Part shown: one piece after another, positions 1-43,803 of the stretch | How positions within the stretch are numbered: the first letter of the stretch is position 1 | How the letters are laid out: each line of letters begins with the position of its first letter | Source of the DNA: Thermaceae bacterium | GTDB taxonomy: Bacteria > Deinococcota > Deinococci > Deinococcales > Marinithermaceae | Assembly (NCBI GenBank): GCA_026984675.1 | Contig: JALSRQ010000108.1 | Location: 1-43,803, forward strand | DNA length: 43,803 nucleotides | Direction: 5' to 3' | Program-made: the position numbers and the translations under genes | The notes under the pieces: model-generated | What the model was told of the DNA's origin: nothing | What the model saw: only the letters and a program-made list of their open reading frames with translations | Database searches by the model: none

Positions 1-586
1 CCCGCACCGCCGACCGGAAGACCCGCTCGGGGTCGCGGTCGGCGGGGATCACCGCAAACCGCTCGGGCTCGGCGGCGGCCAGGGTGAGGAAGCCCTGGCG
101 CACCCGGCGGTGAAAGGCGAGGTCCTCGGCCTCGAGGCGGTCCCGCCCCCCCCGCACCCGGGCCAGCCCCACCTCAGGGTCGAGGTCGAGGAGGAGGGTG
201 AGGTCGGGGGCGAGGCCCCCGGTCGCCCCCTCGGTCGCCGCCCGCATCCAGGCGAGCGGCAGCCCCCGGCCGTGGCCTTGGTAGGCGTAGGAGGAGTCGG
301 CGTAGCGGTCGCTGATCACCACCCGACCGGCCAGCAGGGCGGGCCGGATCACCCGCCGGGTGTGCTCGGCCCGGTCGGCGAGGTAGAGGAGGAACTCGGT
401 CTCGGCCTCCATCGGGGTCGAGAGCAGGAGCTCGCGGATCCGCCGGCCCAGGGGGGTGCCGCCGGGCTCGCGGGTGAGGACGACCTCGGCGCCCCGTTCC
501 CGGAACCACCCGGCCAGCCGCTCGCCGAGGGTGGTCTTGCCGGCGCCCTCGGGGCCCTCGAGGGTGAGGAAGAACCCCTTCTTCAT
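1..586 (-). CDS. tmk: Thymidylate kinase (3' end cut by window edge)
   Basis: Phosphorylates dTMP to dTDP with ATP in the cytoplasm. The N-terminus carries a P-loop (LEGPEGAGKTTL, about residues 8-19), then TREPGGTPLG and the DRYADSSYAYQG motif, which together identify the thymidylate kinase family. About 195 codons are visible, close to the usual family length of about 200, so only the last few residues are missing. The ATG at 586 overlaps the TGA of the upstream NIF3-like gene (ATGA), which implies translational coupling and fixes the start. It is the last visible gene of the minus-strand run from the protease through murE. Confidence 0.93.
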   Translation of the reverse strand, partial: MKKGFFLTLEGPEGAGKTTLGERLAGWFRERGAEVVLTREPGGTPLGRRIRELLLSTPMEAETEFLLYLADRAEHTRRVIRPALLAGRVVISDRYADSSYAYQGHGRGLPLAWMRAATEGATGGLAPDLTLLLDLDPEVGLARVRGGRDRLEAEDLAFHRRVRQGFLTLAAAEPERFAVIPADRDPERVFRSAVR

Positions 587-1320
587 AGCCCGGTGGGGTG
601 GTCGAGGAAGACCCAGGGCAGGCCGAACTCGGCCTCGATCCTCTCGGCCAGGGCCTTGACCCCGAAGACCTCGGTGTCGTAGTGGCCGGCGTAGAGCACG
701 TTGATCCCCCACTCGAAGGGATCGTGGAAGGCGGCGTGCTTGGGTTCGCCGGTGATCAGGAGGTCGAGCCCCGCCCGGGCCGCCTCGGCGATCAGCGAGG
801 CGCCCGAGCCGGTGACCACCGCCGCCCGCTGGATGAGGTCCGAGCCCCCCTGGTGCACCAGCGCCTGCATCCCGGTGATCCGGCCCATCCGGTCGGCGAG
901 GTCGTGGAGCCGTTGGGCCGGGCTGAAACGCCCCTGGAGGCCCACCCCGCCGAAGGGGGCGAGCTCGGTGAGCCCGAGCGCCCGGGCCAGGACCGCGTTG
1001 TTGCCGACCTCGGGGTGGGCGTCGAGGGGCAGGTGGGCGGCGTAGAGGTTGACGCCCCCCTCGAAGAGGGCCGCCAGGCGGCGGCGCAGGGGCCCCACCA
1101 CCGGCTCGGGCCGGCCCCAAAACAGACCGTGGTGGACGATCAGGAAGTCGACCCCCTGGGCGAGGGCGTCCTGGAAGGTCTTCAGGCTCGCGTCCACCGC
1201 CGCCCCCACCCGGGTGACCTCGGCCCGTCCCTCGACCTGCAGGCCGTTTTGGCTTACGTCGTCGAGGCCCCCGATGTCGAGGTAGGCGTCGAGCCAGCGC
1301 ACCAGTTCGTCGCGGTTCAT
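583..1320 (-). CDS. NIF3 / GTP cyclohydrolase I type 2-like dinuclear metal protein
   Basis: A 245-residue protein of the NIF3 (YbgI) family, which forms toroidal hexamers with a dinuclear metal site; the physiological substrate is not established. Visible hallmarks are the N-terminal SQNGLQVEG, the metal-binding VHHGLFWG segment (about residues 62-69), AAHLPLDAHP (about 95-104) and a C-terminal AGHYDTE. Its length equals that of the short bacterial form, with no middle insert domain. The start ATG overlaps the TGA of the PsiE-like gene upstream and its own TGA overlaps tmk, so it is embedded in a tightly coupled operon. Confidence 0.88.
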   Translation of the reverse strand: MNRDELVRWLDAYLDIGGLDDVSQNGLQVEGRAEVTRVGAAVDASLKTFQDALAQGVDFLIVHHGLFWGRPEPVVGPLRRRLAALFEGGVNLYAAHLPLDAHPEVGNNAVLARALGLTELAPFGGVGLQGRFSPAQRLHDLADRMGRITGMQALVHQGGSDLIQRAAVVTGSGASLIAEAARAGLDLLITGEPKHAAFHDPFEWGINVLYAGHYDTEVFGVKALAERIEAEFGLPWVFLDHPTGL

Positions 1321-1772
1321 GTCGCCTCCTTCTTGCGGTAGCGGATCAGGAACACCGCCACCGCCAGCGCCAGCGTGATCGCCCCCATGTAGCCGAGCTC
1401 GGTCATCGCCCGGGAAAACAGCTCCGGGCCCTCCTCGGCGTGGGTGCTGAGGAGGGCGGCGATGACCAGGATGCGCCGCACCGCCGCGATGATCCCCACC
1501 ACCAGCACCGGCTCGATCTGGATGTAGCCGGTCTCCAGGAAGTTCAGGGTGGTGTAGACCACCTGGGCCAGCATGAGGGTGAGCAGCGAGCCGTTCAAGA
1601 GCTCGATCGTCCCCTGGGTGAAGTCGCCGGCGCGGTAGGTGGCGAAGACCTCGGTCACCGTGAAGCCCAGGTAGACCACCGCCCCGAGCATGAGGAGCAC
1701 CGCCACCAGCCAGTAGATCGCCCGCTCGCCGTGTTCCAGCGGGGGGATGAGGTTGGGGCGGAAGCGGCGCAC
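1317..1772 (-). CDS. PsiE-like membrane protein, copy 1
   Basis: A 151-residue integral membrane protein with four predicted hydrophobic segments (about residues 18-42, 60-80, 87-108 and 125-145). The core phrases EPVLVVGIIAAVRRILV and GTIELLNGSLLTLMLAQVVYT match the phosphate-starvation-inducible E (PsiE) family; its biochemical role is unknown. It is a paralogue of the gene immediately upstream (1782-2222). The GTG start at 1772 lies 6 nt after a TAAACT -10 box that overlaps the TAA stop of the upstream paralogue, suggesting its own leaderless transcript besides read-through. Confidence 0.75.
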   Translation of the reverse strand: MRRFRPNLIPPLEHGERAIYWLVAVLLMLGAVVYLGFTVTEVFATYRAGDFTQGTIELLNGSLLTLMLAQVVYTTLNFLETGYIQIEPVLVVGIIAAVRRILVIAALLSTHAEEGPELFSRAMTELGYMGAITLALAVAVFLIRYRKKEAT

Positions 1773-1778
1773 GGCCTT

Positions 1779-1784
1779 AGTTTA
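1779..1784 (-). promoter_or_regulatory. Putative -10 box (TAAACT) of PsiE-like copy 1
   Basis: TAAACT on the minus strand is separated from the GTG at 1772 by 6 nt, so the transcript would start at or next to the start codon (leaderless). No convincing -35 was identified. Confidence 0.5.
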
Positions 1785-2222
1785 CGCGGCCCGGGAGCGT
1801 CGGATCAGGTAGATCGCCCAGGCAAACAGCAGCACCGCCACCGCCAGCGAGGCCAGCTCGGCCAGGAGGGCCAGGAAGCGGGGGCTTTTGAGGCTGACCT
1901 CGGCCACCCCCTCGGCGGTGAGGACCAGCAGGCGGCGCACGCTGGCGATGATCCCGATGACCAGGAAGGGCTCGGCCTCGATCGTCCCCTCGCGGGCGAA
2001 CCGGACCACGGTGTAGATCACCTCGGCCAGCATCAGGGCCAGCAGAACCCGGTCGAGCAGGTGGATGACCCCCGCCGGGTAGTCCCCGGCGAAGAAGGCG
2101 GCCACCCCCTCGATCGCCGCGAAGACCAGGATCAGCCCGGCGGCCAGCGCGAGCAGGAGCCCGGCGGAGAGGTAGATCGCCGCCTCCAGCCGGTCGAGGA
2201 CGCGGTAGAGGGACTCGCGCAC
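1782..2222 (-). CDS. PsiE-like membrane protein, copy 2
   Basis: A 146-residue membrane protein with about four hydrophobic segments, paralogous to copy 1: both keep the order acidic/amphipathic N-terminus, LLxxxLLALMLAEVIYT, and EPFLVIGIIASVRRLLVL. This conserved segment assigns it to the PsiE family, whose function is not known. The GTG start follows a TAGACT box by 6 nt, and that box overlaps the murE stop codon. The gene lies 4 nt after murE. Tandem copies with divergent sequence suggest an old duplication, possibly forming a heteromeric membrane complex (inference). Confidence 0.72.
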   Translation of the reverse strand: MRESLYRVLDRLEAAIYLSAGLLLALAAGLILVFAAIEGVAAFFAGDYPAGVIHLLDRVLLALMLAEVIYTVVRFAREGTIEAEPFLVIGIIASVRRLLVLTAEGVAEVSLKSPRFLALLAELASLAVAVLLFAWAIYLIRRSRAA

Positions 2223-2226
2223 GCCC

Positions 2227-3642
2227 CTAGTCTACGCCGAAGGCGGCCCGCACCCGGGCGGCCTCGTCCCAGGGGAGGACCTCGTTCGCCCGCTCCAGGG
2301 TGCGCTCGTGCCCCTTGCCGGCGAAGAGCACGGTGTCGCCGGGGCGGGCGAGGCGGGCGGCCAGGGCGATCGCCGCCTCCCGGTCGGGCTCGAGGCGCAC
2401 CTCGGCCCTTCCCCCCCGGGCCCCGGCCGCGAGCTCGGCGAGGATCGCCTCGGTGGGCTCGCTCCGGCTGTCCTCCTCGGTGAAGATCGCGAGGTCGGCG
2501 AGCCGGCCGGCGACCGCACCGAGCGGCCGCCGCTTGCCCGGGTCCCGCTCGCCGGCCGCCCCCACCACCACCAGCAGCCTGCCCTCGGTGGTGGGGCGAA
2601 GGGCGTTGAGGGCGTTTTCGAGCGCCTTTGGGGTGTGGGCGAAGTCGACCACCAGCCGGATCGGCGCCGGGCTCAGGACCTGCATGCGTCCGGGCACCCC
2701 GGGGAAGGCCTCGAGGCCCCGGACGGCGGCCTCCAGCCCAAGCCCCATCGCCTTCGCCGCGGCCAGGGCGGCCAGGGCGTTTTCCACGTTGTAGGCCCCG
2801 ATCATCGGCAGCCGGACGGGGATCCGCGCCGACCCGGCGACCAGGGTGAAGGCGAGGCCCCCGGCCTCCTCGCGCAGATCCCGGGAAAAGAGCGCCCCGC
2901 CCTCGCCGTAGGCCAGATGGGGGCGGTCCATGAGGCGGCGGGCGTAGGGGCACCCGGCGTTCAGCACGCTAAAGCCCGCCCGCCGCACCAGGCTGGCCTT
3001 GGCCTCGAAGTAGCCCTCCATGTCGCCGTGGAAGTCGAGGTGCTCGGGGGCCAGGTGGGTCCAGACCGCGAGGTCGTAGGCCAGGTCGGCGACCCGGTGC
3101 TGGGCGAGGGCGTGGGAGCTCGTCTCCACCACCGCGTACTCAAGCCCCGCGGCGACCATCTCGGCGAGCACCGCCTGGAGCTCGGGGGCCTCGGGGGTGG
3201 TGAAGTGGCCCTCCGGGAACCGCCAGGCGTCCTCCAGGGCGTACCCCACCGAGCTCACCAGGCCGGCCCGCTTCCCCGAGGCCCGCAGCAGGCGATGGAT
3301 CAGGTGGGCGGTGGTGGTCTTTCCGTCGGTGCCGGTGACCCCCACCACGAAGAGGCGCCGGGAGGGTTCGCCGAAGAACGCCGCCGCCAGGCGCGAGAGG
3401 GCCCGGCGGGCGTCCCCGACCCGGGCGTAGGGGACCGGGAGGTCGAGGTCCGCCTCCCCCACCGCCGCCACTGCCCCCTTCTCGAGGGCCTCCCCGACGA
3501 AGGCGTGGCCGTCGTGCGTTCGGCCCCGCAAGGCGACGTAGACGAACCCCGGCCGCACCTTCCGGGAGTCGTGGGTCACCCCCGCCACCGGGAGGGGCGG
3601 GGCCGCCTGCCCGAGCTCGGCGAAGAGGGCGCGGAGGTCCAT
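2227..3642 (-). CDS. murE: UDP-N-acetylmuramyl-tripeptide synthetase MurE
   Basis: Adds the third amino acid to UDP-MurNAc-L-Ala-D-Glu during cytoplasmic peptidoglycan precursor synthesis. The 471-residue protein has the Mur ligase N-terminal domain (GVTHDSRKVRPG), the central ATPase domain (VTGTDGKTTTAHL, about residues 103-115; HFTTPEAPEL; VETSSHALAQHR) and a C-terminal domain (VVDFAHTPKALENAL, AGKGHE). The DNPR motif that reads meso-diaminopimelate in many MurE enzymes is replaced by EEDSRSEP. Thermus peptidoglycan contains L-ornithine at this position, so L-Orn is the likely substrate (inference). The ATG starts 1 nt after the protease stop. Confidence 0.93.
   Translation of the reverse strand: MDLRALFAELGQAAPPLPVAGVTHDSRKVRPGFVYVALRGRTHDGHAFVGEALEKGAVAAVGEADLDLPVPYARVGDARRALSRLAAAFFGEPSRRLFVVGVTGTDGKTTTAHLIHRLLRASGKRAGLVSSVGYALEDAWRFPEGHFTTPEAPELQAVLAEMVAAGLEYAVVETSSHALAQHRVADLAYDLAVWTHLAPEHLDFHGDMEGYFEAKASLVRRAGFSVLNAGCPYARRLMDRPHLAYGEGGALFSRDLREEAGGLAFTLVAGSARIPVRLPMIGAYNVENALAALAAAKAMGLGLEAAVRGLEAFPGVPGRMQVLSPAPIRLVVDFAHTPKALENALNALRPTTEGRLLVVVGAAGERDPGKRRPLGAVAGRLADLAIFTEEDSRSEPTEAILAELAAGARGGRAEVRLEPDREAAIALAARLARPGDTVLFAGKGHERTLERANEVLPWDEAARVRAAFGVD
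2229..2234 (-). promoter_or_regulatory. Putative -10 box (TAGACT) of PsiE-like copy 2
   Basis: TAGACT lies 6 nt before the GTG at 2222 and includes the TAG stop of murE. It could give a leaderless transcript independent of murE. Confidence 0.45.
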
Positions 3643-3643
3643 G

Positions 3644-4675
3644 CTAGCGGCGCACGGTGAGGGCCACCTCGACCTCGACCCGCCGGCCGTTCCGCCACAG
3701 GGTCAGGGTCACCCGGTCGCCGGGGCGGTGCCGGGCGATCGCCTGGATGACCTCGAAGCGGTTCTTGACCGGCTTGCCGTTGACCGCCAGGATCACGTCG
3801 CCGAGGCTGACCAGCTTGCCGAGCTGGTCGCGTTCGGCCCCCCGCAGGCCGGCCTGGGCGGCGGGGGAGCCGGGCTCCACCCGGTCGATCATCGCCCCCC
3901 GCTCGCCGTAGAGGCCGAGGGCCTTGAGCAGCAGGGGGTCGAGGTCGGTGAGGTCGATCAGGGTGACCCCCAGCCAGCCCCGCTGGGGCAGGCCGTACTT
4001 CTCGAGGTCCTGGATGCTCTGGCGGGCGAGCCGGGCGGGGATCGCCATCCCGATGCCGGAGAGCCCGCTTGGCCCCCCCAGCACCGCGTCGACCACCCCG
4101 ATCACCTTGCCCTGGCCGTCGAGCAGGGGGCCGCCCGAGCTCCCCGGGGCCACGTGGGCGTCGGTGTAGACCACCTCGAAGATCTCGATCCCCACCTCGC
4201 TGCCGAGCTGGGCGGCGTCCTCAAAGGGGCCCACCCCCGAGACCACCCCCAGCGAGACCAGGTTGAGCCGCCCGTAGGGGCTGGAGATCAGGATCGCGGT
4301 CTGCCCCGGGCGCGGCGGGTCCTGGGCGAAGGCGAGGGTGGCCGGGGCGCTGGCCTCGGTCTCCAGGATGGCGAGGTCGAGGCCCTTGTCCACCGCGAAG
4401 ACCTTGGCGGGGTACTGCTCGCCGTTTTCCAGGCTCACGGTGATCTTCTCCAGTCCGTCGATCACGTGGAAGTTGGTGAGGACCCGGTGGGGGGCGTAGA
4501 AGAACCCCGACCCCCACACGGGCTCGGCGTTCTCGCTGTAGCTGGCCTGGCCCTGGACCCGCACCACCGCCGGGGTGGCGGCGGCCACCACCCGCACCCG
4601 GGCGATCTCGGCGGGGTCGGTGAGCAGCGCGTAAGCGGGAAGGGCTAGGAGAGCGGCCAGGAGCAAGCGCTTCAT
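3644..4675 (-). CDS. HtrA/DegP-type secreted serine protease with PDZ domain
   Basis: A 343-residue trypsin-like protease with a PDZ domain, probably acting on misfolded proteins in the periplasm. The N-terminus (MKRLLLAALLALPAYA) is a signal peptide. The catalytic triad is visible: His70 in TNFHVIDG, Asp100 in KGLDLAIL and Ser180 in APGSSGGPLL. The PDZ domain occupies roughly residues 245-335 (GWLGVTLI, GSPAAQAGLRGAE, LGDVILAVNGKPV). The frame is open upstream to 4819 and beyond, but that sequence belongs to a decayed methyltransferase. The ATG at 4675 is chosen for the signal peptide and the TATACT box 8 nt before it. Confidence 0.9.
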   Translation of the reverse strand: MKRLLLAALLALPAYALLTDPAEIARVRVVAAATPAVVRVQGQASYSENAEPVWGSGFFYAPHRVLTNFHVIDGLEKITVSLENGEQYPAKVFAVDKGLDLAILETEASAPATLAFAQDPPRPGQTAILISSPYGRLNLVSLGVVSGVGPFEDAAQLGSEVGIEIFEVVYTDAHVAPGSSGGPLLDGQGKVIGVVDAVLGGPSGLSGIGMAIPARLARQSIQDLEKYGLPQRGWLGVTLIDLTDLDPLLLKALGLYGERGAMIDRVEPGSPAAQAGLRGAERDQLGKLVSLGDVILAVNGKPVKNRFEVIQAIARHRPGDRVTLTLWRNGRRVEVEVALTVRR

Positions 4676-4683
4676 CTTTCCAA

Positions 4684-4689
4684 AGTATA
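4684..4689 (-). promoter_or_regulatory. Putative -10 box (TATACT) of the HtrA-like gene
   Basis: TATACT ends 8 nt before the ATG at 4675, a leaderless-type arrangement. A 6-bp inverted repeat (CTCGCC / GGCGAG, 4699-4717) sits just upstream, between the -10 and the expected -35, and could be an operator. Confidence 0.5.
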
Positions 4690-5230
4690 CGGTCTGCCCT
4701 CGCCGCAGCGGGGCGAGTGCCCAGGCGCCGGAAAAGGGGGTCACCGGCCGGTGGACGGCGGGAAGGCCGCAAGCGGCGAGCAAAGGGGCGTCCTCGTCGG
4801 GGTCGAAGGCGGCGCCCAATGCGGCGCGGGCGGCCTCGCGCTCGACGCGGCCCGGGAACGCGAGGTCGGCGATCGCGATCCGGCCCTCGGAAGAGAGGCG
4901 TCCCCTGGCCAGACGGGCCGGGAGCCGGGCGCGGGGCTCGGGGAGAACGCACGCTGCCAGGATGCGACGGCAGCGACCCGCCGGCGCCTTCGGCCCGGGC
5001 CCGGCGAGGTCGGCGAGGGCCCGGGGGGCGCTGGGGGCCCGTTCGAGCGTCGCCGGGCGGAAGTCGAGGCCGAAGATCGCCGCGCCGGCGGGTCAGGTCG
5101 CCGGGGCCGGCCCCCCGCGCGAGCACGCGTTTTCCGGGCAGGGGGCCGGTGGCCTCCGGCACCGCCCGGTGGCCCGCAATGGTGGGCTCGGGCAATGCCA
5201 GGCCTCGAGGAGCCGCCGGCGGCCGGTCAC
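4690..5230 (-). pseudogene. Frameshifted class I SAM-dependent methyltransferase relic
   Basis: No intact frame covers this 540-bp gap, yet pieces of one protein can be read by switching frames along the minus strand. A GTG overlapping the argS stop opens VTGRRRLLEAWH. A second frame gives LPEPTIAGHRAVPEATGP and then RVLARGAGPGDLTRR, a damaged methyltransferase motif I. A third frame gives AAIFGLDFRPATLERAP, LARGRLSSEGRIAIADLAF and GLPAVHRPVTPFSGAWAL, which resemble motif II and the C-terminal strands. The third frame has a TGA (about 5093-5095) at the junction and runs without a stop into the protease gene. The overall shape recalls small YrrT-like methyltransferases. The original start probably overlapped argS (ATGTGA), so it was once coupled to it. 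Confidence 0.7.
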
Positions 5231-7062
5231 ATCACCTCCGGCGCCGGCACCCCGAGGAGCGCGAGGCCCTGCCGGAGGGTCTCCTTCACCACCCAGACCA
5301 GCCGGAGGCGGAGCTCCCTTAGGCCCTCGGGGGCGGCGAGGACCGGGGTCGCCGGCTGACCGTCCTCCTTGGCGTTGTAGTAGGCGTTCCAGGCGGCGGC
5401 GAGGTCGAGGAGGTGGGCGGCGAGGAGGTGAGGGGTGCGCTCGACGGCGCTCTTCTCCACCGCCTCGGGGAAGCCGAGGAGGACCTTGGCCAGCGCGACC
5501 TCGTAGCCGCCGGCCGTGCCGACCGCGCCTTCGGGCAGGGGGGCCTCGGGGTCGAGGCCCTTCTCCCGGGCCTTCCGAAGGATCGAGGCCGCCCGGGCGT
5601 GGGCGTACTGCAGGTAGGGGCCGGCGTCGCCCTCGAACGAAAGGGCCTGGTCCCAGCGGAAGTCGATCTGCCGCCGGGGCTCGGCCTTGACCATGGCGAA
5701 GCGGATGGCGCCGATCCCGACTTGTTCGGCGGCGAGCTCGGGGTCGGGGTGGTCGGGGTTCTTCTCGGCCACGATCGCCCGGGCCCGGGCCACCGCCTCC
5801 TGAACGAGCGCGTCGACGCTGACCACGTGGCCCTTGCGACCCGAGAGGGGGCGGCCCTCCAGCAGCACGGTCTCGTAGGCCAGGTGGTGGTGGCCGGCGG
5901 CGAGGTCGTCGCGGCCCAGGGCCCGCAGGGCGGCCTTGAGGACCTCCTGGGGGTAGCTCTGCCGCACGTCGATGACGTTGATCGTCTCGCTGGCGCCGCC
6001 GAACGGCATCGGCTCGCCCTGGGGGTGGCTGGTAAAGAGGGGGCGGCCCGAGGGCTGGGCGGTATAGGGGCGGAACTTGAGCCCGGAGAGAAGCCCCATC
6101 TTCCAAAACTGCAGGGCGATGTCCTTGGCGGTGTAGGTGGCGGTGCCGTCGGAGCGGACCAGGACCAGGTAGGGGTCCTCGAGGCCGGGGATGAACTTCG
6201 AGGTGTCGAAGACGAGGGCGCCCCGGTACTTGCCCTCTTCGGGCTCCAAGACGTAGGGCGTCGTTTTGAGGAGGGCCAGGGCCTTTTCGAGGAGGCCTTC
6301 CCGCACGATGTCGGATTCCCAGAGCAGCACGTCGTACTCGGCCCCGAGCCGCCACATGGTGGCGAGCTGGGCCGTTAGGATGCGCTCGACCTCGGCCCTC
6401 AGCTCGCCGGCCTCGAGGCGCCGCAGGACCTCGCGGATCTCGGGCTCGAGCACCTCCTTTTTTCCCTCTTCGCCAAGCTCCCGGTGCAGCCGGACGTAGA
6501 GCCGACCGGCGAAGTGGTCGTACTTCTCGCCCTCCCCGGGGGCCTCGCGGTAGCGGGCGATGGCAAAGAGGCTCTCGGCCGCCTGGCGGCCGGTGTCGTC
6601 GATGTAGTTCGCGACCTCGACGACCCGCCCGGCGTAGGCCAGGATCCGGGCCATGGCGTCCCCCAGCGCGACGTTCCTGAGATGGCCGATGTGGAGCTCC
6701 TTGTTGGGGTTGACCGAGGTGTGCTCCAGCAGCACCTTGCCCCCCGAGGGGGGGCGGGGCGCGGGGGGTTCGGTGGCCAGGCCGACCAGGTAGCCGGGTT
6801 CCAGCCGGAAGTTCAGGAAGCCCCCTACCGGCAGGGCCTCGGCCAGCCCGGGGAGCGGGGGCAGGGCCTCGGCCAGGGCCCGGGCGATCTCCGGCGGCGG
6901 CTTTTTGAGCCGGCGGGCGAGCTGAAAGGGGAGGGGGGTCCCGTAGTCGCCGGGCTTGCCCTTGGGGGCGGGCTCCACCGGGATCGTCGCCGGGGGCTCG
7001 ACCCCGAGCCTCTCGAGGGCGGTCTTCAGGGCTTCGCGGAGGGGGGCCTTGACGTCCTGCAT
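5227..7062 (-). CDS. argS: Arginyl-tRNA synthetase
   Basis: Class Ia synthetase that charges tRNA-Arg. The 611-residue protein has the N-terminal Add-1 domain and a HIGH motif within VNPNKELHIGHLRN (about residues 116-129), followed by the VEVANYIDDTGRQ segment. A KMSKS-like loop (SGRKGHVVSVD) and the anticodon-binding domain ending in RLRLVWVVKETLRQGLALL complete it. As in many ArgRS, the KMSKS sequence is degenerate. The ATG at 7062 is 12 nt after the lrgB stop, with a TAGGAT box (7072-7077) 9 nt before it, so it may also have its own short-leader transcript. Confidence 0.96.
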   Translation of the reverse strand: MQDVKAPLREALKTALERLGVEPPATIPVEPAPKGKPGDYGTPLPFQLARRLKKPPPEIARALAEALPPLPGLAEALPVGGFLNFRLEPGYLVGLATEPPAPRPPSGGKVLLEHTSVNPNKELHIGHLRNVALGDAMARILAYAGRVVEVANYIDDTGRQAAESLFAIARYREAPGEGEKYDHFAGRLYVRLHRELGEEGKKEVLEPEIREVLRRLEAGELRAEVERILTAQLATMWRLGAEYDVLLWESDIVREGLLEKALALLKTTPYVLEPEEGKYRGALVFDTSKFIPGLEDPYLVLVRSDGTATYTAKDIALQFWKMGLLSGLKFRPYTAQPSGRPLFTSHPQGEPMPFGGASETINVIDVRQSYPQEVLKAALRALGRDDLAAGHHHLAYETVLLEGRPLSGRKGHVVSVDALVQEAVARARAIVAEKNPDHPDPELAAEQVGIGAIRFAMVKAEPRRQIDFRWDQALSFEGDAGPYLQYAHARAASILRKAREKGLDPEAPLPEGAVGTAGGYEVALAKVLLGFPEAVEKSAVERTPHLLAAHLLDLAAAWNAYYNAKEDGQPATPVLAAPEGLRELRLRLVWVVKETLRQGLALLGVPAPEVM

Positions 7063-7074
7063 CGAGGCCCCATC

Positions 7075-7746
7075 CTACCCGAGCCCGATGGGGGGCAGCA
7101 GCAAGGGGGCGAGGAGGCCGGTGATCAGCCCCGAGACCGCCATCGCCAGCCCCCCGGCGGCCAGCGCCTCGGGGCCCTCCTCGGCGGCGCGGGCGGTGCC
7201 GATGCCGTGGCTGGCGGTGCCCAAGGCGGCCCCCAGGAAGAAGGGGCGGCGCACCCCCAACGCCCTCAGCACCGGGACCCCGAGGGCGGCCCCCAGGATC
7301 CCGGTGAGGATCACGAGGGGCACCGTGAGGGCGGGGTCGGCGCCGTGCAGGGGGGCGAGATCGACCGCGATCCCCGAGGTCACCGACTTGAAGGCGAGGG
7401 CCCGTTGGAGGGCCTCGGGGGCGCCGAGGGCCCGGGCGAGGAGGGGGGTGGCCACCAGGCTGGTCGCGCTCCCCAGCCCGACCCCGGCGAGGAACCGCCC
7501 GGCGTGGCGGGCCACCGTCCGGACCTCCCGGTGGAGGGCGTACCCCAGCGCCACCACCGCCGGTTTGAGCAGCCAGACCAGAACCCGGGTGCCCGCCTGG
7601 TAGTCGGCCAGGGCGTCGGTGCGCCCCACCGCCACCAGGAGGACGGCCACCGCCAGCGCCACCGGGTTGGTCCAGGGCCGGGGCCAGCGGCGGTAGACCG
7701 CCCGCGCGGTCAGGTAGGCGGCGAGGGTGAGGAGCGTCCAGCCCAC
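7075..7746 (-). CDS. lrgB: LrgB/CidB-family membrane protein
   Basis: A 223-residue polytopic membrane protein of the LrgB family, acting with LrgA. The family is linked to holin-like control of murein hydrolases in Staphylococcus and to transport of small carboxylates such as glycolate in plastids. Recognisable phrases are FKSVTSGIAVDLAP and FFLGAALGTASHGIGTARA, the conserved LrgB core. The GTG start at 7746 shares one base with the TAG of lrgA (TAGTG) and is preceded by GGGGAGGGG, which fixes the start although the frame is open much further upstream. Confidence 0.88.
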   Translation of the reverse strand: MGWTLLTLAAYLTARAVYRRWPRPWTNPVALAVAVLLVAVGRTDALADYQAGTRVLVWLLKPAVVALGYALHREVRTVARHAGRFLAGVGLGSATSLVATPLLARALGAPEALQRALAFKSVTSGIAVDLAPLHGADPALTVPLVILTGILGAALGVPVLRALGVRRPFFLGAALGTASHGIGTARAAEEGPEALAAGGLAMAVSGLITGLLAPLLLPPIGLG

Positions 7747-8069
7747 TAGCCCCTCCCCACCAGCCCGGCCGCCGCCAGGGTGAGCAGGGTGCCGAGGCCG
7801 ACCGCCGCCGCCACCGCCCCGGCGTGGGCGATGAGAACCGGGCCGTAGGCCAGCACCCCGACCCCCACGGGGACGAAGAAGAGCGCCATCCAGCGCAGCA
7901 GGAGCCCGGCCGCCGGGGCCACCCAGCCCTCCGGCAGGCCGAGCCGGAGGGCCAGAAACAGGAGCACCATCCCCCAAAGGCTTCCCGGCAGCAGGCCAAG
8001 GACCCGCGCGAGCCCCTCCCCCAGGAGCCAAAACCCCCCGATCGCGGCGGCGCTAAGCACCAGGCGCAC
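7746..8069 (-). CDS. lrgA: LrgA/CidA-family holin-like membrane protein
   Basis: A 107-residue protein with four hydrophobic helices. It carries the LrgA/CidA signature LPGSLWGMVLLFLALRLG, followed by LLRWMALFFVPVGVGVL. It presumably forms a membrane complex with LrgB, encoded directly downstream with a one-base overlap. The GTG start at 8069 lies inside the last codons of uvrC (17-bp overlap), so expression is tied to uvrC. Whether the pair controls lysis or exports a metabolite cannot be told from the sequence. Confidence 0.85.
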   Translation of the reverse strand: MRLVLSAAAIGGFWLLGEGLARVLGLLPGSLWGMVLLFLALRLGLPEGWVAPAAGLLLRWMALFFVPVGVGVLAYGPVLIAHAGAVAAAVGLGTLLTLAAAGLVGRG

Positions 8070-9846
8070 GGCGCTCCTCCAGGGCCCGCTTGAGCCGCTC
8101 GGCGGCGGGGCGGTTCATGCCGGGGACCCGGGCCAGCTCCTCCAGGCTCGCCTCCCGCAGCGCCTTCAAAGTGGGGAAGGCCTCGGCCAAGGCCTGCCGC
8201 CGGCGCTCGCCGATCCCGGGTATCCCCTCGAAGAGGCTTTTCAGCACCTTTCGTCCCCGCCGCTCCCGGTTGTAGCGGACCCCAAAGCGGTGGGCCTCGT
8301 CGCGCACGTGGATCAGGAGGCGGAGGCCGGGGTGGTCGAGGGGCAGCTGGATGCGGCGGCCCTCGGGGGTCACCAGCACCTCCTCGCGTTTGGCCAGCCC
8401 CACCAGCGGCACCCGGAGCCCGCTGGCCACAAGGCCCGCCGCCGCCGCCCGTACCTGCCCCAGCCCGCCGTCGATCAGGAGGAGGTCGGGAACCGGCAGC
8501 GAGGCCAACCGGCCGGTGAAGCGGCGGCGGACCGCCTCCTCGATGGCGGCGTAGTCGTCGGCGTGGCCGGGGTTGGCGCGGATCCGCATCCGGCGGTACT
8601 CGCCCTTTTTGGGCCGCCCCCCCTCGAAGACCACCACCGCGGCCACCGTGGCCTCGCCGAAGAGGGTGGAGACGTCGACCCCCTCGATCCGCCAGGGGCG
8701 GGCCCCGAGACCCAGGACCTCGGCCAGGCTCTTGAGGGCGGGGTGGTCGCCCTTGCGCTCGAGCCGGGCCATCTCGGTCTCCAGGGCGGCCTCGGCGTTC
8801 TTCCGCGCGAGCTCGAGCAGCTTTCGCTTCTCCCCCCGCTTGGGCACCTTGAGGCGCACCCGGTGCCCCGCCCGGCGGGTCAGGGCGGCCTCGAGGGTGG
8901 CGGCGTCCGCCAGTTCCAGGGGCAGGAGGATCGTTCGGGGCAGGGGGGAGGCCTCGAGGTAGTAGTCGCGCAGGAAGGCCTCGATCAGCTCGCGGTCGCT
9001 GGCGGCGTCGACCCCCTCGACGAACCGCGCCACCCGGCCGAGGATCCGCCCGCTCCTAAGCTGAAAGAGCTGCACCGCGGCGTAGCCGCCGGCCCGGGCG
9101 AGCCCCAGGAAGTCGAGGTTCTCCCGGGGCCCCAGCACCGCCTGCTGCTCGGTGGCGAAGAAGGCCTTGAGCGAGCGGATGGTGTCCCGGATGGCGGCGG
9201 CCCGCTCGAAGTGGAGGTCGCGGGCGGCCGCCTGCATCTCGGCCGTTAGCTCCTCGATCAGGCGGTCCACCTCGCCGGAGAGGACCCGTTCCACCTGCCG
9301 GACCACCCGGGCGTAGGCCTCGGGGTCGGCGAGGCCGGCGCAAGGGGCCAGGCAGCGGCCCATCGCGTGGTTGAGGCAGGGGGTCTTCCGTTTTCGCATC
9401 GGCGAGCCCGAGTTCTTGCGCAGGGGAAAGGTGCGGTCGATGAAGGCCTTGATGCGGCGCACCGCCCCGGCGTTGGGAAAGGGGCCCCAGTACCGGGCGC
9501 CGTCGTCCTTGACCCGGCGCACCACCTGGAGCATGGGGAAGGGCTCGTGGGTGAGCTTCAGGAAGGGGTAGTGCTTGTCGTCCTTGAGCAGGATGTTGTG
9601 GAAGGGGCGGTGGGCCTTGATCAGGTTGGCCTCAAGCAGCAGCGCCTCGACCTCGTCGCGGGTGACGATGAACTCCAGCCGGTCGGCCTCGGCGGCGATC
9701 TCGGCCGGCTTGCCGACGGCGTGGAAGTAGCTGGTCACCCGCGCCCGCAGGTTCTTGGCCTTGCCGACGTAGCGGACCTCGTCCCCCCGTTTGAAGAGGT
9801 AGACCCCCGGGGCCCGCGGCAGGGGGGGCAGCTCGGCCTGGCGCAT
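8053..9846 (-). CDS. uvrC: Excinuclease ABC subunit C
   Basis: Makes both incisions around a DNA lesion in nucleotide excision repair with UvrA and UvrB. The 597-residue protein shows the GIY-YIG domain (APGVYLFKRGDEVRYVGKAKN, about residues 12-33), a cysteine cluster (CLNHAMGRCLAPC, about 160) that may bind an Fe-S cluster, and the UVR helix pair (HFERAAAIRDTI). It continues with the RNase H-like endonuclease domain (IEGVDVSTLFGE, LLLIDGGLGQ) and C-terminal helix-hairpin-helix repeats (GIPGIGERRRQAL, RVPGMNRPAAERL). The start at 9846 is preferred over upstream in-frame codons because the family begins there and a TAAACT box lies 7 nt before it. Confidence 0.96.
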   Translation of the reverse strand: MRQAELPPLPRAPGVYLFKRGDEVRYVGKAKNLRARVTSYFHAVGKPAEIAAEADRLEFIVTRDEVEALLLEANLIKAHRPFHNILLKDDKHYPFLKLTHEPFPMLQVVRRVKDDGARYWGPFPNAGAVRRIKAFIDRTFPLRKNSGSPMRKRKTPCLNHAMGRCLAPCAGLADPEAYARVVRQVERVLSGEVDRLIEELTAEMQAAARDLHFERAAAIRDTIRSLKAFFATEQQAVLGPRENLDFLGLARAGGYAAVQLFQLRSGRILGRVARFVEGVDAASDRELIEAFLRDYYLEASPLPRTILLPLELADAATLEAALTRRAGHRVRLKVPKRGEKRKLLELARKNAEAALETEMARLERKGDHPALKSLAEVLGLGARPWRIEGVDVSTLFGEATVAAVVVFEGGRPKKGEYRRMRIRANPGHADDYAAIEEAVRRRFTGRLASLPVPDLLLIDGGLGQVRAAAAGLVASGLRVPLVGLAKREEVLVTPEGRRIQLPLDHPGLRLLIHVRDEAHRFGVRYNRERRGRKVLKSLFEGIPGIGERRRQALAEAFPTLKALREASLEELARVPGMNRPAAERLKRALEERRAPGA

Positions 9847-9853
9847 CGCCCCC

Positions 9854-9859
9854 AGTTTA
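9854..9859 (-). promoter_or_regulatory. Putative -10 box (TAAACT) of uvrC
   Basis: TAAACT lies 7 nt before the uvrC ATG, a leaderless arrangement. It stands back to back with the TACCAT box of the divergent gene at 9904, leaving a compact 57-bp bidirectional promoter region. Confidence 0.5.
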
Positions 9860-9891
9860 GGGAACGGGACACCCGACCGGGTTCCCCCGGT

Positions 9892-9897
9892 TACCAT
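9892..9897 (+). promoter_or_regulatory. Putative -10 box (TACCAT) of the 9904 gene
   Basis: TACCAT precedes the ATG at 9904 by 6 nt and no Shine-Dalgarno sequence is present, consistent with leaderless transcription divergent from uvrC. Confidence 0.4.
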
Positions 9898-9903
9898 GGG
9901 GTC

Positions 9904-10278
9904 ATGGAAGCCCTGTACCAGGCCTGGAGCGAGCTGCTCGGGTGGATGCGGGCGTACGCCGAGGAGAAGGGCGCCCGCTTCGTCGTCGAGGCCGACTTCC
10001 CCAACCTGATCTACCGCCTCCACAAGCCCCTAAGCCTCCCCACTCCGGTGATGAGCGCCTCCCTCGCCTACCCCAACGAGGAGCGCTTCCTCCTGGCGGC
10101 GGTCTCCCCGCCCCAGGCCCGCGACACCGGGGTCGAGATCCGGCTGGTCAAGGCCCACGTCTACCTCCACCTGCACCTCGAGGACGGGTCCCTGGTCTAC
10201 GAGGGGCGCCCGCTCACCAAGCGCCGGTTCTTCCAGCTGGCCGAGACCGCCCAAAAGGCCCTGGCCCCCACCGGTTAG
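9904..10278 (+). CDS. Conserved hypothetical protein (124 aa)
   Basis: I do not recognise this 124-residue protein. It has no signal peptide or membrane segment. The sequence alternates helices (ALYQAWSELLGWMRAYAEEKG) and strands (GVEIRLVKAHVYLHLHLEDG, SLVYEGRPL) and ends in an amphipathic helix (KRRFFQLAETAQKAL), so it looks like a small soluble alpha/beta protein. Codon use is like that of its neighbours, which supports it being real. It is divergent from uvrC and its stop overlaps the convergent cyclase gene by 4 bp. Confidence 0.75.
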   Translation: MEALYQAWSELLGWMRAYAEEKGARFVVEADFPNLIYRLHKPLSLPTPVMSASLAYPNEERFLLAAVSPPQARDTGVEIRLVKAHVYLHLHLEDGSLVYEGRPLTKRRFFQLAETAQKALAPTG

Positions 10279-11042
10279 AAGAGCGCGATCACCCGGGCCG
10301 GCACCCCCGAGGCGCCGGCCACCGGCGGCGCCCCCACGAAGGCGTAGGCCCCGGCCTCGGGGACCCGGTCCAGGTGGGCCAGGTTCTCAAGCCCGAACCG
10401 CCCCGAGGGCAGCAGCAACCGGTGGACGGGAAAGCCCTTCGAGGCCCCGGGGTCGAGGCTCAGGGTGTCGGTTCCGAGGGCCAGCGCGCCCCGCTCGGCG
10501 GCCAGGAAGTAGGCGGCCTCGGGCGCGAAACCGGGAAAGTGCATGGTGCCGCTCGGGTCCTGGTTGCGGTAGGCGTCGGGGTCGCCGACCCGGCGGGCCC
10601 ACCCGCTGTCCAGGGCCACCAGCGCCCCGGCGGGCAGACGGCCGTGGCGCCGTTCCCACGCGAGCAGGGGTTCGACCCCGAGGGCGGCGTCGGGGTCGGG
10701 GTCCCGGAGCCGCACCACCGCCAGCGGGAGGACCAGCCACCCGGCCGGGATCGCCTCGGCGGTGGCCGCCCCGCCGAAGTGGGCGGGGGCGTCGAGGTGG
10801 GTCCCCAGGTGCTCGGCGTGGGCCAGCGCCCGGCTGGCGTAGCCGTCCTCCTCGAACCGGGCGAGCACGGTGGCCTCGAGGGCGTGGGCCTCCTCCCCCG
10901 GCCAGGTGGGGAAGTCCGGGGTCAGGGGGTGGGTGAGGTCGACCCGGCGCGAAAAGCCCCGCGCCGGCGGGGGCGGGGCCCCCGGCGGGGGCAGGCCGCC
11001 CCCTTCCTGGTGGGCGGCGAGGACGACCCCGGGGGCGCACAC
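10275..11042 (-). CDS. Cyclase-family metal-dependent hydrolase (kynurenine formamidase-like)
   Basis: A 255-residue member of the cyclase/kynurenine formamidase superfamily, cytoplasmic enzymes that hydrolyse amide or lactone substrates with a bound metal. The signature HLGTHLDAPAHF (metal ligands His and Asp) follows the entry motif VDLTHPLTPDFPTWPG; the C-terminal half has LGTDTLSLDPG and FPVHRLLL. The GTG start at 11042 is supported by GGAGGT 5 nt before it. It adds a Pro/Gly-rich stretch of about 33 residues before the fold begins, starting VCAPG, which also occurs in some relatives. Formamidase activity is not proven; no tryptophan-catabolism genes are nearby. Confidence 0.8.
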   Translation of the reverse strand: MCAPGVVLAAHQEGGGLPPPGAPPPPARGFSRRVDLTHPLTPDFPTWPGEEAHALEATVLARFEEDGYASRALAHAEHLGTHLDAPAHFGGAATAEAIPAGWLVLPLAVVRLRDPDPDAALGVEPLLAWERRHGRLPAGALVALDSGWARRVGDPDAYRNQDPSGTMHFPGFAPEAAYFLAAERGALALGTDTLSLDPGASKGFPVHRLLLPSGRFGLENLAHLDRVPEAGAYAFVGAPPVAGASGVPARVIALF

Positions 11043-11045
11043 CGC

Positions 11046-11465
11046 CTACCTCCTGGGAAGCCGGAGCATGCTGTAGGTGATCAGCGCGAAGGCGATCAAC
11101 GCCATCATCGGGATGGTGAGCCAGCCCCCCAGGTAGTGCACGTACTGGGTGTTGCAGGGGATCGGGGTGGCGGCGCAGGCGGTGGGATGGAAGGCGGGGA
11201 CCTTTTGCTCCAGGTAGTGGATCAGGCTGATCGTGCCCCCGGTCAGGGTCATCGCCAGCACGTAGGGGCGGACGCCGACGTCGAGCCGGTAGACCGCGAT
11301 GCCCAGGATCAGCACCAGGGGGTACATCAGGATCCGCTGGTACCAGCAAAGCTCGCAGGGCATGAAGTGGCGGATCTGGGAGAAGTAGAGGCTCCCGCTG
11401 GTGGCGACGATCGCCACCAGCCAGGCGAAGGCGAGCCAGCCGAGGGCCCTTTGCTCGCGGTTCAC
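11046..11465 (-). CDS. Disulfide bond formation protein B (DsbB/BdbC)
   Basis: Inner-membrane quinone reductase that reoxidises a periplasmic DsbA-like thiol oxidase. The 139-residue protein has four hydrophobic segments. The first periplasmic loop carries the CxxC pair in PCELCWYQRI (Cys37 and Cys40), and the second loop holds a second pair, Cys97 and Cys104 (TACAATPIPC). This is the short BdbC type. The GTG start overlaps the ftsY stop (GTGA), so translation is coupled to ftsY. No DsbA-like gene is in the window. Confidence 0.92.
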   Translation of the reverse strand: MNREQRALGWLAFAWLVAIVATSGSLYFSQIRHFMPCELCWYQRILMYPLVLILGIAVYRLDVGVRPYVLAMTLTGGTISLIHYLEQKVPAFHPTACAATPIPCNTQYVHYLGGWLTIPMMALIAFALITYSMLRLPRR

Positions 11466-12385
11466 GCCGCCTCCCCTAAGAGCGCCTCGGCGTAGGCCCC
11501 GGCGTCGAAAGGCTGGAGGTCGTCCTCGCCCTCGCCCACCCCGATGAACTTGATCGGCACCCCCAGGGTCCGGACGATCGGGATCAGCACCCCGCCCTTG
11601 GCGGTGCCGTCGAGCTTGGTGACGATCACCCCGGTGAGGCCGACCGCCTGGTGGAACTTCTCGGCCTGCTGCAGGCCGTTTTGGCCCACCGTGGCGTCGA
11701 GCACCAGCCAGACCTCGCCGGGTTCGCCCGGGTCGGCCTTTCCGATCGCCCGTTTGACCTTCTTGAGCTCCTCCATCAGGTTGTGCTTGGTGTGGAGCCG
11801 GCCGGCGGTGTCCACGAAGAGGAGGTCGTACCCCCGCGCCTTGCGGGCCTGGGCGGCGTCGAAGGCCAGGGCGGCGGGGTCGGCCCCCTCCGGGGCGGTG
11901 ATCACCGGAATGCCCAGCCGCTCGCCCCAGACCGCAAGCTGGGCCCCACCGGCGGCCCGGAAGGTGTCGCCGGCGGCGAAGAGCACCTTCTTCCCCGCTT
12001 CCCGGTAGTAGCGGCCGAGCTTGGCGATGGTGGTGGTCTTGCCCACCCCGTTGACCCCCACCATCAGGATCACGTGGCCCCGGGGCTCGACGAGCTTCTT
12101 ACGGGCGTCGGGCTTGAAGCCAAGCTTTCGGAGCTTCCTCCGGCGTTCGTCGGGCTCCAGCTCGAGCATGATCGCCCGCTTCACCGCCTCCTTTAGGTTG
12201 CGTTCCCCCGAGCTCCGGACCTCCTTTAGGATCGACTCGGTGGCCTCGACCCCTACGTCGGCCGCGATCAGGGCGTACTCGAGCTCCTCCAGCACCTCCT
12301 CGGGGTCGCCGCCCCAGGGAACCGCCCGGTTGAGGTTCTCGGCGGTCTTCTTCAGGCCGGCCTTGATCCGGCTAAGCCACGACAT
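11462..12385 (-). CDS. ftsY: Signal recognition particle receptor FtsY
   Basis: SRP receptor GTPase that docks ribosome-SRP complexes at the membrane. The 307-residue protein has a very short acidic A region, so it is essentially the NG domain, as is usual in this phylum. N domain helices precede the P-loop GVNGVGKTTT (about residues 110-119). G-domain motifs DTFRAAGGAQL, VDTAGRLHTK and VTKLDGTAKGG follow, with the C-terminal closing sequence GVGEGEDDLQPF. The ATG at 12385 sits 8 nt after a TAGAAT box. Confidence 0.96.
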   Translation of the reverse strand: MSWLSRIKAGLKKTAENLNRAVPWGGDPEEVLEELEYALIAADVGVEATESILKEVRSSGERNLKEAVKRAIMLELEPDERRRKLRKLGFKPDARKKLVEPRGHVILMVGVNGVGKTTTIAKLGRYYREAGKKVLFAAGDTFRAAGGAQLAVWGERLGIPVITAPEGADPAALAFDAAQARKARGYDLLFVDTAGRLHTKHNLMEELKKVKRAIGKADPGEPGEVWLVLDATVGQNGLQQAEKFHQAVGLTGVIVTKLDGTAKGGVLIPIVRTLGVPIKFIGVGEGEDDLQPFDAGAYAEALLGEAA

Positions 12386-12393
12386 CGCCCCTG

Positions 12394-12399
12394 ATTCTA
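12394..12399 (-). promoter_or_regulatory. Putative -10 box (TAGAAT) of ftsY
   Basis: TAGAAT on the minus strand is followed after 8 nt by the ftsY ATG with no Shine-Dalgarno, indicating a leaderless or near-leaderless mRNA. Confidence 0.5.
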
Positions 12400-12443
12400 G
12401 CCGGTCGCCGCGGCTTCGCCCAGCCGGCGGTCCTTGAAATGTG

Positions 12444-12452
12444 TGTTAGAAT
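12444..12452 (+). promoter_or_regulatory. Putative extended -10 promoter of the sugar ABC operon
   Basis: TGTTAGAAT matches an extended -10 element (TGN-TAGAAT). It would give a leader of roughly 60 nt before the Shine-Dalgarno GAGGAGG (around 12509) and the ATG at 12522. No good -35 exists at 17 bp. CCCCTTG (12453-12459) and CAAGGGG (12491-12497) form an inverted repeat in the leader and may be a regulator site. Confidence 0.4.
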
Positions 12453-12521
12453 CCCCTTGACCCCGAACGCCTTCCAAGATGTACGCCGTGCAAGGGGAAT
12501 ATCGGAAGAGGAGGCTTGGGT

Positions 12522-13805
12522 ATGTGGAAACGCATGGGTATCGTCCTGCTCGCCGTCGCCCTCTTGACCGCAGGGATGGCCTCGGCCGAGCGTTTGGTGA
12601 TCGAGAGCTGGCGCAACGACGACCTTAAGCTCTGGCGCGACGTGATCATTCCCGCCTTCAACAAGCACTACCCCGACATCCAGGTGGTCTTCGCTCCCAC
12701 CGCGCCGGCGGAGTACAACGCGGTGCTCGATAGCAAGCTCCAGGCGGGCACCGCCGGCGACCTGATCACCTGCCGACCGTTCGGCAAGTCCTTCGAGCTC
12801 TACCAAAAGGGCTACCTGGTGCCCCTCAACGACCTGCCGGGCATGGAGCACTACACCGCCTTCGCCAAGTCGGCTTGGTCCACCGAGGACGGCCGCGTCA
12901 CCTACTGCGTGCCCATGGCCTCGGTGATCCACGGTTTCCTCTATAACCGGGACCTGTTCGAGAAGTACGGCTTCGCCCCTCCGAAGACCGAGGAGGAGTT
13001 CTTCGCGCTCTTGGACGCGATGAAGAAGAAGGCCCCCCGACTGGCCCCGCTGGTGATGGGCACCAAGGACCAGTGGGAATCGGCGACGATGGGCTGGCAC
13101 AACATCGGCCCCAACTACTACGGCGGCGAAGCCGGTCGGAAGGCCTTCTTGGCTGGCAAGGAGGGTTTTCACACCGACGGCTTCCTGACCACCTACCGGG
13201 TGCTGGCACGCTGGGCGCCCTATCTGCCTCGGGGGTACAAGGCGATCGCCTACCCCGACGCCCAGCAGATGTTCGTCCAGGGGCGGGGCTTCATCTACCC
13301 GGCGGGGTCCTGGGACATCGGGGTCTTCCACCAGATGAACCCCAAGCTCCGGATGGGGGCGTTCCCCCCGCCGGCCCCGGCCGGGGCTTCCAAGCGGTAC
13401 ATCAGCGACCATCCCGACATCGCCATGGGCTTGAACGCGGCGAGCCCCCACAAGGAGGCGGCCAAGAAGTTCCTCTCCTGGTTGACCACCAAGGAGTTCG
13501 CCGAGCTTTACGGCAACGCCCTCTCGGGCTTTTTCCCTTTGCACAACTTCCCGGTGCAGATTAAGGACCCGGTGGCCCAGACCTTCCTTTCCTGGAGGAA
13601 GACGCACGAGGGCACCTTCCGCATGACCTACTACAAGCTCTCGGATCGGAAGCCGGACGCCGAGACCGATCTCTGGACGGCGTCCTCGAGCATCCTAAAC
13701 GGCACCATGAAGCCCGACGAGGCGGCCCGTTGGATGGAGTGCCGGCTCTCGTCCTGGTACGCACCCCACCGGCACTTCCACCAAGAGCTTGGCTGCGGCC
13801 AGTAG
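12522..13805 (+). CDS. Carbohydrate ABC transporter substrate-binding protein
   Basis: A 427-residue extracytoplasmic solute-binding protein of the MalE/UgpB-like type. It has a signal peptide with an AxA site (MWKRMGIVLLAVALLTAGMASA), no lipobox, and a mature start LVIESWRNDD. Family features include FNKHYPDIQVVF and FLYNRDLFEKYGFAPPKTEEEF, and the closing SSSILNGTMKPDEAARWME helix region. The start at 12522 is chosen for the Shine-Dalgarno about 7 nt upstream and the signal peptide. It heads an operon with two permeases and two dehydrogenases. The substrate is unknown; the dehydrogenases hint at a polyol, inositol-like or sugar-acid substrate (inference). Confidence 0.9.
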   Translation: MWKRMGIVLLAVALLTAGMASAERLVIESWRNDDLKLWRDVIIPAFNKHYPDIQVVFAPTAPAEYNAVLDSKLQAGTAGDLITCRPFGKSFELYQKGYLVPLNDLPGMEHYTAFAKSAWSTEDGRVTYCVPMASVIHGFLYNRDLFEKYGFAPPKTEEEFFALLDAMKKKAPRLAPLVMGTKDQWESATMGWHNIGPNYYGGEAGRKAFLAGKEGFHTDGFLTTYRVLARWAPYLPRGYKAIAYPDAQQMFVQGRGFIYPAGSWDIGVFHQMNPKLRMGAFPPPAPAGASKRYISDHPDIAMGLNAASPHKEAAKKFLSWLTTKEFAELYGNALSGFFPLHNFPVQIKDPVAQTFLSWRKTHEGTFRMTYYKLSDRKPDAETDLWTASSSILNGTMKPDEAARWMECRLSSWYAPHRHFHQELGCGQ

Positions 13806-13812
13806 CCGAAGG

Positions 13813-13843
13813 GGGCCCGGGGCGCACGCCCCGGGCCCTTTTT
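13813..13843 (+). terminator. Intra-operon hairpin with T-tract after the binding-protein gene
   Basis: GGGCCCGGGGC pairs with GCCCCGGGCCC (11-12 bp, perfect, about 4-nt loop) and is followed by TTTTT. It lies 8 nt after the binding-protein stop and directly before the permease start. It probably causes partial termination or protects the upstream mRNA 3' end, so that the binding protein outnumbers the permeases. Confidence 0.8.
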
Positions 13844-13856
13844 CATGGAACACGCG

Positions 13857-14777
13857 ATGAAGCGAAAACCCTTCCCCTGGCATCTCGTCGTCTTCCTGGC
13901 CCCGGCGGTTTTGGTCTACACCGTGTTCATGATCTACCCCATGGTGGCCTCGCTTACCTTCTCGCTGTTTCAGGACGCCGGAAACGGCCGTCAGGTCTTC
14001 GTGGGGCTGGGCAACTACGTGCGCCTCCTCACCGATCCCCTGTGGCGGGATCCCTTCTGGAACGCCTTCCGGAACAACCTGATCTTCTTCGCCGTGCACA
14101 TGACGGTGCAGAACCCGGTGGCGCTGTTGCTGGCGGCCCTGCTCGTCACCCGGGTGCGGGGGGCTTGGATCTACCGCACCGTAATCTTTACCCCCGCGAT
14201 CCTCTCCGCGGTGCTGATCGGGTTTGCCTGGAAGCTGATCCTGAGCCCCACCTGGGGGATCTGGCTGCCCCTTTTGGACCGCCTGGGTCTCGGGGACAAC
14301 GAGGTGGCGGTGGCCCTTTTGGGCAACCCCTCGTCGGCCCTCCTCACCCTCTCGTTGATCTCGGTCTGGCAGAACGTGGGTATCCCCATGATGCTCTTTC
14401 TGGCCGCCCTCATTCGGGTCCCGCGTGAGCTTGTCGAGGCGGCGCAGGTGGACGGCGCCACCGGTTGGCGGGTTTTCTGGAACGTGCAGTTCCCCTTGAT
14501 CCTGCCCACCGTGGGGATCGTCGCCATCCTCACCTTCATCGGCAACTTCAACGCCTTCGACCTGATTTACGCCACCCAGGGGGCGCTGGCCGGCCCCAAC
14601 TTCGCCACCGATATCCTGGGCACCTTCTTCTTCCGGACCTTCTTCGGTTTCCAGCTCCGACCCGGGGACCCCCACATGGGGGCGACGGTGGCCGGGGTGA
14701 TGCTGCTCATCATCCTGACCGGCGTGCTCCTTTACCTCTACGGTTGGCAGCGGCGGGTGGGGGAGGTGCAGTACTGA
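13857..14777 (+). CDS. Carbohydrate ABC transporter permease, MalF/UgpA-like
   Basis: Inner-membrane permease of about 306 residues with six hydrophobic segments, beginning MKRKPFPWHLVVFLAPAV. The cytoplasmic EAA loop that contacts the ATPase is visible as ELVEAAQVDGATGWRVFWNV, followed by QFPLILPT. An ATG 12 nt upstream (13845) is also in frame but abuts the T-tract of the terminator hairpin and has no Shine-Dalgarno. The ATG at 13857 has a weak GGAA and gives the typical N-terminus. It ends in a TGATG overlap with the second permease. Confidence 0.9.
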   Translation: MKRKPFPWHLVVFLAPAVLVYTVFMIYPMVASLTFSLFQDAGNGRQVFVGLGNYVRLLTDPLWRDPFWNAFRNNLIFFAVHMTVQNPVALLLAALLVTRVRGAWIYRTVIFTPAILSAVLIGFAWKLILSPTWGIWLPLLDRLGLGDNEVAVALLGNPSSALLTLSLISVWQNVGIPMMLFLAALIRVPRELVEAAQVDGATGWRVFWNVQFPLILPTVGIVAILTFIGNFNAFDLIYATQGALAGPNFATDILGTFFFRTFFGFQLRPGDPHMGATVAGVMLLIILTGVLLYLYGWQRRVGEVQY

Positions 14778-15604
14778 TGCGGCCGCGCTGGCTCTCCGGC
14801 CTCGCCGCCCACGCGGTGCTGCTGGGTTACAGCCTGCTGGTCCTCTTTCCCATCGTGTTGGTGTTTCAGAACTCGTTCAAGGACCAGATGGCGATCTTCG
14901 CCGAACCCCTGCGGCCCCCGACCCCCGAGACCTTTTCCCTCGAGGGCTACCGCACCCTCTTCGAGGTGGCGAACTTCCCCCGCTACTTCCTGAACAGCCT
15001 GACGGTGACCGTGGCGTCGCTGTTTTTGATCGTCTTCCTGGGGGCGATGGCGGGGTTTGCCCTGGCCGAGTACCGCTTCCGCCTGAACACGTTTTTGAGC
15101 CTTTACCTGGCCCTCGGCATCATGGTGCCGATCCGCCTGGGGACGGTGGGGCTCCTTCGGCTCATGGCCGCCTGGCACATGGTGAACACCCTGACCGCGC
15201 TGGTGCTGGTCTACACCGCCATGGGGTTGCCGCTCTCGATCTTCGTGCTGAGCCGCTTCTTCGCCCAGCTTCCCCCCGACTTCAAGGACGCCGCCCGGGT
15301 CGACGGCGCCAGCGAGTACCGGGTCTTTTGGATGGTGTTGCCGCTGGTCCGGCCGGCGCTGGGTACGGTGGCGGCGATCAGCATGATCCCGATCTGGAAC
15401 GACCTGTGGTTCCCCTTGATCCTGGCCCCTTCGGATCGGACCAAGACCATCGTGCTGGGGGCCCAGGTTTTCTTGGGGCAGTTCTTGAACGACTGGCAGG
15501 CGGTCCTCGCCGCCCTTAGCCTGGCGATGATCCCGGCCGTGCTTCTCTATCTGGTCTTTTCCAAGCAGCTGATCCGCGGGCTGACCGCGGGGGCGGTGAA
15601 GTAG
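14777..15604 (+). CDS. Carbohydrate ABC transporter permease, MalG/UgpE-like
   Basis: The second permease half, 275 residues and six membrane segments, with the EAA loop FKDAARVDGASEYRVFWMVL and PLVRPAL. The ATG shares one base with the TGA of the preceding permease and is preceded by GGGGGAGGTG, which fixes the start. No ATPase gene of the MalK/MsmK type lies in this operon or window, so the importer must use an ATPase encoded elsewhere. Multi-purpose ATPases serving several sugar importers are known in other bacteria. Confidence 0.9.
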   Translation: MRPRWLSGLAAHAVLLGYSLLVLFPIVLVFQNSFKDQMAIFAEPLRPPTPETFSLEGYRTLFEVANFPRYFLNSLTVTVASLFLIVFLGAMAGFALAEYRFRLNTFLSLYLALGIMVPIRLGTVGLLRLMAAWHMVNTLTALVLVYTAMGLPLSIFVLSRFFAQLPPDFKDAARVDGASEYRVFWMVLPLVRPALGTVAAISMIPIWNDLWFPLILAPSDRTKTIVLGAQVFLGQFLNDWQAVLAALSLAMIPAVLLYLVFSKQLIRGLTAGAVK

Positions 15605-15614
15605 GGGGTGGACG

Positions 15615-16562
15615 ATGCGGATCGGTTTGGCGGGCGCCGGCACCATGGCGCGGGTCCACGCCGCCGCCTACCGGCGGATGGGGGCGGAGTTGGTGGCGGT
15701 CTACGCCCCTAACCGGGCGGCGAGCGCGTCGTTGGCCGAGGCCTTTGACCTGGAGCCCTTTGAGGACTACCGGAGGTTTTTGGACGCGGTCGACCTGGTC
15801 GACGTGGTGGCCCCCACCTACGTTCACGAACCGCTGGCCCGGGAGGCCTTGCAGGCCGGCAAGGACGTGATCCTGGAAAAGCCGATGGCCTTGGACGCGG
15901 CGTCGGGGCGGCGGATCCTCGAGGCCGCCCGCTCCCACCGGCGGCGGCTCTTTGTGGCCATGGTGCTCCGCTTCTTCCCCCAGTACCGGCGGGCGGCGGA
16001 GCTCGTGCGCGCGGGGGCGGTGGGGCGGCTTGGGGTGGTGCGCTTAAAGCGGGTCTCGTTTCCCCCCAGGATCGACTGGTACCGGGACCCCCGGCGCTCC
16101 GGCGGCGCGATCGTCGACCTGATGATCCACGACCTCGACTACGCCCGCTGGTTGCTCGGCGACCCCGTTCGCGTCTTCGCCCGGCGGGTGGCGGTGGGGG
16201 AGGGCGAGCACGTGCAGGCCCTCCTGCGCTTTCCCGGTGGCGCCCTGGCCTGGATCGAGGGGGGATGGGCCTACCCCGAGGGCCACTTCCGCACCGGTTT
16301 CGACTTGGCCGGCGACGCCGGGGTCCTCGAGTGGCGCTCCGACGACCCCCCGCCGGTGCGGACGGTTTTCTCCGACCGAGCGCCGCCCCCCGAGGTGGGC
16401 CTGCCGATGGCCGGTCTGGAGGAAGACCCCTACGAGCTCGAGCTCCGCCACGCGCTGTCGGCCATCGCCACCGGGGCGCCCTTCGAGGTAGCCCCTGAGG
16501 ACGCTCTGGCCGCATTGGAGCTTGCCCTGGCGGTGCGCGCGAGCGCGGAGGGGGTGGCCTGA
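15615..16562 (+). CDS. Gfo/Idh/MocA-family oxidoreductase 1
   Basis: A 315-residue NAD(P)-dependent dehydrogenase. The Rossmann motif is GLAGAGTMARVHAAAY (residues 4-19), followed by VAPTYVHEPLAREAL and the family hallmark EKP in ILEKPMALD. The catalytic segment is GGAIVDLMIHDLDY, where His and Asp act in proton transfer in relatives such as inositol 2-dehydrogenase and glucose-fructose oxidoreductase. Directly behind the sugar permeases with GGGGGTGG as ribosome site, it probably oxidises the imported substrate or a derivative. The exact substrate cannot be deduced. Confidence 0.87.
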   Translation: MRIGLAGAGTMARVHAAAYRRMGAELVAVYAPNRAASASLAEAFDLEPFEDYRRFLDAVDLVDVVAPTYVHEPLAREALQAGKDVILEKPMALDAASGRRILEAARSHRRRLFVAMVLRFFPQYRRAAELVRAGAVGRLGVVRLKRVSFPPRIDWYRDPRRSGGAIVDLMIHDLDYARWLLGDPVRVFARRVAVGEGEHVQALLRFPGGALAWIEGGWAYPEGHFRTGFDLAGDAGVLEWRSDDPPPVRTVFSDRAPPPEVGLPMAGLEEDPYELELRHALSAIATGAPFEVAPEDALAALELALAVRASAEGVA

Positions 16563-17551
16563 TGCGGGTCGGTATTCTGAGCTTCGCCCACGTCCACGCC
16601 GAGGGCTACGCCGAGGTCCTCCGGGGGCTTCCGGGGGTCGAGCTGGTGGGTTTTTGCGACCCCGACGACGCCCGGGCGGGACGGTTTGCCCGGGTCTACG
16701 GGCTCAGGCGCTACGGCAGCGCCGAGGCGCTCTTGGCCGAGGGGTTGGACGCGGTCGCGGTCACCTCCGAGAACGCGCTTCACCGGCCGCTGGTCGAGGC
16801 GGCCGCCCGGGCCGGCACGGCGGTGCTGGTGGAAAAGCCGATCGCCACCACGGTGGAGGACGCCCTGGCCATGCGGCGGGCGGTGGAGGCCGCCGGGGTG
16901 CCCTTCATGACGGCGTTCCCGATGCGCTTTTCCCCGGCGGTGCGGGCCGCCCGGGCGATGATCCTCGAGGACCGGATCGGGCCCGTGCGCGCCTTGGTGG
17001 GCGTCAACCACAGCGAAAACCCCCGCCGCCACCGGGCCTGGTTCGCCGATCCCGAGCTTGCGGGGGGCGGGGCGGTGATGGACCACACCGTTCACCTGGC
17101 CGACCTTTACCGCTGGTTCCTGGGGGAAGAGGTTGCCGAGGTCTATGCCGAAATCTCCAACCCCTTTGATCCCGAGGTTGAGGTGGACACCGCCGGGCTC
17201 CTATCGCTGCGAATGGCGGGCGGGGCGAGCGCCAGCATCGACGCCAGCTGGAGCCGGCCGGCCCACTACCCCCGCTGGGGGCACCTGCAGATCGAGGCGG
17301 TGGGGGAGCGCGGCACGCTGGTGCTCGATGCCTTCGCCGGACACCTGCACGGCTGGACCGCCGGGGGTTACCGGTGGCTCGGTTACCACCCCGACCCCGC
17401 CCGGGCCATGTGGCAAGCCTTTCTAACGAGTGTGCGGGAGGAGCGCGAGCCTCCGGTGACCTGGCGCGACGGGTTCGAGGCGATGCGGGTGGCCCTGGCC
17501 GCCTACCGGTCGGCCCGCGAAGGGCGGCCGGTGGCGCCGGCCGAGCTCTAG
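16562..17551 (+). CDS. Gfo/Idh/MocA-family oxidoreductase 2
   Basis: A 329-residue second dehydrogenase of the same family, coupled to the first by TGATG. The family EKP is present (VLVEKPIATT), as is a catalytic GGGAVMDHTVHLADLYRW. The N-terminal nucleotide-binding loop is unusual: GILSFAHVHAEGY replaces the GxGxxG/A of the Rossmann fold, so cofactor binding may differ or be weakened. Such FAHVHA-type loops occur in a subgroup of the family. Two such enzymes in series could act on successive steps or as an oxidation/reduction pair. Its stop overlaps the convergent gltX by 4 bp. Confidence 0.85.
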   Translation: MRVGILSFAHVHAEGYAEVLRGLPGVELVGFCDPDDARAGRFARVYGLRRYGSAEALLAEGLDAVAVTSENALHRPLVEAAARAGTAVLVEKPIATTVEDALAMRRAVEAAGVPFMTAFPMRFSPAVRAARAMILEDRIGPVRALVGVNHSENPRRHRAWFADPELAGGGAVMDHTVHLADLYRWFLGEEVAEVYAEISNPFDPEVEVDTAGLLSLRMAGGASASIDASWSRPAHYPRWGHLQIEAVGERGTLVLDAFAGHLHGWTAGGYRWLGYHPDPARAMWQAFLTSVREEREPPVTWRDGFEAMRVALAAYRSAREGRPVAPAEL

Positions 17552-18969
17552 CCCGGGCCCAACTGGGCGAGCGCCCGCTCGATCCGGCGGAGCACCGCGT
17601 CCTTGCCCAGGACCTCGAGCATCTCGTACATCCCCGGGGTGGCGAGCCGGCCGGTGATCGCCGCCCTCAGGGGCTGCATCACCTGGCGGAGCTTGAGGCC
17701 CCGTTCCTCGGCGAAGGCTTTGAGGGCGGGCTCGGTGGTTTCCTGGCGGAAGTCGGGAAGGGAGGAAAGGAGCGTTTTTAGCTCCTTTAAGATCTCGGCG
17801 CCCTTTTGGATCTCCTTGAGGGCTTTCTCTTCAAAGCGGTAGTCGTCGGTGAAGAAGTAGTCGGCCTTCTCGACGAACTCTTTGAGGGTCTCGAAGCGGG
17901 GGCGCATGAGCTCGAGCACCCTCCTTAGGTACGCGTCCGACTTCCAGTCAAGCCCCGCCCTTGCCAAAAAGGGCTTTGCCCGCTCGGCGAGCTCGTCAAG
18001 GGTGAGCACCTCGCGGATGTACTTGCCGTTCAGCCAGCGGAGCTTTTCGGTGTCGAAGACCGGCCCTCCAAGGTGCACCCGCTCCCAGGAGAAGGCCTCG
18101 ATCAGTTCGGAAAGCGAGAAGAGCTCCCGCCCATCGGGCATGGAAAAGCCCATCAGCGCGAGGAAGTTCAAAAGGGCCTCGGGAAGGATCCCCTCCTCGC
18201 GGTAGTAGTCGACGCTGGTGTGGCCGGTGCGCTTGCTGAGCTTGGCCCCTCCGGGAGCCCGGAGCAGGGGCATGTGGTAGAACTTCGGCACCGCCCAGCC
18301 GAAGGCCCGGTAGAGAAGCACGTGGATCGGGGTCGAGACCAGCCACTCCTCGCCCCGGATCACGTCGGTGACGCCCATCAAGTGGTCGTCCACCACGTTC
18401 GCGAGGTGGTAGGTGGGGTAGCCGTCGGACTTAAGGAGCACCACGTCGGGGATCTCCTGGTTGTCGTAGACCACCGTGCCCCTTAGCTCGTCCTTGACCT
18501 CGGTGGTGCCGGGGCGGGGGACTTTCAGCCGGATCACGTGGGGCTCGCCGGCGGCCGCCCGGGCCTCGGCCTCCTCGGGGGGAATGTTGCGGGCGCGGCC
18601 GTCGTAGCCGCCCTTCTCCTTTCGGATCTGCTCCAGTTCCTCCGGGGTCTCGAAGGCGCGGTAGGCGAGGCCCCTTTGGAGGAGCTCCTCGGCGTGCCTT
18701 CGGTAGAGGGGAAGCCGCTCCGACTGGCGGTAAGGCGCGTGGGGCCCGCCCTTGTCCGGCCCCTCGTCGTAGTCGAGCCCGAGCCAGCGAAGCATCTCGA
18801 GGATCCGCTCCTCGGCCCCCGGGACGTAGCGGGCGCGGTCGGTGTCCTCGATGCGTACGATGAAGCGCCCGCCGTTCTTCCGCGCCCAGACGTGGTTGAA
18901 GAGCGCGATGTAGGCGGTGCCCACGTGGGGGTCGCCGGTGGGGGAGGGGGCGATGCGGGTCGTCACCAT
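17548..18969 (-). CDS. gltX: Glutamyl-tRNA synthetase
   Basis: Class Ib synthetase charging tRNA-Glu. The 473-residue protein reads closely like the Thermus enzyme throughout. It has the HIGH-equivalent in APSPTGDPHVGTAYIAL, then RIEDTDRARYVPG and GYPTYHLANVVDDHLMGVTD, the KMSKS-equivalent KLSKRTGHTS, and a helical anticodon-binding domain. An ATG at 18978 is in frame but lies within the TAGAAT box, so the ATG at 18969 (MVTTRIAP) is the start, 7 nt behind that box and matching the Thermus N-terminus. Confidence 0.97.
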   Translation of the reverse strand: MVTTRIAPSPTGDPHVGTAYIALFNHVWARKNGGRFIVRIEDTDRARYVPGAEERILEMLRWLGLDYDEGPDKGGPHAPYRQSERLPLYRRHAEELLQRGLAYRAFETPEELEQIRKEKGGYDGRARNIPPEEAEARAAAGEPHVIRLKVPRPGTTEVKDELRGTVVYDNQEIPDVVLLKSDGYPTYHLANVVDDHLMGVTDVIRGEEWLVSTPIHVLLYRAFGWAVPKFYHMPLLRAPGGAKLSKRTGHTSVDYYREEGILPEALLNFLALMGFSMPDGRELFSLSELIEAFSWERVHLGGPVFDTEKLRWLNGKYIREVLTLDELAERAKPFLARAGLDWKSDAYLRRVLELMRPRFETLKEFVEKADYFFTDDYRFEEKALKEIQKGAEILKELKTLLSSLPDFRQETTEPALKAFAEERGLKLRQVMQPLRAAITGRLATPGMYEMLEVLGKDAVLRRIERALAQLGPG

Positions 18970-18976
18970 GGGGCCC

Positions 18977-18982
18977 ATTCTA
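18977..18982 (-). promoter_or_regulatory. Putative -10 box (TAGAAT) of gltX
   Basis: TAGAAT ends 7 nt before the ATG at 18969. The geometry decides between two candidate starts: the upstream ATG overlaps the box and cannot be on a transcript made from it. Confidence 0.55.
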
Positions 18983-18993
18983 GCCAGGTGGGG

Positions 18994-18999
18994 TAGGCT
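18994..18999 (+). promoter_or_regulatory. Putative -10 box (TAGGCT) of the SDR gene
   Basis: TAGGCT lies 17 nt before the ATG at 19017 and leaves room for the ribosome site GGGAGG (19005-19010). Unlike most promoters here, this one would give a short leader. Confidence 0.35.
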
Positions 19000-19016
19000 T
19001 TTCCGGGAGGCCCAGG

Positions 19017-19949
19017 ATGCATACGATTCTCGGGGCGGGCGGGCCGGTGGCCCGCGCCCTGGTAACCGAACTGAAACAACGGGGCGCCGGCCTTCGGCTG
19101 GTCCGCCGCACCCCTGCCAAACCCGCCCCGGGGGCCGAGACGGTGGCGGCCGATCTTACCGATCGCGAGGCCACCCTGCGGGCGGTGGAAGGGAGCGCGG
19201 TCTGCTACCTGGTGGTCGGGCTCCCCTACCGCGCCCGGGTGTGGCGGCGCGACTGGCCCCGGGTTATGGAGAACGTGATCGCCGCCTGTGCCCGGCACCG
19301 CGCCCGCCTGGTCTTCTTTGACAACGTCTACATGTACGACCCCGACCGCTTGGGGGGGATGACCGAGGCCACGCCGGTGCGGCCGGTCAGCCGAAAGGGG
19401 CGGGTGCGGGCCCGGGTGGCGGCGCGGCTGCAGGCGGCGATCGAGGGCGGGGAGGTGGAGGCCCTGATCGCCCGCAGCGCCGACTTCTTCAGCTACGGGC
19501 GCCCGTGGAGCGGGGTGCTCAACCGCCTCGCCTTCGAGCCCCTCGCCAGGGGCCGGCCGGCCCTGTGGTTGGGGGCCCCCGACCGGCCCCACAACTTCAC
19601 CTACCTGCCCGACGCCGCCCGCGCCCTCGTCGCCCTGGCGGTCAGCGACCGGGCCTACGGGGCGACCTGGCACCTTCCAACCGGTGAGGCCCGCACCGGG
19701 CGGGCCTGGATCGAGGCGGTGGCGGCCGCCCTCGGGGTTCCCCCCAGGTTTCGGCGGGTTTCCCGAACCATGGCCCGGTTCGCGGGGCTCTTGAACCCCT
19801 TGGTGCGCGAGTCGGTGGAGATGCTCTACCAGTACGAGCGGCCCTACGTCTTCGATAGCCGCAAGATCGCCGAGCGGTTCGGGCTCCGGCCCACCCCGGT
19901 GGAGTGGGCCCTGGCCGAGGTGGCCCGCCGCGACTACCTAGGGGCGTAG
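19017..19949 (+). CDS. Atypical SDR / NAD-dependent epimerase-dehydratase-like protein
   Basis: A 310-residue extended or atypical short-chain dehydrogenase fold. The N-terminal nucleotide loop is ILGAGGPVARALVTEL, followed by VAADLTDREATLRAV and VVGLPYRARVW. The segment FFDNVYMYDPDRLGG occupies the active-site region but lacks a clear YxxxK pair. FTYLPDAARALVALA and a C-terminal substrate domain follow. The closest look-alikes are NAD-dependent epimerase and NmrA-like proteins; substrate and even catalysis are uncertain. The start is supported by GGGAGG 6 nt upstream. The end overlaps the convergent secreted protein gene by 12 bp. Confidence 0.75.
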   Translation: MHTILGAGGPVARALVTELKQRGAGLRLVRRTPAKPAPGAETVAADLTDREATLRAVEGSAVCYLVVGLPYRARVWRRDWPRVMENVIAACARHRARLVFFDNVYMYDPDRLGGMTEATPVRPVSRKGRVRARVAARLQAAIEGGEVEALIARSADFFSYGRPWSGVLNRLAFEPLARGRPALWLGAPDRPHNFTYLPDAARALVALAVSDRAYGATWHLPTGEARTGRAWIEAVAAALGVPPRFRRVSRTMARFAGLLNPLVRESVEMLYQYERPYVFDSRKIAERFGLRPTPVEWALAEVARRDYLGA

Positions 19950-20375
19950 CTCGAAGCGGGCGGTGCCCCGAAGCTCGCCGTTCGCGAGGACGTAGACGGT
20001 CCAGGTCCCGGCCTGGGCGCGGATCCGGGCGGGGGTGAGGTGGAGGTAGGCGAAGGTGCGGATCGTCCGCCCCACCCAGGCCGGCCGCACCTCGAGGCCG
20101 TAGGCGATCCGGACCAGCGCGCCCCGGGGCGGGATCAGATAGAGCTCGATCGGCAGGGGGCCGACGTCCTCTGCCTGGAAGCGCCAGGTGAGCACGAAGA
20201 GCACCGCGGGGTCGCCGGGGCCGAAGACCCTCTTGGCTTCCCCGATGCGGTAGGTCGCGAGGTCCTTGGGGTCGAAGCCGGGGGCGGGGGCGCCGATCTC
20301 CACCCCCACCAGCTCGGCGGCCATTGCCAGGGAGAGCGCTCCGAGCAGGAACGCGGCCAGCCAGCGGGTACCCAC
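19938..20375 (-). CDS. Secreted hypothetical protein (145 aa)
   Basis: A small exported protein of unknown function. The N-terminus MGTRWLAAFLLGALSLAMAA is a signal peptide and the mature part is beta-rich (AVLFVLTWRFQAED, IELYLIPPRGALVRIAYG, AGTWTVYVLANGELRGTARFEL), like a small immunoglobulin-like or carbohydrate-binding sandwich. The GTG start lies 10 nt after the hisIE stop, and TAAGCT 7 nt before it could act as a -10, so it is either the last gene of the his pair or has its own start site. Confidence 0.72.
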   Translation of the reverse strand: MGTRWLAAFLLGALSLAMAAELVGVEIGAPAPGFDPKDLATYRIGEAKRVFGPGDPAVLFVLTWRFQAEDVGPLPIELYLIPPRGALVRIAYGLEVRPAWVGRTIRTFAYLHLTPARIRAQAGTWTVYVLANGELRGTARFELRP

Positions 20376-20385
20376 GTCTACCAGC

Positions 20386-21018
20386 TTAGCCCGGCCGGGG
20401 GCGGTGCCGCCGCGCCAGCTCGGCGGCGAGGTCGGTGGGATCGAGCCCGAGCTCGGCCAGGACGAAGAGGAGGTGGAAGTAGAGGTCGGCGGCCTCCCAG
20501 CGGAGCTCGTCCTTGTCCCGGTTCTTGGCGGCCAGGATCACCTCGCCGGCCTCCTCGGCGATCTTCTTGAGGATCCGGTCGAGCCCCTCCCGGTGGAGCC
20601 TCGCCACGTAGGAGCCCTCGGGGAGTTCGCGGAGGCGCGCCTCGATGGTGGCGAAGACCTGGGCGGTCACCGCTCCGAGCTCGGGGGACGCCTCGGACCT
20701 CGTCTTGATCGGGTTGTGGAAGCAGGAGTGCCGGCCGGTGTGGCAGGCGGGCCCGTGGGGGAGGACCCGATAGAGCACGGCGTCGCCGTCGCAGTCGAGA
20801 ACGACCTCGACCACTTCCTGCAGGTTGCCGCTTTGTTCGCCCTTTTTCCAAAGCTTTTGCCGCGAGCGGGAGTAGAAGTGGGCGTAGCCGGTCTCCAGGG
20901 TCTTTTCGATCGCCTCGCGGTTGGCCCAGGCGAGGGTCAGGACCTCGCCGCTGTTGGCGTCCTGCATCACCACCGGGACCAGGCCCCGCTCGTCGAACCG
21001 CACGTCGTCAAGCCTCAT
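20386..21018 (-). CDS. hisIE: Bifunctional phosphoribosyl-AMP cyclohydrolase / phosphoribosyl-ATP pyrophosphatase
   Basis: Catalyses steps 2 and 3 of histidine synthesis. The HisI half (about residues 1-115) shows [29 protein letters not shown] and the zinc region [12 protein letters not shown] with [10 protein letters not shown]. The HisE half (about 120-200) shows [15 protein letters not shown] and [12 protein letters not shown] with the acidic metal ligands, then AADLYFHLL. The ATG overlaps the hisF stop (ATGA), so both proteins are coupled. The rest of the his pathway is not in the window, so the genes are dispersed in this genome. Confidence 0.95.
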
Positions 21019-21785
21019 GCCGCCTCCTCGGCCGGCCGCACCGGCACCCCGTGGGCGGCCAGGTAGCGCTTGAGCTCGGGGATCGGGATCTCGCCGAAGT
21101 GGAAAACGCTGGCGGCCAGGGCGGCGTCGGCCAGGCCCTCCTGGAAGGCCTCGAGGAAGTGCGCCTTGGTCCCCGCCCCCCCCGAGGCGATCACCGGGAT
21201 CGAGACCGCCTTGGCGACGGCGCGGGTGAGCGCGAGGTCGTAGCCCGCCTTGGTGCCGTCCTTGTCCATGCTGGTGAGGAGGATCTCGCCGGCCCCGAGC
21301 CGCTCGCCCTCCCGGGCCCACTCGACGGCGTCGAGCCCGGTGGGCTCGCGGCCGCCCTTGACGTAGACCTCCCAGGCGTCGCCCTTGCGCTTGGCGTCGA
21401 TCGCCAGCACCACCGCCTGGGAGCCGAAGTGCTCGGCGAGCTCGGTGAGGAGCGCGGGGCGCCGCACCGCCGCCGAGTTCACGCTCACCTTGTCGGCGCC
21501 GGCCAGGAGCAGGGCGCGGGCGTCCTCCAGGCTCCGCACCCCGCCTCCTACGGTGAAGGGGATGAAGACCGACTCGGCCACCTTCTTCACGATCTCGAGC
21601 AGGATCGAGCGGGCCTCGAAGGTGGCGGTGATGTCGAGGAAGACGAGCTCGTCGGCGCCGGCGGCGTCGTAGGCCCGGGCGGCCTCGACCGGGTCGCCGG
21701 CGTCCCGGAGGTTGACGAAGTTGACCCCCTTGACCACGCGGCCGGCGTGGACGTCGAGGCAGGGGACGATGCGGCGGGCCAGCAC
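21015..21785 (-). CDS. hisF: Imidazole glycerol phosphate synthase subunit HisF
   Basis: The cyclase subunit of IGP synthase: it uses ammonia from HisH to convert PRFAR into IGP and AICAR. A 256-residue TIM barrel with catalytic Asp11 in [14 protein letters not shown] and the second Asp in [11 protein letters not shown]. Phosphate-binding loops are [13 protein letters not shown] and [13 protein letters not shown]. The GTG start at 21785 follows a TAGAAT box by 7 nt. It heads a hisF-hisIE(-secreted protein) unit. Confidence 0.96.
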
Positions 21786-21792
21786 GGGGGCG

Positions 21793-21798
21793 ATTCTA
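21793..21798 (-). promoter_or_regulatory. Putative -10 box (TAGAAT) of hisF
   Basis: TAGAAT precedes the GTG at 21785 by 7 nt with no Shine-Dalgarno, a leaderless arrangement with a GTG start. Confidence 0.5.
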
Positions 21799-21810
21799 CC
21801 AAAGGCGGCG

Positions 21811-21860
21811 CCCGACGAAAGCGTCGGGGGCGGGGCGAGCGGCCCGGAAGCGGTCCGGGC
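21811..21860 (-). terminator. Two tandem hairpins between the RlmD-type gene and hisF
   Basis: GCCCGGA/TCCGGGC (21842-21860, 7 bp, 5-nt loop) and CCCGACG/CGTCGGG (21811-21828, 7 bp, 4-nt loop) lie in the 3' region of the upstream methyltransferase gene, just ahead of the hisF promoter. There is no strong U-tract, so they may be weak terminators or mRNA-end protectors. Confidence 0.4.
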
Positions 21861-21887
21861 GAGCCAGGGGACGGCGGGGACGCTTGG

Positions 21888-23132
21888 CTACCGGGATCCC
21901 CCCTCCCTGGTTAGGAGCGAGAGCACCTCGACGTGGTGGGTGTAGGGGAAGAAGTCGTAGGGGCGGGCGAACTCGAGCCGGTAGCCCCCCGCCCGCACCA
22001 GCTCGCCGACGTCCCGGGCCCAGGTGGCGGGGTCGCAGGCGATGTAGAGGAGCTTTTCCGGACCCTCTTCCACGAGCGTTTTGCGCATCTCCCGGGAGAG
22101 CCCGGCCCGGGGCGGGTCCAGGGCCACCAGGTCGGCGGGAAGAAACCGCGTTAGGTTCTTGGCGTCGTCGCGGACGAAGGAAAGGTTCTCCACCCCCTGT
22201 TTCCGCGCGTTCTTGCTGCCGAGCTGCACCGAGCGCGCGTTGATCTCCACCGCCTGGACCTGGTGAAAACGGGGAGCGAGGTGGAGCGAGAGGACCCCCA
22301 CCCCGGCGTAGAGCTCCACCGCGCGCGCGCCTTCGCCGGCGAGGATCGCGGCCTCCCGGTAGAGCGCGCCGGCGGCCGGGGGATTCACCTGGGAAAAGCT
22401 CACCGGGTCCACCGGGGCCAGGACGCCGCCGAAGTCCTCCATCAGGATCGCCTTGCCGGTGAGGTGGGCGAGCCGCCCCCGAAACCGACCGCGGGGGTCG
22501 GGGGCGGCCCACCAGATTCCGGCGAGGCCCGATTCCACCAGGGCCTGGGCGGCGCGCTTGAGCCTCCCCGGGCTGGCCCCGACCAGGGCGGCGAGGGCTC
22601 GGCCCTCCCGGAGGCTCGCCTTGATCGCCACCTCGGAGACGTCGACCAGGGGCCAGGAGGAGAGCAGCCGCCGGGCCGCCTCCACCGGCTCGGCGACCAG
22701 CGGGTCGGCCTCGAGGCCCACCGGCTCGCGGCCGCCCGGCCGCCGGTAGCCGAGGCCGCCGGTCGGCAGGTAGACGTACTGGGCGGCGGTGCGGTAGCCG
22801 AGCTCGCGGGGGGAGGGGGCGATGGGGGCGATCGGGGCGGTGAGGCCGGCGACCCGGCGGAGCGACTCCTCGACGAAGCCGGCTTTGACCTCAAGCTGGG
22901 CCGGGTAGCGGAGGGGGAGGTCGGCGGTGGGGGGCAGGGGGCGCTCGACCCGATCGGGGGAGGGCCTTAGGACCTCGACCGCCGCCCCCTCGTAGTGGTT
23001 CTTCCGCCTTCTCAGCTCGGCGACCACCTCCTCGCCCGGCAGCGCCCCCCGCACCAGGGCCACCCCCTCGCCCAAGCGAGCCAGCCCCAGGCCGCCGGGG
23101 ACCAGCTTCTCGATGACCAGCGTCCGTCGCAC
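21888..23132 (-). CDS. TRAM-domain 23S rRNA (uracil-5-)-methyltransferase, RlmD/RumA type
   Basis: A 414-residue RNA m5U methyltransferase. It has an N-terminal TRAM RNA-binding domain (about residues 1-58), a middle domain and a C-terminal SAM domain. Motif I is [15 protein letters not shown], then [22 protein letters not shown] and the catalytic Cys in [13 protein letters not shown]. The four-cysteine Fe-S cluster (CGGCxxQH region) of E. coli RlmD is absent: the equivalent stretch reads [15 protein letters not shown]. The target uracil is not predictable. The GTG at 23132 lies 6 nt behind TAAACT. Confidence 0.85.
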
Positions 23133-23138
23133 CGCCTC

Positions 23139-23144
23139 AGTTTA
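23139..23144 (-). promoter_or_regulatory. Putative -10 box (TAAACT) of the RlmD-type gene
   Basis: TAAACT lies 6 nt before the GTG at 23132. It occupies the place where the -35 of the divergent amino-acid transporter promoter (TATAAT at 23161) would be, so the two promoters should interfere. Confidence 0.5.
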
Positions 23145-23160
23145 GGCGAAAGGGCCCGTG

Positions 23161-23166
23161 TATAAT
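23161..23166 (+). promoter_or_regulatory. Putative -10 box (TATAAT) of the amino-acid ABC transporter
   Basis: A perfect TATAAT, followed by a short leader with GGAGGT (23175-23180) and the ATG at 23187. The expected -35 region has no good match but contains the divergent -10 box. Confidence 0.6.
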
Positions 23167-23186
23167 CATGCTTCGGAGGTGCTGGT

Positions 23187-23957
23187 ATGAGGAAAGTTCT
23201 GGCGGTATTGGCGCTCGGTTTGCTGGTTGGTTCGCTGGCCGGCGCGGCCAAGTTCCGGACCTTCGCCGAGATCAAGCAGTCGGGCAAGGTGGTGATCGGC
23301 ACCGAGGGCGAGTTCCCGCCCTTCAACTACTTCGACGAGAAGAACCAGCTGGTCGGATTCGACATCGACATCGGCAACGCCCTGGCCAAGACCCTGGGCC
23401 TCAAGCCCGAGTGGAAGGCCCAGCCCTTCGACACCCTGCTGATCGCCCTCAACCAGGGGCGCTTCGACTACGTGATCGCCTCCCACACGATCACCCCCGA
23501 GCGCTCCAAGGCGGTGGACTTCACCAAGCCCTACTACTGCACCGGCAACCTGATCGTCTCCAAGCCCGGCGGCCCCAAGACCCTGGCCGACCTCAAGGGC
23601 AAGGTGGTGGGGGTCCAGGTCGGCACCACCTACTACGACTTCATCGTGCAAAACAACCCCGGGGTCAAGGACATTAAGACCTTCCCCACCAACCCGGCCG
23701 CCCTCGAGGCCCTCCTCTCGGGCCGGGTCGACGCCTGGATCACCGACCAGTTCACCGCCCTCGAGGTGCTCAAAAAGCGCGGCGTCAAGCTCCAGCTCTC
23801 CGACCTCTTGAACAAGGAGGAGATCGGCATCGCCGTGGCCAAGGGCAACCAGGGGCTCCTCACCGCCCTCAACAACGCCCTCGACACCATCCTGCAAAAC
23901 GGCACCTACGAGAAGATCTCGCTGAAGTGGTTCGGCAAGGACATCCGCTGCAAGTAG
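23187..23957 (+). CDS. Polar amino-acid ABC transporter substrate-binding protein
   Basis: A 256-residue periplasmic binding protein of the GlnH/HisJ family (SBP family 3). The signal peptide is MRKVLAVLALGLLVGSLAGA. The family signature GEFPPFNYFDEKNQLVGFDI is followed by DTLLIALNQGRFDYVIA and ITPERSKAVDFTKPYY. Later segments are LADLKGKVVGVQVGTTY and ALEALLSGRVDAWITD. The substrate is probably a polar amino acid, specificity unknown. The start is supported by GGAGGT 6 nt before. The permease follows after a hairpin; the cognate ATPase gene is 7 kb further on at 31213. Confidence 0.9.
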   Translation: MRKVLAVLALGLLVGSLAGAAKFRTFAEIKQSGKVVIGTEGEFPPFNYFDEKNQLVGFDIDIGNALAKTLGLKPEWKAQPFDTLLIALNQGRFDYVIASHTITPERSKAVDFTKPYYCTGNLIVSKPGGPKTLADLKGKVVGVQVGTTYYDFIVQNNPGVKDIKTFPTNPAALEALLSGRVDAWITDQFTALEVLKKRGVKLQLSDLLNKEEIGIAVAKGNQGLLTALNNALDTILQNGTYEKISLKWFGKDIRCK

Positions 23958-23970
23958 CCCGCTGACCGGA

Positions 23971-23992
23971 GGGCCCCGGGTGCCCGGGGCCC
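23971..23992 (+). terminator. GC-rich hairpin between binding-protein and permease genes
   Basis: GGGCCCCGGG pairs with CCCGGGGCCC around a minimal loop, 13 nt after the stop of the binding-protein gene. The following TTCCGCCT is not a real T-tract, so it more likely protects the mRNA end or attenuates transcription. The sugar operon has a similar element at the same place. Confidence 0.6.
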
Positions 23993-24012
23993 TTCCGCCT
24001 CTAGGAGGCGTC

Positions 24013-24837
24013 TTGCGTCGACTTCGCTGGATCCTGGTGGCCGCCCTCCTGCTGCTGGCTGGCGTGGCCGCCTGGTTTCTTTTCTTCTGGGGGCTTTCCC
24101 TGGCGGTCGCCTGGTACTTAAACGCGGTGCAGTTCACCCCCGCCAAGGTCGCCTTCTACGCCGATTCGATCCGAAAGGGCGCCGAGGTCACCCTGAAGCT
24201 CACCGTGATCAGCTCGGCGGCCGGTCTGGTGCTCGGCCTGCTGGCCGGGGTCTCCAAGCTCTCCAAGAACCCCCTCTTTCGCCACCCCGCCACCTTCTAC
24301 GTCTGGCTGGTGCGGGGGACCCCCCTCCTGGTCCAGATCCTCTTCGCCTACAACGGCCTGCCCTACCTGCTCGCGCCCCTTTGGGACCGGCTCCAGCCCC
24401 TGGGGGTGCCGCCGATCCAGGACGTGCTCACCGACTACTGGGCGGCCTTCATCGCCCTTTCCTTCAACGTCGGCGCCTACAACGCCGAGGTGATCCGGGC
24501 GGGCATCCTGGCGATTCCCAGGGGCCAGTGGGAGGCGGCCCAGTCGCTCGGGCTCTCCCAGGCCCAGGTGATGCGGCACGTGGTGATCCCCCAGGCGGTG
24601 CGGATCGTGGTGCCCCCCCTGGTCAACAACGTGGTGGCGTTGCTCAAGGACTCCTCGCTGGCCTACACGATCGGCCTCTTCGAGCTGGTGATGGCCGGCC
24701 AGCGCATCATCTCGGCGACCTTCCGCCCGGTTCCGGTCTACCTGGCGGTGGCGGCGGTCTACCTCCTCCTCACCACCGTGATGACCTTCTTCACCAACTG
24801 GCTGGAGCGGCGCTTCCAGACCCAGGGGGCCCACTAG
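24013..24837 (+). CDS. Polar amino-acid ABC transporter permease
   Basis: A 274-residue permease of the His/Glu/Gln/Arg family. After an N-terminal hydrophobic segment it has the conserved KGAEVTLKLTVISSAAGLVLG, WLVRGTPLLVQILFAYNGLP and the EAA loop EAAQSLGLSQAQVMRHVVIP, then LKDSSLAYTIGLFEL. The start is taken as TTG at 24013 because GGAGG lies 4 nt before it; the frame is open to 23980 but that part runs through the hairpin. It presumably works with the binding protein upstream and the ATPase at 31213. Confidence 0.88.
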   Translation: MRRLRWILVAALLLLAGVAAWFLFFWGLSLAVAWYLNAVQFTPAKVAFYADSIRKGAEVTLKLTVISSAAGLVLGLLAGVSKLSKNPLFRHPATFYVWLVRGTPLLVQILFAYNGLPYLLAPLWDRLQPLGVPPIQDVLTDYWAAFIALSFNVGAYNAEVIRAGILAIPRGQWEAAQSLGLSQAQVMRHVVIPQAVRIVVPPLVNNVVALLKDSSLAYTIGLFELVMAGQRIISATFRPVPVYLAVAAVYLLLTTVMTFFTNWLERRFQTQGAH

Positions 24838-24843
24838 GGGCAA

Positions 24844-24884
24844 CCCTCCCGCGCCCCCCTCGTACACTGGGGGCGGGGAGGGGG
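24844..24884 (+). promoter_or_regulatory. Hairpin enclosing a -10 box, with the ribosome site in its 3' arm
   Basis: CCCTCCCGCGCCCCC (24844-24858) can pair imperfectly with GGGGGCGGGGAGGG (about 24869-24882). The loop holds TACACT (24863-24868), a possible -10. The 3' arm contains the purine-rich ribosome site of the small ORF at 24889. Read-through RNA would hide that site; RNA started at the internal promoter would lack the 5' arm. Confidence 0.4.
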
Positions 24885-24888
24885 CCCG

Positions 24889-25035
24889 ATGGTTCCGACG
24901 CCGCACGACCTTTGGTTTAGGATCTTCTACGACCTCGGAATCCTGGCGCTGGTACTGGTGGTTGTCTGGGGGGCGTTCGTCGTTTACGACGCCCGCAAGG
25001 AGGACGCCGGGGAGGGGCGCGATGGCGAGGATTGA
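24889..25035 (+). CDS. 48-residue single-span membrane protein overlapping the proton ATPase
   Basis: ATG at 24889 with GGGGAGGGGG 4 nt upstream opens a 48-codon frame ending TGA at 25033-25035. The product has a short polar N-terminus with aromatic residues (MVPTPHDLWFRIFYD), one hydrophobic helix (LGILALVLVVVWGAFVVYDA) and an acidic tail (RKEDAGEGRDGED). It overlaps the start of the P-type ATPase gene by 14 bp, so it is likely translationally coupled and may be a small accessory subunit, by analogy with KdpF or sarcolipin-type peptides (inference). No family was recognised. Confidence 0.6.
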   Translation: MVPTPHDLWFRIFYDLGILALVLVVVWGAFVVYDARKEDAGEGRDGED

Positions 25036-27670
25036 CGAGTTTAAGGACCTCCCGGTCGAGGAGGCGCTCCGGCGCCTCGCGGTGGACCCGGAGCGCGGGC
25101 TTTCCCACGACGAGGTCGAAAAAAGGCTCGCCCAGTACGGCCGCAACGAGGTGCCCGAGAAGGAGGAGTCCTTCTGGCACCGGGTCTTCCGGCGGTTTTG
25201 GGGGCCGATCCCCTGGATGATCGAGGCCGCCGCCCTCCTCTCCGCCCTGGTCCACAAGTGGGAGGACTTCGTCATCATCCTGGTGATGCTCTTCGTCAAC
25301 GCCGGGGTGGATCTCTGGCAGGAGGGGCGGGCGCTCTCGGCCCTAAAGGTGCTTAAGGAGAAGCTCGCCAAAAAGGCCCTGGTGCTCCGGGACGGAAGCT
25401 GGCAGGAGGTCGACGCCCGCGAGCTGGTTCCCGGCGACGTGGTCAAGCTCAAGATCGGCGACATCGTTCCCGCCGACGCCAAGCTGATCGGCGGCGGCGA
25501 CTTCCTCCTGGTCGACCAGTCGGCCCTTACCGGCGAGAGCCTGCCGGTGCAGAAAAAGCCCGGCGACGTAATCTACGCCAACTCGGTGGTCAAGCAGGGG
25601 GAGATGCTGGCGGTGGTGGTCGCCACCGGCCTGGCGACCTACTTTGGGACCACCGTCCAGCTGGTGGCCCGGGCCGAGCGGGAGGAGCGGAGCCACTTCC
25701 AGCAGCTGGTCATCCAGGTGGGGAACTTCTTGATCGGGCTCACCCTGGTGGTGGTCGGCGTCATGATCGTCGTTGAGTTGGGCCGGGGCCGTCCCTGGGA
25801 GGACCTCCTCCGCTACGCCCTGGTGCTCACCGTGGCCGCGATCCCGGTGGCGCTGCCAGCGGTGCTCACGGTGACCATGGCGGTAGGGGCCCTCTACCTC
25901 GCCAAGCGGCAGGTGATCGTGAGCCGGCTGGCCTCGATCGAGGAGCTCGCCGGGGTCGACGTGCTCTGCTCCGACAAGACCGGGACCCTGACCCAAAACC
26001 GGATGACCGTCTCCGACCCCTACGTGGTCGAGGGCCGCACCCCCGAGGAGCTCATGTTCCTGGCCGGGCTGGCCTCGAGGGAGGAAAACCAGGACCCCAT
26101 CGAGCTCCCGATCTTTCGGTGGCTCAAGGAAAAGGGCCTCTACCCGCGCCTTAAGAACTACCGCCAGCTCAAGTTCGTCCCCTTCGATCCGGTGAGGAAG
26201 CGCACCGAGGCCCTGGTCGAGGGTGAGGGCAAGCGGATGGTGGTCGCCAAGGGGGCGCCCCAGGTGATCCTGGAGCTTTCCGATCCCTCGGAGTTCGACC
26301 TGAAGGCCGCCCAGGCCCAGGTCGAGCGCTTCGCCGAGAACGGCTTCCGCACCCTGGCGGTCGCCTATCGCGACCCCGATGAGGAGAGGTTCCACTTCGT
26401 GGGGCTGATCCCCCTCTTCGACCCGCCCCGGGAGGACTCCAAGGAGGCCATCGCCGAGGCCAAGCGCTTCGGGGTCGAGGTCAAGATGATCACCGGCGAT
26501 AACGTCGCCATCGCGCGGTACATCGCTCGCCTTTTGGGGATCGGCGACCGGATCCTCTCCGCCCGGGAGCTCAAAGGGGAGACCTACGAGGAGTACGCGA
26601 TCCTGGCCGAGGTCCTGGCCGAGGCCTTCTACCGCGTCGAGGGGATCCCCGAGGATCAGGCGCAAAGGAAAGGGCGGGCGATCGCCGAGCTGGTGAGGAA
26701 GGAGCTGGAGAATAAGAAGCTCCCCCAGGGCTTCGTTAAGCGCCACGAGTCCGAGATCATCCGCCTCATCGAGGAGGCGAACGGTTTCGCCGAGGTCTTT
26801 CCCGAGGACAAGTACTTCATCGTCGACAAGCTTCAGCGGGCCGGCCACATTGTGGGCATGACCGGGGATGGCGTGAACGACGCCCCCGCCCTCCGCAAGG
26901 CCGATGCCGGCATTGCGGTCTCCGGGGCCACCGACGCCGCCCGGGCGGCGGCCGCGCTGGTGCTCTTGGCCCCCGGCCTCCGGGTGATCGTGCGGGCGAT
27001 GGAGGTGGCCCGGCAGATCTTCGGCCGGATGGAGGCCTACACCGTCTACCGGATCGCCGAGACCGTGCGGGTGATCTTCTTCATGGCGTTTTCCATCATG
27101 CTGCTCGGGTTCTACCCGGTCACCGCCCTGATGATCATCCTGCTCGCCCTCCTCAACGACATTCCCATCCTCACCATCGCCTACGACCGGGCCAAGGTGA
27201 GTCCCAGGCCGGTGCGGTGGGACATCTACGAGCTCCTGGTCATGTCCACCGTGCTGGGGTTTGCCGGGGTGGCCTCCTCGTTCACCATCTTCTTCCTGCT
27301 CGCGGAATACTGGAGACTTCCCCACGACATGATTCAATCCATCATCTTCGCCAAGTTGGTGGTGGCCGGGCACTGGACGATCTACAACACGCGCATCAAG
27401 GATTGGTTCTGGCGGAAGCCCTATCCGTCTATGGCCCTTTTCTTAGCCACCATGGGCACCAGTTTCCTGGGTACCCTTCTGGCCGTGTACGGGTTCGGTC
27501 TGGTGACCCCGGTGGGGTGGGGATGGGGGCTTGTGATCTGGGGGTACACCTCCGTATGGTTCCTGTTTAACGACACGGTGAAGATGTGGGTGCTCCGGAT
27601 GTACTGGAAAAAGCGCTTCCTCTTCGCCCCCGGTCATTTCAGCGGGCTCAAGCACCTCTTTGGGGAATAG
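25022..27670 (+). CDS. P3A-type plasma-membrane proton-efflux ATPase
   Basis: An 882-residue P-type ATPase predicted to pump protons out of the cell. The actuator-domain TGES is at about residue 170, the phosphorylation site Asp318 is in CSDKTGTLTQN, KGAPQVI is in the nucleotide domain and TGDGVNDAPALRKADAG is at about 613. The sequence WGPIPWMIEAAALLSA and the lack of heavy-metal motifs fit the P3A subfamily. An insert of about 65 residues (about 520-585, rich in Glu/Lys) lies in the cytoplasmic domain before EVFPEDKYFIVD. The start at 25022 has GGGGAGGGG; upstream in-frame codons overlap the small membrane ORF. Codons after about 27290 become richer in A/T. Confidence 0.92.
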   Translation: MARIDEFKDLPVEEALRRLAVDPERGLSHDEVEKRLAQYGRNEVPEKEESFWHRVFRRFWGPIPWMIEAAALLSALVHKWEDFVIILVMLFVNAGVDLWQEGRALSALKVLKEKLAKKALVLRDGSWQEVDARELVPGDVVKLKIGDIVPADAKLIGGGDFLLVDQSALTGESLPVQKKPGDVIYANSVVKQGEMLAVVVATGLATYFGTTVQLVARAEREERSHFQQLVIQVGNFLIGLTLVVVGVMIVVELGRGRPWEDLLRYALVLTVAAIPVALPAVLTVTMAVGALYLAKRQVIVSRLASIEELAGVDVLCSDKTGTLTQNRMTVSDPYVVEGRTPEELMFLAGLASREENQDPIELPIFRWLKEKGLYPRLKNYRQLKFVPFDPVRKRTEALVEGEGKRMVVAKGAPQVILELSDPSEFDLKAAQAQVERFAENGFRTLAVAYRDPDEERFHFVGLIPLFDPPREDSKEAIAEAKRFGVEVKMITGDNVAIARYIARLLGIGDRILSARELKGETYEEYAILAEVLAEAFYRVEGIPEDQAQRKGRAIAELVRKELENKKLPQGFVKRHESEIIRLIEEANGFAEVFPEDKYFIVDKLQRAGHIVGMTGDGVNDAPALRKADAGIAVSGATDAARAAAALVLLAPGLRVIVRAMEVARQIFGRMEAYTVYRIAETVRVIFFMAFSIMLLGFYPVTALMIILLALLNDIPILTIAYDRAKVSPRPVRWDIYELLVMSTVLGFAGVASSFTIFFLLAEYWRLPHDMIQSIIFAKLVVAGHWTIYNTRIKDWFWRKPYPSMALFLATMGTSFLGTLLAVYGFGLVTPVGWGWGLVIWGYTSVWFLFNDTVKMWVLRMYWKKRFLFAPGHFSGLKHLFGE

Positions 27671-27671
27671 C

Positions 27672-27690
27672 GATACCCGTTTGATACCCG
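27672..27690 (+). repeat. Two GATACCCG direct repeats, 11-bp period (possible SARP operator)
   Basis: GATACCCG occurs at 27672-27679 and 27683-27690, exactly one helical turn (11 bp) apart. The second copy ends 8 bp before the TAGCGT -10 box. This is the spacing described for Streptomyces SARP activators, whose repeats overlap the -35. The cassette's last gene encodes a SARP-like regulator, so autoregulation is plausible. Confidence 0.6.
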
Positions 27691-27698
27691 CGTCCCGC

Positions 27699-27704
27699 TA
27701 GCGT
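27699..27704 (+). promoter_or_regulatory. Putative -10 box (TAGCGT) of the permease-regulator cassette
   Basis: TAGCGT lies 6 nt before the ATG at 27711 with no Shine-Dalgarno, suggesting a leaderless transcript. There is no consensus -35; the direct repeats take its place. Confidence 0.45.
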
Positions 27705-27710
27705 TCGGGC

Positions 27711-27917
27711 ATGGCAAACGCCGTGCCCGAGATTTGCCGTTTTTGGGAGACCGTGTACGTCTACCAGGGCCGTCGCTTCGGCGTTTGGTCCTGGAACGGC
27801 CGCGAAGTGATCTTGCTCGCGCTCGACGGGGAGCGGCCGCACTTTGTCTCCCTGGCGTTCGAGGAGTTCGACAGGCTCGCGTGCAGAGAGGAGGGAACCA
27901 ATGGCGAAGCTACGTAG
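27711..27917 (+). CDS. Small hypothetical protein (68 aa), first gene of the cassette
   Basis: A 68-residue soluble protein of unknown function. Its centre is beta-rich (ETVYVYQGRRFGVWSWNG, REVILLALDGERPHFVSLA) and could form a small SH3-like barrel, followed by an acidic tail. Real coding is supported by the promoter-like box 6 nt upstream and the overlap of its last 17 bp with the APC permease gene, whose ribosome site lies inside it. Confidence 0.6.
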   Translation: MANAVPEICRFWETVYVYQGRRFGVWSWNGREVILLALDGERPHFVSLAFEEFDRLACREEGTNGEAT

Positions 27918-29178
27918 GCGGATCGGTGTTTTTCAGGGAGTCGGGATCGCGGTCGGGATGGTGGTGGGCTCGGGCATCTTCGGCTTGCCCGGGCTGGCGA
28001 TCGAAAAAGTGGGTCCTCATCTTGCTATTTGGTCTTGGATCGCGATTTCGCTGATGGTTGCACCGATGATTTACGTCTTTATGCGCTTAGGTATGCGCTT
28101 TCCGGAGGCGGGGGGCTTGGCCCGGTATGCCGAGGCCGTGCTCGGCCGGTGGGCGGAATACGGGGTCACGGCCGCCTTACTGGGAACCTACTCGATCGGC
28201 ATTCCGGCGCTCGCGATCGTGGGAGCCGCGTACTTGCAACGCCTGCTTCACCTGCCCTTCTCGCTGGACCTTCTCGCCTTCCTCGTGCTGGCCGCGGTAA
28301 CCCTCTTCAACGTTGTGGGCGTACGGGTGGCCTCGACCGTGAACACCGTTTCCTTGCTGACCATTTTCGCCCTGATCGCTTTTCTAGGGATCGTACAATT
28401 TCACGCCGTTTTAGAGGGGGCACGCTTGCTTCACACCCCCCTTCTGCCCGCGGACGTGCCGCTAGGCAGGGTTTGGAAGGTCCTTGCGATCCTCTTCTGG
28501 GCCTATCTCGGGTGGGAAAACCTTTCCTTTGGCCTGGAGGAGTTCGAGCAGCCCCGGCGGACGATTCCCCGCGTTTATTGGGGAAGTTATGGGTTGGTCG
28601 TTGTCGTCTACCTGGCCCTGGCGATGTTGGCGAGCGGGGGTGCCGGCCTTGGGCTGCGCGTCGAGGGTATTAGCGGGCTTTCCGAGCTTTTGCCGGAGCG
28701 GTTCCGTGCGCTCCTTTTGCTCGCGATCGTCGCCATCGTATTGGCCAATGCCAATTCCTGGGTCTTCGGAGCGAGTCGGCTCGTGTTCGCGGCTGCCCGA
28801 TCGGGCATTCTCTTTCGTGGGCTGGCCGTTCTGGATTCCCGGGGTTTGCCGGTACGGGCACTTTTGGCGATGTTGGTTTTTTACGGGCTATTTTTGTTTG
28901 CAAAAAGCGTGTTGGGATTTGGTGTTGGGGATGTGATTGCCCTGGTAAGCCAAAACTTCATCGTTCTCTACTTGATTAGTCTCTTCGCGTTTGCACGGCT
29001 TTTCGCGGGGGCTTTGGACCGCTTTGCTTTTTCCCTGAGCTTGTTCGTGATCGGGGTCATGCTAAGCGGTTTTCGATACTGGCTGGTCTACCCCTTGCTG
29101 TTGATGTTCCTCGGCTATACCGTTTGGAAGCGAGTCAACAAGGAAAAGGAAGAGGGTGCCCATGAAGGGAATGCGTAG
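27901..29178 (+). CDS. APC-superfamily amino-acid permease
   Basis: A 425-residue membrane protein with about 11-12 hydrophobic segments. The first helix carries the APC substrate motif GVGIAVGMVVGSGIFGLPG (about residues 13-31), and the middle has WENLSFGLEEFEQPRRTIPR, typical of amino-acid transporters of the APC family including YjeH-like exporters. Direction and substrate are unknown. The start at 27901 has GAGGAGGG 5-6 nt before it; the frame is open further upstream. Codons such as TTT, TTG and ATT are clearly more frequent than in flanking genes, suggesting acquisition from elsewhere. Confidence 0.85.
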   Translation: MAKLRRRIGVFQGVGIAVGMVVGSGIFGLPGLAIEKVGPHLAIWSWIAISLMVAPMIYVFMRLGMRFPEAGGLARYAEAVLGRWAEYGVTAALLGTYSIGIPALAIVGAAYLQRLLHLPFSLDLLAFLVLAAVTLFNVVGVRVASTVNTVSLLTIFALIAFLGIVQFHAVLEGARLLHTPLLPADVPLGRVWKVLAILFWAYLGWENLSFGLEEFEQPRRTIPRVYWGSYGLVVVVYLALAMLASGGAGLGLRVEGISGLSELLPERFRALLLLAIVAIVLANANSWVFGASRLVFAAARSGILFRGLAVLDSRGLPVRALLAMLVFYGLFLFAKSVLGFGVGDVIALVSQNFIVLYLISLFAFARLFAGALDRFAFSLSLFVIGVMLSGFRYWLVYPLLLMFLGYTVWKRVNKEKEEGAHEGNA

Positions 29179-29521
29179 GGGCCCATCGTTCATCGCACGG
29201 GTGGTGGGCCGTTTCTTAAACGTATACGCTTTGGTAGGAGAAGGGCGGGAGAAAGTGTGGAGAGACTACTCGATTGCGGAGCAGCTTGCGCTCCACTCGG
29301 TGGTTGCTTTTCCTCGGACCGGGTACGTTATGGAGCGGTTTCAGCCCCCGCATTGGCTTGAAAAGAAGGTCCTCTATGCTCCGAGGTTAAAGCACCACCA
29401 GGTTTCTGCTTCCGCAATCCGGAATGGGCAGGTTCCCGATTCACTCCTCCCCACGTTCGTACCCGAAGCGGTTGCCAGGTATATCTCCGAAAGGAACCCG
29501 TGGGCACAGGATAGCGGTTAA
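29162..29521 (+). CDS. Unknown protein (119 aa) between permease and regulator
   Basis: A basic 119-residue protein that I do not recognise. No signal peptide or membrane span is seen. It contains NVYALVGEGREKVWRDYS, then PRTGYVMERFQPPHWLEKKV and a C-terminal LLPTFVPEAVARYISER. The ATG at 29162 overlaps the permease end by 17 bp and has GGAAGAGGG upstream; a GTG 6 nt earlier (29156) is also possible. Its TAA overlaps the ATG of the regulator (TAATG), so it is translated together with both neighbours and probably acts with them. Confidence 0.65.
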   Translation: MKGMRRGPSFIARVVGRFLNVYALVGEGREKVWRDYSIAEQLALHSVVAFPRTGYVMERFQPPHWLEKKVLYAPRLKHHQVSASAIRNGQVPDSLLPTFVPEAVARYISERNPWAQDSG

Positions 29522-31203
29522 TGGCTGGCGGAAAGCGAGCGGCGCAAAACCCTGACTGTTTGCAGCTTCTTGAGCGGGCGATCGATCTCGGCCGGGAACC
29601 CCTGGCTATCGCCTTATTGGCTCGGGCCCAAAGGCGCAGGGGCGACTCTCCCGACGTTTGGGCGCTTGCCGCCGCCTACGCCTACTGGAGCGGGCGCGTT
29701 GGGGAGGCAGCGGAAAAGGCCCTCAAAGCGGCACAGCTCGGGACCACCTTTCGCTCGGCGTTTTGGGCTGCGCGAACGCTGGAGTGGCGCGACCCGCTCC
29801 TTTCCGAGAAGTACTTCCGGCTTGCCGTGGAGCTGGCGGAGGAGGCGTCGGACTGGCCCAACCTGGCCAGGGCGTCGGCGGGGCTGGCCCGCAATCTGGC
29901 GCTTCAAGCGGCGTACCCGGAGGCCGCCGGATTGGCGCGCTGGGCCCTCGATCTTTGCGAGCGGCTCCCCGAGTGCCAAAAACGGGAAACGACCTACTTG
30001 GAGGTCGTGCGGGCCTACTCCGAGACGGGCCTCTTGTCGGCTAAAGACAGCGACTTGGGAGTTCTCGAAGAGCACCTTCAGCGCGCGCTTTCAAGGGCGT
30101 ACAGGGTTCGCTCGGTGTACACCCGCCCCCTTTGGTTGCAACGTTTCTACCTCGCGCTATCCAGGGGGGAGGTTTCGGAGGCGGCCCAGTACCTAAAGAG
30201 GGCCACGCGGTTTTTGCGTTCGCGGGTGGCGGCGATGCTTTTCCTTATTCCCGAGGTGCGCTTGGCCCTGGAGGGTGGTGCGGGGGCGACGGAGGTCGTG
30301 CGCGCGACTCGGCCGCTCGCACAGGGTATGGACTCCGTATTCTCCCGCTACCACGTTCTGGCCGAAGGCATGGCCGCGGTGATCGAGGCCCCCGAACGCG
30401 CGGTGGCCTACCTGGAGGAGGCGCGCACGCGGTTTCAAAACCCGCTCAACGCGGTGGAACTGGCCCGCGCCACCCTCTACCTGGCCGGCGCTTATCAGCT
30501 TCTCGGCGATGCCAGGTCGGCCCGGAGGGTTTTAGCGGAGGCCGGCAAGGCGGTCGAGGGGCTCTCCGACCCGGCGGTGCGGGCGCTCGTAGGCCCCTCG
30601 GAGCTACGTCCCAGGCTAGCGAGATCGGGGGGGTTGGAGCTTTACTTCATGGGCGGGTTGAAGGCCACGCGATTTGGACAGGCGGTGCCATTGAGCCTGC
30701 GCCAGGCCGAGCTGCTGGTCGCCCTTCTCGCCGAGGGGCGGCCGCTTAGTGCCGCCGAGCTGGCCGCACGGGTTTGGGAGCGCCCGGTCTCGGACGTGGT
30801 GGTGCGAAATCAGATCGCCCGGCTACGATTGCACGTACGTCTGGACTCCAATCCCTACCGCGTTTTGGATAGGGTCTGGGCCGACTTTCTGGAGATCCCG
30901 GTGCTCTTAAGGGAAGGGCGGCTTGCGCGGGCGCTCGCGCTCTACCGCCCGCCTCTTTTGCCCACTTCCACCGCTCCTGTGGTCGAGGAATGGCGGGTTC
31001 GGCTCCGGGAAGAGGTGAAACGCGCGGTCATGGAGACCGCCGACCCCCACCTGCTTTTAAGGCTCGCCGACATCGAGGGCGACGATCCGGAGCTTTGGGA
31101 GGCGGCGGCACGGGCGTGGCCGAGGGGATCGGTTTGCCGCGGTCTGGCGGAGGGAAGGTTGCGGGCTGCGCTCGGAGACGAGGATCGATCGCCCAGCGGG
31201 TAG
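29521..31203 (+). CDS. TPR-containing SARP-like transcriptional regulator
   Basis: A 560-residue protein. Residues about 1-360 are helical repeats of TPR type (ALLARAQRRRGDSPDVWALA, NLARASAGLARNLALQAAYP, LYLAGAYQLLGDARSARRVL). Residues about 375-455 form an OmpR/SARP-like winged helix: LELYFMGGLKATRFG, PLSLRQAELLVALLAEGRPL, SAAELAARVWERPVS, VVRNQIARLRLHV. A short BTAD-like tail follows (GRLARALALYRPPLLP). The domain order, TPR first and DNA-binding part late, is the reverse of classical Streptomyces SARPs. It probably controls its own cassette through the repeats at 27672-27690. The start overlaps the previous stop. Confidence 0.75.
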   Translation: MAGGKRAAQNPDCLQLLERAIDLGREPLAIALLARAQRRRGDSPDVWALAAAYAYWSGRVGEAAEKALKAAQLGTTFRSAFWAARTLEWRDPLLSEKYFRLAVELAEEASDWPNLARASAGLARNLALQAAYPEAAGLARWALDLCERLPECQKRETTYLEVVRAYSETGLLSAKDSDLGVLEEHLQRALSRAYRVRSVYTRPLWLQRFYLALSRGEVSEAAQYLKRATRFLRSRVAAMLFLIPEVRLALEGGAGATEVVRATRPLAQGMDSVFSRYHVLAEGMAAVIEAPERAVAYLEEARTRFQNPLNAVELARATLYLAGAYQLLGDARSARRVLAEAGKAVEGLSDPAVRALVGPSELRPRLARSGGLELYFMGGLKATRFGQAVPLSLRQAELLVALLAEGRPLSAAELAARVWERPVSDVVVRNQIARLRLHVRLDSNPYRVLDRVWADFLEIPVLLREGRLARALALYRPPLLPTSTAPVVEEWRVRLREEVKRAVMETADPHLLLRLADIEGDDPELWEAAARAWPRGSVCRGLAEGRLRAALGDEDRSPSG

Positions 31204-31206
31204 ACT
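31201..31206 (+). promoter_or_regulatory. Putative -10 box (TAGACT) of the amino-acid ABC ATPase gene
   Basis: TAGACT lies 6 nt before the GTG at 31213 and includes the TAG stop of the regulator gene, so the ATPase gene can be transcribed on its own, leaderless. Confidence 0.5.
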
Positions 31207-31212
31207 GAAGCG

Positions 31213-31950
31213 GTGGAGCCGATCGTCCGCCTGGAAAAGGTCAACAAGTGGTTTGGCCCCTTGCACGTTCTCCGGGACATCGACCTTGCGGTCGCGCCCG
31301 GTGAGGTGCTGGTGATCATCGGGCCCTCGGGGTCGGGGAAGAGCACCCTGATCCGCACCATCAACCGGCTGGAGCCGATTCAGAAGGGGCGGATCGTGGT
31401 CGACGGGGTCGAGCTCAACGAGGACCTGCGCAACGTCGAGGCGATCCGCCGCGAGGTGGGCATGGTCTTCCAGCAGTTCAACCTTTTTCCCCACATGACG
31501 ATTCTGGAAAACGTTACCCTCGCCCCCATGAAGGTGCGCGGCCTGCGCAAGGAGGAGGCCGCGCGGAAGGCGATGGAGCTCCTCGAGCGGGTGGGAATCG
31601 CCGACCAGGCGAACAAGTACCCGGCCCAGCTCTCCGGCGGCCAGCAGCAGCGGGCGGCGATCGTGCGGGCGCTGGCGATGGAGCCCAAGATCATGCTCTT
31701 CGACGAGCCCACCAGCGCCCTCGACCCCGAGATGATCGGCGAGGTGCTCGACGTGATGCGGGAGCTCGCCCGCTCGGGAATGACGATGCTGGTGGTCACC
31801 CACGAGATGGGCTTTGCCCGCGACGTGGCCGACCGGGTGATCTTCATGGACGAGGGGCGGATCGTCGAGGAGGGCACCCCCGAGGCGATCTTCTCGAACC
31901 CCCGGCACGAGCGGACCCAGGGCTTTCTCCACCGGATCCTCCACCACTAG
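31213..31950 (+). CDS. glnQ: Polar amino-acid ABC transporter ATP-binding protein
   Basis: A 245-residue ABC ATPase of the GlnQ/HisP class, the energy unit of polar amino-acid importers. Walker A is [19 protein letters not shown] (about residues 34-52), the Q-loop [12 protein letters not shown], the signature [17 protein letters not shown], Walker [14 protein letters not shown] and the switch His [14 protein letters not shown]. It is the obvious partner of the binding protein at 23187 and permease at 24013, which lack an adjacent ATPase. The GTG start is fixed by the TAGACT box and family length. Confidence 0.93.
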
Positions 31951-31952
31951 CG

Positions 31953-32321
31953 ATGCGCCCGGCGGTTCGGCTTTTCCTGCTGGAGTTCCTGCTGCTGGTG
32001 GTCTTCCTGCCCCCCTTTCTCCTGCTCCCCTGGGGCCAAAGCCGCCTTCCGGCCGGGCCGGTGGTGGCGGTGCTGGCCGGGCTTGCGGTCTTAGTGAGCC
32101 TGCTCGCCCGGTTCCAGGCCGCCCGGGCCGAGGCGCCGCTGGAGTGGCGGGCGGCGGCGATGCGGCTCGCCATCGGCCCCGGCCTTTTGGTCTGGGCGGC
32201 CGGGATCGCCTGGCGCCTGGGGGACGGCGGGCTGGCCCGGGAGGCGCTGGCGGGGGCCGCTTTACTCGCGCTTTTGCTTTGGGGGTTTCCGCCACCACCC
32301 AAGGAGCCGCCGGCGGGGTAG
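31953..32321 (+). CDS. Hypothetical membrane protein (122 aa)
   Basis: A 122-residue protein with about four hydrophobic segments (VRLFLLEFLLLVVFLPPFLL, GPVVAVLAGLAVLVSLLA, LAIGPGLLVWAAGIAW and EALAGAALLALLLWGF) and a Pro-rich end. Family unknown. It starts 2 nt after the ATPase gene stop, so it is co-transcribed. Its last 60 bp overlap the convergent patatin-like gene, an unusually long overlap; the true end of one of the two could differ in function only slightly. Confidence 0.65.
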   Translation: MRPAVRLFLLEFLLLVVFLPPFLLLPWGQSRLPAGPVVAVLAGLAVLVSLLARFQAARAEAPLEWRAAAMRLAIGPGLLVWAAGIAWRLGDGGLAREALAGAALLALLLWGFPPPPKEPPAG

Positions 32322-33107
32322 GTCGGCGGCCAGCCGGCGGCCGGCCTCGAGGCCCCGCGCGTAGAGCTCGTCGGCGCGGTCGAAGTCGAAGGTGTCGACC
32401 GGCTCGGCTAGCGAGAGCCGGATCACCCGGTCGGCCCGGGCCAGGGCCAGCTCCTTGAGCCGCCGCCGGGAGGCGTCGCCGGCGAGCAGGGCGGCCTCGA
32501 GGCCGTTCTTCGGCGGGTTCGGCGGGGCCGGGTTGGAGACGTCGACCGCCACCACCGCTCCCCGCCCCAGGCCCTTGAGCGCGCTCACCGGCACCTTCTC
32601 GGCGACGTCGCCGTCGACCAGCAGCCGGCCGTCCCAGGGAACCGGGGGAAAGAGCCCGGGGATGCTGCCCGAGGCCTGCACCGCGTCCACCACCGGCCCT
32701 TCCCGGAGGGCCACCAGCTCACCGGTGAGCAGGTCGGCGGCGACCACCGCCAGGGGAAGGGCGGCCTCCTCCAGCCGGCGGTCGCCGAAGAGGGCGGCGA
32801 GGCCCCGGCGCACCCGCCCGCCGTCGGCCAGCGAGGGGCGGCGGAGGCTCCGGAGGAAGAGGGCCCCGGCGCGGGCGGGGCCGATCCCGCCCGGGCGGGC
32901 GAGCCGGGCGAGCTCGGGGTCGGCGAGGGCGGCCTTCACCGGCGCCGGATCCAGCGGAAGCCCCAGGGCGTAGATCGCCGCCGCCACCGCCCCCGCCGAG
33001 GAGCCGGCCACTGCGGACACCGCCACCTCGGCGTCCTGGAGGGAGCGGAGCAGGCCGAGATGGAAAAACCCCCGCACCCCGCCGCCGCCGAGCGCGAGCC
33101 TAATCAT
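32262..33107 (-). CDS. Patatin-like phospholipase / RssA-type serine hydrolase
   Basis: A 281-residue patatin-fold acyl hydrolase, probably cytoplasmic or membrane-associated. The oxyanion loop is GGGGVRG (residues 7-13), the nucleophile elbow GSSAG with Ser37, and the catalytic Asp in LLVDGDVAEKVPV. SGSIPGLFPPV is a further family segment. It resembles bacterial RssA/YchK-like proteins, whose substrate is not established. The ATG at 33107 lies 8 bp inside the upstream membrane-protein gene; the frame is open further but that part is read in the other frame there. Confidence 0.85.
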   Translation of the reverse strand: MIRLALGGGGVRGFFHLGLLRSLQDAEVAVSAVAGSSAGAVAAAIYALGLPLDPAPVKAALADPELARLARPGGIGPARAGALFLRSLRRPSLADGGRVRRGLAALFGDRRLEEAALPLAVVAADLLTGELVALREGPVVDAVQASGSIPGLFPPVPWDGRLLVDGDVAEKVPVSALKGLGRGAVVAVDVSNPAPPNPPKNGLEAALLAGDASRRRLKELALARADRVIRLSLAEPVDTFDFDRADELYARGLEAGRRLAADLPRRRLLGWWRKPPKQKRE

Positions 33108-33378
33108 CCGCCCGCCCCCGACCCAGGAGCAGCCAGATCCCAAGCGCCAGCAGGAGGAGGGGGAAGAGCACCTTGAGGAGGGCGAGGCCCAGCGCCGCCG
33201 CCACCAGCAGGGGAACCAGCAGCACCAGGACCGCGGCGACCAAAGGGACCAGCAAGAGCGCCCCGAGGACCAGGGCGACCGCCGCCACCGCCCCCACCAC
33301 CGCGGCCACCAGCGGCCCCGCCAGGGGCCAAAGCAGGAGCACGCCCAACAACACGAACAGCCAGCCCAGCGCCCGCAT
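33100..33378 (-). CDS. Small hydrophobic membrane protein (92 aa)
   Basis: A 92-residue protein almost entirely hydrophobic (LGWLFVLLGVLLLWPLAG, AVVGAVAAVALVLGALLLVP, LGLALLKVLFPLLLLALGIW), with three or four membrane helices and a charged RGRADD end. No family recognised. The ATG at 33378 follows TAGGCT by 6 nt. It overlaps the patatin-like gene by 8 bp, so both are translated from one mRNA. Confidence 0.65.
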   Translation of the reverse strand: MRALGWLFVLLGVLLLWPLAGPLVAAVVGAVAAVALVLGALLLVPLVAAVLVLLVPLLVAAALGLALLKVLFPLLLLALGIWLLLGRGRADD

Positions 33379-33384
33379 GCCCCC

Positions 33385-33390
33385 AGCCTA
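33385..33390 (-). promoter_or_regulatory. Putative -10 box (TAGGCT) of the small membrane protein gene
   Basis: TAGGCT lies 6 nt before the ATG at 33378 on the minus strand (leaderless type), divergent from the lptB promoter 36 bp away. Confidence 0.4.
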
Positions 33391-33425
33391 CCGCGTGGGC
33401 TCATGCCCGGCTAAGGCGGGCGTGC

Positions 33426-33431
33426 TAGCCT
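33426..33431 (+). promoter_or_regulatory. Putative -10 box (TAGCCT) of lptB
   Basis: TAGCCT lies 7 nt before the ATG at 33439 and no Shine-Dalgarno is present. Confidence 0.4.
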
Positions 33432-33438
33432 TGCCCCG

Positions 33439-34200
33439 ATGGCAGCCGCCGCGGGCTTGGTCGAGGAGGCCCGCCGGGTCCGCCTGCGGGCCCGGGGGCT
33501 CAAGAAGCGCTACGGGCGGAGGGAAGTGGTGCGGGGGGTGGACCTCGAGCTCGGTCGGGGCGAGATCGTCGCCCTCTTCGGTCCCAACGGGGCGGGGAAG
33601 ACCACCACCTTCTACATGCTGGTGGGGTTCATCCGCCCCAACGCCGGCGAGATCGAGCTCCGGGGCCGGAACGTCACCCGGATGCCGATGTACCAGCGGG
33701 CCCGCATGGGTCTTGGCTACCTCCCCCAGGAACCCTCAGCCTTCCGCCGCATGACGGTGCTTGAGAACCTGCTGGCGATCCTCGAGCACCGCCCCCTGCC
33801 CCGTCGGCAGCGGCTGGAGATCGCCCTCGCGCTGCTGGAGGAGTTCGGCCTGACCCGCCTTAAGGACAAGTACGCCTACACCCTTTCGGGCGGCGAGCGA
33901 CGGCGGCTGGAGATCGCCCGCGCCCTCACCACCGAGCCCGACTTCATCCTCCTCGACGAGCCCTTCACCGGGGTGGACCCCAAGAGCGTGCGGGAGATTC
34001 AGCGGCTCATCGAGGAGCTCCGGGCCCGCCGGGGGGTGGGGATCTTCATCACCGACCACTCGGTGCGGGAGACCCTGGCGATCACCGACCGGGTGTACCT
34101 GATGTACGACGGGCAGGTGGTCTTCCACGGCACCCCCGACGAGTTCGCCCGCGACACCGGGGCCCGCACCTACTACCTGGGGGACGAGTTCGAGCTCTGA
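33439..34200 (+). CDS. lptB: LptB-type ABC ATPase (outer-membrane lipid export)
   Basis: A 253-residue ABC ATPase of the LptB/YhbG family, which powers lipopolysaccharide or outer-membrane glycolipid transport. Walker A is [18 protein letters not shown], the Q-loop region [17 protein letters not shown] with the LptB-typical PQxxSxFRxLTVxEN pattern, the signature [15 protein letters not shown] and Walker [13 protein letters not shown], then [10 protein letters not shown]. Thermaceae have an outer envelope but no classical LPS, so the cargo is unknown. It ends TGATG into the DUF3084 gene, suggesting a functional link. Confidence 0.9.
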
Positions 34201-35630
34201 TGAGCCTGGCGGCGATCGTCCTCTTTCTCGTCCTGCTCGGCGGCCTCATCGCTTACGCCGGCGACGTGGTGGGCCGCCGGGTGGGCCGCCGCCATGTCCG
34301 GCTTTTCGGCCTGCGCCCCCGGACCACCGGGCTGTTGGTGGCGGTCTTCTCCGGGATGCTGGTGGCCCTGGTGGTCTTCGCCGCCTTCATGCTGCTGGTC
34401 CGGGGGGCCCGCGAGACGATCCTCGAGGCCCAGACCGTGCGGGCCGAGCGCGACCGGCTCCTGGCCGAGCGGGCGAAGCTTTTGGGGGAGCGGACCCACC
34501 TCGCCGAGCAGGTGGAGAACCTGAAGGCCCAGGCGGCCCAGTCGTTCGCCGAGGAGGAGCGGCTCAGGAAGCGGGAGGCGGAGCTCACCCAGCGCCTCAA
34601 GGCCAGCGAGGACCGGCTGCGACGGCTGGAGGAGGCGCGGAAGGGGCTCGAGGCCCAGCTGGCCGAGGCCCGGTCCGAGCTCGCCGCCCGGGAGGCCCGG
34701 CTCAAGACCCTGGAGGACGAGGCCCGGGTCGCCGAGGCCCAGTACGCCCGGCTCAAACGGGCCGAGGAGGCCCTGACCAAGGAGCTCCAGTCGCTCAAGG
34801 CCGCCCGCGACGAGGCCGACCGCCGGGCCAAGCAGGCGATGCAGGCCCTCGCCGACCTCAAGTCGGAGCAGGAGAAGCTTTCCGCCGAGGTCCTCACCCT
34901 GGAGGAACGGGCCCAGAAGCTCCAGGGCGACCTCGCCGAGCTGAACGCCCTCCGGCGGGAGCTGGAGAGCAAGAACGAGGCGCTGCGCCAGCAGAACCTG
35001 GCGCTCTCCCGTCTCCTGGATAAAAGCCGGCTGGAGGCCGCCCAGCTCAAGGGGCAGGTCGCCGAGCTCGCCCGTCGGGGGACCGCCCTTAAGCAGGGGT
35101 TCAGCCGGGCGATCACCGGCGAGGTCCTCGCCGAGGTCTTCCTCAGCTACGACGAGGATCCCGAGGCCGAGCTCGCCCGGGCCCTGGCCCAGGCGCGGGT
35201 GCGGGCCAAGATCATGGGGCTCCCCCCCTTGGCCCCGGTGAAGGCCGCCACCGGCGGCTGGCAGGGGCCGGGGCTGATCCTGATCGTGGCCGAAGGGGCC
35301 GACCCCGACGGGCGCATCCGGGCGGCCGCCCGCTTCGTCCCCTCGCGGACCCTCTTCGAGCCCGGCGAGGTGGTGGCCCGCGCCCGCCTGCCGGCCGACG
35401 CCGGCGAGGCCTTGAAGGCGCTGGTGGTGCTCCGGCGGAAGGCCGAGGAGCGCCTCCTGGGGCTCGGGGTCCCGGCCCACCACCTGAGCGGGGCCCGCAT
35501 TCCCGACCGCGACCTGGTGGCCTTCGCCGACCGCTGGAGCGGGGAACCGGTGGAGGCGGCGGTGGTGGCCGCCGACCTGCTCACCACCACCGGGCCGATC
35601 CGACTCAAGCTGGTGCGGCTCGCCCCCTAG
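34200..35630 (+). CDS. DUF3084 membrane-anchored coiled-coil protein
   Basis: A 476-residue protein with two N-terminal membrane helices (about residues 2-22 and 45-68), separated by a basic loop containing RRHVRLFGLRPRTTG. A long coiled coil of Glu/Lys/Arg/Leu heptads (about 75-300) and a globular C-terminal domain follow. The arrangement matches the DUF3084 family found in cyanobacteria and the Deinococcus-Thermus group; the function is unknown. Coupling to lptB (one-base overlap) and its shape suggest a role spanning the periplasm or at the envelope. Its stop overlaps the convergent hydrolase gene by 4 bp. Confidence 0.82.
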   Translation: MSLAAIVLFLVLLGGLIAYAGDVVGRRVGRRHVRLFGLRPRTTGLLVAVFSGMLVALVVFAAFMLLVRGARETILEAQTVRAERDRLLAERAKLLGERTHLAEQVENLKAQAAQSFAEEERLRKREAELTQRLKASEDRLRRLEEARKGLEAQLAEARSELAAREARLKTLEDEARVAEAQYARLKRAEEALTKELQSLKAARDEADRRAKQAMQALADLKSEQEKLSAEVLTLEERAQKLQGDLAELNALRRELESKNEALRQQNLALSRLLDKSRLEAAQLKGQVAELARRGTALKQGFSRAITGEVLAEVFLSYDEDPEAELARALAQARVRAKIMGLPPLAPVKAATGGWQGPGLILIVAEGADPDGRIRAAARFVPSRTLFEPGEVVARARLPADAGEALKALVVLRRKAEERLLGLGVPAHHLSGARIPDRDLVAFADRWSGEPVEAAVVAADLLTTTGPIRLKLVRLAP

Positions 35631-36229
35631 TGGAGGGCGGCCTGCACGAAGGGGAGGAGGGCCTCGAGGTAGGCCGCCAGGCCCTGGACGGTGGGCACCG
35701 GATCGTCCCGCTCCAGGCTGTGGTCGGCGCCCTCGAGAACCAGGACCTCGAGCCCGGGGTGCCGCACCGCCTCGATCCGCTCGATCGGGCTCAGGGGGTC
35801 CTCGCTGCCGGCGACGAGGAGCCCCTTTGGCTCGCGCTTGAGCGCCCCCATCACCCGTTCCTGCTTGAGCAGCGGGGTGAGCCAGACCCGGGCGGCGGGC
35901 ACCCGCACCTCGCCGAAGCCGGCGGCCAGCACCAGGGTGCCGGCCGACTTGCCGACGAGGAGCAACCGGTCGGTTCGTTCCTGGGCCCAGGCCAGGGTGG
36001 TGCGGGCGACCTCGAGCAGGTAGGCGCCCCGTTCCCGCTGGGGCAGGGCGGTGAGCTGGTAGGGGACCTCGAGGAGGTCGTAGCCGAGGTAGCGGGCGGC
36101 CCGGCCGGAAAAGTAGAGGAACGGGAGCTCGACGCCGTAGTGCAGCCCGGGGTAGAGCACGCAAAGCCCCCGCCCCTCCCCTTGGTGGTAGCGGAGCGGA
36201 ACCCGGCCGCGGTCGGTGGCGAGCTCCAT
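35627..36229 (-). CDS. Small alpha/beta hydrolase
   Basis: A 200-residue alpha/beta hydrolase. The nucleophile elbow GKSAG has Ser95, Asp144 lies in GSEDPLSP and His170 in GADHSLE, giving a complete catalytic triad at the right spacing. There is no lid domain and no signal peptide, so it is a cytosolic esterase- or dienelactone-hydrolase-like enzyme of unknown substrate. The ATG at 36229 follows a TAGGAT box by 7 nt; the frame is open further upstream, but antisense to the sigma-factor gene. Confidence 0.83.
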   Translation of the reverse strand: MELATDRGRVPLRYHQGEGRGLCVLYPGLHYGVELPFLYFSGRAARYLGYDLLEVPYQLTALPQRERGAYLLEVARTTLAWAQERTDRLLLVGKSAGTLVLAAGFGEVRVPAARVWLTPLLKQERVMGALKREPKGLLVAGSEDPLSPIERIEAVRHPGLEVLVLEGADHSLERDDPVPTVQGLAAYLEALLPFVQAALH

Positions 36230-36236
36230 TTCCGCT

Positions 36237-36242
36237 ATCCTA
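36237..36242 (-). promoter_or_regulatory. Putative -10 box (TAGGAT) of the hydrolase gene
   Basis: TAGGAT lies 7 nt before the ATG at 36229. A perfect palindrome GGGGTTC-N6-GAACCCC (36246-36265) sits directly upstream, in the -35 region; it could be an operator or the terminator stem of the sigma-factor gene. Confidence 0.45.
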
Positions 36243-36312
36243 CCCGGGGTTCCCCCGAGAACCCCTCCAATATGACCCAAACCCGGCCGGGGCCCCGGGG
36301 GGCCGCCGGCGG

Positions 36313-37650
<1,338 letters not shown>

Positions 37651-37659
37651 GCGTCCCCC

Positions 37660-38766
37660 TTAGCGCACGCTGAGCAGGACCTTGTACCGGCCGGACCGCA
37701 CCGTCCGGACGTTGCCAAAGACGCCTTCCATCAGGGGTTCGTACTTGAGAAAGGGATTGGCCACCAGGTAGAACCTTCCGCCGGTTTCCAGGTGCCGGTG
37801 GGCCGCCCAGACAAAGGCCTTCGCCACGTCCAAGATAACGCTCCCCCCAACGTGAAACGGGGGGTTCGTAACCACTATAGCAAACGTTTCCCCTTCCGGC
37901 AAGGCCTCGTCGACGTCGGAGTGGCGGAAGTCGGCGGCCAGGCCGCTCGCCTCCAGGCTGGCGGCGAGCGAGCGGAGGGCGGCGAGGTCGTCCTCCAGGG
38001 CGGTCACCCGGGCCCCGCCGGCGGCGAGCGGCAGGGTGAGGGCGCCGTAGCCGGCCCCGAGGTCGAGCACCCGGGCCCCCGGGGGAAGCTCGGGGAGGGC
38101 CGTAAGCAGCATCCGGCTGGCGGGGTCGACCCGTCCCTCGGAGAAGACCCCGGGCAGGGTGCGAAAGCGGAGCCTCTTCCCGAGGAGCGTCTCCTCGAAG
38201 CCGCGCCAGAGCTCGGGGAGCCGGGGGTGCCGCTCCTTTTCCAGCACCGCCAGGCGGAGGCCCCGCCGGCGGGCGAGCACCCGGCCGTAGCCCACCGCCG
38301 CCTGGGCCTCCTTGAAGTAGCGGTCGAACCCCCTTCGCTTGTCGCCGGCGATCCAGAGCCGCCCGCCGGGCCTCAGGGCCCGGGCGGCGGCGAGCACCGC
38401 CGCCATGGTGTAGCGGCTCCCTCGTTCGGCCGGGAGCACCAGGGCGGCGGCGTCGAAGACCCCCTCGGGGGCCTCCCAGGGGAGCCCCGGCCGGGCCTCG
38501 AAGCCGGCCGCCTCGGCGTTTTGGACGAGCGCCCGGAGGGCCGCCCGGCTGGGCTCGATCGCCACCACCCGGGCCCCCTTTCGGGCGGCGCTCCAGGCCA
38601 CCCACCCCACCCCGGGGTTGGCGTCGAGCAGCCGGCCCTCGGCCTCGAGGCCCTCGGCCAGGAAGGCGTAGCGGGGGTCGGCGTGGCCACGGGCCCCCGG
38701 CTTGGTGCGAAAGGGGCCCCAGGGGGTGGGCACGGTCTGGAGGCGGTGGTAGGCGGAAGGCTCCAT
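37660..38766 (-). CDS. rsmC: RsmC-like tandem methyltransferase (16S rRNA guanine-N2)
   Basis: A 368-residue protein with two methyltransferase-like domains. The N-terminal one is degenerate (LLDANPGVGWVAWSAARKGA, AIEPSRAALRALVQNAE). The C-terminal one is active-looking: motif I ARVLDLGAGYGALTLPLA and the catalytic NPPF motif in VTNPPFHVGG. This architecture matches RsmC/RlmG-type rRNA guanine-N2 methyltransferases, including the characterised Thermus RsmC. The exact target base is by family only. The start ATG at 38766 has GGAG upstream; it shares a 58-bp AT-richer promoter region with tsaD. Confidence 0.87.
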   Translation of the reverse strand: MEPSAYHRLQTVPTPWGPFRTKPGARGHADPRYAFLAEGLEAEGRLLDANPGVGWVAWSAARKGARVVAIEPSRAALRALVQNAEAAGFEARPGLPWEAPEGVFDAAALVLPAERGSRYTMAAVLAAARALRPGGRLWIAGDKRRGFDRYFKEAQAAVGYGRVLARRRGLRLAVLEKERHPRLPELWRGFEETLLGKRLRFRTLPGVFSEGRVDPASRMLLTALPELPPGARVLDLGAGYGALTLPLAAGGARVTALEDDLAALRSLAASLEASGLAADFRHSDVDEALPEGETFAIVVTNPPFHVGGSVILDVAKAFVWAAHRHLETGGRFYLVANPFLKYEPLMEGVFGNVRTVRSGRYKVLLSVR

Positions 38767-38809
38767 ACCGGCTCCAGGGTACCGGGTTTTCCTTAAAGCT
38801 ATCTTTTGC

Positions 38810-38815
38810 TAAAGT
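38810..38815 (+). promoter_or_regulatory. Putative -10 box (TAAAGT) of tsaD
   Basis: TAAAGT lies 9 nt before the GTG at 38825 in a short AT-rich divergent region (38785-38820). No Shine-Dalgarno is seen. Confidence 0.35.
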
Positions 38816-38824
38816 AAACCTTTG

Positions 38825-39817
38825 GTGATCCTCCTGGGCATCGACACCTCCTGCGACGACACCGGCGTGGGCCTGGTGGCCGACGGGCGGGTGCTCGTCC
38901 ACCGGGTGGCCTCCCAGACCGAGCTGCACGCTGGGTTCGGCGGGGTGGTGCCGGAGTACGCCTCCCGCGAGCACACCCGGGTCCTGGACCCGCTGGTGGC
39001 GGCGGTGCTGGAGGCGGCCGGGCTCGCCCCCGGCGACCTCGACGCGGTGGCGGCGACCTACGGCCCGGGGCTGGTGGGGCCGTTGCTGGTGGGGCTTTCC
39101 TACGCCAAGGGGCTGGCCCTGGGGCTCGGGGTCCCCTTCTACGGGGTCCACCACCTCGAGGCCCACCTGGCCGCCGCCCGCCCGGCCGACGGGGAACTCC
39201 GCCCGCCCTACCTGGCGCTGCTCGCCTCCGGCGGCCACACCCATCTCTTCGACGTCCCCGAGGAGGGCCGCTACCGGCTGCTCGGGGCCACCCGCGACGA
39301 CGCCGCCGGCGAGGCCTTCGACAAGGTGGCCCGGATGCTCGGGCTCGGCTACCCCGGGGGGCCGCGGATCGCCGAGCTCGCCCGGCGGGGCGACGACCGG
39401 GCGGTGCCGTTCCCCCTGCCGCTCAAGGGGCAGGCCGGCTACGACTTCAGCTTCTCGGGCCTCAAGACCGCCGCCGCCCGCTTCCTGGAGCGGGGCTACC
39501 CTCCCGAGGACCTGGCCGCCAGCTTCGAGCGGGCGGTGGTCGAGAGCCTGGTCAGGACGGTGGTTCGGGCTGCCCGCGACCTGGGACGCGCGCGGGTGGT
39601 GGTGGCCGGGGGGGTGGCGGCCAACGCCCGGCTCCGTCGGCGTTTCGCTGAGACCGGTCTGGCCCTGTTCTTTCCGCCCCCCGACCTGGCCACCGACAAC
39701 GGGGCGATGGTGGCCCTGGCCGCCTGGGAGCGGATCCGGCGGGGCCAGCCGGCGTCCCCCTGGGCGCTCGAGGCCACCCCCTACGCACCCCTCTCTCATG
39801 CCCAGGACGTAGAATAG
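38825..39817 (+). CDS. tsaD: tRNA threonylcarbamoyladenosine biosynthesis protein TsaD
   Basis: The catalytic subunit that transfers threonylcarbamoyl to A37 of ANN-decoding tRNAs, together with TsaB and TsaE. About 330 residues of ASKHA fold: LGIDTSCDDTGVGLV, FGGVVPEYASREH and GPGLVGPLLVGLSYAKG. The metal-binding pair of His residues is in VHHLEAHLAA and the Asp ligand in TDNGAMVALA. A TTG at 38822 is in frame, but the GTG at 38825 gives the usual N-terminus (three residues before LGID). The gene is followed 9 nt later by secA. Confidence 0.95.
   Translation: MILLGIDTSCDDTGVGLVADGRVLVHRVASQTELHAGFGGVVPEYASREHTRVLDPLVAAVLEAAGLAPGDLDAVAATYGPGLVGPLLVGLSYAKGLALGLGVPFYGVHHLEAHLAAARPADGELRPPYLALLASGGHTHLFDVPEEGRYRLLGATRDDAAGEAFDKVARMLGLGYPGGPRIAELARRGDDRAVPFPLPLKGQAGYDFSFSGLKTAAARFLERGYPPEDLAASFERAVVESLVRTVVRAARDLGRARVVVAGGVAANARLRRRFAETGLALFFPPPDLATDNGAMVALAAWERIRRGQPASPWALEATPYAPLSHAQDVE
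39810..39815 (+). promoter_or_regulatory. Putative -10 box (TAGAAT) of secA
   Basis: TAGAAT overlaps the end of tsaD and is followed by AGGAG (39816-39820) and the ATG at 39827. The transcript would start very close to the ribosome site. Confidence 0.4.
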
Positions 39818-39826
39818 GAGCGGCTT

Positions 39827-42844
<3,018 letters not shown>

Positions 42845-42888
42845 GGGGTGGGCCTTCCTACCTCCCATTTCCCACCCCTCACCCCCGG

Positions 42889-42894
42889 TAATCT
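42889..42894 (+). promoter_or_regulatory. Putative -10 box (TAATCT) of glcF
   Basis: TAATCT lies 6 nt before the ATG at 42901 with no Shine-Dalgarno. The 56-bp gap after secA also has GGGGTGGG and CCCACCCC arms around an 18-nt loop, a doubtful terminator without T-tract. Confidence 0.45.
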
Positions 42895-42900
42895 TTAGCC

Positions 42901-43803
42901 ATGGACCTCGACCGCCTCGTCGCCGACGCCGAGATCTGCGTGCGGTGCGGGCTCTGCACCTCGGTCTGCCCCACCTACAACCTCTTCCACGAGGAGATCC
43001 AGGGCCCCCGGGGGCGGGTGCTGCTCTACGCCGACTACGCCCAGGGGCTGGTGCCCGAGACCGAGAGGGCGCTGGTCCTCGCCGCCGCCTACGACTGCCT
43101 GGACTGCCGGGCCTGCCAGACCGTCTGCCCGAACGGGGTCAAGCCCGGCGAGGCCGCCCTCGACGCCCGGGTGGCCCTCCAGGGGGGGCGGCCCAAGGAT
43201 CGGCTCACCGCCCTGGCCCTTCGGTTTTTCCACTTTCCCTTGCTCATCGACCTGGCCAACCTCGTTTTGCTCCTCTACCAGCGCACCGGGCTGCAGCGGC
43301 TGGTGCGGGGCACCCGGCTCTTGGAGAGGCTGGGCCTTGGGAGGCTCGCCTTCGCCGAGAGCCTGCTCCCCGACCGTCCGGTTCGTCCCGCCCTGCGCCT
43401 CACCGGCCCCCGGGCCCTGCGGCCGGCGGGCGAGCCCAAGGGGCGGGTGGCCTTCTTCCTCGGGTGCGTGATGAACCTGGTCTTCTCCGAGGTCAGCGAG
43501 GCGACCGTGCGGGTGATCCGGGCGGCCGGCTACGAGGTGGTGATCCCCCGCGAGACCACCTGTTGCGGCGCCCCCCACATCGAGGAGGGGGACCTGGCCG
43601 GCTTTGAGTCCCTGGCCCGGAGAAACCTCGATCTCTACGCCGACCTCGAGGCCGACTTCATCGTCACCGACTGCGCAGCTTGCGCCGCCGAGCTCAAGAA
43701 GTACGCCCGCCACTTCAGGGACGACCCCGTCTACGGCCCCAAGGCGGAACGGGTCTCGCGGCGGGTGCGGCTCTTCTCGGAGTTCCTGGACCGGGCGGGG
43801 CTG
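42901..43803 (+). CDS. glcF: Glycolate oxidase iron-sulfur subunit (GlcF-like), 3' end cut
   Basis: The Fe-S subunit of a flavin-dependent 2-hydroxyacid dehydrogenase (glycolate oxidase or D-lactate type), delivering electrons to the quinone pool. 301 codons are visible. Two [4Fe-4S] motifs are at the N-terminus: CVRCGLCTSVCPTYN (about residues 13-27) and CLDCRACQTVCPNG (about 72-85). The first cysteine-rich CCG domain follows: FFLGCVMNLVFSEVSEATVR and TTCCGAPHIEEGD, then TDCAACAAELKKYA. The second CCG domain lies beyond the window. FAD subunits (GlcD/GlcE) are not in view; they may follow or be elsewhere. Confidence 0.88.
   Translation, partial: MDLDRLVADAEICVRCGLCTSVCPTYNLFHEEIQGPRGRVLLYADYAQGLVPETERALVLAAAYDCLDCRACQTVCPNGVKPGEAALDARVALQGGRPKDRLTALALRFFHFPLLIDLANLVLLLYQRTGLQRLVRGTRLLERLGLGRLAFAESLLPDRPVRPALRLTGPRALRPAGEPKGRVAFFLGCVMNLVFSEVSEATVRVIRAAGYEVVIPRETTCCGAPHIEEGDLAGFESLARRNLDLYADLEADFIVTDCAACAAELKKYARHFRDDPVYGPKAERVSRRVRLFSEFLDRAGL

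Follow-up and report, generated by a model that had tools for sequence, protein, structure and literature searches.

Which protein reads the two identical direct repeats that precede a four-gene operon of a Thermus-like bacterium, in the place where a −35 box would be expected, and does it come from the regulator gene with which the operon ends? We addressed this question in the window, a 43,803-nucleotide stretch of a Thermaceae bacterium (contig JALSRQ010000108.1, genome G000), using for comparison other genomes, among them G003 (JALVVO01, same genus). The locus comprises the following features, all on the forward strand:

27671 to 31200, + strand: inserted unit made of operator, promoter and four genes (empty sites in G001, G003 and G006)
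27672 to 27679, + strand: upstream operator repeat GATACCCG, read from the sequence and identical in G003
27683 to 27690, + strand: downstream operator repeat GATACCCG, read from the sequence
27699 to 27704, + strand: −10 element TAGCGT, read from the sequence; the CCCGCTA before and into the −10 is identical in G003
27711 to 27917, + strand: 68-aa protein with no function assigned; 67-aa homologue in G003 (BLASTP E 6e-9 for the pair)
27901 to 29178, + strand: APC-superfamily amino acid permease (PF13520, E 3e-31)
29162 to 29521, + strand: C-terminal half of a NadD-like nucleotidyltransferase, 119 aa (TIGR00482, E 4.5e-5 over its C-terminal half)
29521 to 31203, + strand: regulator of 560 aa with N-terminal TPRs, a C-terminal OmpR/PhoB-type winged helix and a short BTAD-like tail
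30676 to 30849, + strand: winged-helix DNA-binding domain of the regulator, residues 386-443 (PF00486, E 1.3e-5)

The two copies of GATACCCG are separated by the spacer TTT, which gives a period of 11, and the TA of the −10 element lies 16 nt beyond the start of the downstream copy, with a gap of 8 bases (27691-27698) between the end of that copy and TAGCGT. No recognisable −35 was found upstream of TAGCGT. A previous sequence-only reading of this DNA had described two repeats 11 bp apart, the second 8 bp before TAGCGT and standing in place of the −35, at the head of four overlapping genes, and our examination agreed with it to the base. Because the first ATG, at 27711, lies only 6 nt beyond the −10, the mRNA of the cassette is probably leaderless or nearly so, and the 68-aa protein is probably translated from such a leaderless mRNA. 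A leaderless mode has been described for the phylum and fits a −10 that adjoins the first codon (PMC12340547). The paired pattern of GATACCCG, allowing up to two mismatches, occurs once in the window, and such a match appeared in 2 of 100 shuffles. We detected no second pair with fewer than three mismatches elsewhere in the whole source genome, as is expected of the operator of a local autoregulator. Other exact 8-mer repeats with a period of 11 are present elsewhere in the window, and the GATACCCG pair is the only one with a TANNNT 7-9 nt downstream. Other genomes contain single-mismatch matches to the operator, apparently chance hits or coding sequence, and the operator was not found in viral contigs.

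The open reading frames of the cassette overlap successively by 17, 17 and 1 nt. The 68-aa protein has no match in Pfam or NCBIfam. The permease is 57% identical to its G003 counterpart, and its best NCBIfam model is PRK11021 (YjeH-type Met/BCAA transporter), at 139 bits and under the cut-off of 284. The third product, previously left as an unknown, turned out to be the C-terminal half of a NadD-like enzyme by both its TIGR00482 match and its homologue in G003, a full-length NadD-like protein of 284 aa (E 2e-11), to the last third of which it is ~50% identical. The 119-aa protein is without the N-terminal half, including the (H/T)xGH-type motif, and retains SASAIR. The G003 protein carries TRAH and SATAIR at the positions of the NadD motifs (H/T)xGH and ISSTxIR, and scores 44 bits against an equivalog cut-off of 112. 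Judged from these motifs and scores, the product of the third gene is related to NadD and is not a typical NadD. Among 111 genomes of the order, the NadD-like protein was found only in G003.

The regulator had been read as a SARP-like protein with TPRs and a winged helix. Both domains were recovered, in a corrected order: the N-terminal part holds the TPRs and the C-terminal part the winged helix. The regulator matches TPR_12 (E 3e-5), and its relatives match many TPR models. A two-sequence AlphaFold model (pLDDT 70), which is usable for helices only, is all-helical over residues 13-346; the single-sequence model was poor (pLDDT 51). In a Foldseek search with the model, TPR proteins headed the list, the DNA-binding domain not being resolved. 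The PF00486 match on the C-terminal part falls just below the gathering score, and the profile of the regulator family matches OmpR/PhoB-type domains in the PDB with an E of about 2e-4. The short tail after the winged helix resembles the start of a BTAD, a domain (PF03704) with no match in the window regulator at E up to 1 and a weak match in 6 of 30 relatives (best E 3.7e-4).

SARP operators consist of short direct repeats with an 11-bp period, whose 3′ repeat lies 8 bp from the −10, at promoters with no useful −35, and a secondary site of PimR has a 10-bp period (PMC10936776, PMC10972967). The window regulator shares with SARPs the OmpR-type winged helix with a BTAD-like stretch behind it, and the tandem repeats of 11-bp period ending 8 bp before the −10, which recur beside its relatives; large SARPs likewise have TPRs. 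It differs from them in that its winged helix is not N-terminal and lies behind the TPRs (residues 386-443 of 560), in the undetected BTAD and in having no NB-ARC/NOD domain. Its host is a Thermaceae bacterium, whereas SARPs are confined to actinobacteria according to a review (PMC10972967). Since the domain order is reversed and BTAD undetected, the regulator by its domain layout is not a SARP as defined; from its operator geometry, it likely works like one. Of the earlier label, then, the conserved and recurring operator geometry stands and the family membership does not.

In G003 the same four genes stand in the same order at another locus with different flanking genes, and the two regulators are 50% identical. 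The promoter there reads CGATACCCGTTTGATACCC-CGCG-CCCGCTA, with TAAAAC as the −10 and the distance to the TA kept. Over the operator region, 26 of 31 bases are equal to those of the window (the next best match in the G003 locus has 18), and around it the similarity falls to background within one 10-bp step, the flanks being unrelated. This conservation at a non-syntenic cassette with unrelated flanks is the decisive support for an operator that is more than chance. Whether an orthologous cassette lacks the repeats could be asked of the G003 cassette, the only other one found, and there they are present. The comparison comprises these two cassettes: a scan of GTDB contigs with the regulator returned G003 only, and a plasmid scan returned nothing beyond distant Deinococcus regulators.

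At the empty sites of G001, G003 and G006, a P-type ATPase gene runs directly into the ABC ATPase gene that is the right-hand neighbour of the window cassette. The 3.5-kb insert starts with the operator, directly behind the stop of the P-type ATPase gene, and its other end is at, or a few bases from, the stop of the regulator, which lies in CGGGTAGACTG, a sequence also found in the empty site of G001. No repeat scar was seen at the empty site of G003. As the edges of the insert are the operator and the regulator stop, the operator and the four genes must have moved as one unit. Taken jointly with the activation proposed below, we consider it probable that the cassette is a transferable operon complete in itself, which brings along both its promoter switch and the gene of its own activator. 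A comparable arrangement comes from the same phylum: DnrS, of the nitrate respiration element of Thermus thermophilus, is an activator inside the mobile gene cluster that it controls, described as having its sensor domain first and a C-terminal BTAD-type output, with a GAF sensor where the window regulator has TPRs (PMC5748679).

We fetched up to ~20 kb around each of 57 relatives of the window regulator and recorded, for every TANNNT, exact 7-mer repeats with a period of 7-15 and the second copy starting 11-22 nt upstream; the window and two early examples had already given us the period and the distance when this grid was run. With the window left out, the cells of period 11 at distances of 15, 16 and 17 nt held 9, 14 and 15 matches, most other cells 0-4, and a smaller peak appeared at period 10 over the same distances (6, 8 and 7). 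Twenty arbitrary 20-kb stretches of the same genomes, taken as a control, gave 2, 1 and 0 in the three period-11 cells. The 16-nt distance from repeat to TA is found in G003 and G024 as well as in the window, and values close to it in other relatives. Overall, the site is present at 22 of 58 loci (20 strict sites among the relatives, plus the window and G003); at the remaining 36, the distance searched contains no strict site, and a relaxed search at the loci without one yielded mostly noise, apart from a few weak candidates at L103, L112 and L122.

The repeat words number about seven in all and vary with the DNA-binding domain. GATACCC is shared by the window and G003; GCTACCT lies ahead of ABC transporter and regulator genes in G024; CGTAACCT is the word of Thermus-like loci, where it lies some 200 nt downstream of the regulator; CCGCAACC belongs to G008; GGTAACG occurs in several copies in G019, and TGAAGCG and TTCAACG in other members of its family. 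Other operons with the same geometry, such as that of G024, encode the regulator or adjoin its gene. Across the loci, the words and the identity of the winged helices are correlated (Mantel r 0.74, 0 of 5000 permutations), although the loci are phylogenetically related, so that neither the matches nor this correlation are independent. The correlation is what would be expected of cognate pairs of operator and winged helix, with a contribution from shared ancestry.

A structural precedent for such a promoter is AfsR: in its cryo-EM structure, two SARP protomers lie next to each other on 11-bp repeats, contacting the first 8 bp of each repeat and leaving its last 3 free, and sigma region 4 sits on these protomers rather than on a −35 (PMC10936776). 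The window operator repeats this layout exactly (8+3+8), the −10 follows after 8 bp and a −35 is absent; from the equal geometry we infer the same mode of action for the window regulator. Two copies of the regulator would lie side by side on the two GATACCCG repeats, one DNA turn apart, replace the absent −35 and provide a docking site for sigma region 4, which would let RNA polymerase use the nearby −10. The resulting mRNA would begin on or beside the first ATG and encode the 68-aa protein, the permease, the truncated NadD-like enzyme and the regulator itself, which would activate its own operon in a positive autoregulatory loop. The direct binding, the activator role and the sigma docking are all deduced from sequence and geometry; we consider it probable that the regulator binds the GATACCCG repeats and activates its own transferable operon. 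An activator that needs itself for its expression requires some basal transcription. The TPRs of the regulator would probably recognise either a partner protein or a ligand, be it a peptide or a small molecule. The suggestion that the amino acid moved by the permease induces the operon found no support, our findings being neutral on the ligand; candidates for the signal are the co-conserved 68-aa protein, the substrate of the permease and the product of the NadD-like enzyme.

The same arrangement could in principle serve repression, the regulator blocking RNA polymerase from its site upstream of the −10 until a ligand of the TPRs releases it. Negative autoregulation is common and the operator does overlap the expected place of the −35; the known proteins with this geometry, the SARPs, are nevertheless activators (PMC10936776, PMC10972967), an absent −35 is what an activator-dependent promoter is expected to have, and the distance to the −10, which stays fixed across relatives, is what contact with the polymerase would call for, while blocking it would not need this. 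We therefore regard repression as unlikely. More improbable still is that another OmpR/PhoB-type regulator of the cell occupies the repeats and the cassette regulator acts elsewhere. Factors of the OmpR and PhoB kind are well known for binding to head-to-tail direct repeats that recur every 11 bp, and the domain of the cassette regulator belongs to the same class. Against this reading, the operator has moved together with the regulator gene and lies at one border of the insert; it is the only such site of the genome, unlike the sites of a global factor, and the repeat words vary with the winged helix of the local regulator. The OmpR/PhoB-type response regulators, with their head-to-tail binding at this period, share the type of winged helix with the window regulator, which differs from them in having no receiver domain and TPRs at the sensor position, and the window cassette encodes no kinase partner.

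It is very improbable that the repeat pair arose by chance or is a recombination feature, for instance part of an insertion junction, with no regulatory role. Its location at the edge of the insertion and the exact 8-mer repeats of period 11 elsewhere in the window would suit such an origin. Against it stand the conservation of the repeats and of their distance to the −10 at an unlinked locus whose flanks are at background, the peak that runs through the family and is missing from control DNA, and the empty site of G003 with no repeat scar. Activation of the cassette by its own regulator is thus the reading that we prefer.

RRNPP systems (NprR, PlcR, Rap, Rgg) are recognised by their pairing of a TPR receptor with a short secreted peptide, and the window regulator shares with them a TPR receptor domain. 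The profile of its family matches NprR in the PDB through the TPRs with an E of about 1e-6, a similarity that is generic for TPRs, and several relatives are divergent from a short secreted-peptide gene. In contrast to the N-terminal HTH before the TPRs in RRNPP receptors, the DNA-binding domain of the window regulator is C-terminal and OmpR-type, and its cassette encodes no secreted peptide; there is no short pro-peptide gene within 900 bp of the regulator either. About ten relatives have such a gene next to the receptor. The family of G019 is probably the Trueperaceae. In this family the repeats precede short genes of 44-69 aa beside the TPR regulator; at nine of its loci the gene is a divergent ORF of 46-69 aa, and at several the promoter on the regulator side carries repeats too. 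These short ORFs have a signal-peptide-like N-terminus and a common C-terminus ending in D-x-G, which in the closest set reads SNxPGE[WY]DVG; in the L098 peptide the C-terminal segment is duplicated. Control DNA held 17 such short ORFs in 400 kb. Synonymous change exceeds non-synonymous change in the close pairs L101/L104 (pS 0.20, pN 0.03) and L120/L125 (pS 0.38, pN 0.14), which supports the short ORFs as genes.

From this gene arrangement, the peptide loci may possibly form a peptide-pheromone system. More broadly, and leaning slightly against rather than for it, we tentatively put forward that these regulators make up an undescribed sensor-activator class spread over the order, with N-terminal TPRs, a C-terminal OmpR/SARP-type winged helix and cognate tandem repeats of 10-11 bp whose distance from the −10 is fixed, and with complete peptide-signalling circuits in the family of G019; the window cassette would then be a mobile, peptide-less branch of it. 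Literature searches for RRNPP in Deinococcus, for peptide quorum sensing in Truepera and for SARP in Thermus with tandem repeats returned nothing relevant.

Our results place a SARP-type operator geometry across a non-actinobacterial order, beside regulators of reversed domain order. With words that change from clade to clade in step with the winged helix, the repeats offer a directly testable cis/trans code, for which the cassette would provide a small single-target pair of activator and promoter from a thermophile lineage. The loci of G019's family may hold peptide signalling circuits in a phylum where we found no report of them; if true, they would represent quorum sensing of RRNPP-like design outside the Firmicutes, built with another type of DNA-binding domain.

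Upstream of the ABC ATPase gene, the genomes G001, G003 and G006 (L160-L162) carry a P-type ATPase gene, as does the window ahead of the insert, whereas G002 and G004 (L159, L163) carry amino-acid ABC permease genes. This difference is a separate rearrangement at the insert's junction.

Within the cassette and at a related locus, we located the following elements:
Window 27705-27730: inverted repeat TCGGGCATGGC / GCCGTGCCCGA, surrounding the first start codon
Window 29162-29521: NadD-like gene
L031 12254-13108: NadD-like gene

The inverted repeat, which is not conserved in the same-genus genome G003, possibly forms a hairpin at the mRNA 5' end. A foreign origin of the NadD-like gene is suggested by its G+C content in G003, far below that of the neighbouring genes (47% vs 57-68%). 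The window copy is half deleted, yet its overlaps with both adjoining genes are retained.

Around relatives of the window regulator and in control DNA, promoters and genes were placed as follows:
L128-L131, L133, L134, L137: CGTAACCT double-repeat promoter, ~200 nt 3' of the regulator gene
L143, ~7680, minus strand: match to the repeat geometry in control DNA, GTAAGAGG twice, then TACAGT
L098, L101, L102, L104, L106, L110, L120, L124, L125: secreted-peptide genes, each divergent from a TPR regulator gene
L096 8267-8136: short secreted-peptide gene behind a tandem-repeat promoter of the same type

The L143 site, one of two such matches in control DNA, might be genuinely targeted by a related regulator in G048.

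Among the seven Thermus-like loci, the CGTAACCT promoter following the regulator is almost identical. The gene behind it varies or is broken (a beta-propeller-like ORF, a PP-loop MLSGGVDSS protein, short remnants), so this position looks like a replaceable target slot.

The promoter type of the window cassette also precedes short secreted-peptide genes at ten loci, the nine divergent ones and L096. Peptides of those nine share a common C-terminus (for example SNLPGEWDVG), and the L098 peptide contains AGSSGQPGDIDVG in duplicate. The short secreted peptides are candidate pheromones for the adjoining TPR regulators.
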